NCBI GenBank assembly: GCA_013350285.1
Contig: JAAXWG010000002.1
Span: forward strand, 62,001 to 126,000
DNA length: 64,000 nt
Reading direction: 5' to 3'
DNA from: Candidatus Altimarinota bacterium
GTDB lineage: Bacteria; Patescibacteriota; Gracilibacteria; BD1-5; UBA6164
Positions within the stretch are counted from its first letter, which is position 1, and the number at the start of each line of letters is the position of its first letter. The translations under genes were made by a program, and so were the position numbers. Shown in pieces: positions 1 to 64,000 of the stretch. The notes beneath the pieces were generated by a model that worked only from the letters and a program-made list of their open reading frames with translations, made no database searches and was not told the origin of the DNA.

Positions 1-1236
1 TTTAAAAATCTCTAAAATATCTGCTTTAAAATTTGGATTTTTTTGTAAAAACAAATATGTTGCAAGTCTTGCTTCTTCCTCTTCTCCTACACACTCAAAA
101 GGTTTAAAATCTTTCCATCACCAAATTTCCAAAAATAAATTTTTTAAATCCTCTTTTTGATAAAGCTCTTCTCAGAAAATTTGCATATTTTCTTCATCTG
201 TCAAAAAGGGTCTCAATATACTATATACAAAAACACATTTAGGGCAAGATTTACACCAAAGATTTTGATTTTTTTCTGTTTGATTAAGCTTAAAATTTGC
301 ATTACAACTACTAAAAGAAGAAAAATATTTTTTCCCTTTTTCTACAAAAATTGATGCTATTTTTAACTCATACCATCATCTTAAAAGAGAAAAATATTCT
401 ATTTCATCTGATATATAATTTTTTATATATTTTCTCAATTTTTCTTCAAAATCAATACTTTTTGAATACTGATGATTTACTTCCAAATCTCAAAGAAAAG
501 TATTTCAAATATTTGCTGATTTTTCATTACTAAAAATTATATTTTTATAATCATAAAGATAAGCAACAAAAAGACTTACAAAAGAAATAATTCCAGAAAT
601 AGGAATATGTCAATTATAATATCCTTGTTTTGTAAGTTTAAAAAGATTAGGAGAAAGTTCTCTTTTTATAAAAAGAGCTTCTTTCCTAAGAATATCAAGC
701 TGTGCATTTTTTATAATATCTCTTTTTCAGAAAATAAATGGAGTATAATTTTTATTATTTTGCTCAAGTATTTCAGAAGAAACAATACTATCTTTTCCTC
801 ATCCTATAGGAAGAAGTGATTTATTTTGCAAATTTTTTTGTAATTTTTTTTGTAATTTTTTTTGGTGTATTGATTCAAAATTTCCATATTCCCTATAATC
901 AAGTTGATTTCTATAAAAAAATTCACCAAGTCATTGTATGTAAAAATTTTTCCAAAAATCTTTTTGATATTCATCAAGAAATCAAGTCTCAACAATAAGT
1001 TTTTTTGTTGGGAAAAGCTTATAATAACTTACTCATAAAGCAAGAGAAAGTGAAAATAAAAAGGTTTCATATTCTTGCAACTCTTGATTTTTTCTTGTAA
1101 TCTCAAAATTTAAATCATAAAAATATATTTTTTCTTCAAAAAACTCTTTTTTATCAAAACTGTAAAAAAAAGAAGCTCTTCAAGTTCCTATATCAAATTC
1201 AAATCACTCAAAATAAAATGTTTCAAAATTTTGCAT
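1..1236 (-). CDS. murL: MurL-like UDP-MurNAc-L-Ala-L-Glu epimerase (3' end beyond window)
   Basis: MurL epimerises the terminal L-Glu of UDP-MurNAc-L-Ala-L-Glu to D-Glu in the cytoplasm, an alternative to glutamate racemase plus MurD. The sequence shows an ATP-binding P-loop-like stretch SLLPIGGGKDSIV (about residues 140-152; one glycine is UGA). A C-terminal cysteine cluster follows: FSSCNANF, then LWCKSCPKCVFVYS (about residues 310-335). The pair of a GGKDS loop and a WCxxCPKC cluster is what I know from the MurL family. 412 codons are visible and the stop is not. The start is the ATG at 1236, giving MQNFETFYFEGFEFDIGTG. Downstream neighbours are outside the window; upstream is a same-strand lytic transglycosylase, so a cell-wall context is plausible. 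The substrate is inferred from the family. Confidence 0.72.
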
Positions 1237-1321
1237 AAAAAATCATCACTATTTAATACTTGTGATGATTATAAAAAATTATTTTTTTTTTAAAAGTATA
1301 TTTTATAAATTCAAAAAATAT

Positions 1322-2440
1322 TTATGTTATATTAGGGGTTGTAATTCATATCAAATTAGGATTAATTCAAATATTTAATTGAACCTTTTCGGTAAAAACT
1401 TTATTAGCAAATGCATTTACACTCCATGCATGCTTAATTGTTTCACTACTAAAAGCTTCTCATTTTAATACTTTTCATGGTCAAGCATTATATGCCCTAT
1501 TTATATTATCAAAATCCCAATTAGGATGTTGACTTTTTAGCATAAAAAGATAATAAGTTCCTGCAAAAATATTTTCTGCACTGCTTCAAGAAGGTATATT
1601 ATTTCTTTTTATAGCTTCCCTAAAATCTTTATTTTTTCTAATACCAGCAAGTGTTCAAGGCATAACCTGCATAAGTCATTTTGCTCAAGCTCAACTTATG
1701 CTTCATTTTCTTCAAGTACTTTCTACTGATATTTTTGCAAGTATATGTGTAGTGGAAATTCAAAATTCTTGAGAAGCTAATTCTATGGCTTTTTTTTCAT
1801 TTTGAGAAAGATGAGTTAAATTGTTTATTATTTTGTATACATCATAAGCTCCTATTTTTTTCGGAATCTCTGATAATCAAATATTAATTGAATCTTTAGG
1901 AAGTTCCCAAGTTGTAGGATCAGAAGGATTAGGGATTTTTGTTTGAGGGAAAGGAGTATCTAAATTATCTATACCAAAAGGTAAAAGGGGATTTAGATTT
2001 AGTTTTTGTTTATTAATAGAATTGTTTAAACTTTCTATATCTCCTTTTGTAAGCTTTCATGTATTTTTTCCGTATTGATACATCTTAAAAAATGTTTTTG
2101 GTCAAAATTTACCATCTATATGTTCTTTTAAATCATACCAAAGTTCTTGTTGTCTCTTTTTTCTATTTTCTAAACTAAGTTTATTGAAATTTTCATGATA
2201 ATCTTTATACTCTGGAAGTTCTTTTATAGCTAAAATTATCATTTCTCTTGTAAGTTCTCATCTTCTTATTTTACTTCTTTTCTTTAAAATTCCTTTTTCT
2301 TTTTCATAATCTTTTTTTAAATCGTTGAGTTTTTTTAGCTCATCTGGAGTTATTTTATCATCATCAAACATTCCATCAATAGCTTGTTTGAAATTATCTG
2401 ATTTTGTAAATTCTATTTTTTCTGGATTTTCTGCTCACAT
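1322..2440 (-). CDS. SLT-type lytic transglycosylase
   Basis: A 372-residue protein with a C-terminal soluble lytic transglycosylase (lysozyme-like) domain, which would cleave the MurNAc-GlcNAc bond of peptidoglycan. Visible motifs: the catalytic-Glu region VESTGRKGSISGAG near residue 238, then GLMQVMPGT, then AYNAGPGKVLKG near residues 325-335. This is the usual E-S / GLMQ / AYNAG order of the family. Several of these glycines are UGA. The N-terminal 220 residues are charged and match nothing I recognise. There is no obvious signal peptide at the ATG used (MGAENPEKIEF), so export is uncertain. It lies 85 bp from the MurL-like gene on the same strand. Confidence 0.85.
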
Positions 2441-2605
2441 AATTCTAAAATTAATATTATATTACCTCTATGTTAGCACTTTTCTCTAAAAAATACAAAA
2501 AAATGCTATAAAATTTGCAAAAAATAAAAGAAATTATATAATCCTCTCCACAAAGACTAGTGTATTTTCTGGTTTTTGATTTTATTACTTAAAAATACAT
2601 AAATT

Positions 2606-2875
2606 ATGGCAGTTACAAAAGAAATAAAGAAAAAAATTATTTGAGATTTTTCTCAAAAAAAAGATGATACTGGTTCTCCTGAAGTGCAAATAGCTATCCT
2701 TACAGCAAAAATAGAAAATCTAAAGGCTCATCTCCTTGATCATAAAGGAGATAATCATTCAAGAAGAGGAATTCTCCTTATGGTTGCTAAAAGAAGAAAA
2801 ATGCTTACTTATCTAAAAAGAAAAAATCCTGAAAAATATGATGAAGTAATTAAAAAACTAGAAATAAGAAAATAA
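2606..2875 (+). CDS. rpsO: 30S ribosomal protein S15
   Basis: S15 binds 16S rRNA helices h20-h22 and nucleates the 30S platform. The 89-residue length is exactly typical. The conserved core [13 protein letters not shown] begins near residue 20, followed by [16 protein letters not shown] and [12 protein letters not shown]. The family glycine or glutamate after IIK is encoded by UGA (KKIIGDFS). The start ATG at 2606 gives [11 protein letters not shown] strong hairpin-T terminator follows directly. It stands alone on the plus strand between minus-strand genes, with its promoter presumably in the 165 bp upstream. Confidence 0.97.
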
Positions 2876-2880
2876 AAAAA

Positions 2881-2913
2881 ATCCGAAAACTTAAAAGTTT
2901 TCGGATTTTTTTT
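2881..2913 (+). terminator. rho-independent terminator of rpsO
   Basis: Perfect stem ATCCGAAAAC / GTTTTCGGAT with a 5-6 nt loop, followed by a run of eight T. The stop codon of the convergent RelA/SpoT gene lies in the T-run. Confidence 0.9.
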
Positions 2914-5125
2914 ATGATTCTATTTTCAAAACTTGAGAATCAAGAAGCATTTCTCAAAAATGAAATTTTATCCTTTCTATAAGTCTCTCTACTATGAGAT
3001 AATCATAATCTGGAATTTCTAATATAAATGAAAGAAGTGTTTTTTCTTCTGCCTCTTTTTTAGAAGAAATTTGTTCTACATTTATGTGCATGGAATACAA
3101 AATATCAGAAATTTCTTTTAATACTCATATTTTGTTTTGAAAAAGAAAATTTATATGAGCAGTTATTGAGTTTGTCTCTTCTCATTTTATATAAGCTGGA
3201 AGAAGTCTTTCCTTGTTTACATTTTCTAATATTTTACAATCTCTTTTATGAAGAGTAATAATTCATTTTGAATTGATATGAGCTACTATTTTACTTGGAA
3301 TTTTTCTTCTACAACAGTAACAAAGCTTATAAGGAATATTTTTTTCCCCCCCAATAATAATTTCTTGATTTTCTTCTGATGATTTTATTTGATTTTCTTT
3401 TGTTCAAAAATTTTCTTTGTTTCTTGTCGAAGGAATTTTTTTATTTTGTGCCTTTAAAATCCTTCTCATAAGTGCTCAAGGAGAAAGGCTAAAATTTCCT
3501 ACTTGTTCTAAAATAAAATTTCTTTCATCTACACTGTTTTCTCTTCCATCAAGAATTTTTAAAATACTTAAATCTTTATCAAGTATTCAAAGTCATGCAT
3601 TTTGTAAATATTTATTAACTATTTCTTTTCCTCTATCTCTATTTTGATATTTATTATCCTTTCTGAGATAAGCCTTTATTTTATCTCTTGCTTTTGCTGT
3701 TTTTACAAAAGAAAGCCAAAAGGGACTTGGATTTCTATTTTTATCTATTATTATTTCTATAATATCACCATTTCTTAGTTCTTTATCAAGAGGATATACT
3801 TTTCCACTTACTTTTGCAAGAGAAATATGGTCTCATAACTCTGTATGGATAGCATAAGCATAATCAACGGGAGTAGATCATTGAGGAAGATTTATAGAAT
3901 CTCATTTAGGAGTAAATACAAAAATTCTATCTTTAAAAACATCTATTTTTATAGAAGTCATAAAATCTTGATTTTCTAAACTTTCTGTAATATCTTTTAA
4001 ATCTTTTACCCATCCTATATCATGAGCTACCTTACTTCCTCTTTCTTTGTATTCAAAATGAGCAGCAACTCCAATATCAGAATATTCTTTCATTTCATAA
4101 GTTTTTATCTGTATTTCCGTCGGTTGTTTTCTATAATTTTTTAGAAGTCATATAATAGTTGTATGAAGACTTTTATATCCATTTGGCTTTGGAAGAGCTA
4201 TATAATCCTTGAATCTATTTGGAAGTGGAGTCCAATAATTATGTATCACTCATAAGGCTTTGTAGCAAGTTGTTACATCTTTTACTATTATTCGTATTCA
4301 AAATAAATCATAGAGTGATTTTATGCTTTCATATCCTTTTCTCTTCATTTTTTTATAAATTGAATAAATAGATTTTACTCTATAATCTATTTCAAAATTT
4401 TTTATTCATCCATCTATAAGAACATCTTTGATTTCTTTTTCTGCATTTTTTGAAAAAGAATCTATACTTTCATTTAATTCCGCCATTTCTTTCTTTATCT
4501 TTTTATAAGCTTCTGCTTCTAAAATTTTAAAACATTCTTCTTCTAAGGCATTTTTTAGACTATAAAGACCGAGTCTATCAGCAATAGGAGCATAAATATT
4601 TAATGTTTCTAAAGCTATTTTTTCTCTTTTATCTCTTTTTGGATGATAACGAAGAGTCTGCATATTATGAAGTCTATCAGCTAATTTAATAAATACAACT
4701 CTTAAATCTTGAGCCATAGCAACAAACATTTTTCTTAAACTTCATACCTCTCTTTCTTCTCAATGATATCTTACTTTTGAAAGTTTTTCCATCCCTGCAC
4801 AAAGAAAAGCTACTTCTTCTCAAAATTCATTTTTTATGGTTTCTAGAGAAACATCTGTATCTTCTATAACATCGTGTAAAATACAAGCTTGTATAGTAGG
4901 AATATCTGGTTTTAAGGAGAGTAGATGAAAGGTTGCTCAAATAGGATGAACTATATAAGGATCTCAAGAATGTCTAAATTGTCATTCATGAGCTTGTTTT
5001 GCATAAGCATAAGCTTTAAGTATCTCTTCTTTTATTGTTTCTTCAGAAACATATTTTCACAAATAAGAAATTACTTTCTTAATTATTAAAAAAACTTTTT
5101 TATCTATTTTAGTATAATCATACAT
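2912..5125 (-). CDS. rsh: RelA/SpoT-family (p)ppGpp synthetase/hydrolase
   Basis: A 737-residue long RSH enzyme of the stringent response, which makes and degrades (p)ppGpp from GTP or GDP. Order of domains: HD hydrolase domain with HDVIEDT near residue 86 and [15 protein letters not shown] near 135-150; synthetase domain with LFGIRIIV, the nucleotide-binding YKSLHTTI near 315, and [12 protein letters not shown] domain starting VFTPKGDSINLP near 407; a conserved Cys-region [12 protein letters not shown]; and a C-terminal ACT-like segment. Both HDxxED and the synthetase motifs are intact, so it is predicted to be bifunctional. The ATG at 5125 (MYDYTKIDK) is the first in frame. The gene converges on rpsO and diverges from the prepilin gene. 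Confidence 0.95.
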
Positions 5126-5268
5126 ATTTTTTGTTTTTAATAAGGTTTAAAATATTCATTATTACTTCTATTATAAAACTCTCTTCCATTTTGTAAAAAT
5201 TTTATCTTTACTTTTTTTATAAAAAAAATATTATTGTGTTGTGAAATTTATTTTTTTACCATTTTCCT

Positions 5269-6075
5269 ATGAAAAAAACATGGAAATGATTTACACTTGT
5301 TGAACTTCTTGTGGTTATAACTATACTTGCAATTATCTCAGTTATTGCTTATCAAAATTTTGGTTGAGCAGTAGATAAAGCAGTTTCTTGAAGAAAAATA
5401 AATGATATTTCTACTATAGAAACAGCTCTTCAACAATTTAAAGTAGATAATAATTTTTATCCTCCAGCAGATACCTATAGTGGAACTACTAATCTTTGGG
5501 GATATGATAACACACAAATAGCTGATGCTTCAAACCAAATAGTTGTTGTGTATAATGGTGAAGAAATCCAAAGTATAAACACTACCGATTCTATAGGATG
5601 AGGAAGAATATATGGAATTTGAACTTGGGCAGTTGCACCAACTCAAAGACAAATAGGAGCAAAATGAACTATTTCAAGAGAAAGTCTTGGAAAAAAATAT
5701 TTAAGTAAAGATCTCTATGATCCTGAAATTGGAGATATAAAAGTAAATGACATTGGTGGTTGATTACAAGGAAAAATGATAGATTTATGAATAGGAAGAT
5801 ATGTTTATGCAACTTTAAAGAAAAATACTTGAGTATGAAACTGGAGTTCTAATTATAATGGAGTAAATTATAACATTGCCTTTACCATAAAAAAAGATGG
5901 AAGTGATAAATATATTACAAAGATTGTTGGTGATTATGATGCTGAATCTTGTTATGATGATTCTGCATTATGTCCAGCAAGTCTTATAGGACTTACAGAT
6001 GGAAGTGAACAAACTGCATGAAGCGACCAAGTAAATTATGGTATTCCTTATGCTGTAACTGACTTTGCTCAATAA
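5269..6075 (+). CDS. type IV prepilin-like (pseudopilin) protein
   Basis: A 268-residue exported pilin-like protein. Its N-terminus is the class III signal MKKTWKG|FTLVELLVV. The glycine before the prepilin peptidase cut and the +5 glutamate are both present, followed by a hydrophobic helix ITILAIISVIAYQNFG. The cleavage-site glycine is a UGA codon, one of the clearest proofs of recoding in the window. The mature part (DPEIGDIKVNDIGG and a Trp/Gly-rich beta region) resembles general pseudopilins. The C-terminus contains CYDDSALC, a possible disulfide loop. It is monocistronic with its own terminator. Whether it builds a pilus or a secretion pseudopilus cannot be told from the sequence. Confidence 0.88.
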
Positions 6076-6091
6076 TTAAAAGAATCAAAAA

Positions 6092-6130
6092 AATAATCTC
6101 TTGAAAAATTTCAAGAGATTATTTTTTTTT
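6092..6130 (+). terminator. terminator of the prepilin gene
   Basis: Stem AATAATCTCTTGAAA / TTTCAAGAGATTATT followed by nine T. The stop codon of the convergent methyltransferase gene lies within the 3' arm, so it may work in both directions. Confidence 0.88.
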
Positions 6131-6784
6131 GATAATACTGATGATATTTCTTTCATTTTCAAAAAGTCTATTTTCCTCTATAAAAAATCAAGTCTCAGTA
6201 AACAATTTTTCTAATTCAAGCAAAGAAAAAGAATGATAAAATCTCTGATACTTCCCTATTTTTATAGAAAAATCTTTGCTTCCAAATTCATTTTCTGTTC
6301 AAAGAATTTCACTTTTTTGATATTTTTCTGTATTGAGCGGACTTTGTAAGTCCCAATTTGTCATAAAAATTATTCCGTTTTCTGTGAGAAGTTTAGACAC
6401 TTCCAAAAGAACATTTTTTCTTTTCTCAAAGCTATCAAGATGATGAAATGATGCAATAAAAAAAATGATATCAACTTTTTCATTTTTCAATTCTTTTACA
6501 TCAAGCATATTTGAAACAAGAAAATTATATCAAGGAAAAAAAGATTTTGCTTCTTTTAGAAGTTCTTCTGATAGATCAATTCAAAGATAATTTTCTCATT
6601 TTATTTCAAAATATTTTTTCAATTCTCCTAAAAGTCTTCCATTTCCACATCATACATCAAGTATTCTTTTATCTTCAATATCTCCATTTTTCAAAAGATA
6701 TTGTATAAAATACTCTATTTCTTCCCACTTCATATTTTTTCTTGAAGCAGAAAAAGTTTTTGCAAAATTATTATAATCAAGCAT
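6119..6784 (-). CDS. class I SAM-dependent methyltransferase
   Basis: A 221-residue Rossmann-fold methyltransferase. Motif I is ILDVGCGNGRLLGEL (about residues 47-61, first glycine UGA), motif II acid is in LGIDLSEELL, and motif IV/post-IV is VDIIFFIASFHHLDSF. The FHHL after motif IV resembles the tRNA-wobble methyltransferase (Trm9/ALKBH8) and UbiE-like groups, but the substrate is not determined by what I see. The start is the ATG at 6784. The gene ends inside the prepilin terminator and follows a 398-bp repeat-rich gap. Confidence 0.8.
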
Positions 6785-7183
6785 TTTTTAAAATTATAAA
6801 ATATTTTAGATTGCTTCGTCGTTCCTCCTCGCAATGACAAAAAATAAAGTAAAAATTATTCTAAAGATTTCTCTACTTCGCTAGAAATGACAATTTTTGA
6901 AAGAGAATAAAAAAGAATTTCTCAAACAATATAAGCCTTAGATTATTTGTCATTCCTGTACCCATCCGGGCATATAAACTTCAGCAGGAATCTATTAATT
7001 AGAAAAAATTCTATAAATTTTACTCTTGGTTTTTTGCTTAAAGTAAATTTCCTCTGTCATTCATCCTCTCAATGGCAATCTATTAACTTTTCACTATTTT
7101 TTATTCTCATCTCCACAAAATTTTAGAAACAATAAATCGTTGTCTCTACAAATATTCACTATTCATTCTTAACTATTTTTCCC
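6785..7183. repeat. gene-free stretch with three dispersed palindromic repeats
   Basis: No gene is visible. It holds three different dispersed palindromes that recur elsewhere in the window. 6809-6837 is a hairpin with arms ATTGC and GCAAT ending in ATGAC. 6863-6893 (AAAGATTTCTCTACTTCG, then CTAGAAATGACAA) has relatives at 9579-9609 and 58808-58835. 6949-6995 (GTCATTCCTG to CAGGAATCTAT) has relatives at 44855-45235 and 53927-53952. These are short imperfect inverted repeats of the kind that form RNA hairpins or miniature mobile elements. Confidence 0.7.
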
Positions 7184-9268
7184 CTACATTTTTTCTGGCA
7201 TTTCAATAGCAAGAATATCAAAAGTATCCTTTAGGATTTTACAAAAAGTTTCAACGAGTTGTAATCGCATATATTTTTTTTGTTCATCTTTTTCACTCAA
7301 GATATGACAAGCATTATAAAAACTTCCAAATTTCTTTGTCAGCTCATAGGCATAATTTGCGATGATATGAGGCATATTTTCTTTTGCTGACTGTATGAGA
7401 ATATCTCTATAATTAAAAAGTTCTTTTATGAGCTCTATTTCTTCTTTTTCTTCAAAAGAATTTTTGCCAAAACTTTTTTCTTTTTTCTCAAAATTTGCTT
7501 GTGCAAGGATTGATTTTCCTCTGACATAGGCATATTGAATATATGGAGCACTATTTCCCTCAAAAGTCATAAATTCATCCCAATCAAAAACGACATTTGT
7601 CAGACGACTTTTACTCAAATATCCGTATTTTATTGCTCAAATTCAGATAATTTTTTTGAGTTTTGCTAGTTCTAATCCTTGTATATCTTGTCTTTTTTCA
7701 AGAATAATTTTTTCCGCTCTCACTTCTGCTTCATCAAGTAAATCTTTGAGAGGAATAATTTTTCAAGTCCTTGTACTCATCGCCCCATCTTTGAGGCTGA
7801 TAAATCCATTTGCTGCATGAAAAAATTCTATTTCTTTTTGATTTTCATAATTTTTATCGATTCCTGCCTTTGCAGGAATGACAGAATTTTCTAGCCATCA
7901 AGCTTTTTTTGTAGTATATGAAACTTGTTTTAAGTGGAGTTCTTGCCTCACATCGGCACAACAAATTATTTTTTTCAAATTTTCCCAAGATTTTTCACCA
8001 GCTCATTGTCTTTTTTTCTTTGAATTTTCTGTTCTATATTTTATCGTAGCGAGATCAGAAGCAAAATATCCGTGAGTTCCATCTCTTTTTTGGAGAATAC
8101 AGCTTGGAAGTTTTGTCTCCTCTGGAAAAATAATTCCTACCGAACCATCATCATTTTGAGTTGCAATTCATTTTTGTATAAGCTCTTTTACAATATCTTT
8201 CATCGTAAATTGTATATCTGGATAATTTCACAATTTTGGAATTCCTATTCCCTCATAAAAACTTTCTCCTATATTGTAATCTGCTTTTACATGCAATCTA
8301 TCAAGCTCTGTTTGCATTGATTTGATAGAATATGAAGTGAATTCTTTCCACAATTCCACTGATTCAGGATTTCACTCAGAAAGTTTTTTAAATTCATCAC
8401 GAGTTTGTTGTTCTAGATTTTGAAACCTTATATTTGTACTTAAAAGATTCTTTAAATCATCTGTATATTCATCAAAGGAAATTCAGTCAACAATATTTTT
8501 TAATAATAAAAAAGATTCTAAATTTATATTTTTTTGAAGCTCATCAATATCTTTTAAAATATTTTTTTCTTTATTTGAAAAGCTAGAATAATTTGTAAAT
8601 TTTTTATCAATAGTTTCTTTATAAAGAACAATAAAAAATTTATACCTAGAAATATCTTTTTCTATTTCGTTTGTAATCTTTACATAGAGATCAAAAAGGT
8701 ATTTTACTGCATTTTTTTCTAACTCTTCCCTATCTCACCAAAGTTTATAAGCAAGAATTAATTTTCCGAAAATAATTCCCCAATCTCCAATATGACTATC
8801 GCCGATGACATTGTAACCAAGTTTTTCATAAAGATTTACAAGAGTTTGCCCGATATTTGGAGTGCACATATGACCAATATGAAGTGGTTTTCCGACATTT
8901 GTTCCAATATAATCAACGACTATTGTTTCATTTTTCTTTGGAAAATTTGCAAAAATATTTTGATTTTCCAGATTTTCAAAAAATACTTTTGTCAAAAAAG
9001 AAGGAGAAAGACTTATATTGAGATAGGCTCAAGCAGGAGTAACTTGAGAAAAAATATTTGAAAGATTATTTGATTGTTCTCTATATTCTTTTATCTCGCT
9101 TGCTATCATCTGAGGAGATTTTTTGAGTTCTTTGGCAAGTAAAAAACAAGGAAAAGCAAAATCTCCAAGCTCTTTTTTTGGCGGAGTATCAAGCGATATT
9201 TCGCTAAAATCGAGATTATATAATTCTTGGATAATTTTTTTTAATTCTCAAATTATTTGTTGTTTCAT
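7184..9268 (-). CDS. argS: arginyl-tRNA synthetase with an in-frame repeat insertion
   Basis: Class I aminoacyl-tRNA synthetase charging tRNA-Arg. Motifs seen: the N-terminal Arg-S domain; the HIGH signature in GKPLHIGHMCTPNIGQ near residues 120-135; GDSHIGDWGIIFGKL; FPEETKLPSCIL; HGYFASDLATIKYR; the KMSKS-region equivalent GAMSTRTGKIIPL; and the anticodon-binding DALR domain (APYIQYAYVR). At 694 residues it is longer than the usual 550-590. Part of the excess is an insert of roughly 70-80 residues after the LILAYKLWGD segment. The other part is ENSVIPAKAGID, encoded by a dispersed palindromic element at 7859-7882 lying between KAGW and the FHAANGF segment. The start is the ATG at 9268. It seems monocistronic. 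Confidence 0.93.
7859..7882. repeat. dispersed palindrome translated within argS
   Basis: GATTCCTGC-CTT-TGCAGGAATGAC has inverted arms ATTCCTGC / GCAGGAAT and the AATGAC end shared by the intergenic palindromes of this window. Read on the minus strand it gives SVIPAKAGI in frame within ArgRS. Confidence 0.85.
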
Positions 9269-9721
9269 AGTTTTTATAAGTATCTTTTAATTTCCTTTAT
9301 CTTATAAAAAAGCTTCAAAAAAGCAAAAAAAGAATATGAAAAAGGAGAATATTTTTTATTTAACAAAATTGTATTTGGTACCGAACTCTCGGAGAAGAAA
9401 GAATAAAACGAAAAATAAAAGTAAAAACTTTAAAAATATTGAGCGGTACCGAGCGATAAAAACTTCTTACTGAAACAAAGTTTTTCTTTGGAAAAAAATA
9501 AACCTCCTCCTCACCTACACTTATCAGGGGAAGAAAGAAAAAACCAAAGAATTTTATTTATAACTAAATTATTGCAAAGAAAGATTTCTCCACTTTGGTA
9601 GAAATGACAATTTTCTATATTTTCTAAAATCTCTTTAAAATAGAAAAGAAGAAATTTTTTATCAATTTCAGCAATACAAGCAAAAAAGCCCGAATGGGCT
9701 TTTTTGAGGAAGAGAAAATTT
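9269..9721. other. gene-free stretch upstream of argS
   Basis: No gene is supported here. It contains two copies of a GGTACCGA motif (about 9377 and 9445, the second as the palindrome CGGTACCG), a dispersed AAAGATTTCTCC...GAAATGACAA repeat (9579-9609), and the terminator of the membrane protein to the right. The argS promoter should lie near 9270-9360, but I cannot pick it confidently. Confidence 0.5.
9682..9705 (-). terminator. terminator of the VirB6/TrbL-like gene
   Basis: Compact GC stem AAGCCC / GGGCTT with an AAT-type loop, flanked by A6 and T6 runs. It can work in both directions. It lies 17 bp past the stop of the minus-strand gene. Confidence 0.85.
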
Positions 9722-11803
9722 TTAAGGATTTGCTGGTGGAGTTGGTGGAGTTGGTGGAGTTGCTGGTGGAGTTCATCAGGCTCAAGCTCAAGTTCATCAA
9801 GATGCTGGTGGGTTTGCTGATGAAGGAGTTGCTGGTGAATTTTCAGGTTTATCTTCAGGTTTATCTCAAGTTTTTTTATCATTGTTTCTATTATTTTCCG
9901 TAGAAGTATGACCTTCTCCAATTCTTATTTCAACTTCATTTGGACTAGAAATCGATGTATCTCAAAGCATTCATTTTTTAAATTCTTTTACTTGCCGATT
10001 CTGTATTTCCATAACTGCTTTTTCAAATGCAAGATGATCTGTTGCATCCACTAATTTTTTTGCAAGTTCTGGACTTCACTGCTGTTTTACTCCTTCAGCA
10101 ATCTGAGCTACATATTCTTTTTTATCCATAACTTTTTCAACGGTTCCTAAATTAAACATAATTTCTCAAGATTTTTGTGAAATTCATGGCTTATTCTTAG
10201 CTGCAATTTCATTTTTTAGACCTCTTAAAGCATCTGTAAGTTCTCTACTAGCAGGATCATTTAAAACACCATCTAAGAATGAGTTTTTTCCTATAAAATC
10301 TTCTGCTTTACTTGTGCTAATTTCATCAACTTTAGTTTTTAATCTCCCTGAAATATGAGAAAGTCAGTCAGCACTAAGTCATGTCCCAGGTATTGGAGTA
10401 ATAGCTGGAAGTCTGGCAAGAGTTTTTCCTGCATCATCTCAGAGTTTAGAAATAGATGCTGTAGCTTCCTTTGTAATATCAGCTGTTTTTAATGCTGCCA
10501 TAATAGCCAACCGGATTATTGCTATCCCAAATAATTCTATAATAATTTTTCCCATGATAGATCAAAACTTTGTAATAAGTACTTTATTATCTACTTGTTT
10601 TTCTGTTGTATTTCAAAAAGCACCATTTATATCAAGAGTAAATCAAGCAAATTCATATTTTCAATCCCTTATAATAGTATTAATTTTTCATGTTTCCATT
10701 CACTCTCATGCCACAAGAAGAAAAAGATATCAAAAAGAAAGAGCAAGACAGACATAGACAGGAACAAGTGCAAGATGAATTATTTGGGTTATATTAAAAT
10801 GTTTCATTATTCCTCACCCATCTTTTTTCTTGAGAAAATAAGAAAGTCAAATAACTGGTGAAGCCATAGCATATAGCCAAAACATAAATCCTCTTACAAA
10901 GAGAGCTATAAAAAGAGCAAACATCAATATAGCATAAACCACTATAAATATCATATCAAAAAGTACTTTTTGTATAGCATCAAAAAAAGTTTGAAAATTA
11001 TTCACTTGATCCGAATCAAATTCATCTAATTTATCAAGTGATAATATTCCATAGGTATATAAATATATAAGTCCATAAAGTGATTTTTGATCTTTTCCAT
11101 TCACTACTTCTTCTACATTTTTTAAACTACCTTCTTTACATATAAGTATATCTCCTATATCATAAGCTCATGATGAAGTTCATTTTGTCGTTTGTCATGA
11201 TCAACTTGAAAGATGAAGTTGATAGTTACTACATATTTTTTTATCTTTTATTGCTTCAGTAAAACTATCCATTCATTGAAAAGTACTATAAGGAAGAGAA
11301 AGACTTGCAACTGATAAAAAGGCTGATATAGAAAGTATAAATTGTACAAAAAACCAAGAAAAAGGAACGATTAATACTCAAATAATAAAACGAGGAAGTG
11401 CTGTTTTAAGTTGATATGTATCTTTTCCTTGTCAGACAATATTCATTACTGCAATATAAATGAGAATGAAGGCAAAGATAAAATAAACTACATTTGAGAC
11501 AAGTATCCATATTTCTTTCATATATGTATCCAATCCTATTATATTTCCACTTGTCCAACCAGGAAAAAGAAGAAGTGAAACTAATGAGGTTAATACTCCT
11601 ATAAGTGCTGCAGAAACTGAAAATATAAGCTTCAACCAATCAGCTGTTTTTTTCCAATCAGTTACATTTGTTTGAGTTGAATTTGCTGAATCTGTTGCAA
11701 AAGCAAAATCTCTCAATAAAAAGAAAATTCAAAGAAAAAGAACGAGAGAAAAAATAAATTTTTTATTTTTGTTACAATGTCTTTTTATAAAAGAAAAAAT
11801 CAT
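9722..11803 (-). CDS. polytopic membrane protein, VirB6/TrbL-like, with Gly/Pro-rich tail
   Basis: A 693-residue protein. A signal peptide or first membrane helix (FIFSLVLFLGIFFLLRDFAFA) is followed by about six to seven strongly hydrophobic segments up to residue ~400, for example LIFSVSAALIGVLTSLVSLL, ILVSNVVYFIFAFILIYIAV and FDMIFIVVYAILMFALFIAL. Then comes a long soluble, charged cytoplasmic or exported region. The tail is low-complexity and ends in GGTPPATPPTPPTPPANP from a short DNA tandem repeat. The layout (signal, five or more helices, hydrophilic tail) recalls VirB6/TrbL channel proteins of type IV secretion, and such proteins are common in these phyla. I see no diagnostic motif, so the function is inferred. 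The start is the ATG at 11803. Confidence 0.6.
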
Positions 11804-11966
11804 ATTTTTGTTTTTATTTTTAATATTTACACTATCATAACACAATTTTTTATAGAGAGCAAAAAAATAAAAGAAAAATAAAAATTATCTTTCTTTTATT
11901 AAAATGGAACATCTTTTATCCCCTTTTTTTTAATTATAAAAGCTTTTAAAAAATTCAAAAATTATT

Positions 11967-13400
11967 TTATATTCTCTTTTTGATTAAATCATTAAAAATC
12001 TTAGGATTTCCTTGTCAAGCAGAAAGTTTCATACATTGCCCAACAAAAAATCAAAATATTTTTTCATTTCCTCATTTGTATTCTTCCACTTGAGAAGGAA
12101 AGCTTGTTATCACTTGTTCAACTATTTTCATCAAAGCATCTACATCATTTTTTTGCCTGAGTCAAAGTTTGTCTGTAATTTCTCAAGCATTTCAACCATT
12201 TTTAAAAAGTTCAGCAACAACTTCTTTGCTATTGATAGAAGAAAGTTCGTCTTTATTTACCATATCAATCACAGAAGCAAGTTCACGAATATCAAATTTG
12301 AGTTCACTTATTTGTATTTTTTCATCACTTTCGTTTATAAGAGCAAGTAATATAGTCGTAATATAACTGCATGATTTTTTTGCATCTCAAGTAAGGGCAA
12401 ATAATGCTTCAAAATATTTTGCCAACTCCACATCAGCAGTCAAAATTCTTGCATCATCTTGGCTCAGTGAATAATCATTGAGGTATCTTACTCTTTTTTC
12501 TATTGGCAATTCTCCGAGAGAATTTCTACATTCTTCTATAAGTTCATCACTTATCTCTATTGGAAGCAAATCAGGCTCTGGAAAATATCTATAATCCATC
12601 GCATCTTCTTTTGTTCTTTGAGTTGCACTCATTCCTTTTGTATCATCCCAACCTCTTGTTTCTTGGTCTATTGTTCCTCCGCTTTCTTTTATTCTTACTT
12701 GTCTTGCATATTCTGATTCTATTGCTCTTCCAACAGAAGAAAATGAATTAAGATTTTTTAATTCTACTCTTGTTCCAAGTTTTTGTTCTCCTGTCGGTCT
12801 GATAGAAATATTTACATCACATCTGAGTTGTCCTTTTTCCATATCAGCATCGCTTATTTCATAGGCACGAAACATTTTTTGCAATTCTTTTAAAAATTCC
12901 ATTACTTCTTCTTTATCATAAAAAACTGGCTCTGTTACAATTTCCATAAGTGGACTTCAGGCTCTATTATAATCACAAAGAGTTCTTCCTCATACATGAA
13001 TCAATTTTCCTGCATCATTTTCTAAGTGCATATGATGAATTAAAAACTCTTTTACTTCTCCATTTACCATTACTTTTACACTTCCTGCTCCAGTAATCGT
13101 TTCATACATTTGTGTTGTTTGAAAACTATTTGGCAAATCCGGATAAAAATAACTTTTTCTATCAAAACGAGAAGTTTTATTTATTTTACAATTCATCAAC
13201 ATTCAAGCTTTTACTCCCAATCTTACAACTTCTTCATTCAGTGCTGGAAGCATTCAAGGAAATCCCATACACACAGGACAAACATTCATATTTGGATCGG
13301 AAGCAAGTTCTACTGCATTTTTACAAGAACAAAACATTTTTGTTTGTGATTTTACTCTCACATGTATCTCTAATCAGATAACTTTTTCGTATTTTTCCAT
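11967..13400 (-). CDS. gatB: Asp/Glu-tRNA amidotransferase subunit B
   Basis: GatB is the tRNA-binding kinase subunit of GatCAB, which converts Glu-tRNA-Gln (or Asp-tRNA-Asn) to the amide form. The start MEKYEKVIGLEIHVRVKSQTK is the standard GatB N-terminus. Zn-ligand cysteines lie in MFCSC and CPVCMGFPG, and the cradle motifs LRCDVNISIRPTG, TRVELKNLNSF, ETRGWD and YRYFPEPDLLP are all present. The C-terminal YqeY/GatB domain ends QGNPKIFNDLIKKRI. 477 residues is normal. gatA and gatC are not adjacent. Its presence together with gltX suggests that Gln-tRNA is made indirectly. Confidence 0.96.
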
Positions 13401-13522
13401 TCTCTTTTTTTATATTATAAAGACTATGGAGCCATAATAATAAAAAATATAGCAAATACAACTTGATTTAAAAAAAAATAATGATAATATCTTTTTACAA
13501 GCTTATTTTATAAAAAAACAAA

Positions 13523-13828
13523 ATGGAACTAAAAATAATAGTACATGTAGGAAGTGATCTTGAGGGATCAAAAGAAGTAGTACAAAGACTTGTAGAAAGA
13601 AACATATCTACAAAACTTGACCAATATCTCAACAAATTTGATAAAGATGATAGTGAAGGAATAATTGAATTTAAATGAGATAAAAATAAAAAAAATTTAT
13701 TTAATGGAGTCATTCAAGCTCATATTGATGGACATAGTTTTAGATTTGAAAGAGAAGATTACACAAATCTTGATGATCTCATCAATCACTTATTTGACCA
13801 TTTTAAGCAAGAACTTAGTAATAAATAA
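13523..13828 (+). CDS. hpf: short HPF/YfiA-like ribosome-associated protein
   Basis: 101 residues, MELKIIVHVGSDLEGSKEVV. The beta-alpha-beta-beta-beta-alpha pattern and the end (FEREDYTNLDDLINHLFDHFKQEL) resemble the hibernation-promoting factor/YfiA fold, where a D-x-Y-xx-x-D-x-Ala/Leu-I-D helix precedes a final basic helix. It lacks the long C-terminal dimerisation domain of long HPF. The role (binding the 30S A/P site in resting cells) is from the family. The similarity is moderate, as basic residues typical of the rRNA contact are few. It has its own terminator. Confidence 0.6.
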
Positions 13829-13852
13829 AAAGTCTCGTATGAGACTTTTTTT
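13827..13852 (+). terminator. terminator of the HPF-like gene
   Basis: Stem AAAAAGTCTC / GAGACTTTTT with loop GTAT, ending in T7. The stop codon overlaps its first bases. Confidence 0.88.
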
Positions 13853-13885
13853 GTTATCTTATAGTTTTTAGCTTTGTTATAAATA

Positions 13886-13964
13886 AAAACTCCCCCACTC
13901 CTTCGTCGTTTTTCTCCCTCAAATGAGGGGGATTAAGGGGGAGCTGAAACAAGTTCAGAATGAC
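13886..13964. repeat. composite of GC-rich palindromes
   Basis: CTCCCCC at 13890-13896 pairs with GGGGGAG at 13937-13943. Inside is CCCTC AAAT GAGGG, and the adjacent CTGAA/TTCAG hairpin ends in AATGAC (13944-13963). It is much richer in G+C than its surroundings. It looks like another member of the dispersed repeat families. Confidence 0.65.
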
Positions 13965-13989
13965 TTTTTGGAGAGTTTTATTAAAATAT

Positions 13990-14457
13990 TTATTTCTTAG
14001 AATCAGTTTCTTTATGAAAACCAAACTTTTTAACTTTCCTTTCTGGTTTTTTATCTTTAGAAAAATTTAAATATAAAACATATTTGAGAATTATTATAGA
14101 TACTACAAGTAATAAGTATTCAAGAAAATAAAATAAACTAAAATAAATGAATTCAAATGAATTATTCTGACCAAATATGGGAATCAAAGACTTAGCTAAT
14201 TTTATTCAATTATCAAAGAATTTAATTAAAGAAAGTCCTTTATCCAAAAAAAAGTTGAAATAGAACATTCCTATATTTAAGATAATTCCCCAAAAAATAT
14301 AATGAATCATTCTATCAAACAGATTATTATCATATCTTTTAAATAAATTTGCAAAAAAATAATTTTCACCAAAAATAATTTCAACAAAAATGTATCAAAA
14401 TAAGAATATTAGCAAAAAAAATGAAAATCATCCAATAGATAAAATATCAATGCTCAT
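13990..14457 (-). CDS. hypothetical membrane protein
   Basis: 155 residues with about four hydrophobic segments (ILSIGGFSFFLLIFLFGYIF, MIHYIFWGIILNIGMFYFNF, FIYFSLFYFLEYLLLVVSII and part of the middle). The C-terminus is short and basic, ending KKFGFHKETDSKK, and is probably cytoplasmic. No family is recognised. The frame is supported by UGA codons read as Gly. It lies 100 bp from the hemerythrin-like gene on the same strand, and the two may share a transcript. Confidence 0.65.
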
Positions 14458-14557
14458 AATCCAAAAATTAAAATCTAAACTAAAAATAATCTATCATTGT
14501 GAGGAATAAATCAATAAAAAAACTAACTTTTAGATAATTTTTAAAATAAAATTATTA

Positions 14558-15127
14558 CTATAAATCATTTGAAATATGAGCTAATTTTTCTTTTAATTCA
14601 TTTTGTAATTGGATTCATTTAGAATACAAATTTTCATTTTCTATTTTTGCATGAATTACATTATTTTTTTGTATATTTACAAAAATAGATTGAAATTCTT
14701 TAAAATCTTTTATTTTCTCATCATCTATTATAGATAATCACTCTAAAAGCTGAACAATACTATCAAGATATAAATTAAACTCCATATGTTGATTTTTCAT
14801 TTGAATATCATTTACCAAACTATTAATAATTTCAAAATTATCAGATAAATTAATTAATTTATCTGTATATAATCTCTCAAATTTTAAAATTGTAGGAAAT
14901 ACTACAATATCTTCTCTGGTTATATGTTTTAGAATTTCCTTTCTAAATTGAGAAAATAGTTCTGATAAATGAGTAATTTCTGGATATTTCTTTGAATAAT
15001 TCTCTATTATATAAGGAACAAGTAATTCTATTTTTTTTAAATCTTTTCTTAATGGTTCATGAAAAGTTTTAGTGATATACTTTATAAGTGAGTTCAAAGA
15101 CATGTCCTCTACACTTTTTGCAAACAT
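14558..15127 (-). CDS. hemerythrin-like (HHE / RIC family) protein
   Basis: 189 residues of four-helix-bundle character. Spaced candidate di-iron ligands are visible: the His in KTFHEPLRKDL (residue ~23), the His in ITHLSELFSQFRKEI, H and E in KHITREDIVVFPTI, and the His/Glu region MKNQHMEFNLYLDSIV. H-x-x-x-L-R and H-x-x-x-E/D-x-x-V-F-P are hallmarks of the Fe-S repair (RIC/YtfE) and hemerythrin domains. The likely role is binding iron or NO/O2, or repair of Fe-S centres. The N-terminal ScdA domain is absent. The start ATG at 15127 gives MFAKSVEDM. Confidence 0.68.
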
Positions 15128-15270
15128 AATTATAAAGATTATTAATATAAAAATATTTAAGTCATATAATTATAATATCATAAATTAAATAATTACACAA
15201 TTATATATATAAAAAAAATTATAATTTATTCAAAAATATTAGAATATTGCTAAAATTGTAGTAATATTTT

Positions 15271-15705
15271 TTAAAAATCCATACTTTCACATTTTTCTAT
15301 AAATATCTTTGTTGCTTCAATAACATTCTTGTATCTATCATTTTGAAGATAAATTCCTCAAAAATATCTTGTTATTACCACAATGATATTTTTCATATCT
15401 TTTCTTTGTAATTCCCTCAAAATACACATTCCTGCTCAAGTTTCTCCATCATCGTTTTTCCCTTCTATCAAGATATTATTTTCTCATACAAAACGGTAAG
15501 CAAAGGAATTGTGATCTGCTTTTTGGAAATAGATGTCTTTTTTAAGGTTGGCAAGAAAATTTTTTATATCTTCTTCAGATTTTATTTTTCCTCCGGAAGC
15601 ACTATATTTTGACTTCCTATCGATGATAATTTCTTTAAATACGATAAAATCCTGTTTTATAGAATCATTATTGTCTCAAAAATTAAATCCTATTTGATTA
15701 TTCAT
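15271..15705 (-). CDS. IMPACT/YigZ-family protein (UPF0029 domain)
   Basis: 144 residues. Visible motifs: a KSKYSASGGKI start of the domain, DHNSFAYRF, then DDGETGAGMCIL, then NIIVVITRYFGGIYL near residues 110-122. The DDGE...G and VVxTRYFGGI pair is diagnostic of the IMPACT/YigZ fold, proposed to act on translation or RNA. The C-terminal YigZ domain is missing, so this is the minimal form. The start overlaps the 3' end of the nucleosidase gene by 8 bp, indicating translational coupling. Confidence 0.82.
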
Positions 15706-16444
15706 CTTTTGTATTTTCCATTAATTGTAAAAATTCTTTTTTTGTCTTCATTTTATTTTCCTCAAAAAAAGCTTCAAAATCAATATGAAAGGCTTGAAAT
15801 TTGTAATAATTCTTTTTTAAAATCTCAGTTTCTGCAAAAGTAAGTGAAAAATGTTTTTTATATTTTTCAAATGATTTTTCCATCGGAAGAAAATAAAAAA
15901 ACTTTTGAAGGTCACTTATAAGTTGTGATACATCAAAGCTTTGCATTACTTGTTTTAGCTCAGAAATATCTACTTTTTTACTTGCTTCTGAAATCGTATC
16001 AAAGGGAATTTTGAGAATTATATAAGGAATTTTCTTTTTACTACAAACAAAATCAATTCAAAAACTCTCCATATCAACAAATTCTTCTCAAGTATTTTCC
16101 TGATTTGTAAGTATTTTTTCGCTACTTCCGAGAGAAATAAGTTCCCCAAGCTGAAAATAAATTGGCACCAAAGCTTCTTTTTCATTTGCCAAATTTTTTA
16201 TGCGGTAAACTTGGAAAAGTTTTTTATTTGTTTCTTTCTTTACTCCACAAACTCAAATATTTACGACAAAATCTATCTCGTTTTTTGTGAGGTAGTCTTG
16301 TAAAGTATAAATTACATTGTAATTCCCTACTCCCGTCAGCAAAAATTTGAAGCAAAAATCTTTTTCACTATATTGTGAAATTTGTTCTTTTATCACATCA
16401 AGTTCAAGCTTCAAAGCAGAAACAAAAAGAATATTTTTTTTCAT
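15698..16444 (-). CDS. nucleoside phosphorylase/MTA-SAH nucleosidase-like protein
   Basis: 248 residues. The N-terminus MKKNILFVSALKLELDVIKE matches the start of the MTAN/PNP fold (beta strand, then a lid Glu region). LLTGVGNYNVIYTL supplies the glycine-rich ribose/phosphate loop. EEFVDMESFGIDFV supplies the conserved M-E substrate ribose contact. These are the key features of 5'-methylthioadenosine/SAH nucleosidase or futalosine hydrolase-type enzymes. The C-terminal 70 residues are an unusual helical extension. The exact substrate is undetermined. It sits between HemW and IMPACT genes on one strand with gaps under 10 bp. Confidence 0.75.
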
Positions 16445-16449
16445 AAAGT

Positions 16450-17514
16450 TTATTTAATAATTTCTTTGAGAATAAAATCTATAACTAAAACTCATTTTTC
16501 GCTCACAATTATCTTGTTTTTTTTCTTTTCTAAAAATCATTTTTCAAAAAAATAATCAAGTTTTTTTTCATCAAGAAAGCAAAAATATGATTTTTGTATT
16601 CCTGTCGTGCGAAGAGAAAACATAATTGTTTCGAGTATTTTTTCTTTTTCTTCTAGCTCTTCTTCAAATTGTAATTTTCCTCTATAATAATCAGTAAAAT
16701 TATCTGGATAAGCATATCTTTTCCCCTGCTCATATCCGTGAGCTCCAAGTCAAAAAGCTATCATATCACTATGATTCCAATAAGCAAGATTATGTTTGCA
16801 CTTATATCATTTTTTTGCAAAATTTGAAATTTCATATCTTCAAAATCCTTCTTCTTCCAAAAAATTTTTTGTTTGAGTATATTCTTTGAGAAAATCTTCT
16901 TCTTTGATTGATATTTTTTTCCAAGATTTTGAATAATAATAATCTTCCAGCATATAGAGCGAAATATGCTTGATAAACGGGTATTTTTTGAGCAAAGTTT
17001 GTATATCTTTTTTCACTTGTCATTTTTTTTGATAAGGAAGACCTATAATAAAATCAAGAGAGATATTTTTTTTGTATAGTTTTTCAAAATTATCCAAAGC
17101 AAAAAATATAGTTTTCTTTTTATCTCTTCCTATTTCTTTGAGAGTTTGAAAATTGAGGGATTGAATACCAAGAGAAAATCTATTTATTCCTATAGACAAA
17201 TAAAATTGTAATTTTTCTTGAGTGATATCTTTTGGATTTACTTCAAGGGTAATTTCTCTATTTTTTGAAATAATAAACTTTTTTTCAAGGCAAAACATAA
17301 TTTCTCGTATATATTCTCAAGTAAGAGAAGACGGACTTCATCATCAAAAATAAATAGTTTTTATCTCTCGTATTCATCATTTATAAGATTCTATAGTTTT
17401 TTTGAGATATTCTATATAGTATTTTCTTTTTATTTCTTCTTGCTCTACAAAAGAAGAAAAACGACAATATTTACATTTACTTGAGCAAAAAGGAATATGA
17501 ATATAAAGATGCAA
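16450..17514 (-). CDS. hemW: HemW-like radical SAM protein
   Basis: 354 residues. N-terminal LYIHIPFCSSKCKYCRF carries the CxxxCxxC cluster plus the extra Cys typical of HemW/CPDH. Next come KTIYFGGGSPSSLTG (the GGG is three consecutive UGA codons), EVNPKDIT, NRFSLGIQSLN and SLDFIIGLPYQ. The C-terminal part has SLYMLED, GRYEISNFAKKGYKCKHNLAYW and GLGAHGY, as in HemW, a heme chaperone rather than a true oxidase. The only in-frame initiator is a TTG at 17514 just before the conserved H-L-Y-I-H-I-P-F-C, so the start is a TTG by inference. Confidence 0.88.
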
Positions 17515-17541
17515 AATATAAAAAATAATAAATAAGTTTTT

Positions 17542-18921
17542 TTATTTACAAACAGTAGAGAGTTTTTCAAATTTTACCATTTTATTGTATTTACAAAGAA
17601 GTACATTTTTTAATCTTTCAAAAGAGTTCGTAGCATTTGTTTCATCATCCAAAATATTAGTTATTTCTTTGTCATACATAGCTTTTAATCCCTTATCAAA
17701 AGAAGAAAAAATAAATTCTTTATCCATAAAATCTTTTAAAGCAATATTAAAATTTGTATTTACTTTTTTCTCAAGTCTTTTTTCTTCTAATTTTACCATT
17801 GCAGGAAGATAATAAGGATAAGCATCAAGGTAAGCATTTTGTCCTTCTTCACTTATGAGATAAGCAAGAAAATCATTTGCTAGATTATAATTTTTTGTAT
17901 TTTTATTTATAACAAAATAATTATAATTTACGAGACTTTTTCCATTTCCTATAAAATAATGAGGAAAAGGAGAAGCCATAAGAAATGTCTTTTTAAATCA
18001 TTTTTTATCTATATCATTCAGCATTCTTGGATAACCTATAAGCATAGCAACTTCTTCTTTTGAAAAAAGATCAATTGCATTTTTTCAAGAACTTATAAGA
18101 TCAGCAAATCTTGTATTATAGGCATTATTTCACTCTACATCACCATAAAGAAGATATGTCGTAAGTCATTGTTTCATTTTATTTCCTTCTGCTTTTTCAA
18201 AAGAAACAATATCATCAAGCATAAAAAATTGAGTCAAAATATCATAAGAATATGGAACAGTAGAACCATTTCAAAGAGCAAGAGGAATAATATCACTATT
18301 TGTCTCTTTGAGTTGCTTTGTAGCATCACTAATAGATGCCCAAGAAGCAACATCTTTTGATTCTATATATCTCCTATTATAAAAAATTCAAAGAGTTTCA
18401 TATCCGAGAGGAATTCAAGCAAGAAATTCTACTATTTCTTCTTTTTCTGGATCATCTGGATTTTTGATACTTGTTGTTCTAATAAGATCTTCTCCAAAAA
18501 AAGTTTTAAACTCTTTTCTAAAATTTTGTGCATTAACAATTGCTGGATCAAGTCCTGATACTTGTTCTTCAAGTCCTGATTTTTCATTATTATTGAGCAT
18601 AAATACATCTGGTTCTTTTCCTGCAATAATAGCACTTTGCAGTGTGTAAAAATATTCTTCATAATCAGAAAAGTTTTCAACAACAAAATTTATATTTGTA
18701 TAAGCTTTATTTTTATCTTTAAATTTTTTTAGTATCTCAGTAAATTTTTCTTTTTCATCCTCAACTATCCATATACTAAAATTAGATGAAGTTGTTTTTT
18801 GTGGGACTTTTGATTTTTTTGTTGCTCCATTCATCAAAGATACCAAATAAATAAGAGCAATAAGAGCTAAAACTCAAATAACAGCAAAAATAATTTTATT
18901 TTTATTTATAGGAAGATTCAT
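17542..18921 (-). CDS. membrane-anchored ABC-type extracellular solute-binding protein
   Basis: 459 residues. One N-terminal membrane helix (KIIFAVIGVLALIALIYLVS) is followed by a periplasmic-binding-protein type 2 fold. NFSIWIVEDEKEKFTEILK resembles the first beta-alpha unit of family 1 (sugar/oligosaccharide) binding proteins. GKEPDVFMLNNN is the usual domain I motif, AGIPLGYETLGIFYNR the hinge strand, and SEEGQNAYLDAYPYYLPA the C-terminal helix. There is no lipobox cysteine, so it is probably anchored by the helix. No permease or ATPase genes are adjacent, so ligand and partner are unknown. Confidence 0.75.
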
Positions 18922-18939
18922 ATATTTAAAAGTTATTAA

Positions 18940-19257
18940 TTATATATTAGAAAGTAAATGAAGATGAAGATGCATAACTTCTTGTCCTCATAAAGCTCAA
19001 ACATGGAATTTCAATTGGTACCCTTGTTGTATATTTAAGTCATAAGCCATTTTTTTTGCTACAAAAAATAACTCTGCTATCAAGTCACTATCTTCTTTTT
19101 GTATTTCATTGATGCTTGGAATTTCTTTTTTTGGAATAATAAGAAGATGTGTTTTTGCTTTGGGAGCAATATCTTTTATGACGATAATATTATCCTGTTC
19201 ATATACTATATCAGAAGGAATTTCCCTTTCAATAATTCTTGTAAAAATACTCTTCAT
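18940..19257 (-). CDS. HIT-family hydrolase
   Basis: 105 residues with the histidine triad HVGALGGQEVMHLHLHL (about residues 85-101). Two of the glycines are UGA. The N-terminus MKSIFTRIIEREIPSDIVYE and IAPKAKTHLLIIPKKEI are classic HINT-branch motifs. It is a probable nucleoside phosphoramidase or nucleotide hydrolase. It ends 18 bp before the solute-binding gene and is preceded by a small membrane protein gene on the same strand. Confidence 0.92.
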
Positions 19258-19267
19258 AAAAAATATA

Positions 19268-19528
19268 TTAATAATAAGTTTCTTCTATTGTTGCTTCTTC
19301 ATCATTTGACTGAAATACATTTACTGAATTTACTCTTCCATCTATAACAAAAATAAAAAATAAGCCAAGAAGTGAAAGAAAAAGAAGAATAAAAAATAGT
19401 GCATTTGTTGCTTTGGGAATATGAGTACTGAAATTTTTAAATTTATAAGAATGGAGTCTCGCAACAATAAAAAATCACCAAATCACAAGAAGAATGAGAG
19501 AATATGCTCCTATGTAAAGTAAAAACAT
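19268..19528 (-). CDS. small two-helix membrane protein
   Basis: 86 residues: MFLLYIGAYSLILLVIWGFF then a basic stretch (ARLHSYKFKNFSTHIPK), a second helix ALFFILLFLSLLGLFFIFVI, and an acidic tail (SNDEEATIEETYY). No family is recognised. It stops 10 bp before the HIT gene start, suggesting one operon with the HIT and solute-binding genes. Confidence 0.6.
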
Positions 19529-19645
19529 AAAAATATATTTAATAATAAAGTCTATTTTAATTATATTTTTTATTTTTTTTTTGCAAATTTTTACTTTTTA
19601 TAATACAATAGAAGTGTGTGAAATATTTATTAAAAATAATTATTT

Positions 19646-20029
19646 ATGGCTACTATACAAAATAATGGTAAAACTTTCAATATCTCAGATGAGATGCAAG
19701 CAAAATATCCTGAGCTGATAAAACTCATACTCAATACGGAATCAATGGATGATGATGAGAGACAATATTGGTTTGATATTATGCCTTCTATGACTGATTC
19801 TCAAATTGATAGACTTTTTAATATTCTAGAAACTGAGAAAAAAAAGTTAGAAGACCTTGAGGTAAAATATCAAAAAGAAATAAAATCTCTCAATGAAAAA
19901 CATCTTATTGAATGGCAAGAATTCCAAATTAAACAAAATAAGCAGGTTATAGCAAAAGCAAAAGCAGAAGAACAAAATGAAGAACAACAAAATCCAGATG
20001 ATGTATTAAAAATGCTTAATGATATGTAA
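19646..20029 (+). CDS. hypothetical coiled-coil protein
   Basis: 127 residues, MATIQNNGKTFNISDEMQAK. It has a globular N-terminal half containing DDERQYWFDIMPSMTDSQID. A long charged coiled coil follows (about residues 65-110, Glu/Lys/Gln-rich), then a short acidic end. No UGA codon occurs and no family is recognised. It has its own terminator. Confidence 0.7.
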   Translation: MATIQNNGKTFNISDEMQAKYPELIKLILNTESMDDDERQYWFDIMPSMTDSQIDRLFNILETEKKKLEDLEVKYQKEIKSLNEKHLIEWQEFQIKQNKQVIAKAKAEEQNEEQQNPDDVLKMLNDM

Positions 20030-20049
20030 AAAATAACAAAAAATAATCA

Positions 20050-20081
20050 AATAGAAGTAATAATATTACTTCTATTTTTTT
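20050..20081 (+). terminator. terminator of the coiled-coil protein gene
   Basis: Stem AATAGAAGTAAT / ATTACTTCTATT followed by T6. Only 14 bp separate it from the next promoter. Confidence 0.85.
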
Positions 20082-20094
20082 GTGAAAAATTTAT

Positions 20095-20122
20095 TTGACA
20101 AATATAAAATATTTTTTATAGT
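20095..20122 (+). promoter_or_regulatory. sigma70-type promoter of the 131-residue protein gene
   Basis: TTGACA at 20095-20100, a 16-nt spacer, and TATAGT at 20117-20122, 32 bp before the ATG. The same TTGAC(A/T)-16-TATAGT arrangement occurs at 39694-39721. Confidence 0.65.
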
Positions 20123-20153
20123 CTATTTATTAATTTAATGCTAAATAATAAAT

Positions 20154-20549
20154 ATGCAAATTCCATGATGAAGATTGATTACTACTTTATCTCTTGTTTG
20201 AAGTCTATTATCACAACAAGCTTGTAGTAAGTATAGTGAACCTGTTCAAGTACAAGTAAGTTATATTAATGAAATAACAAAATGATTATTATTAATAGAA
20301 GTAGATCCTTCTAATGTTGAAGGTAGAAAAATTTGAGACAAAGTCAAGTTAGAAAAAGAAATAAAGAAATGAGATATAAATGGTGATGGTAGGGAAGAAC
20401 TTATATTCGCAAATATAAAAATTAAAAAAGATAATTATCCTGAAGGAGATTATACTATAGAAAATATTCTTAGTGGAAGTGATAAAAAACCAAAAACTGA
20501 AGGTATAGTACCATGAAATATAATAGAAATATCTCAAAAAGCACTATAA
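20154..20549 (+). CDS. small exported protein, possible lipoprotein
   Basis: 131 residues. The N-terminus MQIPGGRLITTLSLVGSLLSQQACSK looks like a signal peptide. The Cys after SQQA could be a lipidation site, although the lipobox is weak. The mature part contains DINGDGREELIF, a calcium-loop/FG-GAP-like D-x-N-x-D-G motif. Most glycines near the N-terminus are UGA. No family is recognised. It has a good promoter upstream and a terminator downstream, so it is an independent unit. Confidence 0.65.
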
Positions 20550-20555
20550 ATATTT

Positions 20556-20593
20556 AAAACTCCTCCAAAATTTAAAAATTTTGGAGGAGTTTT
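20556..20593 (+). terminator. terminator of the small exported protein gene
   Basis: Stem AAAACTCCTCCAAAATT / AATTTTGGAGGAGTTTT, nearly perfect over 17 bp. It lies 7 bp past the stop. Confidence 0.88.
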
Positions 20594-20610
20594 ATTTTAC
20601 TTGATTTTTT

Positions 20611-21195
20611 CTATATCTTAAAAACATTTTCTACTAATATTTTATTATCAAAAGGAAATCTTGTATTTTCTACATATTTTACAAGAGCATAAAATATACT
20701 CCACTCATCATATATATCATAAATAAAAGCATTTCATTCTCATTTCATAGGATTAAATTCTTGGAGAATAGAACTTAAATAATTATCTCTTATTACGATA
20801 GGAACAACTCATTTTGAAAACAATTTTTCCAAATTTGGAAAATCATTATCACAAATAATAAAATTAAATCAGTCTAAATCAAGTCCGTCTTTTTTTTGTA
20901 AATAGACTATATTATCTCATTTTGTAGAAAGTTCTCTATCACAGATAACGACAAAATTTGCTCAAAGTCATACAATTCAAGTCAAAAGTTTTTCTAATAC
21001 TTTTTCATTACTGAGAACTATAAGCCCTAAAAGCTTATTTTTTTTTGGAAAATTAAATTTCTCTACAAGTCTTTCAGAAGCTTGTCTTTTAGCACTTAAT
21101 ACTTCAGTTTTAATCATATAAGTAACAAGGAAGTAAAATAACATAAGTATTGTAGCACATAATGAATAAAAGTTCCAAATAAAATAAATTGACAA
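20611..21195 (-). CDS. hypothetical protein with N-terminal membrane helix and TrkA-N/Rossmann-like region
   Basis: 194 residues. An N-terminal hydrophobic helix (FYSLCATILMLFYFLVTYMI) is followed by an alternating beta/alpha pattern: KLLGLIVLSNEKVLEKLL, GLGANFVVICDRELS, GFNFIICDNDFPNLEKLF and GVVPIVIRDNYLS. This resembles a nucleotide-binding Rossmann fold of the TrkA-N type, but the usual GxGxxG is not evident. No ATG fits the frame, so the TTG at 21195 is the best start. The function is not known. It faces the dus gene head to head. Confidence 0.5.
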
Positions 21196-21247
21196 TGAAA
21201 CTAATATAGTTAAAAATTAAGCATATATTTTAAATCTTTTATTTTCT

Positions 21248-22240
21248 ATGAATAAAAACCTTTTTGAAGAATTAAAAAAACAAGGAAAAATGTGTTTTCT
21301 TGCTCCTATGGATGGTTATGGAGATAGTGCCTATCGCCAAACGATGAAAAAAATTGCTCCCCATATACTTTGTGTAAGTGAATTTTATAGTGCTGATGGA
21401 CTTGTTCATTCAAAATTTCTTGCTGATTCCGTCTTGCCTCATCAAAAAATAGAAAAACCTCTTATTATACAGATATTTTGAAAAGATCCTGAAATGTTTT
21501 GAAAAGCAGCAAAAATTATAGAGCAATATGATGTTGCTGGAATTGATGTTAATATGGGTTGTCCTGCAAAAAAAGTAGTAAGAAGTGGTCATGGATCAAG
21601 TCTTTTTATTAATCAAGATATTGCTTTTAAAATCGTAGAAACTCTTGCAAATTCAACTCATCTGCCTATCAGTGTCAAAACAAGATTAAGTTTTGACGGA
21701 AACCAATGCCTTATAGATTTTGCTAAATGATTAGAAAATGCTTGAGCAAATCTCCTTACCATTCATGGAAGAACAGCGAAACAAGCATACACTGGAAAAG
21801 CTGATTTTACACAAATATATGAGCTAAAAAAACATCTTTCTATTCCTATTATTTGTAATGGTGATATAGAGGATTATGATGATGGAATAAATAAATTACA
21901 AAATCTTGATGGATTTATGATAGGAAGAAAAAGTTTCGGAAATCCTTGGTGTTTTCTTGCTTGAGATTATCATCCAGCTCTTGCAGAAATACTAGAAATA
22001 ATGGAGTTTCATGCTCAAAAACTTATAGAAACAAAAGGAGAAAAAAAATGAAGCCTAGAAATAAGAAAGCATCTTGTACAATATCTGCATAATTTTCCTT
22101 GAGTAAAACTCTATAGAAGAAAACTTGTTACCGTAGAAAATATGAATGATGTCCTTTTTATCCTTTCAGAAATAAAAAAAGATTTTCACGACTATCTTGA
22201 TAAAAAACCAAGTCTTGGTGAAATAAAAGAAGAAATATAG
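21248..22240 (+). CDS. dus: tRNA-dihydrouridine synthase
   Basis: A 330-residue FMN TIM-barrel enzyme reducing uridine to dihydrouridine in tRNA. Motifs: FLAPMDGYGDSAYR (FMN-binding start), IDVNMGCPAKKVV with the catalytic Cys near residue 107, PISVKTRLSF, LLTIHGRTAKQAYTG, PIICNGDIED and GFMIGRKSFGNPW. The C-terminal helical tRNA-binding domain has RKHLVQYL. Which Dus subtype (A, B or C) cannot be said; the archaeal/CPR-like DNMGCP variation is not diagnostic. ATG at 21248. Confidence 0.93.
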
Positions 22241-22247
22241 AAAAGGT

Positions 22248-22275
22248 TTGACAAATTGAAATATATTTATATTAT
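22248..22275 (+). promoter_or_regulatory. sigma70-type promoter of a 60-residue protein gene
   Basis: TTGACA at 22248-22253, a 16-nt spacer, TATTAT at 22270-22275, 33 bp before the ATG at 22309. Confidence 0.6.
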
Positions 22276-22308
22276 ATTTTATACTTTATAATCTAAATTT
22301 CATAAACT

Positions 22309-22491
22309 ATGCAAACTTGATGTCCTTATAATCCAAGAAAAAAAGAACATTTTCTCAGAGATGTTACTTGAATAAGAACTTTTAGTGAGGTAAATGAAAA
22401 TCCTTACATAGATAAAAAAACAAGAGAAAATGCTCAAAAAATATTAGAAGAAGTCTATAATTTTAATAATAAGAATAGAGATTTAAATTAA
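22309..22491 (+). CDS. small hypothetical protein
   Basis: 60 residues, starting MQTGCPYNPRKKEHFLRDVT, basic and helical, with two UGA-glycines. A promoter with consensus elements sits directly upstream, which supports it as a real gene. No family is recognised. Confidence 0.5.
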
Positions 22492-22583
22492 TTTTTTCTA
22501 TTTTCATAGATTCTTGTTGGAGTTTATACTCTTAAAAAGCACAGAAAAATGACAAAAAGATAGTTTTTCAGAGCTTCCTTAAT

Positions 22584-22616
22584 AAAAAGTGTTTTAAGAA
22601 AAACACTTTTTATTTT
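22584..22616 (+). terminator. hairpin-T terminator downstream of the small protein gene
   Basis: AAAAAGTGTTTT / AAAACACTTTTT with a short loop and a T-rich tail, about 90 bp past the stop of the 60-residue protein. Confidence 0.7.
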
Positions 22617-22691
22617 TCTCTTCTAATTTTCTTGCTTTTTAAGTAATAAATATGATACAATAAAGTCAAATTATTATTTAAAATAAATTTT

Positions 22692-24107
22692 ATGCTATTT
22701 TGACTTGATATAACAACTCTTTTACTTATTTTTATTTGCCTTGGACTTGTTGCTCTTTTTGAATTTGTAAATGGATCACATGATACTGCAAATGCTATTT
22801 CCCCTGTAATATATTCTCATTCGCTTAAACCAAGAAGAGCTGTACTTCTTGCTACTGTGATGAACTTTTTATGAGTTTTACTTTGAGGAATAGGTGTTGC
22901 TATTGGTATTATCCATCTTCTTCCTCTTGAAATAATTTCAGAACAAGAAAATTTATTTTGAGTCTTTGTTGTTCTCTCACTTCTTATTACTGCAATACTA
23001 TGGAATGCCGGAACTTGGTATCTTGGACTTCCTGCATCAAGTTCTCATACACTTATTGGTTCTATTTTTTGAGTATGTCTCGCTATTTCTTTTCTTCCAA
23101 TACATGCTTCCGAAAAAGTAGATCTTAATTGGCACAAGATTATAGAAGTAATAGAATCTCTTCTCATTTCTCCACTTATATGATTTGGACTTGCTTTTTT
23201 AATAATGTTTATTTCATATAAGATTATAAAAAGTAAAAGATTTTTTTCTAAACCTGAAAAAAAAGAAGTTCCAAATACATGACTTCGTTCTCTTCTTATC
23301 GCTTCTTCTTCTTGGGTAAGTTTTGCTCATGGAAGCAATGATGGTCAAAAATGAGTATGACTTGCTATGCTTATACTTATTTCTCTTGCTCCAAATACAT
23401 TTTGAATAAACCCTGATGTTAATATGCTTGATATAAAAAAAGATATAAGCTATATTTCTCAAAGTATAGAAAATGATATAAATCAAACAAAAAATGACGA
23501 ATATAAACAAAAACTCATTCTTGCTCAAGAAAACATAAAAAATCTTTTATGAAGCTTGGAAAACCAAAAACAAGAAGGAAAAAATGTAAGAACAAATATC
23601 TTAAAAATACAAGAAAATATAAAAAATATCAAAAAAGAAAAAAGTCTTATTGCTCAGGCAAATGCTTGAGAAATTTGAACTTCAATAGACTCAAAAGATT
23701 TCATTATTCATAGTGATAATCTTTCAAAAGTTATAGATTATGCTCCTAAATGGATTATACTTCTTATTTCTCTTTCTCTTGGTCTTGGAACAATGTTTTG
23801 ACGGAAAAGAATAGTAAAAACTATAGGAAAAAAAATAGGAAATCATAAGCTTAAATATGCAGAATCTGCAAGTTCAGCAATTATCACTGCTATGACTATT
23901 ACTTTTGCTTCTCGTCTTTGACTCCCTGTAAGTACAACACATATATTTTCATCAAGTATTGCTTGATGTATGATGACAGGAAAGAAGCCATGAGTACAAC
24001 AAGATACCGTAAAACATATTCTTCTTGCTTGGATTCTTACTCTTCCTATTACTATAGTTCTTTGATGAGGGCTTTTCAGTCTCTTCTGGGTTTTGTTTTT
24101 AAGGTAA
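22692..24107 (+). CDS. pit: inorganic phosphate (PiT-family) transporter
   Basis: 471 residues of a PiT/PHO4 sodium- or proton-coupled phosphate permease. The two signature repeats are present: [17 protein letters not shown] near the N-terminus with [14 protein letters not shown], and [18 protein letters not shown] in the second half with [15 protein letters not shown]. At least ten hydrophobic helices are seen. A long charged coiled-coil loop of about 100 residues ([12 protein letters not shown] to SLIAQANAG) lies between the two halves, where family members usually have a cytoplasmic loop. ATG at 22692. No PhoU-like gene is adjacent. Confidence 0.94.
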
Positions 24108-24123
24108 AAAATTTCTTTTTCAC

Positions 24124-24166
24124 AAAAACTCCCAAGACTTAGAAAATTGAAGTCTTGGGAGTTTTT
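24124..24166 (+). terminator. terminator of the phosphate transporter gene
   Basis: Stem AAAACTCCCAAGACTT / AAGTCTTGGGAGTTTT (16 bp) with a 9-10 nt loop and T-rich end. Confidence 0.9.
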
Positions 24167-24178
24167 AAAATGAAAAAT

Positions 24179-24691
24179 CTAGTTTTTATCTGAGGAAATT
24201 ATACCTTTTGCTGATTCTTGTACTCAATCTTGTATTCAAGCTGAAGTTACTCAAGGAATAGATAGTTCTTTTCAATTTGGAGTAACAACAAAAACATTAT
24301 AAAGATTATTATGTAAATTCCCTTGAACTATAAGAATTTTTCTCTCTTTTCAAATAATATTTATAGCAATCATGTTTTCAGCTATTTTTTCTGATATATC
24401 ATCTTGTTCAATTAATTCTACATTGGGTCATTTTAGAAGGTTTTTTAAATCCACGAAATTTCAAGTATATTCAAACCTTAATGTATTGTTATCTTCTCAT
24501 GGAGCAGGTATAAAAATAGAGGCTATTTCATTCTCAGAAACTCATAAATTAGTTCCTCTTGATTTTTCCCAACTTCGATAAGATAATCAACTATCATTCG
24601 TTTTTAAATATAAATAGGAGAAAATTTTTTCAATTGTATCCAATTTATCTTCTCAATGAGAAGATAAATTAATTTTTTTATTTGGATCCAT
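24179..24691 (-). CDS. hypothetical protein
   Basis: 170 residues, MDPNKKINLSSHGEDKLDTI. It is soluble with no membrane helix; the middle contains WEKSRGTNLGVSENEIASIF and the end a beta-rich region (ERKILIVQGNLHNNLYNVFV). No family is recognised. It is separated from the priA-like gene by a repeat-bearing gap. Confidence 0.6.
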
Positions 24692-24777
24692 ACTTTTGTA
24701 AATTACAAAATAGATAAAGTTTTATTATATTAGCATTTTTTAATAAAAAGTCAAATAATTTTAAATATTTTTATTCT

Positions 24778-24856
24778 TTGTTATCCTGAACTCATTTCAG
24801 GAACATTAAAAATGAGAAAATACCATTATTGATTCTGAATTTATTTCAGAATGACA
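24778..24856. repeat. two dispersed palindromes between the truncated priA and a hypothetical gene
   Basis: TCCTGAACTCATTTCAGGA (arms TCCTGAA / TTCAGGA) and GATTCTGAATTTATTTCAGAATGAC (arms ATTCTGAA / TTCAGAAT) lie end to end. The second ends in the AATGAC shared by the other palindromes and stops 12 bp from the stop codon of the truncated PriA gene. Confidence 0.7.
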
Positions 24857-24867
24857 AAATTTAATTT

Positions 24868-25821
24868 CTACTTATACTTTTCCAACAAACTTATAAGTTC
24901 CATATCATCATCTCATTTTTTTGCTTTATACATCTTGTCTATACTGGGAGTTCCACTTGCATATATGACTTTTATTCCTGTGAGTTTTGAAATTTTTTGC
25001 ACAACCTCACTTCCTCTATAACGAGGAGAACTATCAGAATCATAACTAAAATCATGCTCTTCATCTTGGATAATAAGTCCAAGATTTTTATAAGGATAAA
25101 AAAGTGACGATCTTGTTCATACAACAATTTTTGCATTTCAAGAATGTATATCTTGCCAATATTTTGTCTTTGTTGCTTCTGAAATAAGAGAATTAATAAT
25201 AATTACATTATCTCAAAAAACTTCTTGAAATCTCTGCCCAACCTGATTTCAAAGAATTATTTCTGGAACAAGGATAAGTATCTGTTTTCAAAGATTTAAA
25301 AAATAATTTGTAAGATGGATATATATTTCTGTCTTTCAAGATCATGTAAGTCCCCAAAAAAGAAATTCCTTTTTTTCACTTTGAATTATCTTTTCATAAG
25401 CTTGTTGCTGTTTTGAAGAAAGAGATTTTATGTTTTTACACTGGTAATTATATAGCTCTTGTCTTGCTTTAAGTTTTTCTTTTTCTATTTTTTCTCTCAA
25501 ATTTCTTGGAAAAAAAAGAGAAGCACTATTGTGGATAGGAGTGATATAATGTGAAGAAATCCACACTAATAATGTAATCTGATATGGGTAAATAAAAATA
25601 TCTCATTTTTTCTTTATAATCTCTTTGAGTTTTTCTTTTTCAAAACTAATTGTTTCATTTTTCAATATTTTAAGCACAATTGCCAAAACTTTTTTCTCTC
25701 TCAAAGGTATCTCTACAATAGTTCATTCACATATATCTTGTGTTTGAATCAAATCAGGAACACTATAAGTAAGTCCAATATCATCAAAAGTTCAAGAAAA
25801 TGGAGCAACAAGTAGATACAT
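24868..25821 (-). CDS. half-length PriA-like protein (first helicase lobe only)
   Basis: PriA restarts collapsed replication forks. This 317-residue protein has the N-terminal 3'-end-binding part (MYLLVAPFSGTFDDIGLTYS, VEIPLREKKVLAIVL) and the first RecA lobe: Walker A FWGLTGSGKTEIYIHL near residues 158-172, LVPEIILGNQVGQRF, TRSSLFYPYKNLGLIIQDEEHD (motif II region) and YASGTPSIDKM (motif III). It then ends with LISLLEKYK and TAG. The Zn-binding cysteines and lobe-2 motifs IV-VI of a normal ~700-residue PriA are absent, and nothing downstream encodes them. It is either a truncated relic or a minimal ATPase. It lies 3 bp after apt. Confidence 0.82.
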
Positions 25822-25824
25822 AAT

Positions 25825-26331
25825 TTAGTATTGTATAAGAGAATTAATTGAATAGGAAGATATATTTTTTTTGCCATCTAAAAAAGAAAGTTCCATCAAA
25901 AAATTAAGAGAATCTACTTTTCCTCCAAGCCTTTCTACAAGTTTTATTGCTGCTCACATAGTTCCTCAAGTTGCAAGTACATCATCCACAATTGCTACTT
26001 TTTGTCATGCTTTTATACTGTCTGTATGTATATCAAAACTTGCTTCTCAATATTCTAAACTATATTTTTCTGTAATAGTTTCGTAAGGAAGTTTGCTTGT
26101 TTTTCTAATTAATACAAGTGGTTTTTCAAGAGCATAAGAAAGTGCACTTGCAAAAATAAATCCTCTCGCATCAAGCCCAACTATTACATCTATATCAACT
26201 AAATTTTTTGCCATATCTTCTATCACAAAAGAAAAAGCTTCTGGTGAAGATAAAAGTGGAGTAATATCTTTAAATACTATTCATTTTTGAGGAAAATCTA
26301 CTATATCACGAATATAATTTTTAAGTTCCAT
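25825..26331 (-). CDS. apt: adenine phosphoribosyltransferase
   Basis: A 168-residue salvage enzyme making AMP from adenine and PRPP. It carries IRDIVDFPQKGIVFKDITPLL (the APT start), DVIVGLDARGFIFASAL, the PRPP loop VAIVDDVLATGGTMCAAI near residues 120-137 (the flexible-loop RKTSKLP is also present) and VDSLNFLMELSFLDG. Length and motifs are complete. It sits between dnaX and the priA-like gene with gaps of 3-25 bp, consistent with an operon. Confidence 0.96.
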
Positions 26332-26356
26332 ATTTTTATTATTAAAATTTATTTTT

Positions 26357-27781
26357 TTAACTGAGAAGTCTTAGTTCAATTTTTCATTGGTGTCATAGAT
26401 TCTCTAATGCTTGATGTATCAAAGAAAGAGATTCTGTATTATTTATGCTATTATAAGGCATTTTTTTTATAAAAACAATGATAAAAGTCTCTCATTCTTT
26501 TTTGAAATTTGCTCACTCAAGACCAAGGATTATTACTCATTTTCCTCAGATTTTTTTCAATTCCTGAATAAGATTTTTCTTTAGTTCTGATTCATCTTGT
26601 ACAAATTCTTCTTTTTTTGTCTCTTTTTTTACAAATATTTCATCCGAAGGGTTTCAAAAAATATCTTCTATCATATCATTTGTAATATTTTCTTCTTTTT
26701 TTGTCTCTTTTTTATAAAAAACCTCTTCTGTTTTTTGTTTTTCTTTTTTTATTTCTTTTATTTCAATATTTTGTTTTCAAGAAGAGATTATTTTAAGAAT
26801 TGCACTTAAAAAAGTGATTTTTTCATCAAGAGAATTTTTTGTCTTTGCATAAGCTTCATCAAGTATTTCAAGAATAAGAAGTTCTTTTGTATAATTTTTA
26901 TTTTCTCTCAAAAGAAGTAAAATTTCATCTTTTACATAAAAAATTAAATCCTTAAGAAAAAGTTTTATATTTTTCCCAGAAGAAAGAAGTGTATCAAAAT
27001 CTTGAATAATTGAGTTTTCATTTTCCAAGAGTTTTTGGAAAAATTGTTGTAGTGTATCTTCTTCAGTTATTCAGAGATTTTCTACTATATTTTCGTAAGT
27101 TATTTTATCTCCAACAATAAGTTGCTCAAAAAGATTGATAGCATTTCTCATTCCTCAAGAAGCATTTTTTACTATATAATAGAGAGCCTTTTTTTCTATT
27201 TTTATATCTTCTTCTTTTGCAATATAGAGTAATCTTTTTTCTATTGATTCATTATCAATATTTTTAAAGTCATATCTTTGGCATCTTGAAAGGATTGTTT
27301 CTGGAACTTTATTTATTTCTGTTGTTGCAAGAATAAATTTTACATGACTTGGTGGTTCTTCTAAAATCTTGAGAAGAGCATTAAAGGCTCCTTTTGAAAG
27401 CATATGGACTTCATCAATGATATAGACCTTATATTTTGCTTGACTTGGTGTAAATTGAGCTTTTTCAATAATATCTCTTATATTATCTACTCCTGTATAA
27501 CTTGCAGCATCTATTTCTATAATATCAATCAATCTATTTTCTGCAAAAGCTTCACAAATTTCACATTGTAAACACGGATTTCAATCTTTTTGATTGAGAC
27601 AATTAATTGTTTTTGCAAATATTCTTGCCGTGCTGGTCTTCCCTGTTCCTCTCGGTCAAGTAAAAAGATAAGCTCCAACAAGTTTATCTTGCAAAATAGC
27701 ATTTCTCAGTGTTTCACTGATAAAATCTTGTCCGACAAGATTATCAAAGTTTTGTGGTCTGTATTTTAAGTATAAACTCAT
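26357..27781 (-). CDS. dnaX: DNA polymerase III subunit gamma/tau
   Basis: 474-residue clamp-loader ATPase. It has YLKYRPQNFDNLVGQDFI, Walker A LFTGPRGTGKTSTARIFAK near residues 40-58, the zinc module (CLNQKDGNPCLQCEIC), YIIDEVHMLSKGAFNALLK (DEAH-like box), ILATTEINKVPETILSRCQR (arginine-finger region) and GGMRNAINLFEQ. The Lys/Glu-rich linker and C-terminal domain are short, so it looks like a compact tau/gamma. No frameshift motif for a separate gamma form was recognised. ATG at 27781. Confidence 0.95.
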
Positions 27782-27801
27782 AAAAATGGTTGTTTTAAAA
27801 A

Positions 27802-28482
27802 TTATTTTCTATTGATTATTATTTCTGAAACTTCCATATTTTTTGGTAATTGAGTCAATGAAAATATAAAGTTTGAAATCGTATTTGTATCCAGCATTAT
27901 TCACAAAGTTTTTCAAGTAAGTTGACTAATATTTTTTCCTCTCCCATTTTCTCAAATATTTGATTCTGTATTGAGTCATCAAAGATGAATTCCCATAACT
28001 CGGCAGGAAGTTTGTTTAAATTGGAGTTTCCAGTTTTCTATCAATCCTCTTAATCCCCATTTTGTCACACTGTACATTGGCATAAACTCATCTCATTTAT
28101 AAGCAATTGTCGCTCCTATAAAAACCAAGTCCGCATTATTTTCCTTTATCAATAACGAAAGCTCGGAAAGTAAATAACTTTGTCATAAAATATTTACTCT
28201 AAACATCTCATCACTATGGTCAAAATCAATATTATCAAGTTTTTCTATATATCAAATTCCAGCACAAGAAATAATACAAGAAAAGTCTGAATATTTTTCC
28301 TTGATTTTTTTTCATGCTATGATAATACTTTCTTTATCTGTAAAATCTATAGGAATATGTGTTATTGCCAATTCTGGCTTTGTTCTTGAAAGTCCTATGA
28401 CTTCATATCATTTCTCCATAAAAACTTTTGAAAGTTCTAGTCATAAGCCACTACTCGCTCCCATAATAATTATTTTTTTCAT
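27802..28482 (-). CDS. short-chain dehydrogenase/reductase
   Basis: A 226-residue classical SDR. The cofactor motif is IIIMGASSGLGLELSKVF, with the acidic/Arg site after VIGLSRTK favouring NADP(H). Other motifs are CIISCAGIGYIE, a catalytic Ser region LVFIGATIAYKG (the usual Ser is not obvious) and Y-x-x-x-K in MPMYSVTKWGLRGLI. The substrate is unknown. It lies between dnaX and murE on the same strand (gaps about 20 bp). Confidence 0.87.
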
Positions 28483-28500
28483 ACATTATTATTTAAAAAA

Positions 28501-29820
28501 TTATTCGTTTGAAATCATTCTATTTTCATCAATTCATTGCAATACTTCCAAAACTACTTCTTTATCATGCCAAGGAATTGGTCAAAAATTGGTCATAAGG
28601 GTATGTTCATCTCATTTTCAAGCAATCAGTACAATATCATTAAGAGAAGCCATAATAAGAGCAGTTCTTATTGCTTCTTTTCTATCTGGAATAATCCAAA
28701 AATCTTCTCACTCTTTTCTTTCTATTCCATGAGCTACATCTTTTATAATTTGTTCTGTTTTTTCTGTATAATCATCGTCTTGAGTAAGAACAACTATATC
28801 AGATAAATCAGAAACAATTCTTCCCATTTCTGGTCTTTTGGTCTTATCTCTATCCCCTGTTGCTCAAAAAACTGTAATTATTTTTTTTCTTCCTTGTATA
28901 TCTCTCAAATTATTCAATACTTGAGTCAAGGCATCTCCTGTATGAGCATAATCTATAAATATTTTAAATCCTTCTTTATTTTTTATTTCTTCCATTCTTC
29001 AAGGAACTCATGAAATAGATGCAATTATTTTTTCTATCTCTTTCGGTTTCAAATTAAGAGCTATAAAAACTCATATACTTGCCAAAATATTGTAAACATT
29101 AAAAGTTCCTCTTAGGCTTGTTTTTATTTTGATTATATTTCCAGCAATTTTTACATCAAAATTTGTAGCATCTATATCACTTGTTATATTTTCAAGTCTT
29201 ATATTTGCAGACATATCTTTTCCATAAGTATAGAGAGAATCATAAGTTTCTGCCAAAAATAAATCTTTATAATCTGATTCTAAGTTAATAATAGCTGTTT
29301 TTTTGATTCATTTTTTCCTTTTTGAAATAATAAGTCCTTTAAAAAGCCTGAGTTTTGTCTCTGCATATTTTTGCATTGTCTTATGAAGATCCAGATGATC
29401 CTGAGTAATATTTGTCAAAACAGCTATATCATAATCAAGTCCCCAGTTCCTATGCATAAAAATAGAATGTGAACTCGTTTCTATAATTGCTATTTCACAT
29501 CATTTTTCACGAGCTTCAGCAAGAAGTTTCTGGAGTGTGAAAGGATTTGGAGAAGTCATTTTTGAATTATTTGTAAATTCTTGATCATCAATAATAATAT
29601 TAACCGTAGAAAATAAAAATACTTTTTTTCCTGCTTGTCTTAATCAACGAGCTATAATATTTGAAGTGGTTGTTTTTCCATTTGTCCCTGTTACTCAGAT
29701 GATAATCATATTTTTTGATGGATTATGATTGATTGCAACAGCTATCATCGCTTGTAATTGATGATAATACAAACGAAACGGATTATCAAGAGCTATCATT
29801 TTTTTCAATTTTTGGAGCAT
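28501..29820 (-). CDS. murE: UDP-N-acetylmuramyl-tripeptide synthetase (MurE-like)
   Basis: A 439-residue Mur ligase adding the third amino acid to UDP-MurNAc-L-Ala-D-Glu. The P-loop is IIGVTGTNGKTTTSNIIA near residues 40-57. ETSSHSIFMHR, TNITQDHLDLHKT and the C-terminal IDYAHTGDALTQVL and FGATGDRDKTKRPEMG are standard. The site that reads DNPR in diaminopimelate-specific enzymes is LTQDDDYTEKTEQI here, so the third residue is not predicted to be meso-DAP with confidence. The usual N-terminal UDP-binding domain is short. The murL-like gene in the window fits the same pathway. Confidence 0.92.
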
Positions 29821-30128
29821 AATTTTTCTCAGTAGATTATAAATAAAAAAGTCTTTTCCTTATTGTAATGAAAAGACTTTTTTTTGAAAATTTTTATTGT
29901 GAAAAAGTAAATATAAAAAAAGATATATTTTAAATATTAGAAGAAGATGTAGATAGTTACTTCATATTTTTAGTAAATTATAAAATTAATTATTATTATC
30001 AAGAAGTATTTTTTTATCATTTCTTTCTCAACATTTTGCCTTTAGTTTTTTGATAAGTATTTGACTAAAAAATATATTTAATATACTACAAATATAAGAT
30101 ATAATTATATTACTATTTTTAATAAATT
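29821..30128. other. intergenic region between divergent murE and zinc-ribbon genes
   Basis: Apart from the hairpin at 29845-29885, this 308-bp stretch is very AT-rich and holds no supported gene. It should hold the promoters of both divergent genes; none is clear enough to mark. Confidence 0.5.
29845..29885. terminator. terminator-like hairpin in the murE leader
   Basis: AAAAAAGTCTTTTC / GAAAAGACTTTTTTTT, with T-runs on both strands. The nearest plus-strand gene starts 240 bp away and murE starts 25 bp below it on the minus strand. It is therefore either a leader attenuator of murE or the remnant of a lost gene. Confidence 0.6.
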
Positions 30129-30782
30129 ATGGAAGATATAATCAAAGAAAATAATTACCCAAATACATGTCCTTATTGTTGAGAAAAAATTAATCCTAAA
30201 AAATTAGCTGAAACTAAGCTAAATGAATGGTGAGGAAAAGAAACTTTTGAAGGTATATTTACATGTAATAATAAAAAATGTAATAGGACATTTACTACAT
30301 TATATGAGCATAGTTTCTTTCCGACCTATACAATTGAAAGAAATTCTAATATTATATACCATCCAAAATTGAAAATTTTTAATGAGGAAATAGAAAAAAT
30401 ATTTGAAAAATTTTGTAAAATATATAATCAATCTTTTATAGCTGAAGAAAATCAATTAGAAGAAATTGCCTGAATATGATATAGAAAAGCTTTTGAATTT
30501 TTATTAAAGGATTATTTGATACATAACAGAGAAAATGAGGAAGAAAAGGCAGAAATAATATCAAATACAAGTCTGACATATTTAATTAATAAATATATAA
30601 ATAATAATAAATTAAAGGAAATTGCGGAAAAATGTGCTTGGTTATGAAATGACCATTGACACTATTTAGTAAAACATACTGAACAAGATTTAGAAGACTT
30701 AAAAAATATATTAGATATAATAATTCATTTTATAGAGATGGATCTATGATTTAAAAAATATTCTAAAATTCAAAAAAAATAA
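30129..30782 (+). CDS. zinc-ribbon plus DUF4145-like (HEPN-type) protein
   Basis: 217 residues. The N-terminal zinc ribbon has CPYCGEKI and, about 30 residues on, CNNKKCNRTF. The C-terminal helical domain, with AGIGYRKAFEFLLKDYLIHN, GNDHGHYLVKHTEQDL and DIIIHFIEMD, follows the DUF4145 pattern. DUF4145 is HEPN-related and often linked to restriction or defence genes. I see no R-x4-6-H ribonuclease motif, so nuclease activity is not claimed. UGA supplies several conserved glycines. It is an isolated plus-strand gene. Confidence 0.65.
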
Positions 30783-30794
30783 ATAAGTTTTGTA

Positions 30795-32903
30795 TTATTT
30801 AAGATTTTTCCCTTCATACACAAAATCTTCTTTTACTCCTTTTTTCTCTATTCATCCTTTATTTGTATGTATTTTTATATCATATTCTTTTATTCCCGCT
30901 TGTTTCAAAAAAATAAAATCATAATTTTTACATTCTGTATTTTGAAGAGAATAATCTATATCAAAACTTGTCTCTTCTCATACTTGAGTTTGAGTATAAA
31001 AACTTACTATTTTTTTCCCTTGTTGCTCAGATATATTTATATCCTTTTTTTCTTTTATGATAGAATTTCAAGGAAGAACGACACGAATATATTGATAATT
31101 TGGTCATTTTCCTTGAATTCATAAAAGATAATCTTGATTTTGTATTTCATATTTATTCATCACATATTTGAGAAAATCTTCATTTCCCTTTGTGAAACTA
31201 TGTCGTTGTATAATTGTCATCTTTGTATCAATAGAACAATTCTCATTTATTTTTATTTCTTTTTCAAAGTTCCTTTTTATATATCTATCCGATTTATTTC
31301 CACTTATTGAAGTAAAAATAGGATAAGCAAAATCAAGACTTGTAGGATATGTTATATTTCCATCAAGCTCAAATAAATGCAAGAAATCATTTTCTTTTTG
31401 ATGAAAAGAATAAAAAATTAATTCTCTCTTTTTTATATTTTTCCCTATTATAGAAAGATAATCTTTATATTTTTTTTCTTCTACAAGCTTTTTTGAAAAA
31501 TCATCTATAAAATCAAAAAGTGCTTGTTTTGGAGAACCAAGATTTCATTCTTTTCTTACTTTTGATTCTACCAACAATGACATAATTTCAGAAAAATTAT
31601 CACTTGTAATTTTTTCTCAGAGATTTTTGTAGTCTACTCATTTTATAGTATCTAAAAATTCTAAAACGATATTTTGGTTAAGAAAAACAATTCCATCTAT
31701 CTTATAGCCTCACTTTTCCATAAAAAATTTTATTTTTTCGGCACTTTCTTTGGTATCAATAAAATAATTTGAATCCCTTAATCCAAAAGTTTCTGTAATT
31801 TTATCAATTCATTCAGGAGCTATTTCTTTTTCCAAATATTGTCTTTTTAAATTCCACTCATAAGCATAAACATCATTTTTTTCAAAGCTTTTTAATTTTC
31901 CTCTAAAAAGTGAAGCAATTCCCATACTTCCCATAAATCATCAAGTTGGTCGTATTTCATCAGAATTCTGAAAAATGATAAGATAATTTCTTTCTTGACT
32001 ATGTCCAAGTATATCAAGAAAAGTCATATAGTTGGAGTCAAACTTTTTTGCAATTTGCATAACAATCGTAAGATTTTTCACTTGTTCCTCTATTTTTTTT
32101 TGTATATCTTTATTACTTAGATTTTTTACCTCTTCAAATTGTTTCAAAACTCTTTCTCAATCTTGAATAATTTTTGAAAAAGAAGGATGAATATTTTCAA
32201 GTAATTGAGAAAACATAATTTCTTTTATTCATTTTTTATTTATAAATTTTTCACTTGATTGATAAAGCCTGTAAAAATCTTTCATTGTTTTTGTAATACC
32301 AAGACCTCAATTTATTATATGCTCAGCATTATCAACTTGTTCACTTGGAATAAGAAAATAAGGGAAAAAGAAAAAATAAGCTATTTGAAAGTCCCTTGCA
32401 GAAGAAGATGCTACTTTTTGGAGATTATCAATACGAAAAGGAGAATCTTTGAGGGATATTATTTTTTGAAATCAAGCATTGACTCTATTTTGAATAATAA
32501 AATATCAGAAAGAAAAATAAAAAAGGAGGAGAAAAATAAAAAAAGGAAGAAGAGAACGAGGATTATGATATATATCAGACAATTTTTTCCTCATATTTTT
32601 TAGAAATTTTTCTCAATAATAAAAAAATATTTTATTACGAAAATCATACTTCTTTTTTGCTAGGACAATATTATTTTTTAGTCCTTTTTTTCTCAAAGCA
32701 TCAAAATTTTTTGTCGTATTTTTAATTATTTTTACATAAGGAGATTTTGAAATATCTATTCTTTTTTTTCATTTATTATGAATATCTTTTGTATTTTTTT
32801 CTTTGAGAGTAAAAAGAGTTTTTACTCTTGATAAAGAAAAAATATGTCTCATATTTATTTTTTTTTCTAAATCTTCATAGATATCATTAAGTTTTTGGGA
32901 CAT
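30795..32903 (-). CDS. DUF4012-family membrane-anchored protein
   Basis: 702 residues. A basic cytoplasmic N-terminus (~115 residues) precedes one membrane helix (LPFFIFLLLFYFSFGYFII). The large extracellular part contains the DUF4012 signature ERNYLIIFQNSDEIRPTGGF and GSMGIASLFRGKLKSFEKND near residues 250-290. The family is widespread in candidate-phylum bacteria with surface or exopolysaccharide-linked roles proposed, but its function is not established. The C-terminal 250 residues are beta-rich. ATG at 32903. Confidence 0.82.
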
Positions 32904-33004
32904 AAAAAAAGAAAAATATATATAATTTTTCTCTATCCTATCCAAAAATGATTTTTTTTCAAAATAAAAAGAAAAGAAAAAATAATAAATAGTTTCTTAA
33001 GATT

Positions 33005-34240
33005 TTATTTAAATCTCCCTCAAAAGTTCTTTTTTAACTTTAAAGGATTAAGTCTAGATTCTTTTGTATTATTTTTTGAAGTTTTATTATGCCAAAATTT
33101 TGGATCTTCATTTAATAAACCAAGTCTTTTTTTCTCAATATTATATCTTTCTTCCTCTTTATCTAAAGGAACAAGTCTTATATTTTTTCGCTCTATTATT
33201 AATTTATAAAGATTATTTATGTATGTTTCTAAATCTTTTGTAGAATCTACATCTTTTGAAAGTTCCTCTCTTTCTCACAATAAAAAAGCAACTTCTCCAA
33301 GAACTTTATTTAATCCTTCTCCAAAAATCTTATTAAGACCTTTTTCAAGAACAGATAATCTTACTCATTTATTTTTAATAAGTTCTTCTAATGCAGTATG
33401 GAATTCATTGGGAACATATTTTTCAAAAAGAAGAATTAATTTGACTATATTTACAGGATTTCTGAGTTTTCTTAGGCTAAAAAATTCTTGTATTTTTTCT
33501 GGATTTGTATCATTGGTGATAGCAAAAATATTTTGTTCTTTTGTCCCTTTCTTTTGTCCATCTGAAAATATATCATCAAATAATCATTCAAAAAATTTTC
33601 TCTCCACATCTGTTAAATTATCTTTATGCACTATAGAAAAAAGTATTTTCAATAATTGATTTTCATTAAATTTATCCTCTATGTTTTTTATATATTCATC
33701 TATTCATTCAGGAGTGATAAAAGGTAAATCTCAGGTAATAAATACCGTTGGTGTATTCGATAACTTTCTACTTTTTTTTAATTGTTCCATATGTGGTTTT
33801 CAATCATTTATAGATTTTTTTGATAATTTTTCAGATAATTTTTTAGATGTTTCAAGTCATAAACGAACATTTTCTCAGTAATTTTTTCACTGTTCAACTA
33901 TATGTATTCTCTCTTTCATTCTTCCTAATTCTGGATTTTCTCCCAAAATCCTATCTACTTCCGTTTGTAATTTATCTTGTATTCATACAATGATAACATT
34001 ATCAACTTTTGATGATTTTAAAAGAGTCTTAAGTTGTGCTTCTATAATAGTTTTCCCTCAAAGCTTTAATGTTGGTTTATATGTATCAATATAAGTTTCT
34101 CCATCGGTCATCAATTCTCTCACCTCACGAAAATACTTAGAAACAATATTTTTAGATTCTTTTCCTATATCTTGACCTGCAAGAATAACAATATTTTTAG
34201 TTTCTTTTTTGTCATTTTGGCTTGAAAATCAAGTTTGCAT
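33005..34240 (-). CDS. nucleotidyltransferase-like (GT-A/MobA-type fold) protein
   Basis: 411 residues. NIVILAGQDIGKES resembles the G-G-x-G-x-R nucleotide loop of sugar-phosphate or molybdopterin nucleotidyltransferases, although it is diverged. PTLKLGGKTIIEAQLKTLL and NVIIVGIQDK continue the fold, and TPTVFITGDLPFITPEGID carries the conserved G-D-x-P metal-binding motif near residue 155. The C-terminal half is helical and unrecognised. The substrate is unknown. It ends N-F-G-G-R-F-K just before the DUF4012 gene (100 bp). Confidence 0.7.
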
Positions 34241-34331
34241 ATATAAATATATTTACATAATATAAGTTCTATTGTATACTATTTTTAATAATTTATCAAA
34301 AATTTTTCATTCTAAAAAATACCACTCAAAA

Positions 34332-34358
34332 AAAACTTCCAAATAATTTGGAAGTTTT
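34332..34358 (-). terminator. terminator of dnaA
   Basis: Stem AAAACTTCCAAA / TTTGGAAGTTTT with a TAA loop. On the minus strand it is followed by T8, 15 bp past the dnaA stop. Confidence 0.85.
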
Positions 34359-34371
34359 AATTTTTTCATTT

Positions 34372-35796
34372 TTATATTCCTATACCATCCCTTATAATAT
34401 TTATTTCATGGAGAAGAGTTTTGTCTTTTTTCATAATTTGTTCAAGCTTATTGCAAGAATAAAGCACTGCAGCATGATTTCTTCCAGAAAAAATATTTCC
34501 AATCCTTTCATAAGTATAATTCATTTTTGTTTTAAGAAGATACATTGAAACCTGTCTTGGTATCATAAATTCTTTTTTCCTATTTTCTCCAAGTATTCCT
34601 TCTTTTTCTATCCCAAAATGTCTTGAAACAGCTTCAATAATATCTTCATAACTTCTAATTGTTGTTTTTAAATTTGCTTTATTGAGACCAAGTAAATCAC
34701 TCGTAAAACTTAATTTTTTCAATTTTGCTGCTACTTTTGTAAGGGTTGGGTTTGTTCCATCAAGCTCGTATTCTGCAATCATCTGATTCAAAACTCATTC
34801 TAATTCTCTTATATTTTCGGTTACATTTGTCGCTATAAACTCTGCTACATCTTGAGGAATCATAAATTCCCTTTCTCTTGCTTTTTCTTGTAATATAGCA
34901 AGCCTTGTTTCATAATCTGGTTTTCCTATATCAACAGTTATTCCCCATTCAAACCTACTTTTTAATCTTGGTTCAAGCTCGGTAAGATCTTTTGGTGGTC
35001 TATCTCAGCTTATAACTATTTGTTTATTTGCATCATAAAGCAAATTAAAAATATTATAAAGCTCATTTTGTGTTTGCTCTTTTTTTGCAAGAAATTGGAC
35101 ATCATCAATGATAAGTACATCTATTTCTGTAAATTTTTGTCTCAATTTTTCTATACTTCTTTTTCTTACATTTGCTACATATTCAGTAATAAATTTATCT
35201 GCTGTCGTATAAAAAACTTTTTTATCTTTAAATTTTCTCAAAATTTCATTTCCTGTTCATTGAAGAAGATGAGTTTTTCAAAGCCCTACATCTCAATAAA
35301 TATAAAGTGGATTATATGATTTTCATGGATTTTTTGAAACGGCTTCACATGCAGAATAAGCAAGCTGATTATCTGATCAAACTATAAAATTATCAAGAGT
35401 ATATCGTTCGTTTACCGTCTTCATTTGAGACATTATTTGAGCCATAGGAGTAAGAGAATTTTGTAATTTATAAGTCTTTTTTGTTTCTTTAGAATTATCT
35501 TTATGAAACTTTATACAATCAATTACATTCTTATTTGAAGGTGTATCAATATTTTGATCTACCCTAAAATTTATTTTCGTTAAGTTTGGAATTTCTTTTT
35601 GTGATGCCTCTTTTACTTGATTATAAAACTTTGCTTCTATATTATCTTTCATAAAAGATGACACGACTCAAAAAACTATTTCATCATCTGTCATTTCTAA
35701 TATAGATATTTTTCTAAAATATACAAGAAAATCTTGTTTTTTTATCATTTCTGTAAGATGTCCCAATATATTTTTTAATTTGTAGTACTTATCCAT
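34372..35796 (-). CDS. dnaA: chromosomal replication initiator DnaA
   Basis: 474 residues. Domain I (MDKYYKLKNILGHLTEMI) and linker precede TLDNFIVGSDNQLAYSA, Walker A YIYGDVGLGKTHLLQGTGNE near residue 170, Walker B VLIIDDVQFLAKK, the sensor I region VISGDRPPKDL, and the arginine-finger RLKSRFEWGITVDIG. The C-terminal helix-turn-helix with the DnaA signature is GNIFSGRNHAAVLYSCNKL. All features are intact. It is divergent from an MltD-like gene, and the origin may be nearby. Confidence 0.97.
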
Positions 35797-35897
35797 TCTT
35801 ATTATTTAACATAAAAATATTAAAATTGTCTATATCTTTTATAATTGTACCCCTAAATGTAAACATTTTCTCTTCAAAGTCAAAATATTATTTTTCC

Positions 35898-35931
35898 TTG
35901 ACACTTAATTTTTGTTCAAAAATGGTATACA
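35898..35931 (+). promoter_or_regulatory. possible promoter of the MltD-like gene
   Basis: TTGACA at 35898-35903 and TGGTATACAT (extended -10, TATACA at 35926-35931), 65 bp before the ATG. The 22-nt spacing is too long for a classical pair, so the extended -10 alone may be the working element. Confidence 0.35.
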
Positions 35932-35995
35932 TTAGATTTTTTTGATATTTTAAAATAAATAAATACTATGGGATAGTTAATTCCAAAAAATCATT

Positions 35996-36880
35996 ATGAA
36001 AAAGAAATATTTTTTTTATTTTTTTATCTTTTTTCTTACTCTTATAATAGTTTTTCTATTTTTTCAACAGAGAAAAAATTCTCTTTCTCAGTGACTTATT
36101 TTTTCCTATCCAGATATAAATACTATCTCATTTGCAAATGAAAAAGTACCAATGGATGAAAAACATTTTTATAATAAAGAAAGGTTTGATAAAGAATATA
36201 TAATTACCTCAACAACTCTTTATCAATTTTATCTCTATATAAAAAGATATCCTCTTTACATTCCCTTTATAGAAGAAAAACTCAAAGAAAAAAATATGCC
36301 CCTTGATCTCAAATACATTCCTATTGCTGAAAGTGCTCTTAGAAATGATATTGTTTCAAGTGTTTGAGCTGCTTGAATATGGCAATTTATGCCTGAAACA
36401 GCAAAAAGATTTTGACTTATTGTCAATGAAAATGTAGATGAAAGGTATAATTTTGAAAAATCTACTCTTTCTGCTCTTGATTATTTACAGATTCTTTATG
36501 ATAAATTTTGAAATTGGACTCTCGCTACTGCTGCCTACAATAGAGGAGAAAATGGCTTATCAAAAGCAATGGAAAAACAAGGAGTAAAAAGTTATTATGA
36601 TCTCTATCTCAATGAAGAAACTTCACGATATATTTTTAGAATTCTTGCAATAAAATATCTTGTGGAAAATTATTTTAAACAAGAAAAAATCGTAAGCACT
36701 CTCATTGGATGAAATTATGAAAATCCTACAACGACAACTATAAAAGTAAAAAAAATAGATGATATTGGAATCTGGGCTACAAAAAATAATCAAAACTACA
36801 ACACTATAAAAATTCTCAATCCTTGGATACTTGGAGAGACTCTCCCTGAATGAGACTGGGAAGTAAAAATTTTGAAATAA
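35996..36880 (+). CDS. MltD-like membrane-bound lytic transglycosylase
   Basis: 294 residues. An N-terminal signal anchor (YFFYFFIFFLTLIIVFLFF) is followed by an SLT domain. The catalytic Glu is in DLKYIPIAESALRNDI near residue 113; then SSVGAAGIWQFMPETAKRFGL and TATAAYNRGENGLSKAM follow. The GIWQFMP and AAYNRG variants define family 1D (MltD). Both glycines of V-G-A-A-G are UGA. No LysM domain is present. It probably trims peptidoglycan at the membrane. Confidence 0.9.
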
Positions 36881-36901
36881 TATCTTTTATAATTTTACAA
36901 T

Positions 36902-37000
36902 ATGTCTCATAAATTCACTCATACAGAAAAATGAATTCAAGAATTATTTGAAAGTATTGTGGAAAAATTGAATAATCTCTTATATAAAAAATTTATTTAA
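36902..37000 (+). CDS. very small ORF downstream of the transglycosylase gene
   Basis: 32 residues, MSHKFTHTEKGIQELFESIV with a basic hydrophobic end. It starts 21 bp after the transglycosylase stop and contains one UGA-Gly. It is too short to judge by composition. Confidence 0.3.
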
Positions 37001-37009
37001 TTCTTTAAA

Positions 37010-37126
37010 ATGAATATTATGACAAAACAAGAAAGACAGAAAAAAGAAAAAAAATTTAAAGAAATAGTTAAAAAAGGTATTGAATGATCTTTTTTTAAAG
37101 CAAAAAGAAGTATTTGAAAAAAATAA
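37010..37126 (+). CDS. small lysine-rich ORF, possibly frameshifted
   Basis: 38 residues, MNIMTKQERQKKEKKFKEIV and on to TAA. After the T7 run at about 37090 the +1 frame continues an equally Lys/Glu-rich reading (KQKEVFEKNKKTKALYEEIK) to a TAA near 37174. This suggests one ~55-residue coiled-coil gene broken or shifted at the homopolymer. No family is recognised. Confidence 0.35.
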
Positions 37127-37297
37127 AAAAACAAAAGCACTTTATGAAGAAATAAAAAAAAGAGCTAAGTTTTAAGCTTTTTATAGTTATGAAAAGTTAT
37201 AAGAAAATTACTTTAAAATTAATCAAGATTCTTATATATAAAATCTTCAAATAAAAAACTCTTTTGCTAAAAATCAATATTTCATATAATAAAAAAG

Positions 37298-37676
37298 CTA
37301 CAAAAAGCATGTATCTACTTGCAGGAATAAATTTGCAAGAGGAAAGTCTGGACACCACGGGAAAAGATTAAAAGCTAACGGCTTTGGCTTGAAAATATAA
37401 ACAATAAATTTCAAGTACGGAAAGTGCCACAGAGACAATAAAACGAAAAGTAATTTTCGCAAAGGTGAAAAGTCATCTGGTGTAAGAAATTGCTACAGAT
37501 GAAAAACTAATTTTTAGTTTTTGGAAAACCCTAGTTGGTGCAATCGGAATGGTATTTTTATAAAGTTATTTTTCCCTATTGCTTTTTAAAAATATACCGA
37601 GCTTGAACTTTGAGGTGACTCAAAGTCTAGATAGATTGATACAGAAGTACAAAATCCGGCTTATTACTTTTTGTAG
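37298..37676 (+). ncRNA. rnpB: RNase P RNA
   Basis: The catalytic RNA that matures tRNA 5' ends. The ends pair as P1 (CTACAAAAAG at 37298-37307 with CTTTTTGTAG at 37667-37676). Conserved core elements appear in order: GAGGAAAGTCTGGAC near 37340, GAAAGTGCCACAGAGAC near 37420, GGTGAAAAG near 37465, then AGATAGATTGATACAGAA near 37629-37646, and TCCGGCTTATTA at the 3' side. The length (~379 nt) suits a bacterial type A molecule. A hairpin terminator follows. Confidence 0.93.
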
Positions 37677-37682
37677 TGTATA

Positions 37683-37713
37683 AAAAAATTCCAAATTTTT
37701 TTGGGATTTTTTT
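37683..37713 (+). terminator. terminator of rnpB
   Basis: AAAAAAATTCC / GGGATTTTTTT with a T-rich loop, directly after the RNA. Confidence 0.7.
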
Positions 37714-37777
37714 ATTTGTTTTTTAGAAAAAAAAAACTATATTTACTTTTGTTTTATATTATTTTTTATTTTCAATT

Positions 37778-38389
37778 ATGAAACTCGTTTTTACTGGAAT
37801 ACAGTGATGCTGAAAATGAACTCAAGCAAGAATGCTTGAAATAAAATATGGATTTAAAATCTTAGAAATGGGGCAAGCTTTGAGAGAAATAGCAAAAGAA
37901 GATAATGAACTTTGAAGAAAAATAAAAACAACTCTTGATTCTGGAAATCTTGTAAGTGCTCAATTTGTAGGAAAAGTGATACAAGAAGTTATCTCGAGAG
38001 AATCTTCTAAAAAACTCATCCTTGATGGTTTTGTAAGAAATCAAGGGAATAAAGAAACTATGGATCAAATTGCTCCTGATTATAAAGTCGTATTTTTTAA
38101 TCTTTCAAAAGAAAAAGCAATAGAAAGACTTCTTGGAAGAATGTATGACCCAAAAACAGGTGAAACTTTTCCAAGCTCATATACTCACAATCCAAAAACA
38201 AATACTCCCCTCATAAAAAGAGCTGATGATAATGAAGATTCTATTCTTCAAAGAATTAATGCTTTTGTAGAAAATACACTTCCTATCGTAGAAATTCAAA
38301 AACAAGAAGGAAAAGTAATAGAAATAAATGCAGACCAAACAGTAGAAAAAGTATTTGCTGAAATAGTACAAAAACTTTGACTTGAATAA
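37778..38389 (+). CDS. adk: adenylate kinase
   Basis: 203-residue ATP:AMP phosphotransferase. The P-loop is KLVFTGIQGCGKGTQARML, in which two of the glycines are UGA. Others: KILEMGQALREIA (AMP site), LILDGFVRNQGNKE (the usual DGFPR reads DGFVR), and the short LID with GRMYDPKTGETF plus KRADDNEDSILQRI. No zinc cysteines are in the LID. The change of P to V in DGFPR is the only deviation seen. It starts 65 bp after the rnpB terminator. Confidence 0.93.
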
Positions 38390-38401
38390 TTATCATGACT
38401 T

Positions 38402-38450
38402 AACCCCGGGATTAAAAAATCAAAATCCCGGGGTTCAAAGACCGGTCTTT
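38402..38450 (+). terminator. GC-rich double hairpin after adk
   Basis: AACCCCGGGATT / AATCCCGGGGTT (12-bp perfect arms at 38402-38413 and 38424-38435), then the 14-bp palindrome AAAGACCGGTCTTT (38437-38450). It is exceptionally G+C-rich for this genome and lacks a clear T-run after the first stem, so terminator function is inferred from position. Confidence 0.5.
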
Positions 38451-38492
38451 TGAAAAAACTTGTTTTTAAAAAATATTTCTTAACTCCAAAAT

Positions 38493-39692
38493 ATGTATTG
38501 ATTTGAACTTGGGAGAGAATTTAAACTTTCTCTTGCTGAAATATTTTCTTTTTTTAAAGATTATACAATAATATATCTTGATGAAAAAATTCTTCTTCTT
38601 GATAATCTGAATGATTTTGAAATAAAAGATTTTACAAAAAAAGCAGGAGGAACAATAAAAATTTTTGAAATAAAAAATATATTCTCAAAATCAACAAAAT
38701 CTCTTGAGATTTTTGATTTTATTCGTCAAGAATTGGAAAAATTGGTCTGAGGGAAAAAAGATTTTTGAATAAGTTTTTTTGGAGAAAGCAAATTTGATGC
38801 AAAAAGATTTTTACTTGATGCAAAAAAGTTTTTAAAAGAACAAAATATTTCTTCACGATTTGTAAATAAAGATTTTCAAAACCTGAGCTCTGCACAAATA
38901 ATTGGAGAAAATCTCGTAGAAAAAGGAAGTGATATAAATATTATAACAACAAAAAATGAAATATATCTCACAAAAACTCTTTGGGTTCAAGATATAAATG
39001 CTTATAGTAAAAGAGATTTTTGAAAAAAGAGGGATATGCAAATTGGTATGCTTCCACCAAAACTTGCTCAAATGATGATAAATATTTGAGGAGCTGGAAA
39101 AAAAGGAAATATAAAAATTTATGACCCTTTTTGCTGACTTGGAACCATCCTTATAGAATCTCTTATTATGGGAAACAAAGAAGTTTTTTGAAGTGATAAA
39201 AATGAAGAAATGGTACAAGCAACAAAAGAAAATCTTGATTTTACAATAAAAAGCTCTTTTCTCACAAGTATAAAATATCAAATCCAAAATCTTGATGCAA
39301 GAAACATACAAAATTCAGAAATATTAAAAACATCAAAAATAGATGCTATTATCACCGAATGATATTTGTGAGAAATTTTTACAATTGATAGTATAAAACA
39401 AGAAAAAATAGAAGATGAAAGGAAAAAACTTTTTGATCTTTACAAAGATTTTTTTGCATGACTTAAAAAAGCTCGATTTGCTTGAATTATTGTGATTTCA
39501 TTTCCTTTTTGGGAAATAAAAAGAAAATATATTTATTTTGAAGAAATATATACTCTCATCAAATCATATTGTCATATAGAAAAAATGATAGGAGATAATC
39601 ATCTCGCAAGAGAGACAAAAGTTTGAAGTCTCCTTTACAAGCGATCAAATCAACTTGTCGGAAGAGAAATTTTTAAATTAATGATAAAATAA
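38493..39692 (+). CDS. Trm-G10/TRMT11-like RNA methyltransferase
   Basis: 399 residues. An N-terminal part of THUMP-like length precedes a SAM domain: RDMQIGMLPPKLAQMMINIG (the P-K-L-A-x-x-M-x-N motif seen before motif I in the Trm-G10 group), motif I IYDPFCGLGTILIESLIMG near residues 215-233 and GSDKNEEMVQATKENL. The catalytic DPPY-type motif is replaced by IDAIITEGYLGE. Such proteins typically methylate tRNA guanosine, but the target here is inferred. It stands downstream of adk without an obvious terminator barrier except the GC palindromes. Confidence 0.78.
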
Positions 39693-39693
39693 T

Positions 39694-39721
39694 TTGACTT
39701 ATTATTAAATAGTTTTATAGT
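39694..39721 (+). promoter_or_regulatory. sigma70-type promoter of the 436-residue unknown gene
   Basis: TTGACT at 39694-39699, 16-nt spacer, TATAGT at 39716-39721, 33 bp before the ATG. It starts 1 bp after the upstream stop codon. Confidence 0.6.
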
Positions 39722-39754
39722 TAATTATTATTAATAACTTTATATATTTATAAT

Positions 39755-41065
39755 ATGACAAATATAAAAATTTGAATATCCCTCAATGATAATCCAGAAG
39801 GAACAAAAAAAATTATAAAGGGATTAGTAATGGTAATAAATAATGCTTTTAGTATTGAAACTATAAAAATCCTTAAAAATCCTATTCCTGAAGATTATAT
39901 TGATGATACTGCTAAAAATACCCTAAAAAAAGAATTATTAGATCTTTTGGAAGAAGCAAAAAAAGATATAGAATCTAGAGACTATGAAAGAATAATAAAA
40001 TCTTGAGAAAAAATTAAAAATCATTTTGAATATACTACAAAGATATTTGAACAAAATGACCAATTGTCTCAATACCTAGAAATCAAAGAAATAAATCAAA
40101 CATATTCCGGATGGGGAAAAGAATGACTTGAAAAATTATTAGAAGGAAAAAAAGATTACTATGAAAGGTTATTATTTAATATCAAGATATGAACTGGATA
40201 TTTAGATCCAAGAATACATAATGCTAATACTATAGTCGCTGGTTTTTATAATAATCTATTAAAAACATGATATGAGATTAGAGATATTTTAAAAGCTATA
40301 GAGAATTTATCTCCTGAGAAAAAACAAAAGAGTGTAAAAACTTCTGATAATTTTGAAAATAATGCTCTTAGTATTCCAAATGAATCATTAAAAAAATCTC
40401 AAAAAACATATGAAACATTTTATGCTGGGATAAAAATATGTAGAGAAAATTGAAGAGAATGGCTTACAAAAAATTGAAAAACATTAAAATATTCAGATTG
40501 AATTGAAAGAAAACATTATCATATAAGAGAAAATATCCCTAAAGAATGAAATACGGAAATTCCACTTTTTTGTGTGCAAGATATAAGTAAAACAGTTTAT
40601 TTTGTTTTTGTAAATAAAAATGGGCAGTTACAAAAAATAAATAATGGAGTTTTTTACTGAGATATTTGAAAATTTTATTATTGAATTGCAGATATTATTG
40701 GAGATTGAAATAATACTTTATCTTTAACAGTAAGTTCAGAAGAAATAATTATTAATAAAAAAAATAATAATAAGGAAAATATAAATTATATACCCAATTG
40801 TATACCAATAGAACCCAGCGAAATAAAAAATGCTTTAATAATCCTAGAAAAAATAAATATTAATGAAATTGAAAATTTAGAAGATATATTTAAAGAAATA
40901 AATAAAATATTAAATTATTTTAAAATGGATTTTCATCTTGAAAAATTAAATAAACTTAAAGAGCTTTCTCAAATAAAATGAAATGATGAAGATTTTTTAA
41001 TACAATTGAAAAGTAGGGTTGATAGGATTATTAATTCTTTGAAAAATATATTACTCCCTAAATAA
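39755..41065 (+). CDS. large hypothetical protein
   Basis: 436 residues. No signal peptide or membrane helix is visible. The first ~200 residues are helical, with an Asp/Lys/Glu-rich middle (SGEKIKNHFEYTTKIFEQND). A beta-rich central part contains RKHYHIREN, then PLFCVQDISKTVYFVFVNKN and VFYGDIGKFYYGIADIIGDG. The C-terminus is again helical. It uses UGA for glycine heavily. No family is recognised. It has its own promoter, and its end overlaps that of the convergent pgsA by 8 bp. Confidence 0.65.
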
Positions 41066-41678
41066 TCTTCCTCAAGATTGAAACAATAGCCAACAAACTA
41101 AATAAAATCAAGAAAATAGAGGAAATAATACTCGGCAAGATAAAAAACCTCTCAAGAAGAAAAAAATAAAACAAGAAAATAAATACAAGAGTTGTTTTTA
41201 CCTTACCAAAGCTATTTGCTTTGGTTTCTTTTTGTATTTTTTTGAGAAATATCCTAGAAAACTGCCCAATACTATCTATCAAAATAAATACAATTACCAA
41301 AATCATATTTATCTTTCCCATATATCAGAAATAAAGAAGTGGGAGAAAATAAACAATCTTATCAGCCATAGGATCAAGGCTTTTTCAAAGCTCTGTTTCC
41401 AGATTACAGGCTCTTGCTATAACTCCATCACTATAATCAGAAAAAACAGCAAAAGTAAAGATAATAAGGGCTATATAATAATATTCATAATGAAACAAAA
41501 CAAGAGAAATACCCCCTATAGGAATTCTCAAAAAACTAATTGTATTTGGATGAAGGAAAAATAATTTCTGAACTTTTGATATTCTCTTTTCATTTGCGAC
41601 AAGAAAATGAGTTCAAAAAATAATAATCAAACTCAAAATCCCTATCGTCATTCATCAAAAAATTATTTCACTTATCAT
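41058..41678 (-). CDS. pgsA: CDP-alcohol phosphatidyltransferase (PgsA-like)
   Basis: 206 residues. HPNTISFLRIPIGGISLVLF gives the N-terminal helix. The catalytic CDP-alcohol signature is SDYSDGVIARACNLETELG followed by KSLDPMADKIVYF (D-x2-D-G-x2-A-R-x8-G-x3-D-x3-D, complete). It makes phosphatidylglycerol-phosphate from CDP-diacylglycerol and glycerol-3-phosphate. The start ATG overlaps the pgpA stop (ATGATAA), so it is translationally coupled to the next enzyme of the pathway. Confidence 0.9.
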
Positions 41679-42160
41679 AACAAGGAAAAAGAAAAAATTA
41701 AAATAATTCCCAAAATTCAAGCTCATATTCAGGCAAGAATATCATCAAAAATAACTCATAATCATCATAAAACATTCATATCAACTTGTTTAATAATCCA
41801 AGGTTTTTTTATATCAAAAAAACGAAATAATACAAAAGTAAGAATAAGATTAAAAATATTTATTTCAAGCCATCCTATCATAAAAAAACTTATAAAAATT
41901 CCTATAAATTCATCTATAACTATACTTTTATGATCATGGATTTGTAAGTCTTTTTCATACACATCAACGAGAGGAATAGCAATCACAGTAAACACAAGTG
42001 AAAAGAAAAAAAAGAAAAAGAAATGAATCTGAAAAAAATAAAAAAAATAAGCAACTAAAAGTCAAAAAAAACTCCCAAAAGTTCACGGAGCAAAAGGGAT
42101 TTTTCCTATATAAAAAATCGTCAAAAATATTTCAATACACTTTTTTTTAATACCAGACAT
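41672..42160 (-). CDS. pgpA: phosphatidylglycerophosphatase A
   Basis: 162 residues. GKIPFAPGTFGSFFGLLVAY near the N-terminus, HDHKSIVIDEFIGIFISFFM, FVLFRFFDIKKPWIIKQVD and GVIFDDILAGIGAGILG are the PgpA landmarks with the acidic metal ligands intact. It dephosphorylates PGP to phosphatidylglycerol in the membrane. It overlaps the CarS-like gene by 14 bp upstream and pgsA by 7 bp downstream. Confidence 0.92.
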
Positions 42161-42695
42161 CTTTCCATCATAAAAAATAAGCAATAGTATTTGCTACAAG
42201 GCTTGAAAGTGGTCAAATAAAAACAATAAATATAATTCCAAAAAATGTCGGAATATAAAAAGGAGTCATACACACCAAACTTCCTATAACATAATCAATC
42301 CCATCAATAACAGGCCAAGCTTCTCATGGTTTTATTCCTACTTTTCTTTTTACAAAGCTTTTTACTATATCTCAAAACAAAGCTCAAAATCCTTGAAAAA
42401 AACCTATTGAAAGAGCAACAGGAAAAGAATAAACTATATGATAATAAGAAAAAACAACTCCTCTAAAAAATAAAAAATCTGTCAAAAAATACTGTAAAAT
42501 ACTCATTATTATTGCAATGAGTATTCAAACAACAAGTCCCCTATAAGTTTTATTTTTTCATAAATATTTTTCAGATATTGGAGCTTTCCAATCACTAAAA
42601 AAAATTATATTTTTTGCTACGACAGGAGCTCCATTTGCAAAAAATGTCGGTAAGAAAAAATAAGCAAGAAAAAATAAATAAGCAATGATTTGCAT
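42147..42695 (-). CDS. carS: CDP-archaeol synthase (CarS)-like cytidylyltransferase
   Basis: A 182-residue membrane protein with five to six helices. FFANGAPVVAKNIIFFS, the activation segment KYLGKNKTYRGLVVGILIAI, and FGDIVKSFVKRKVGIKPGEA with PVIDGIDYVIGSLV match the CarS/DUF46 family. This family is related to bacterial CdsA but smaller and best known from archaeal lipid synthesis. Here, with pgpA and pgsA in one overlapping operon, it likely makes the CDP-lipid used by PgsA. The lipid substrate (diacyl or ether) is unknown. Confidence 0.82.
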
Positions 42696-42728
42696 TTTTT
42701 ATAAACACTTTTTTACAAAATAAATCTC

Positions 42729-43484
42729 CTATTTTATATCTCATTTTTCAACTATATCCAGAAGCAAAACTTTTCCATTTTTTATAATTTTTAGTTTTGC
42801 ATACATTCCTCATTTTCTTATTTTTTCTTCAAGAGGAATTCCTGTCCCTTCACTTACAAAAAACTTGTCAGCACTGAGTGCTCTAAAAGTCAAAAATTTT
42901 TCACATATTCATACATCTTCTATCACTCATTTTTGGTTTCCATCTATTTTTCATAATTCATCTACGATAGTTATATAACTAAGAAATTTAGAATTATTAT
43001 TTGTATAAAAAGAAACCCTCTGTCATGAAAAATATGTTTCTTTTTTATTTTCAATTTCACTACACCAATCTTGAGCATATATATATTCCTGATTATTATC
43101 TCCTCTTATTTTTATATTTCTAGAAGATTGAACTGAAGGATTTTCTATCTCTATAAAATCCCCTTCTTTTGGTTTTTCTGTAAGTATTTTTTCTACTCAA
43201 ATAATCAGATTATTTACTTGATTTGGTATGATATAAAAAGAGGAGCTAGCATAGCCAAGTGGTAAAGATATTTTTTGTATTTCTGTTGCTTGTATTTCGT
43301 TTAATTTTAATTTATAAGCAATATTAACATAATCTCCACGAAAAATATCCACAGGATCATATCCTGTTACTTCTATATAAGCAGTCTTTCAAGTAGTTTT
43401 TATGTACTCATAATTTCCTATAACTCAAAAGAGAATAAAAATTTGAAAAAGTACAAAAAGAAGAAAAATATTTATTTTTTTCAT
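42729..43484 (-). CDS. GDYXXLXY-domain membrane protein
   Basis: 251 residues. An N-terminal membrane helix (INIFLLFVLFQIFILFGVIG) precedes VTGYDPVDIFRGDYVNIAYK, the D-P-x-D-x-x-R-G-D-Y motif that names the GDYXXLXY family. The second half repeats a similar beta unit (SEGTGIPLEEKIRKGGMYAK). This family commonly sits next to a DUF2157 protein, as it does here (10 bp). The function is unknown. Confidence 0.85.
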
Positions 43485-43493
43485 AATCAAAAA

Positions 43494-44708
43494 TTATTGG
43501 TTAATATTTTTTAAAACTCTTCTTCTGATAGATTCAGACAACCATCCAACTCCAAGACATACAATTCCTCAAGTAATAAAAACAATTGCTCATTCCATCT
43601 TACTATTTTCCAAAAATGCAAAATATCTTCCTATAAGATAAATAGCAAAAAATATCATAGAAAGATTTATATATCCTGCTTTTTCTTTTTTTATTCACAA
43701 AAATACAAAAACTCAAACTATAGCAAGGTAAACGAGGTTCATCCCTACAACATAAAAATATCCCCAAAAATCAACAAAAATCATTCATTGAGGCTCAAGT
43801 CCATTATATTGTTGTCTTGTTAAGCTTGTATTAAAATAAGCAAAAAATATCAAAGCAAGAACTATAATACTTCCAAGATAAAAAGGTAAATCTCTATCAA
43901 TTTCAATTTTTTTGTTTTGAATATTTGATATTCCTACTCAAAAAACTCATAATACAAGAAAAATAAGAGTTATGATAAGAATATTTATATTAAATTCTCA
44001 GTAATTTCCATACATCCAGAAACTTTTGAAAGTAAAGGCAAAAAGTCCTCAAAGAAGTCAAACAATTCCAAGAGCAGAACCTACGAGTCAAAATTGTTTA
44101 TAATCAAATTTTTCATAATATCTCACAAGAGAGAGATTAAAGAAGCTTATCACAACAAATAAAAGTGCTATAAGAAATCAAGAAAGAGTGTAATTTTCTC
44201 AAATATAGGAAAAGATAAATGCATAGACCAAAACAAGACCAAGAGAAAAAATAGAAGTATATCTCGTATAAAAAGCAAGAGGAATGACTCAAATCATCCA
44301 AAGTAAAAGTGCTGAGGAATAATTTCCTCCTACATTGTATATTTGTCCGAGAAGAAATATAGCAACTCCATAGCTTATACTTCAGAGAAAAATAAGTGAG
44401 TGTCCTGTTTTTTTAAATCATTCTTTTTTGTATGCAAAATAATATCAAACTCCATAAAATAAGAGAGTGATAGCAATAATAAATATTGTTTTTACAAGAC
44501 TTGTAAAATTACTCCAATTTGATGCAATAAGTAAAATAAGCCCAAGACCAATAGCAATTGCTCCTATTGTCATAAATATCATCATAAATCTTCCTCCTCT
44601 ATTTTCTCGTGAATCTTTTTGATACCAAGCCTCTATATTTTGTGCTATTTTCTCATCTATGATATTGTCTTTGATAAGCTTTTTCAGGTCGATTTTTATT
44701 TCGCTCAT
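43494..44708 (-). CDS. DUF2157-family membrane protein
   Basis: 404 residues. The cytoplasmic N-terminus (IDEKIAQNIEAWYQKDSREN) matches the DUF2157 start, followed by about twelve hydrophobic helices, the first being FMTIGAIAIGLGLILLIASN. The ATG at 44708 (MSEIKIDLKK) is preferred over an in-frame ATG 30 bp earlier because it matches the domain start. It pairs with the GDYXXLXY gene. The role is not established. Confidence 0.85.
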
Positions 44709-45243
44709 AAAAAAGTATTTAATAAATAATAATCCCATTATAAGCTTTTATTCTCTTTTTCAAATTTAAAAGTTGAAAAGAGAAAGTGAAAAATATTTTT
44801 GACAAATGTTATTTTTTGTAAATTTTAATAATTTATTATGAGCTTTCTCCTCGTGTCATTCCTGCGAAGGCTTAAATCATTATATAAAAAAAGGACTTTG
44901 TCTATTTTAATAGATTCCTAGCTTCCTAGGAATGACAAAAAAACAAAAGTAGAAATTTATTATGGGTTTTCTCCTCGTGTCATTCCTGCGAAGGCAGGAA
45001 TCTATAAGATTAAATCATTATATAAAAAAAGGACTTTGTCTATTTTAATAGATTCCTAGCTTCCTAGGAATGACAAAAAAACAAAAGTAGAAATTTATTA
45101 TGGGTTTTCTCCTCGTGTCATTCCTCTGCACTCGTTCCGAGTATAAACTCCAGCAGGAATCTATTTTTTTATTCCTTATAAAAATCATAAAAATGGAATT
45201 ACTTTTTTATAGATTCCTAGCTTCCTAGGAATGACAAAAAAAA
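44709..45243. repeat. tandem palindromic elements alternating with decayed CRISPR repeats
   Basis: No gene. Three palindromic units with ends GTCATTCC and GGAATGAC lie at 44855-44936, 44979-45074 and 45117-45235. Between and after them are 27-nt fragments of the CRISPR repeat (44944-44970, 45082-45108) and the partial repeat 45244-45274. A still more decayed piece lies at 44834-44850. The fragments have lost the TCTAC arm (AAAAC instead), so the crRNA stem cannot form. The interior of the units varies in length, and unit 3 has a different insert. Confidence 0.8.
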
Positions 45244-45779
45244 CAAAAGTAGAAATTTATTATGGGTTTTAAATACTCAAAATAAGAGTTTAAAAAACTC
45301 AATCTACAAAAGTAGAAATTTATTATGGGTTTTAAATATTCCTTAAAATAGAGCTAAGAAAAACAATCTACAAAAGTAGAAATTTATTATGGGTTTTAAA
45401 TAACTGAAGAGGAACATATAAAACAATATCTACAAAAGTAGAAATTTATTATGGGTTTTAAATTGACAAGTATTCTCAAAAAGAATAGCTATCTACAAAA
45501 GTAGAAATTTATTATGGGTTTTAAATTGAGATAATTTAATTTCTATTATTCCTATCTACAAAAGTAGAAATTTATTATGGGTTTTAAATTTATTCTGCTT
45601 GATTTATTTCATTAGAATCTACAAAAGTAGAAATTTATTATGGGTTTTAAATAAAAATATAAATATTTAATATTATCTCACATCTACAAAAGTAGAAATT
45701 TATTATGGGTTTTAAATTATTACAGATTGAGAAGAGTATATTAATCTACAAAAGTAGAAATTTATTATGGGTTTTAAAG
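45244..45779 (-). CRISPR. type V-A-like CRISPR array, eight spacers
   Basis: Eight 36-nt repeats at 45302, 45366, 45428, 45491, 45554, 45617, 45682 and 45744, plus a truncated one at 45244-45274. On the minus strand they read ATTTAAAACCCATAAT then AAATTTCTACTTTTGTAGAT, with the Cas12a-type stem TCTAC/GTAGA and a TTTT loop at the 3' end. Spacers are 26-29 nt. Transcription on the minus strand, as for the effector gene, puts the leader at 45780-46008. The leader-proximal repeat differs only in its first base. Repeats are identical within the array; decay is confined to the far end. Confidence 0.97.
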
Positions 45780-46008
45780 GGCGATTTTTTGTAGAATAAG
45801 CCAAGAAGATACAAATAATTTATCTTGCAAAATTATGACTTTTGGCTTATTCATAGGTTTGTCTAAAAATTAAGACTTAGGTTTACATTTTTTAAAAAAA
45901 CACACAACGGAACTTCCACTTTTAATAATTTTTTATTAAAAGTTTTAGATTATTTTAAAGAGCTTTTTGTATAAAAGTATAGTATAAAAAATAGACAAAA
46001 AAGCAAAT
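45780..46008 (-). promoter_or_regulatory. probable CRISPR leader
   Basis: A 229-bp gene-free AT-rich stretch adjoining the intact end of the array. It contains an 11-bp inverted repeat GAATAAGCCAA (45794-45804) / TTGGCTTATTC (45842-45852), the first arm only 14 bp from the first repeat. I cannot mark a promoter with confidence. Confidence 0.6.
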
Positions 46009-46359
46009 TTATTTTGCCTCTTCCTTATTTTTGTAATCTACAATTTTTTGGATCAAATCATAGGGAATTTTTTTATCCAAAGAAAACTGAATAGTTCATT
46101 TTGAAATTTTGAAATCTTGTAAATCTGACTTAAATTTTTCTATGGTTTTTGGTCATGGAAAAAATCAAATATGGTCTTTAAAAGCTCCAAAATGCACAAA
46201 GTTTTTTCATTTGTGTTTAAAAGTAGGAATTCAGTAATTTATGCTTTGTGTAAGTTGTGGATTTGTCTCACTAATCAGTTTTTTGATATTTTCAAGAATT
46301 ATTTGAATATCTTGTGGAAACTGGGAAATATAATCTTGTATAGTTTGTGGGGTTTGCAT
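46009..46359 (-). CDS. DUF1801-family protein, copy 1
   Basis: 116 residues. TPQTIQDYISQFPQDIQIIL, QLTQSINYGIPTFKHKGKNF, VHFGAFKDHIGFFPGPKTIE and SKGTIQFSLDKKIPYDLIQK match the DUF1801/YdhG frataxin-like fold. The biochemical role is not established. It lies between the CRISPR leader and a second DUF1801 gene (6 bp gap). Confidence 0.85.
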
Positions 46360-46365
46360 AAAATT

Positions 46366-46761
46366 TTATTTAATATTTATTTCAAGCCAATCTTTTAGGA
46401 TTTCCTTAATTTTTTCAGAGTTTTTTAGCACTTTTTCTTTGTTTTCAAAGCTCATATATCCTCTGATATCTGAACTCCAATAAATAAAATCTGAGTGTTT
46501 GTCATATACTGGACTTCCCTTTTTGTTTTCTTTGATAGATGCTCAAAAGTGCAAAATAAGTTTCACGATATGTTCTTTGTTTAGCACATTAAAAGTTATT
46601 CTATCAAGTCAATTATATTCATAATTTGGAGCATTCCATTTGATATTTTCTCATAAATTTTGCTTTGTTTCCAAAATAAGTTTTCTCAAAGTTTCAATGA
46701 TTTCTTTTTGTTCTGGTTCAAGAGAATCAAGGAAATTTTGGAGAGTTTTATATTTTTGCAT
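46366..46761 (-). CDS. DUF1801-family protein, copy 2
   Basis: 131 residues. MQKYKTLQNFLDSLEPEQKE, GENIKWNAPNYEYNGLDRIT and KEHIVKLILHFGASIKENKK follow the DUF1801 pattern; it shares the fold but only low identity with copy 1. Its start codon lies 25 bp downstream of a lone CRISPR repeat (46787-46822), which would therefore be in its mRNA leader. It is the first gene downstream of the CRISPR effector on the minus strand (about 200 bp). Confidence 0.82.
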
Positions 46762-46786
46762 TTGTTTGGAGGTTAGAGAGGTATAT

Positions 46787-46822
46787 ATCTACAAAAGTAG
46801 AAATTTATTATTGGTTTTCAAT
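46787..46822 (-). repeat. orphan CRISPR repeat
   Basis: Minus-strand reading ATTGAAAACCAATAAT then AAATTTCTACTTTTGTAGAT. This is the 36-nt array repeat with only two changes, both outside the hairpin, so the crRNA handle is intact. No second repeat flanks it. The sequence after the handle is ATATATACCTCTCTAACCTC, then the DUF1801 start. Confidence 0.93.
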
Positions 46823-46965
46823 ATTAATTTATTTTTTAATTTTTATTTATGAAAATTGAAGTTTGAGAAAATTTTTCTAAAATTTTAGCAAAATTGCCTC
46901 AAAAACACAAAATAATAATAAGTTATCTAATAGTTTTTATGTATTACTTGATGATTATTTTTATT

Positions 46966-49900
46966 TTACTTAATTTTTCATCAAATATTATAAGATCCAT
47001 TATCATCTCAATTTTTAATTAAATCTAAATTTAGTCATTCTTTTTTATTGTTCTTAATATTTATTGAATTATCTTTTCAAGAAACAAATCAGCATTCTTT
47101 ACAAGTTATTACATTGTTTTCTCTCTTAATATGTTTTTTTCATCATTTTCAGCAGATAGGACACTTTGAACTTGTAAACTTTGGGCTTATAAAATAAATA
47201 ACTCAAAATTGTTGATATTGGTATTTGTATTTTTCTTTCAATAAATCTGTATAATTTCTTACATTTCAAAAACTTGGAACTAAATGTAAAATTCATTTTT
47301 CAACAGAAATTTTAAATAATTTTTTAAATAACTGCATTTCAAAAAAATGGTAAGTTCAAACTCAAGCTAAAGCCAAATTATCTTGTTTTTTTAAATCCAT
47401 TTCTTCATCAATTTTGGAATTTAGTATTGAATCTCAAGATAATCAATCTTTTGAAAAATACCAAGCATTTGATAAATCTTCAATTGCAATTTTTACTTTA
47501 TAATCATATTCTTTCATTAAATGAACTATTACTCAAATTATATTTGCAACAACTCATTTTTTCAAATCTTCACTTGCATCAAGTTCAGTTGTTAGTTTCA
47601 TTAAATTTTGTTTTTCTCATTCTGATAAAGTTTTATTATTTTTCAATTTTTCATAATTTTCAAACATTTCTTCAAAAATATTCATCGGTAAGTCTTCAAA
47701 ATGATGTCACTCTTTATATGGTGTTATTAACTCTTTTATATTATTTTGTCTTTCTTCTTTTGTTTTATATTTATTTAAAAAACTTAAAACTCATTCTTCA
47801 TTGGAAGACATTTGATATTGAAGTTTTCTAATATAAGCTAACTGCTTTAATTTTACATTTTGCTTATTCGTTCAAGTTAGATTTCAATTTTCATCTTTTG
47901 CTTCAAATAAAGATAAATCAACTAAATATTTATTTCATTCTTTGTCTGACTCAACTTTTAAATTTGTTAAATCCAAAATTCATTCTGTTCTATTATTTTT
48001 ATATTCCCAATTTTTAGAATTATCATTAAAATGTTTTGTATAAATATCAAAGTTTTGAATAACTCATTTTTTATTTGTAATACACAAAGTTGCAAGTTGT
48101 TTAATTCATCTATCAATTCAAAAAATATAATAATCTTCTAAACTATCAAAATATGGATTTACTTTTTCTTTGTTAAATTTTTGAACTGATTCATTTTGTT
48201 TTGTTTGATCTATTGAAATTTTATTTTGTTCTTTTCTTGTTGTGTAATCATTGTTTTGTGGAATATACTCAACTCAAATATTTGCAAGTAATTGTAATCT
48301 TCAAAAACGATTTATAATTCAAGATTTGTTTGGTTTTAAATTTTCTTCATTTGGTTGTCTATAAAATATACTAAACTCTGGATGTATTCTATATCAATCT
48401 CATAAAAATACTTTTTCAAAATTTTTTGTAAAGTCATTTTTATTTTCCTCTTTTTTGCTAGAAATATCTTGATTTATCAATGGAAATAATAAACAATCTT
48501 CTTTATGTATTAAATTCTCTAAATTTTCTTTTGAAATAGAGGTTTCTATTAATTTATATCATTTTTTATCAACTTCTTTTTCAATCTTTTCATAAGTATC
48601 ACAATTATCAAAATTCCATCAAAAATCTTTCCAATTTTGTTCTACTGCAATTTGAGAATTTATTAAAGAATGTTTCAAATGTTTCAAAAACTCTTCTTTA
48701 TATCAAACCCATTTTTCATTTTCATCATATATTGAAACTTCTCTATGTTTATATTGAAAATATCAATGAAATTTCTTTGAATCTTCTCATAAAGGATTTT
48801 TTATAAATTTATTGAGTGCTTTTGATGTAAAAGAATTTATTTCAAAAACTTTATATTCTCAATTTCATAAATTATTTTTTATTTTTTCTCTTGTATCTTT
48901 TCCGTTAAGTTTTAGAGTTAAAATATATTTGTCTTGATTTTTATCTTCAATTATTATTCAATAGTCAGTAATTTTATTTAGTTCATTTTCTTCTTTTAAT
49001 CATTCCCTTATTGAAGCCAAAGTTCTTCAAATAAAACTTGCTATTCAAATATGAGAATCCTTTTTATCAACTAACTTTTGTGTTAAATTTCTATATTTAT
49101 CAATTTTATTTTTTTGTTGTCATCTTAGAAGTCATAAAGATTGCTTTGATTTTGTAAAACTATCAAATATATTTAGAATATTTTGTTCTTTAGTATCTAA
49201 ATTTTTAAAATACTTTTTTTGTAAGTCTTTAATATTTTTTCTTTCATCGGTGTTTAAATTTAAGTATTTTATAATATTTTCAACTTCATTTTTTTTATTA
49301 TTTTTTTCTATTTCATCTGATAATTCTAAGAAAGTTTCTTTAATACTATCAATAATTTCTTTTTCATTATTTGGTTTTCAATACTCTATTGTTGCTAAAT
49401 TTTCAGCAATAAAAAGTAAATTTGCATATAAATTAAAACTTGAATTTCAAACATTTATATTAAAATTATCATTTAAGTATTTTTCACAAACATTTTTTGG
49501 AAAATCAACATCTCTTTTTAGACTTCTTGCTAAATTTTCCCAAGAATAATCAAAAGCTGATTTAATAGGATATTTTTCAAGTGAAAATTTTTCTTTATCT
49601 TTGCATTCAAGATAATCTTTTCAAATATCAACAGATTTTCAAAGTAAATCAAATTTATTTAAAATATCTTCATATTTTAAATTATAATTCTTCTCTAAAT
49701 ATTTAGATAAATTATATTTTACCGAAAAAGGAATTGTTTTTGGTTTAAAAAGTTGTATTAACTCAATAGAGTAAGGATTTTTTGAATTATTTAATAAATA
49801 TATTTTTTCTTTTGAATCTTGTTTTAAATAATTTTTTATATCCTCTTCGCTTTTCTTTAAAAACTCTATTATTCATAAATCTTTAATTCATTCTTTGATT

Positions 49901-50733
49901 TCTTTATCAAAATTATTTGGTTTTTGAACTGCTGTATAATAGTTTAAACTAACTTTTCAATAAGGAACTTGACTTCAATTTGCTTCAAAGTATTCTCTAA
50001 TTTCTTTTCATAAATCAAGCAAATCATTAATTTCTTTATTATTTTCATTTCAAGAAAAATCATTCACTCTTTTAATATCTCAAGAATTTTCTTTTTTTCA
50101 TGTTTCAAATTGTATAGATTTATTAAATAAAGGTTGTAAATATTCTTCACTTATTTTTAACAGTTGTAAAAATACTTTTCTAAAATCTATTAAATCAGGT
50201 TTTGTATGAGAACTATTATTTGGATTATTAACAGCATTTAGATATTGTTCTAATTTTGGTTTAAAAACATTTATTAAATAATCACTTCTTGAAATGATAT
50301 TTCACCAATAATTTATTATTAATTCTTTATTATATCTTAATGATGACAACTTAATTTGATTAGCTTGTGGTTGTTTAACTCATTTTTTATCTTTCTTAAA
50401 AGCATCAAATTTTGCTTTTCTTGCAAGTATTTTATAATAATCTTTATTTACAGATATTAAATCATATCTTTCATACATATTCTTCCAGTCTCATAACTGA
50501 TTTTCTAATCAAGAAATAAACTGATTTATTTTATCAATCAATTCTTTTCTAGTATCAAATTTTGATTTATCTTTTGAGTTTACCTCTTTTTTTATATTCT
50601 CAAAAGATTTATTTACTAAATCACTAAATTCTATATGAGTTTTTAATTCTCATTTTTTATTTGGTTGGGTAAGCCCAAACCTCACAGTTTTCCTAACCTC
50701 ATACAAATTTTGAATATTTTTACAACTTTCCAT
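46966..50733 (-). CDS. cas12a2: type V CRISPR effector, Cas12a2-like RuvC nuclease
   Basis: 1255 residues. The N-terminus NLYEVRKTVRFGLTQ matches the Cas12a/Cas12a2 start. RuvC-I is YYIFGIDRGIKQLATL (Asp874), RuvC-II KVKIAIEDLSNAWYF (Glu1085), RuvC-III IKNGDDNGSYNIG (Asp1243). Between II and III is a zinc ribbon: CPICGK (Cys1191, Cys1194) and TCKECGF (Cys1211, Cys1214). Gaps of 211 and 158 residues fit Cas12a2 (215 and 150 in the Sulfuricurvum protein, from memory) and not Cas12a (about 85-93 and 250-270). The family uses V-A-type crRNAs; RNA recognition triggers collateral cutting of RNA and DNA. UGA is a frequent Gly codon, so the gene is adapted to this host. The start ATG directly follows a terminator-like hairpin. 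Confidence 0.88.
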
Positions 50734-50738
50734 AATAA

Positions 50739-50781
50739 AAAAGATTATGAAATAAACTATCGTATCATAATCTTTTTTATT
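50739..50781 (-). terminator. terminator between miaB and the CRISPR effector
   Basis: AAAAAAGATTATGA / TCATAATCTTTTTT (14-bp arms) with a 14-nt loop and, on the minus strand, T6. Its end lies only 5 bp from the effector ATG, so it may also act on effector expression. Confidence 0.8.
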
Positions 50782-50821
50782 TAAAAATCCAAGTTATTTA
50801 TACATTTTCCAAATACAAGCT

Positions 50822-52840
50822 TTATTTCCCTTTTTCCTCTACTCTCTCCCCTTTCAAAACCCAATCATCGAGAGACACTATTTTGACTTGCACCATATCG
50901 CCTATGTGTATGTCAGGAGATGTATCAAAAAACACTTCTTTGAAATTTCTTGTCCTTCAAAAAAATTGATTTTTTGCCTCTCAGACGACAAAAACTTCTT
51001 CTTGTCTTCCAAGCATAAGCTGGTTTCTCTTTTGGAGAGATTTTTTGAGAGCATTATTGAGTATATGCCATCTCTCTGCTTTTATCGTATCTGCTACATC
51101 ATCAGGATAAAGACGACTTGCAAGAGTTCAAGGTCTGACACTATATCTTGCAATATAAGCAAAATCAAATTCACATTCTTCAAAAGCTCTCAAAGTTGCC
51201 AAAAAATCTGCTTCTGTCTCACCACTAAATCCAACAATTATATCTGTAGAAATAGCAAAAAGTGGGTCTTTTTTTCTCAGATACTGTATCATTTCTTTAA
51301 AATCTTCATAAGTATGCCTTCTATTCATCTTTTTGAGTATCGTATTACTTCCCGACTGGAGAGCAAAATGAAGATAATTACAACTATGCTCAAGCTCAAA
51401 ATGTGCATCCAAAATATCATAAGTCATATCGTGCGGATTGCTTGATGTAAATCGTATTCTCTCAATTCATGGAATTGCATTTACTTCATTGAGAAGCTCA
51501 CGAAAAGGAGATACAAAACTCAAAGAATCTATTATGGTGTCTATTTCTTCCCAACTTTCTGCACGAAAATGATTTTTGTTATCAATGACTTCTTCCCTAT
51601 TCCACGGCTTTGAAAAAATAATAGTTTTCCAATCTTCATGTTTTTTATAATCAAGGATTTGATGAGGATTATCTTCTAGCACGACATCTAATTGTATTTT
51701 TTTTGCAAGGATACTTTTTTTATCTTCTCCGTGCTCAAGAGTAAAAAGGATTTCTTCAAAAAAATCATTTCAAAAAATATTTTCAAGATATCTAAGAGTT
51801 CCTTCTTTCATAGCAAGAGTTCTTGAAGTAATGATAAAAAGTTTGTGTCCTTTTGTTTTCCATTTTTTGAGTATTTCAAGCACTCAAGGGAAAAGTTTGA
51901 GTTGCATATAATTTTCTTCAAAAAAACAAAACCATTCTTTTTTCAAAACTCCATCTCCATTGAAATCAAAATCTTTTAAATCTTCATATTGAAAGTTTTT
52001 TTGATATTTCATATTATAATTTTCTATGACATGAGATTCCCAACATTTCACCAGTACTTCATCTATATCTATCCCTATTTTTAATATTTTTTGTCCTTTC
52101 CATTTACTTTTTTCTTCATCCCACAAATCTTTTTGTGCTTGTTTTCCATAACTATTGACATTTTGTCCGAGCAAACTTATTTCTTTTGCTCCATTTTTTA
52201 TAGCTTCCCTACATTCACTCAGTATTTCCTCTTTGTCTCTGCTGATTTCACGACCTCTCGTATATGGCACAATACAATAACTACAATAATTATCACATCC
52301 TGTCTGAATAATAATAGATGCTGAATTTGGATTTTCTCTTTGTTGTTTGAGTTTGAGATAATCATCATATTTGTCTTCTTGTCCAATTTTTTCTCAAAAA
52401 ATATGGGAAAGGATAAAAGGAAGATATTTTATTTCTTCTATTCTAAAGGTAAAATCCAGATTTTTAAGACGAGGAAAAAGCTTATCATCATTATTAAATA
52501 TTTCACTTATTTTTTTAAGTGCTTCTATTTTTTTTGCTGTTTCTCTTTTTTGCTGCTTTTCTCAATATTTTTCATTTATTCAAGTTTTTCTCACCATACA
52601 TCCTGTGATTCAAATTATCGTCTTTTTTCCATTTTTTTGCTGTTTTTCAATATCACGAATCATACTAAAAACTCTATCTTCTCATTTTTTTCTTACACTA
52701 CAAGTATTAAAAATAATGAGATCTGATTGCTCAAAATCTCAAACTTTTAAAAATCATGATTGTAAAAGAAGCATATTAATTTTTTCGCTATCAGCTTCAT
52801 TCATCTGACAACCAAAAGTTTTAATACAATATTTTTTCAT
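50822..52840 (-). CDS. miaB: MiaB tRNA methylthiotransferase with an inserted HAD domain
   Basis: MiaB adds 2-methylthio to i6A37 of tRNA. Its usual parts are present: N-terminal UPF0004 domain ([43 protein letters not shown]), radical SAM cluster [66 protein letters not shown], and a C-terminal TRAM domain. At 672 residues it is ~220 too long. Between NVNSYG and the [13 protein letters not shown] segment lies a HAD-type domain (about residues 250-430): [10 protein letters not shown] (motif I), FIITSR (motif II), [11 protein letters not shown] (motif IV). Both junctions are stop-free even in the standard code, so the fusion is not an assembly of two frames. Confidence 0.94.
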
Positions 52841-52848
52841 ACATAGCT

Positions 52849-53421
52849 TTATTTATCTTCATTTATTTTACTCACTTCTGGCTTTTCTTGTCCCATATAT
52901 TTACTTCCTTGTCTTTTATCATAAGGAATTTCTACTTCTCAAAGCATTGTTTGAAAAGCAAATTGACCTATTCTCATTCATGGATAGAGAGCAATAGGCA
53001 CTTCATTGATATTTGTTATCTCAAGAGTAATAGTTCCTTCAAATCACGGATCAATAAATCCTGCCGTTGAATGGATAATAATTCATAGTCTTCCAAGGCT
53101 ACTTCTTCACTCACATCTCGCAAGTAAATCTTTTGGAAGCTTCATTTTTTCTATTGTTGATCCCAAGATAAATTGTCTTGGATGAAGGATAAAAGGAGTA
53201 TTTTCATCCAGCTCAACTGTTTGAATATGCTCTGGAGCAACTCATAGTTTTGTGTCAATCAAAGTAAGATTACTTCTTTTATAATAACGAAAAACTTTCC
53301 CAAGACGAAAATCAAGACTTGATGGTCAAATCTGAGAAAATATATCATATTTGCTTTCCGTCTCCATTACGAGACTTCCAGACTCAAGACGAGCTCTTAT
53401 TGCACTATCAGAAAGTATCAT
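52849..53421 (-). CDS. dcd: dCTP deaminase
   Basis: 190 residues. MILSDSAIRARLESGSLVME, GPSSLDFRLGKVFR, LARCEGRSSLGRLGIIIHST and AGFIDPGFEGTITLEI match Dcd, including the catalytic Glu region. It yields dUTP (or dUMP in the bifunctional form) for thymidylate synthesis. The C-terminal segment KRQGSKYMGQ is typical. It lies 8 bp before miaB, so both may be cotranscribed. Confidence 0.95.
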
Positions 53422-53445
53422 ATAAAAATAAATAATAAAAATAAA

Positions 53446-53853
53446 TTACTGTATAGCACCTGTATTTACAATGCTTTTTATGCTTTCTCAAAGTTTATTT
53501 ACATCATTGAGTGTTTTATTGACAGAGTCAACTGTATCTTTGGCTTCATTTACAACTTGTTCTGCTCAAGAAAGAGTACTTCTTACTGCATCTACTTTAT
53601 TTTTTACATCTTCTGATCTTTCAAACATCTGATCTTTTAAATCTCTTGCAGATTCTATAGTATCACTATATCCTTTTAATAAATCATCTGAAGTTGCTGT
53701 TTTATCAAGCCCTGATTTTAAATTTCTTATTTTTTGATTTAATTCTTTCAAGCCAATAAAGCCTCCAATCGTATCAGATATATTTGGTTTTACAAAAACA
53801 AGCATTAAATATACTAAAATAAATATTATCAAAAAAGAAAAAAATTTTTTCAT
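53446..53853 (-). CDS. hypothetical membrane-anchored coiled-coil protein
   Basis: 135 residues. The N-terminal helix MKKFFSFLIIFILVYLMLVF is followed by a soluble helical region with heptad-like spacing (LNQKIRNLKSGLDKTATSDD, AGEQVVNEAKDTVDSVNKTL). No family is recognised. It is 24 bp upstream of dcd. Confidence 0.65.
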
Positions 53854-53926
53854 AAGAAAAAAATAAAGTATAAATTCAATGAAGAAAATATACTTTATTA
53901 TGATAAAAAATCAAATTTAAGTTTTT

Positions 53927-53952
53927 GTCATTCCTATGAAGATAGGAATCTA
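53927..53952. repeat. dispersed palindrome
   Basis: GTCATTCCTATGAAGATAGG then AATCTAT: the same GTCATTCCT...AGGAATCTAT pattern as at 6949 and in the CRISPR trailer. Confidence 0.75.
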
Positions 53953-53999
53953 TAAAAATAGAAAAAATAATCTTTTAAAAAAAATTTGTTGGAGTTTCC

Positions 54000-54404
54000 T
54001 TAATTTTGTTCTGAGTTTTGTTCTGCTTCAGCTCAAAATAAATCACTTACTTTTAATCTTCTTGATTTCAAATCTTTGCTTAAATTTACTATTTCTGAAT
54101 CCTGTATTGTTTCTTGAATTTTTGTTTCTTTTCCTTCTTTTGTAGAAACGATTGATTCCAAAATATTTTTTATATGACTTATTTTATCCTTTGCTATATT
54201 AATATTATTTATATCTATTTGAGCAACTTCTGCTTTTATCATAGAGTGTTTTTTACAATTTGGACATTCTATATCAATATTTATTGTATTTCAAGCAGCT
54301 CCAATAATATCAACAAGAGAATCATTTGCACTTGATCAACATCAAGGACATTTATAAGTCTTTATAAAATTTTCTATCATTCATTTTAGTGTTTGGTAAT
54401 TCAT
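54000..54404 (-). CDS. hypothetical zinc-ribbon protein
   Basis: 134 residues. One zinc ribbon (YKCPGCGSSAND and, 20 residues on, IECPNCKKHS) is followed by a helical, charged region. The tail is Glu/Gln/Asn-rich (GAEAEQNSEQN). Not recognised beyond the ribbon. It lies between gltX (65 bp) and a palindromic repeat. Confidence 0.65.
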
Positions 54405-54469
54405 AATCTTCTTATAAATTAAAAATTAATAGAGAAGTTTTTCTTTAAACTAAAAATAATTCTAACATA

Positions 54470-55993
<1,524 letters not shown>

Positions 55994-56338
55994 TTATTGA
56001 GTTTGTAAAGGAGAAAGGGATTTTTTATCTTCTTTAATTACTGTTTCAATTAAAAGTTTATATTTTTTTTGTGATATTCAAAAATATTGTGATAAAATGA
56101 ATAAATATTTATATTTAGAAACTTCTTTTTGCTTTCTTCCTAAAATCTGTAAAACATTTCACTTATTCCTATAAAGAAAAAATAATATTTGTGAACAAGT
56201 TTGAAAATCTCTAGATTCTTCAAAATCTAAAGAATTTAATAAGTTTATTAATCTTTTATTTATTTTCTTTCATAATATTTCTTGTAACTCCTGTGAAATA
56301 ATTATTTTAGTCTCTCATTTTTTTAGCAATTTTTGCAT
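55994..56338 (-). CDS. hypothetical helical protein
   Basis: 114 residues, MQKLLKKGETKIIISQELQE, with helix-turn-helix-like spacing in NVLQILGRKQKEVSKYKYLF but no recognisable family. It starts 5 bp after the stop of the next upstream gene, so the two are probably cotranscribed. Confidence 0.55.
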
Positions 56339-56343
56339 ACAAT

Positions 56344-56910
56344 TTATTTTAGCCTTTCCTTAACTATAGGTAATTCCTTTCTTTGCCTTAATTCAGTAGT
56401 ATTTCAATATAATAATCATTCTATAAGCCTTGCAATACCTAATATACCAACAACATCTAATTCTAATCACTTTGTTCATTTTTCATATCAAAATCATGTA
56501 AGCCTTACTTTTTTAAAAGGAGTATTATTCTTTATGAATATTGAAGTTTCTTTTTTGGGTTTTAATTCAACAACATCACTAGATCTTGATTTTTCTGCAA
56601 ATGAATCTGATGGTTTTAGATATTCTTTGATTTTTTCCCAAATTCCTAATGTTTGAATTAATTCAAACATTTTTGGAATTCCCTCAATGATTTCTCAAGG
56701 ATTATATCAAGCAGATTTATTATTTGGTAATTCATTATTCTTTTTTCTCATATTTTCTTTTTGAAGAGTATTTCAAGAAACAATTTGAGTTTCCAACTCT
56801 GGTATATAATCTCAAAACATTTGAGGACTAAAAGAATTATATAATCTCCTATAAAAATCATCTTCGGGTGATTGATTTCAATCAAAATTTTCTTGGTATT
56901 CTAAAGACAT
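56344..56910 (-). CDS. hypothetical protein
   Basis: 188 residues, MSLEYQENFDGNQSPEDDFY, soluble, with a Lys/Glu-rich centre and a hydrophobic patch near the end (ELDVVGILGIARLIEGLLYG). Eleven or so UGA codons are read as Gly. No family is recognised. It is divergent from clpP. Confidence 0.6.
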
Positions 56911-57051
56911 ATTTTTTTTAAATATAAAATAATATTTTTTTATTATTAAATTTATTTTTCTATATTTGTCAAATTATTTTTTAATATTTCTTCCTCCCTT
57001 ATTCAAAAAAATGATATAATGAAAGAGAATTTTAATTTTTAAATAAAAGTT

Positions 57052-57675
57052 ATGTTTATACAATCGCAAAATAAAACAAAACCTATACAAAGTACTCTCA
57101 TTCCAACGGTTATTGATAAAGTTCCTTGATGAGGAGAAAGAGTGTATGATATTTATTCGAGACTGCTTGAAGATAGAATTATTTTTTTGACTGATGCTAT
57201 TGATAGTATTGTCGCAAATACGATTATTGCTCAACTACTTTTTCTTGAAAAACAAGATCCAAAAGCTCCTATCACTCTCTATATAAACACTCCTTGATGA
57301 CATGTAACCGCTGGACTTGCTATTTATGATACGATGCAACACATTCAGTGTGATATCACTGTTGTATGTGTAGGACTTGCTGCTTCTATGGGATCTATCA
57401 TCCTCGCTGGAGGAACAAAAGGAAAAAGATATGCTCTTCCTCATTCTGAAATTATGATTCATCAGCCACTCGGATGAGCTGAATGACAAGCAGTAGATAT
57501 CAAGCTTGCTGCTGAACATATAATAAAAACAGGACATACTCTCTATAAAATACTGGCTCATCATACAGGACAACCGATAGATAAAGTAGAAAAAGATTGT
57601 GATAGAGATAATTTTATGACTCCAGAAGAAGCTCTTGCATACGGACTTATTGATAAAATCATAAAAAATAAATAG
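57052..57675 (+). CDS. clpP: ATP-dependent Clp protease proteolytic subunit
   Basis: A 207-residue serine protease. [20 protein letters not shown] is the N-terminal handle region, [17 protein letters not shown] the GG loop, [14 protein letters not shown] holds the nucleophile Ser (near residue 110), [18 protein letters not shown] the His (near 135) and [20 protein letters not shown] the Asp. The triad is complete. It forms the barrel used by ClpX/ClpA, which are not in the window. The GG pairs are encoded by UGA-UGA. Confidence 0.96.
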
Positions 57676-57833
57676 AGTAGACTTATTATTTTGAAACATT
57701 TTTTTTAAGGAAATGGTTCTTTGCTACAAAAACTCGCAAAAAAACCAAAACAAAAATAAAATACTCCCCCAAAATATTATTGCAAGGAGTTAATGAAAAA
57801 ACAATTTAAAGCATAGTTTTTTGTATTGTTTCC

Positions 57834-58724
57834 TTACCCCCTTCTCTCAACTACATAATGAACAATAAACTCTAATTTTTCTGATGGAAATGCTTGGATT
57901 TCTTCTAGGCATTTTTTTTGTAAAGTTGCGAGAATTTCTTTTGATTTTTCCAGTCAATAAATATAGACAAAACCTTTTTCTTCTCCTCCGACACTCTTTC
58001 CTGTTTCTTCTTTTGTGCCTTCTACATCAAGTATATCATCCTTTATCTGAAAAGCAAGACCGAGATTTTTTCAAAATTCTTGTAAATTTTCTATGAAATT
58101 TTCTTTTCATGCGAGGATTGCTCCACCGATGAGAGAAGCCTGAATGAGTTTTCCTGTTTTTTTATTGTGAAGTGATTCCAAGCCTTGCTCATCAAGAGAA
58201 GAAATATCTTTTTCAAAATACATATCTTCTATTTGTCCTCCTATCATCCCATACAATCCAATAGTGGAAGACAAAAGTTTCACGAGTTTTTTTGAATATT
58301 CTCAATTTTCTATCATTGAAAGAAGCTCAAAACTCAAGGTATTGAGCAAATCTCAAATAAGTATGGCTTGGTATTCTCCATATTTTTTCCAAACCGTGGG
58401 TTTTCCTCTTCTGTATTCATCATTATCCATAGCTGGTAAATCATCGTGTACAAGCGAAAAGCTATGCATTATTTCTATGGCAACACACCATTTCCATATA
58501 TCTGCTTTTTCATCTATTTGAGAGATATTTTTTCCTGATAAAATACTATATATTTCAAGAGCAAGAACCGAACGAAATCGTTTCCCTCATTCAGTTGCAT
58601 AGAAAATTATTTCTTTGAAATCTTCTAAGACTGTTCATTCAAATTGTGAAAAAATTTCTTTGAGAGTTTTTTTTATATTTTTTTCAATGAGAAAACGATA
58701 ATCCTCATACCAAACTGGAAGCAT
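57834..58724 (-). CDS. polyprenyl (farnesyl/geranylgeranyl) diphosphate synthase
   Basis: A 296-residue all-helical prenyltransferase. [18 protein letters not shown] carries the IPP-binding [24 protein letters not shown] the first Asp-rich motif, and [20 protein letters not shown] the second. The residues before the first DDxxD (HSFSLVHDD) suit a short-chain product, though length is not certain. Its partner uppS is the next gene, so it likely supplies farnesyl diphosphate for the undecaprenyl carrier lipid. Confidence 0.92.
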
Positions 58725-58749
58725 AAGAGAAATGTTAGATGTTAAATTT

Positions 58750-58838
58750 TAAGCTTTTGTCATCTCGAGTTTATCGAGAGATCTTTCAAAATACAAAACT
58801 TTTATTTAAAAAAGATTTCTCCACTTCGGTCGAAATGA
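58750..58838. repeat. two dispersed palindromes
   Basis: TCATCTCGAGTTTATCGAGA (arms ATCTCGA / TCGAGAT) and AAAGATTTCTCCACTTCGGT then CGAAATGAC. The second is the same family as at 6863 and 9579. Confidence 0.7.
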
Positions 58839-58860
58839 CAAAGAGAAAAAACCTTTGAAT

Positions 58861-59538
58861 TTATTTTCCGAAATTTCTTTTTGTACTTTCAAAAAAATCT
58901 ATTGCCCTATCAAGCTCTTCTTCATCAAATTCTGGCCAATATTTAGATGAAAAATAATACTCACTATAATCACAATCATAGAGTAAAAATCCTGAATGTC
59001 TTACTGTTCCTCATGTCCTTACAATCAAATCAGGAGCCGGATAAGGAGCACTATCAAGATATTTTTTAAATTTCTTCGTATCAAGATTTTTTCCATTTCC
59101 TCCTTCTTGAATATATTTTTTTATACCTCTTATTATCTCATCTTGCCCTCCATAGACAAGAGCAATGATAAGAGTAGTTTTAGTATTATTTTTTGTTTTT
59201 TCTTTTATATCTTCAAGTATTTTTTGAGTTCTTTCTGGAAGTTTTTGTATATCACCAATTGTTTGAAACTGAGTTCCATTTCTTTCAAAAATAGGAAGAA
59301 GAGTTGGAAGAAGTTCTATAAGTCCGATAATTCCGTTGAGTTCTTCTTTTTCTCTATTATAAAGATTTTCTGTAGATAAAGCCCATAAAGTAAGATATTT
59401 TATTCATTTTTGTGCAACAAGCTCTGAAATTTTAACAGCATTATCAAAACCTGCTTTATGTCAAAAAAAAGTAAGTTTTCCTTCTCTTTTTGCCCATCTT
59501 CTATTTCCATCCATAATAATTCAAAGATGTTGTATCAT
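58861..59538 (-). CDS. uppS: undecaprenyl diphosphate synthase
   Basis: 225 residues. MIQHLGIIMDGNRRWAKREG (catalytic Asp in MDGNRRWA), FGHKAGFDNAV, LTLWALSTENLYN, DLIVRTGGTVRHSGFLLYD and YFSSKYWPEFDEEEL are the cis-prenyltransferase landmarks. It makes the C55 carrier for wall and glycan precursors. It is 9 bp from the ABC exporter gene. Confidence 0.95.
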
Positions 59539-59547
59539 TTTTATTTT

Positions 59548-61299
59548 TTAGTTAAGCATTAATTTATCAGGATTTGCGAGTGTATACAATTTTCCCTTTT
59601 TTTCAATAAGTTCTTCATACTTTCCAACTTCTACGAGTTTTCATTTTTCCAAAACAAAGACAATATCTGCATCCTGAATAGTAGAAAGTCTATGAGCTAT
59701 AATAATAGAAGTTCTTCATTTCATAAGAGTATCAAGAGCTTTTTGAACAAGTTTTTCTGTCTTATTATCAAGAGCACTCGTTGCCTCATCAAGAATAAGT
59801 ATTTCTGGATTTTTGAGAAAAAGCCTTGCAATGGAAAGTCTTTGCTTTTCTCCTCCACTTAGCTTTAAGCCTCTTTCTCCTATTATGGTATCAAGTCAAT
59901 CTTTGAAATCAAAAACAAAATTACATTGTGCTTTTTTGAGTGCTGTTTCTAAATCTTCTTTTGTTGCTTTTGGTTTTGCAAAAAGGAGATTTTCTTTGAT
60001 AGAAAGATTAAAAAGAGAATTATCTTGAGAAACAACTCCAATATGATTTCGGAGAGATTTTTTATTAATTTCTCTTATATCTATTCCATCAAGCATTATT
60101 TTTCAAGCACTCACTTCCCAAAACCTCAAAATAAGATGAATAATTGTACTTTTTCCTGCTCCTGTGTCTCAAACAAAGGCTACCTTTTGTCAGTTTTTTA
60201 TTTCAAAATTGAGAAGATGAAGTATTTTTTTATCTTTTGTATAAGAAAAATCTACATTTTCAAATATTATATTTCAATCAATATGAGCAATATTTTTTCA
60301 TTTCTTTTCTTCTCGTTCTTGTTCTATTGCATCAAATTCACTATAAAATTTTTCTATATAAGTCAGTTGTTCTTGCATAGTTCTCAGTCTTTCAGAAATT
60401 TGAGAAAGAGGAGTATACAAAAATCAAATATAAGAAAAAAACATAAATAAAAGAGAAAAACTTAAACTCCCCTCAAGAATAAAAAATATTCAAAATCCAA
60501 TGACAAGTATTCTCGCTATCATAATAGCAGTAACAGTATAAATACCTGAAATACTCCATCATTTATCAACCTGAATTTGCTTTTTAAAGACATCATCAAC
60601 TTTTTCATCTAATCATTTTAGAAAAGAATTTTCTATAGTCATAATCTTTACAAGCTGAAAACTGCTCAGCATATTTCCTATATCTCAAAAGACACTATAC
60701 CATTGATCATTGAGTTTTTTTTGTATTGGACCAAGTTTTTTATAAAAAATCCATCAAAATAATATCATTATAGGAAGTATAATAAGAGTAACCAAAGTCA
60801 TCCTCCAATCAAAATAAAAAAGTATTCCTATAATGATGAAAATTCCAAGAAGTCATTTTACAATATCAAGAAAAAATATAAAAATAAAGAAAAATTGACT
60901 ATCGGTTCCTCTATCAAAAATCTTATAAATAGCACCTTGTTTTCTTGATAAATATTCAGGAAAAGACATATTTATAATTTTTTTTGAATATGTATGTATT
61001 TGATGTTTGTAATTTTTTATATTGTTGAGTCCTATAAGATAATATCTATAAAAATAATTAATTCCTATAGAAAAAACAATAAATAAAGCCCAAAAAAATA
61101 TTGCTCACAAAATATCTTGTTTATCAAAAATTCAAGTTTTATAAAAATTTTCAATTTTTTTAATGATTTCAGTAAAAAAAATTGGTTCTATCACTGCAAT
61201 AATACTTGTAAAAAACGAAAAAAACAGGATAAAAATAAATTTTATTTTTCCTGTTGTTTCTATAAAACTTGAAAATATTTTTTTAAAAGTCTTTTTCAT
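59548..61299 (-). CDS. ABC exporter (fused permease-ATPase)
   Basis: A 583-residue half-transporter. Six membrane helices (about residues 20-310) precede the ATPase: Walker [21 protein letters not shown]-loop [17 protein letters not shown], signature [16 protein letters not shown], Walker [15 protein letters not shown]-loop [14 protein letters not shown]. It is of the MsbA/MRP-like type and probably acts as a dimer. The substrate is unknown; being next to uppS, a lipid or glycan precursor is conceivable but only inferred. Confidence 0.93.
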
Positions 61300-61314
61300 T
61301 TTTTAAAAAAGTTG

Positions 61315-62334
61315 CTATACAACTATCTTGTCATCCGGATTATATTTTTTCTTTTCAACTATTTTAAGCTCTTGATTTTTATTAAAATCATACAAAAGTG
61401 GAGAAGCAATAAAAATAGAACTATAAGTTCCAACAACTGTTCCAAAAATCATTACAAGAATAAATCATTTAATAGCTTCTGGTCCAAAGAAAAATATAGC
61501 AACAAGAACTATAAAAAGTGTCAAACTTGTGTAAATACTTCTTGCAAGAGTTTCATTTATAGATTCATTTATAATATCTTTTAAATCTGGTTTTTTCTTT
61601 GTTTTTACATTTTTTGCTATATTTGTTCTTATTCTATCAAAAATAACAATTGTATCATTGATAGAATATCCAAGTATTGTAAGAACTGCCGTGACAAAAA
61701 AAGTATCAATTTGAAACTCTTTGAAGAAAAATGATGCAAGTATATAAAGTCCTGCAGCAACAAAAACATCATGAAACAGAGTTAATATTGTAATAGAAGC
61801 AAAAGAAACAGGACTTATACCTGTTGCAAATCAAGAAAAAGCCCATGCAACATATAATCCTATTCAAACAAGAGAAATAGCAAAAGTAAGTAAAGCAGTT
61901 TTTTTAATATAATCTCAAAAATTCTTTCCTATATTAATATATTGTGTTTCAGTAATAGTACTATCTTGTTTTTTTAATGTTTCTAAAACTTCTGCTTTAA
62001 AAGTATTTTTCATAGAATCTAATTCTTTTTCTTCCATATCTCCAGAATTAAATCAAGCAATAATAGAAAATTTATTTTCTCCAGAAATTTTGTATACTTG
62101 CATAGAAGTAATTATACTTTCCCCACCAGAAACAAGTTTTTTGCTCATTTCTTCAATTTGTTTTCTTATATCTTCTATTTTTAAATCTTTTGTGTAATTA
62201 TATTCAAGCTGTACTCCTCCTGTCATATCTATTCACAAATTAAGAGGAATAAAAATCGCAGGAATAAGAGAAATAACAAACAACACAAGAGCTATTATAT
62301 AAAAGGAAACTCTATTTTTTATAACATCCAACAT
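61315..62334 (-). CDS. secF: protein translocase subunit SecF
   Basis: 339 residues. LIPAIFIPLNLGIDMTGGVQ is the SecF first helix and D-x-x-G-G loop. FHDVFVAAGLYIL, TAVLTILGYSINDTIVIFDR and NESINETLARSIYTSLTLFI form the helices 4-5 signature. It aids SecYEG-driven export. SecD is not adjacent: the neighbour upstream is a divergent gene. Confidence 0.94.
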
Positions 62335-62478
62335 ATATTATATTTAAAATTAAGATTTATACATTGTATAGAAAAAGAATAAAAATCAAAAAAATAAAAG
62401 AAATTCAAAATTTATTTGAAAAAGTTAATTTAATAATATAATTCCAATACCAAAAAATATTAAAAGTAAAAAATAAAA

Positions 62479-63225
62479 ATGAAACTGAAAATAGTTGACT
62501 ATATTATGAAATTCTTGATAGCTCTTACGATTATTCTTTGAATACTTTCTATCTTTTATCCTGATTTAGTAAAAGATTTTATAGAATTTATAAAAAATAT
62601 TATTGCTAATCTATGATATTGGAACTATGTTATTATATTTTTAAGTAGCTTAATAGAGGCTTTTCCTATTCTTTGAATTGTTATACCATGACAAAATATT
62701 ATGCTTATTGTGTGAGGTTTTTTTTCTTGAATGAGCAGGGTAAATCTTATCTATGTGACAATTGTTGCGAGTATTTGAGCAATTTTATGAAATTATATTG
62801 GTTACTTTCTAGGAAAAACTTATGGAGATAGTTTTTTTAAAAAATATGGAATACGGTTTTGAATAGGAATGACAGAAGTGAGATATTTAAAAAAAGGAAT
62901 AAAAAAATGGGGTCCTATGGGAATAATATTTTGAAAATTTAATAATGTAACAAGAGCTTTTCTTCCTTTTATTGCAGGAAGTATGGAGATGAATAAAAAA
63001 TCTTTTTTTATTTATAATATCATTGGATCTATCGTTCGGGCAATTACATTTATTCTCCTTTGAGTTGTCTTTGTTTCCTATTATGAAACTATTATTGACT
63101 ACTTTGAATATATTATCCTAGGAATTATCGTGATTATTTGATTGTATATTTATTTCTTCAAAAAAGAACAATTTCTCGCATATATAGAAGAAAAAAATAA
63201 AGAACTTGATGAAAAATTAAAATAA
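62479..63225 (+). CDS. DedA-family membrane protein
   Basis: 248 residues with about five helices. Diagnostic features are SLIEAFPILGIVIPGQNIML, the re-entrant G-x-x-x-G stretch in ASIGAILGNYIGYFLGKTYG, and KFNNVTRAFLPFIAGSMEMN (the usual R/K-F-x-x-x-x-R-x-x-x-P-x-x-A-G). DedA proteins are linked to lipid-carrier recycling and membrane homeostasis. The E and R residues are conserved. It has many UGA-glycines. Confidence 0.88.
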
Positions 63226-63237
63226 TAATATAAAATA

Positions 63238-64000
63238 ATGCTTACAAAACTCAATCCTCTTTTTTTAGAAAGACTTAAAGAAATATACTCTCGTGAAGAA
63301 TTTGAAAAAATTACTCCATCTTTTTTGATAGAAAAAAGAAAAACGAGTTTCCGTATCAATAGCTTAAATGGAACAGAAAAAGAAGTAGAAAAAGAACTGA
63401 ATAATGCCCATATTATATTTCAAAAATTATCATTTCCCAAAAATTCTTATATTCTCAAAAATGCAAAAGAAAAAGAACTTTGGAGTTTAGAATGTTATAA
63501 ACAAGGAAAAATCTATATTCAGTCTCTTTCAAGTCAAATTCCAGTCCATTATATGGAGCTCAAAGAAGGACAAAAAGTAGCAGACATTGCGGCAGCTCCA
63601 TGAGGAAAAACAAGCCAAATTGCAGAATATGTTTGAAAAACTTGAGAAGTTATTGCAACAGAAATACAAAAAATAAGAAGTGAAAAACTAGAGTATAATA
63701 TGAAAAAACTCAACTGTGAAAATGTATCTTTTCTCAATATAGATGCAAAAAAATTAAATGAACAATTTGAAGAAGCCTATTTTGATGCTCTTCTTTTTGA
63801 TGCTCCGTGTAGCTGAGAAGGAAATATCAATATTCACAACGAAAAAAGTTTTTCTGAGTGGTCAGAAACCCATATCAAAAGAAATTATCAGAGGCAAAAA
63901 GAAATCATAGACAAAACTCTTCCCCTTCTCAAGTCATGATGAATTTTTCTTTATTCTACTTGTACTCTTGCCCCAGAAGAAAATGAAGCGATTGTGCATT
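63238..64000 (+). CDS. NOL1/NOP2/Sun-family RNA m5C methyltransferase (3' end beyond window)
   Basis: 254 codons are visible. VADIAAAPGGKTSQIAEYV (motif I, near residue 117), DALLFDAPCSGEGNINIH (motif IV with catalytic Cys), and FLYSTCTLAPEENEAIVH (motif VI with second Cys) define the RsmB/RsmF family. The N-terminal RsmB-like NusB domain is absent, so it resembles RsmF/YebU-type or archaeal forms. It starts 12 bp after the DedA gene, so the pair may be cotranscribed. Confidence 0.92.

What the first reader, a model, noticed from the sequence alone, without database searches (positions are those of the whole stretch)
46787..46822. Orphan CRISPR repeat in the 5' leader of a DUF1801 gene
A 34/36 match to the array repeat, with the whole crRNA handle intact, sits 25 nt upstream of the DUF1801 ATG and on the same strand. 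If transcribed, the effector could bind or cut this leader. The mRNA 5' end would then become a crRNA-like guide (ATATATACCTCTCTAACCTC onward). This recalls CRISPR-regulated RNA units that use degenerate repeats, but I found no good match of this guide to the effector promoter or array leader in the window.
Basis: partly seen in the sequence, partly recalled or inferred. Interest (0 to 1): 0.72.

Follow-up and report, generated by a model that had tools for sequence, protein, structure and literature searches.

The report
Stranded Cas12a2 repeat before DUF1801 gene
A single, almost intact CRISPR repeat sits just in front of an ordinary gene next to a Cas12a2-type immune nuclease. It is most likely a leftover of a rearranged CRISPR locus, though the nuclease could still cut and cap that gene's message, a trick so far known only from engineered circuits.

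Summary
Window 46787-46822 matches the array repeat at 34 of 36 positions, the 19-nt crRNA handle is perfect, it lies on the minus strand, and it is 25 nt upstream of the DUF1801 ATG. Chance expectation is zero. The effector next to it is not classic Cas12a. It is a Cas12a2-family nuclease (RNA-triggered collateral nuclease; 732 bits to the solved Cas12a2, no match to any classic Cas12a chain), in a genome that reads TGA as Gly. This removes the CreR/CreA-type reading, which needs a guide that represses a promoter: no target for the guide was found in the cas promoter or genome, and the repeat is not degenerate. The only relative with this effector (G035) has cas12a2-methylase-HNH-cas4-cas1-cas2-leader-array and no orphan repeat. 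Here that middle block is gone (no Cas1 found in the genome), replaced by orphan repeat plus two DUF1801 genes. A third genome in the class holds a decayed Cas12a-family locus that also left stranded repeats, one with an intact handle. Best reading: a stranded solitary repeat that Cas12a2 could process if the leader is transcribed. A selected switch on DUF1801 is not excluded and mirrors engineered 5'-UTR direct-repeat circuits, but nothing here shows selection.

The parts
46787..46822 (-). orphan (solitary) CRISPR repeat, 5'-ATTGAAAACCAATAATAAATTTCTACTTTTGTAGAT-3'; 34/36 to array repeat, handle AATTTCTACTTTTGTAGAT exact
46762..46786 (-). 25-nt stretch between repeat and DUF1801 ATG (would be the guide of a crRNA-like product): ATATACCTCTCTAACCTCCAAACAA
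   Evidence: no second site in genome or viral contigs
46366..46761 (-). DUF1801-a gene, 131 aa (code 25)
   Evidence: Pfam PF08818 E 4.8e-9; no close relative found in the class, best 36%
46009..46359 (-). DUF1801-b gene, 116 aa; 48-68% identical orthologues at unrelated loci in five relatives
   Evidence: Pfam PF08818 E 2e-13
46823..46965 (-). gap between effector stop and orphan repeat, 14.7% GC, no similarity to the array leader, no further repeat
46966..50733 (-). Cas12a2-family effector gene, 1255 aa with TGA=Gly (63 TGA codons)
   Evidence: PDB 8D49 E 1.3e-218; catalytic and Zn-ribbon residues conserved; PADLOC Cas12a-type models
45780..45968 (-). array leader, aligned well to the G035 leader; ends next to the first array repeat
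45239..45779 (-). main CRISPR array, 8 intact repeats and 1 clipped repeat, 26-29 nt spacers
44830..45125 (-). degenerate trailer end of the array: repeats clipped at both ends with 138-bp tandem units of GTCATTCCT-type palindromes

Best explanation
It is a solitary Cas12a2-type repeat stranded by rearrangement of the CRISPR locus. The ancestral layout was probably like G035 (cas12a2, methylase, HNH, cas4, cas1, cas2, leader, array). In this lineage the methylase-to-cas2 block was lost and two DUF1801 genes came to lie between effector and leader, with one repeat copy left just upstream of them. Shown: repeat identity, layout in both genomes, no Cas1 found in the genome, intact leader beside the main array and not beside the orphan. 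Inferred: the order of events, and how the repeat copy came to lie there. If the leader is transcribed, Cas12a2 should treat it as pre-crRNA: cut 5' of the handle, keep the handle and hold the next ~24 nt, which end 1 nt before the ATG. That would be a by-product, probably lowering DUF1801 translation somewhat, with no evidence of selection for it.
For: Relative G035 (75% identical effector) has the full locus and no orphan repeat anywhere with an exact handle. No Cas1 in the own genome. Leader next to the array aligns with the G035 leader, while the sequence upstream of the orphan aligns no better than shuffles, so the orphan is not the leader end of a split array. No neighbouring repeat at the array period. 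DUF1801-b has orthologues in relatives at unrelated loci, so it is not a CRISPR gene by origin. G129, same class, shows a decayed Cas12a-family locus with one handle-intact repeat and two half-decayed ones, one of them 1.7 kb away beyond purE, so stranded repeats with an intact handle do occur without a working system. Two mismatches both falling outside the 19-nt handle has a 22% chance under neutrality.
Against: The handle is perfect. The fit to the gene is close (same strand, 25 nt before the ATG, so a 24-nt guide would cover the whole leader after the handle). How exactly a single repeat reached this place is not explained. Only one comparable locus is available.
Confidence: 0.6

Rival explanations
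1. Natural cis switch: Cas12a2 free of crRNA binds and cuts the DUF1801 leader at the repeat, stays on the new 5' end and covers the start region, so DUF1801 is made only when Cas12a2 is scarce or filled with crRNA. The gene would report on, or respond to, the state of the immune effector.
For: Perfect handle and correct strand; 24-nt guide ends 1 nt before ATG; too little room for a promoter downstream of the repeat; Cas12a2 processes its own crRNA and uses a ~24-nt guide (PMC9811890); engineered direct repeats in 5' UTRs lower expression with Cas12a-class enzymes, and dCas12a stays bound to the cut mRNA 5' end (PMC12191184, PMC9943656).
Against: No sign of selection beyond the handle (22% by chance); not conserved where testable; DUF1801 has no known link to CRISPR (no paper with both terms in the library; no PADLOC match); one of the two reported processing residues is changed (Su K784 to Asn, R785 kept).
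Confidence: 0.22
2. CreR/CreA-like unit: the repeat and the following nucleotides make a crRNA-like guide that represses the effector promoter or another gene.
For: CreR is reported for type V-A (PMC12737573); single repeat near the cas gene.
Against: No seed plus PAM match to the cas12a2 promoter, best chance-level seeds lie elsewhere; genome matches do not exceed reversed-pattern controls; guide pairing with the cas12a2 start no better than shuffled guides (16 of 200 as good); effector family is reported to be activated by RNA and not by complementary DNA (PMC9811890).
Confidence: 0.05
3. RNA anti-CRISPR (Racr) brought by a mobile element, decoying Cas12a2.
For: Solitary repeats act as RNA anti-CRISPRs, including against type V-A (PMC10651486).
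Against: It lies in the host's own cas locus beside the array; no phage or plasmid relative of its neighbours found apart from one distant plasmid DUF1801; no viral contig carries this handle plus guide.
Confidence: 0.04
4. The 3' end of the repeat serves as part of the DUF1801 promoter (TAGATATATACC as -10 region), so the RNA does not contain the repeat.
For: A TATATA-like hexamer spans the junction of repeat and leader.
Against: The scan lists no promoter-like site there; its hits in the region are at chance level.
Confidence: 0.06

Closest known systems
Solitary repeat units (SRUs) of CRISPR repeats (PMC10651486)
   Same: single intergenic repeat, at least 90% identical over its length, no second repeat within 100 bp
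   Different: lies in the host cas locus between effector and array, not in a mobile element away from cas genes
CreR / CreA crRNA-like regulators (reviewed in PMC12737573)
   Same: one repeat with a spacer-like sequence near a cas gene
   Different: repeat nearly intact, no promoter target found, effector of an RNA-activated family
Engineered direct-repeat-in-5'UTR control (5' DREDGE, PMC12191184; yeast mRNA degradation tool, PMC9943656)
   Same: same anatomy: Cas12a-class direct repeat in the mRNA leader of an unrelated gene
   Different: those are built by hand in eukaryotic cells; here natural, function untested
Cas12a2 (Sulfuricurvum SuCas12a2, PDB 8D49) and Cas12a3/Cas12a4
   Same: full-length match, RuvC and Zn-ribbon residues, same kind of repeat handle
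   Different: 40% identity; three of the four aromatic clamp positions are no longer aromatic, so placement between Cas12a2 and Cas12a4 is open

Membership tests
Cas12a2-type effector | full-length sequence relation to a characterised Cas12a2 and not to classic Cas12a | tested here: met
   8D49 E 1.3e-218, residues 8-1251; no classic Cas12a chain even at E 10
Cas12a2-type effector | RuvC acidic residues and four Zn-ribbon cysteines | tested here: met
   D874, E1085, D1243 and C1191, C1194, C1211, C1214 invariant with SuCas12a2
Cas12a2-type effector | pre-crRNA processing residues K784 and R785 of SuCas12a2 | tested here: inconclusive
   R kept (R809), K replaced by Asn in both P0001 and P0002 (residues from PMC9811890)
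Cas12a2-type effector | aromatic clamp for dsDNA (Y465, Y1069, Y1080, F1092) | tested here: not met
   aligned residues Ile, Trp, Ser, Leu: one of four still aromatic; so Cas12a2 in the narrow sense versus Cas12a4 is not settled, and the report says Cas12a2-family only
Cas12a2-type effector | RNA-triggered collateral cleavage with purine-rich PFS | not testable with these tools
   needs protein
CreR/CreA | spacer-like part with partial match beside a PAM in a cas or toxin promoter | tested here: not met
CreR/CreA | effector that binds DNA as a repressor (type I or Cas12a) | tested here: not met
   effector belongs by sequence to the RNA-activated Cas12a2 group
CreR/CreA | expressed as a small RNA | not testable with these tools
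   no RNA data
Solitary repeat unit | full repeat match of at least 90% in an intergenic region | tested here: met
   34/36 = 94% between two genes
Solitary repeat unit | no (partial) repeat over 70% identity within 100 bp | tested here: met
   best nearby gapless score 20/36
Racr (RNA anti-CRISPR) | encoded by a mobile element, away from cas genes | tested here: not met
   sits between cas12a2 and the array; no close phage or plasmid hits for neighbours
Split array (leader-proximal repeat cut off by an insertion) | array leader upstream of the orphan repeat | tested here: not met
   leader lies next to the main array; upstream of the orphan no similarity above shuffles

The most novel reading that the evidence does not exclude
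A natural CRISPR-repeat leader switch: a Cas12a2-type nuclease processes and caps the mRNA of a non-cas gene through a single direct repeat placed 25 nt before its start codon, so the gene's output reads how much effector is free of crRNA.
Probability: 0.2. Interest if true: 0.78.

Novelty: new member of a known kind. Interest (0 to 1): 0.4.

Why it matters
If only a relic, it documents how a Cas12a2 locus loses its acquisition genes and strands repeats. If functional, it would be a natural counterpart of engineered direct-repeat mRNA control and a new way to couple a cellular gene to the loading state of an RNA-triggered immune nuclease, without any guide-target pairing. The test is simple (5'-end mapping and a handle mutant in a reporter).

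Tried and rejected
Guide target search in the window for seed, PAM and total match and in the genome for both halves of the guide at up to 3 mismatches: no excess over controls. RNA duplex of guide with local transcripts against shuffled guides: cas12a2 start and array leader not significant; a bulged pairing inside DUF1801 (1 of 200 shuffles as good, four targets tested) is too irregular for a crRNA target. Idea that the two mismatches build a new hairpin: energy gain 0.1 kcal/mol only, and 6% of random double changes do as well. Split-array idea: leader test negative. Degenerate repeats at the array period around the orphan: none. More loci: genome-contig scans with protein and alignment, viral contigs, phages and plasmids and 380 genomes of the phylum gave no further effector locus; the class search gave G035 and weak remnants. 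Synteny of the chromosomal site by the neighbour at 43494-44738: only distant homologues.

Full report
What is there. The window comes from a small genome (1.28 Mb, G000) whose genes read through with TGA as glycine. On the minus strand the order is: miaB, effector gene (50733-46966), a 143-nt gap, the orphan repeat (46822-46787), 25 nt, DUF1801-a (46761-46366), DUF1801-b (46359-46009), array leader, array. The orphan is 5'-ATTGAAAACCAATAATAAATTTCTACTTTTGTAGAT-3', against the array repeat 5'-ATTTAAAACCCATAATAAATTTCTACTTTTGTAGAT-3': 34 of 36, with the 19-nt handle exact. Shuffles expect none, and in the whole genome only the eight intact array handles and this one match the handle exactly.

The effector is not classic Cas12a. 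Its sequence matches, among all solved chains, only 8D49/8D4A/8D4B (E 1.3e-218 over nearly the full length), the Sulfuricurvum Cas12a2 structures (identity of these entries from own knowledge; the enzyme is described in PMC9849127 and PMC9811890). RuvC acidic residues and the four Zn-ribbon cysteines are kept. Of the four aromatic clamp positions reported in PMC9849127 one is still aromatic, so it may belong nearer Cas12a4 (PMC12851939) or a side branch; I call it Cas12a2-family. PADLOC places it with one group of Cas12a models far above the others. Such enzymes are reported to be triggered by RNA and not by complementary DNA, and to process their own crRNA to a ~24-nt guide. A promoter-repressing guide in the CreR manner is therefore not expected.

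Does the guide have a target? The nucleotides after the handle are ATATACCTCTCTAACCTCCAAACA. In the window no site combines a long seed with a PAM at the cas promoter. Genome searches with either half at up to three mismatches find no more sites than the reversed pattern (7 versus 16; 7 versus 7; both counts include the orphan itself). RNA pairing with the effector start is no better than with shuffled guides. Viral contigs hold no exact copy of the guide core. An antisense transcript of the locus itself would carry the self flank AUCUA, which is reported not to activate Cas12a2.

Relatives. Among 353 genomes of the class and 380 of the phylum only one other genome, G035 of the same family, has this effector (75% identity). 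Its locus is cas12a2, C5 methylase, HNH, cas4, cas1, cas2, leader, array, and every exact handle in that genome is in the array. The own genome has no Cas1 match (Cas2 and Cas4 were not searched genome-wide, but none lies in the locus). The leader of the main array aligns with that of G035 over about 185 nt, ending near the first repeat, while the DNA upstream of the orphan shows nothing above shuffles. So the orphan is not the leader end of an array broken by an insertion. DUF1801-b has 48-68% identical orthologues in G035, G003, G122, G030 and G004, at other places in those genomes. DUF1801-a has only distant relatives in the class. Both have host-like GC (26.8%) while the effector is 20.7% GC with 63 of 66 glycines as TGA. 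This fits host genes placed inside a foreign, shrinking CRISPR locus. The order of events is inferred.

A useful parallel was found in G129 (same class): the C-terminal scrap of a Cas12a-family gene, a repeat with an intact handle beside it, and two half-decayed repeats, one 1.7 kb off beyond a purE-like gene (the purE label is from reading the sequence). There a handle has survived although the effector is broken. An intact handle is thus weak evidence for use. Likewise, two changes both missing the 19-nt handle happen by chance in 22% of cases.

Likely mechanism. The 25-nt gap before the ATG leaves no room for an ordinary promoter, so any DUF1801 transcript from upstream, including read-through from the effector gene, carries the repeat (inference; consensus promoter scans are at chance level). 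Cas12a2 should then cut 5' of the handle and keep hold of the downstream RNA; its guide channel would cover the leader up to 1 nt before the ATG. Engineered direct repeats in 5' UTRs behave this way with Cas12a-class enzymes. Whether this is selected or incidental cannot be settled here. I favour incidental (0.6) over a switch (about 0.2), because the arrangement is seen once, is absent where it could be checked, and DUF1801 has no known tie to CRISPR.

Verdict. A real but probably stranded solitary repeat; new member of a known kind, with one attractive untested reading.

Noticed in passing
50822-52840 (-): miaB-like gene with a HAD-type hydrolase domain inserted in frame between two parts of the radical SAM domain (protein residues about 270-380; Pfam).
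   Followed up: partly
44830-45125: Trailer end of the array: repeats clipped at both ends, with 138-bp tandem units built of GTCATTCCT/GGAATGAC palindromes in place of spacers.
   Followed up: partly
45780-45870 (-): Array leader holds a long inverted repeat (AATAAGCC...GGCTTATT, folding energy -16.5 kcal/mol for the 95-nt stretch) just before the first repeat; the same region aligns in G035.
   Followed up: partly
46966-50733 (-): Effector gene encodes 63 of 66 glycines by TGA at 20.7% GC, against 13 of 36 at 30.3% GC in the neighbouring miaB: looks transferred from a more AT-rich code-25 lineage.
   Followed up: no
L015 3286-5508 (-): In G035 a C5 cytosine methylase and an HNH nuclease gene lie inside the Cas12a2 locus between effector and cas4.
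   Followed up: no
L049 3706-5470: G129: decayed Cas12a-family locus with C-terminal remnant and three repeats in different states of decay around a purE-like gene.
   Followed up: partly

What the first reader, a model, noticed from the sequence alone, without database searches (positions are those of the whole stretch)
46966..50733. Cas12a2-like effector in a UGA-recoded candidate-phylum bacterium
Seen: a 1255-residue RuvC effector with Asp874, Glu1085 and Asp1243, gaps of 211 and 158 residues, and a CxxC-16-CxxC zinc ribbon instead of the Nuc domain. Known (recalled positions): AsCas12a D908/E993/D1263 and LbCas12a D832/E925/D1180 have a short first and long second gap; Sulfuricurvum Cas12a2 D848/E1063/D1213 has 215 and 150. 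Inference: this belongs to the Cas12a2 branch, whose members are RNA-triggered abortive-infection nucleases. It could also be a further, undescribed type V subtype sharing V-A repeats.
Basis: partly seen in the sequence, partly recalled or inferred. Interest (0 to 1): 0.93.

Follow-up and report, generated by a model that had tools for sequence, protein, structure and literature searches.

The report
Cas12a2 effector in UGA-recoded bacterium
A tiny bacterium that reads the stop codon UGA as glycine carries a CRISPR nuclease of the Cas12a2 lineage, which elsewhere senses invader RNA and then shuts the cell down, and its substrate-gripping surface appears to have been remodelled.

Summary
In detail: window 46966-50733 (minus, UGA=Gly) encodes 1255 aa with RuvC D874/E1085/D1243 (gaps 211 and 158) and a CxxC-16-CxxC ribbon. 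It belongs to the Cas12a2 lineage: one PDB family matches, SuCas12a2, over residues 8-1251 (E 1.3e-218), with no Cas12a chain at E<=1, and a tree groups it with SuCas12a2 (96/93), apart from 16 Cas12a of its own class. Cas12a4 could not be compared. In the class, 2 of 353 genomes carry this type and 21 of 353 match Cas12a. The one relative found, in another genus, has cas4-cas1-cas2 and 33 intact repeats; the window genome has no Cas1 match and 8 spacers behind a conserved leader. The two effectors are about 84-85% identical except at two hotspots that hold all four aromatic-clamp positions of SuCas12a2. There the window protein has I/W/S/L (order 465, 1069, 1080, 1092) instead of Y/Y/Y/F. RNA triggering is the likely mode; whether it shreds double-stranded DNA is open and testable.

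The parts
46966..50733 (-). Cas12a2-lineage effector, 1255 aa, table 25
48112..48114 (-). RuvC-I Asp874 (SuCas12a2 D848)
47479..47481 (-). RuvC-II Glu1085 (SuCas12a2 E1063)
47005..47007 (-). RuvC-III Asp1243 (SuCas12a2 D1213)
47092..47163 (-). zinc ribbon, Cys1191/1194/1211/1214
   Evidence: (Pfam Cas12f1-like_TNB, residues 1168-1221)
47080..47484 (-). divergence hotspot, residues 1084-1218: cleaved-strand clamp positions (W1091, L1114), S1102 (SuCas12a2 Y1080) and zinc ribbon
   Evidence: 65 of 127 aligned residues differ from the relative; 0 of 2000 shuffles score as high; dN/dS 0.90 for 1086-1232 against 0.21-0.29 in the two large blocks
49147..49329 (-). divergence hotspot, residues 469-529, with the SuCas12a2 Y465 position (I475)
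   Evidence: 29 of 38 aligned residues differ; 0 of 2000 shuffles score as high
45243..45779 (-). CRISPR array: 8 intact V-A-type repeats, 8 spacers of 26-29 nt, then a truncated distal repeat
45780..46008 (-). array leader, conserved with the relative in another genus
   Evidence: alignment; one blast block 45243-45967 at 75% identity with leader and array of the relative
46787..46822 (-). single repeat with intact handle, 143 nt past the effector stop and 25 nt before a DUF1801 start codon
   Evidence: hairpin
46366..46761 (-). DUF1801 protein, probably unrelated cargo
46009..46359 (-). second DUF1801 protein, probably unrelated cargo
44830..45242 (-). degenerate distal end of the array: truncated repeats alternating with palindromic TGTCATTCC...GGAATGACA elements (spacing 124-162 nt)

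Best explanation
This is an effector of the Cas12a2 lineage (type V-A2, in my reading of that label) in a UGA=Gly bacterium. It most likely processes its own guide RNAs from the 8-spacer array, using the V-A hairpin handle. It recognises a matching invader transcript followed by a purine-rich flank through conserved flank-reading residues, and then opens its RuvC site for collateral cleavage that stops the cell. Shown by computation: lineage, catalytic residues, zinc ribbon, handle, leader, no Cas1 match, and divergence concentrated in the substrate-gripping segments. Inferred: RNA triggering, growth arrest and current activity. Because the position equivalent to SuCas12a2 F1092 is Leu, and Y465 and Y1080 are Ile and Ser, I expect weaker double-stranded DNA shredding than in SuCas12a2, with single-stranded substrates or nicking favoured.
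For: Full-length match to SuCas12a2 (732 bits) with no Cas12a chain at E<=1. Profile search: SuCas12a2 2038 bits (itself a profile member), Cas12a3 31.6 and 28.1, no Cas12a at E<=10. Tree: 96/93 with SuCas12a2, 16 Cas12a apart at 100/99. Same two best PADLOC models in the same order as SuCas12a2 and the relative. Gap controls. Flank-contact residues K621, N625 and Q681 of SuCas12a2 are K642, N646 and Q699; I633 is H656 (contacts from a figure legend). The repeat ends in a hairpin of five pairs. The frame is intact, and dN/dS against the relative is 0.29 and 0.21 in the two large blocks, so most of the gene is under purifying selection.
Against: No activity was measured and no protospacer found: 3 exact scans of viral contigs with 21-22-nt parts of spacers (2 of 8 window spacers, 1 of 28 unique relative spacers) gave nothing. 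Spacers show no significant antisense bias: purine fraction 0.460 in 36 Cas12a2-array spacers against 0.492 in 95 Cas12a-array spacers, P 0.21. No Cas1 match and a degenerate array end, so the system may be decaying. One of four clamp residues is aromatic. Only one named Cas12a2 and no Cas12a4 could be compared.
Confidence: 0.85

Rival explanations
1. It is a Cas12a4-type enzyme: RNA-triggered but cutting RNA only, with DNA spared.
For: Cas12a3 and Cas12a4 are reported to keep RuvC, zinc ribbon and flank-reading residues but to have limited conservation of the aromatic clamps (PMC12851939). The window protein keeps one aromatic (W) of four.
Against: Its relative, about 84-85% identical outside the hotspots, has F at the 1069 and F at the 1092 positions and, if the loop is aligned from its left end, Y at the 1080 position (the MAFFT alignment puts a gap there; its 465 position is S). 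The loss therefore looks local to the window protein and not a trait of its clade. Full-length identity to SuCas12a2 is 40%.
Confidence: 0.1
2. The locus is a decaying remnant: effector intact but immunity no longer updated or used.
For: No Cas1 match in a genome of 98% estimated completeness. Truncated distal repeats with palindromic elements, and DUF1801 genes where the relative has adaptation genes.
Against: Intact 1255-codon frame; the large blocks of the gene are under purifying selection (dN/dS 0.29 and 0.21), which however averages over the time since the split from the relative; leader and 8 handles intact.
Confidence: 0.25
3. It is an ordinary DNA-targeting Cas12a with an unusual C-terminus.
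For: Shares the V-A repeat handle. The PADLOC models that match it best are named Cas12a, and Gracilibacteria and Absconditabacteria are reported to carry type V-A systems (PMC10746230).
Against: Tree, gaps and PDB searches all say otherwise. NCBIfam, which holds a Cas12a model, does not match it at E 0.01, and the same model finds nothing in its genome. The matching PADLOC models score SuCas12a2 far higher, 942 and 765 bits.
Confidence: 0.02

Closest known systems
SuCas12a2 (Sulfuricurvum sp. PC08-66; PDB 8d49, 8d4a, 8d4b)
   Same: Full-length 40% identity, RuvC triad and gaps, zinc ribbon, insertion domain, three of four flank-reading residues.
   Different: UGA-recoded host; clamp residues Y465/Y1069/Y1080/F1092 are I/W/S/L; about 26 extra residues near 498-525; no Cas12a and no Cas1 match in the genome.
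Cas12a3 (Ba1Cas12a3, PDB 9hlx; 21we)
   Same: Related RNA-triggered effectors with RuvC and zinc ribbon; the only other effectors found by the profile search.
   Different: About 30 bits only; gaps 320/105 with a tRNA-loading domain; separate branch.
Cas12a4 (ApCas12a4)
   Same: Described as having reduced aromatic clamps.
   Different: Not testable: no sequence in reach.
Cas12a (Cpf1) of the same class
   Same: Same kind of repeat handle; RuvC motifs.
   Different: Short first and long second RuvC gap (16 and 15 compared).

Membership tests
Cas12a2 (type V-A2) | Falls in the clade of SuCas12a2, apart from Cas12a | tested here: met
   96/93 with SuCas12a2; 16 Cas12a apart at 100/99. Only one named Cas12a2 was available; the program warns of long branches at the Cas12a3 fragments.
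Cas12a2 (type V-A2) | Zinc ribbon in place of the Nuc domain | tested here: met
   C1191/1194/1211/1214 align to SuCas12a2 C1170/1173/1188/1191; second RuvC gap 158 against 235-284 in 15 Cas12a. By sequence only; the structure prediction failed.
[quoted passage not shown]
   211 against SuCas12a2 215 and 85-124 in 16 Cas12a.
Cas12a2 (type V-A2) | Intact RuvC triad | tested here: met
   D874/E1085/D1243.
Cas12a2 (type V-A2) | Repeats with the conserved Cas12a-like 3' end | tested here: met
   Handle AATTTCTACTTTTGTAGAT, 9 copies in the genome at up to 1 mismatch, all in the window locus; same kind of handle in Cas12a arrays of the class.
Cas12a2 (type V-A2) | Activated by RNA with a purine-rich flank, not by DNA | not testable with these tools
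   3 of 4 contact residues kept; activity needs the bench.
SuCas12a2-type double-stranded DNA shredding (a function, not the clade) | Four aromatic clamp residues (Y465, Y1080, Y1069, F1092) | tested here: not met
   I475, S1102, W1091, L1114: one of four aromatic (gapless alignment over 1069-1092; clamp roles). The 465 position lies in a poorly aligned loop.
Cas12a3 | tRNA-loading domain and long first RuvC gap | tested here: not met
   First gap 211 against 320 in Ba1Cas12a3; 31.6 bits; separate branch.
Cas12a4 | Clade membership | not testable with these tools
   No Cas12a4 among the PDB hits; the paper's supplement could not be read.
Cas12a | Nuc domain, short first gap, clade | tested here: not met
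   no NCBIfam match at E 0.01.

The most novel reading that the evidence does not exclude
The substrate-gripping surface of this Cas12a2 was remodelled in an episode of its own, by fast change or by segment exchange, while guide, target and flank reading stayed fixed. The window enzyme is then a natural RNA-triggered variant whose collateral output has moved away from double-stranded DNA shredding, towards single strands, nicking or a new preferred substrate, independently of Cas12a3 and Cas12a4. With its relative, 84-85% identical elsewhere, it forms a ready pair for mapping what decides the substrate. (Odds lowered from 0.35 to 0.30 on re-check: identity to SuCas12a2 in the C-terminal hotspot is no lower than elsewhere, so a permanently fast regime is not supported.)
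Probability: 0.3. Interest if true: 0.7.

Novelty: new member of a known kind. Interest (0 to 1): 0.55.

Why it matters
Gracilibacteria and Absconditabacteria have been described as relying almost exclusively on type V systems, called V-A and thought to target DNA (PMC10746230, passages). The pair of similar enzymes with divergent clamp segments makes the question of what sets Cas12a2's collateral substrate directly testable by swapping two segments.

Tried and rejected
Structure: AlphaFold2 on residues 835-1255 with two sequences gave pLDDT 34.8, useless; no fold search was run and the second job was not used.

More relatives: two scans of genome contigs, three of viral contigs, phages and plasmids by tblastn, 379 genomes of the phylum (own genome only) and two small classes (49 and 3 genomes) gave no further relative. 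The pattern-based scans used two to six short peptides, so their silence is weak; held no genome with a known match.

Recombination or fast change at the hotspots: not settled. Against a swap from a distant lineage, synonymous differences at conserved codons in 1086-1232 (11 of 71) are below saturation (20 expected, P 0.005), and dS is 0.47 against 0.38 in 531-1085. Against a segment that always evolves fast, its identity to SuCas12a2 is no lower than elsewhere: 65 of 139 (window) and 55 of 134 (relative), against 225 of 536 and 231 of 531 in residues 531-1085. An episode of change after the split, or a swap with a moderately diverged lineage, would fit both. The shuffle test ignores ordinary rate differences between protein regions, and its segment scores were chosen after seeing the alignment.

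Self-targeting: no convincing match of the 8 spacers or of the guide behind the single repeat elsewhere in the window. The best are s2 with 24 of 29 (30 shuffles reached at most 23) and s4 with 22 of 27 (at most 21), each one above its shuffles, which is weak. The rest of the genome was not searched with spacers.

Single repeat as regulator of the effector: the longest shared word of its guide between 43000 and 53500 is 10 nt, inside the effector gene; not supported.

Spacer strand bias: inconclusive. Promoter scan: 56 found against 50.6 expected, and no terminator-like site, uninformative.

Rows dropped: of 21 genomes matching Cas12a, 16 proteins entered the tree. G126 (frame with TAA, contig edge) and G030, G308 and G313 (under the cut-off, partial) were not used; G054 (divergent) was fetched but left out; L024 is cut by its contig end and lacks the third motif. 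In one search, arrays were read in 9 of 17 Cas12a loci; the other 8 gave no usable array by that pattern.

Full report
What is there. The minus strand at 46966-50733, read with UGA as glycine, is one open frame of 1255 residues. 63 of its 66 glycine codons are TGA; 26 of the 63 TGA positions align to glycine in SuCas12a2, against 25 of 1192 other positions.

Which family. phmmer against PDB sequences returns one distinct sequence at E<=1: SuCas12a2 (8d49, 8d4a, 8d4b), 732 bits over residues 8-1251. A profile of the window protein, its relative and SuCas12a2 scores SuCas12a2 at 2038 bits (it is a member of the profile), Cas12a3 at 31.6 and 28.1 bits, and no Cas12a at E 10. PADLOC's two best models, named Cas12a, are also the two best for SuCas12a2 (942 and 765 bits) and for the relative; NCBIfam gives no match at E 0.01. 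In an unrooted tree of 377 columns the window protein, its relative and SuCas12a2 form one group (96/93), and one branch (100/99) separates these three and two Cas12a3 fragments from 16 Cas12a of the same class. The program warns that long branches meet at the Cas12a3 fragments, so their place is uncertain. RuvC gaps agree: 211/158 here, 211/156 in the relative, 215/150 in SuCas12a2, against 85-124 (16 proteins) and 235-284 (15 proteins) in Cas12a, and 320/105 in Ba1Cas12a3 (residue numbers).

How rare. Within the class, 2 of 353 genomes, the own genome included, carry this lineage and 21 of 353 match Cas12a at E 1e-10, 17 of them over the cut-off. Neither Cas12a2 genome is among the 21. A phylum-wide draw of 379 genomes found only the own genome.

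The relative. G103 belongs to another genus of the same family. Its locus is effector, C5 DNA methylase, HNH protein, Cas4, Cas1, Cas2 and an array with 33 intact repeats. Apart from repeat copies and short chance matches, two blocks are shared with the window: the effector (83% DNA identity) and leader plus array. The effectors are 79% identical, while glutamyl-tRNA synthetase is 40% and MiaB 57-64%. Transfer of effector and leader-array between lineages is the likely history (inference from two housekeeping genes).

The window locus. Its array has 8 intact repeats and 8 spacers of 26-29 nt behind a leader conserved with G103. The only other copy of the handle in the genome at up to 1 mismatch is a single repeat between the effector and two DUF1801 genes. 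The Pfam Cas1 profile finds nothing in the 98%-complete genome, and rings in 9 of 14 control genomes. The distal end of the array consists of truncated repeats and palindromic elements. So the system can probably still guide, but probably cannot add spacers by itself.

The hotspots. Against G103, substitutions concentrate in residues 1084-1218 (65 of 127) and 469-529 (29 of 38); no shuffle of 2000 scored as high as either. Outside them identity is 388 of 464 and 464 of 547. dN is five-fold higher in 1086-1232 (0.42 against 0.08 in 531-1085) while dS is 0.47 against 0.38. Against SuCas12a2, however, 1086-1232 is no less conserved than the rest (65 of 139, against 225 of 536 in 531-1085), so this looks like an episode on the branch between the two relatives, by fast change or exchange, and not a segment that always evolves fast. 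The two segments hold all four clamp positions of SuCas12a2 (Y465, Y1069, Y1080, F1092) and the zinc ribbon. The window protein has I475, W1091, S1102 and L1114. In SuCas12a2, F1092A had no measurable dsDNA kinetics and about thirty-fold lower single-strand specificity, Y1069A and Y465A halved dsDNA specificity, and Y1080A had no kinetic defect (preprint PMC13232221, passages); the earlier paper reported stronger effects for Y1080A on duplex and Y1069A on RNA (PMC9849127, passages). The loss of an aromatic at 1114 is therefore the change most likely to matter; the neighbouring W1091-Y1092-F1093 may compensate (inference). I475 lies in a poorly alignable loop and should be trusted less.

Mechanism. 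Shown by computation: lineage, intact active site, guide handle, leader, three of four flank-reading residues kept. Inferred from SuCas12a2 (PMC9811890 and PMC9849127, passages): guide processing, RNA recognition with a purine-rich flank, opening of RuvC, collateral cleavage and growth arrest. Open: the collateral substrate.

What is in print. Searches for Cas12a2 with Gracilibacteria and with 'candidate phyla radiation' found no paper in the library; Cas12a2 with 'genetic code' listed two reviews, on Cas13 and on genome editing, seen as listings only. Cas12a with Gracilibacteria and CRISPR found none. Of the 37 papers listed for Cas12a2 I opened five: passages of PMC9811890, PMC9849127, PMC13232221 and PMC12669027, and passages plus sections 5, 9, 41 and 49 of PMC12851939. 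[quoted passage not shown] The label V-A2 appears in PMC12669027; that it means Cas12a2 is my reading. The sequence lists of the Cas12a2-4 papers were not open to me, so this protein may already sit in one of them.

Verdict. A new member of the Cas12a2 lineage in an unusual host, with a changed substrate-gripping surface that makes a pair of otherwise 84-85% identical enzymes a clean test of collateral specificity.

Noticed in passing
L026, L027, L028, L029, L034: Five Cas12a proteins of the same class (1187-1247 aa) carry two CxxC pairs 134-142 residues apart after RuvC-II, around the Nuc region, as if a Nuc domain had been inserted into a zinc ribbon; none was found there in the other 11 Cas12a, one of which is cut short.
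   Followed up: partly
L037 (G054:C46:12000-17775), minus strand, bases 66-3173 of the reverse complement: A roughly 1000-residue type V-like effector with GIDRG, EDLN and a CPECGF ribbon that only weakly matches Cas12a (E 2.5e-14; sequence); subtype unknown.
   Followed up: no
L004 8286-10508: In G103 a C5 DNA methylase and an HNH_2 protein lie between the Cas12a2 effector and cas4-cas1-cas2, like a restriction-modification pair inside the CRISPR locus.
   Followed up: no
window 50822-52840: The MiaB-like protein has a HAD-like phosphatase domain inserted in its middle (Pfam HAD_2 at 308-370); in G103 the two MiaB halves match DNA 12 bases apart, so it lacks the insert.
   Followed up: partly
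window 44830-45242: Palindromic TGTCATTCC...GGAATGACA elements alternate with truncated CRISPR repeats, spaced 124-162 nt, at the distal end of the array; a similar palindrome lies at 53926-53960.
   Followed up: no
window 46787-46822: A lone repeat with an intact handle sits just before a DUF1801 gene; if processed it would yield a guide running to that gene's start, with no target found in the window.
   Followed up: partly
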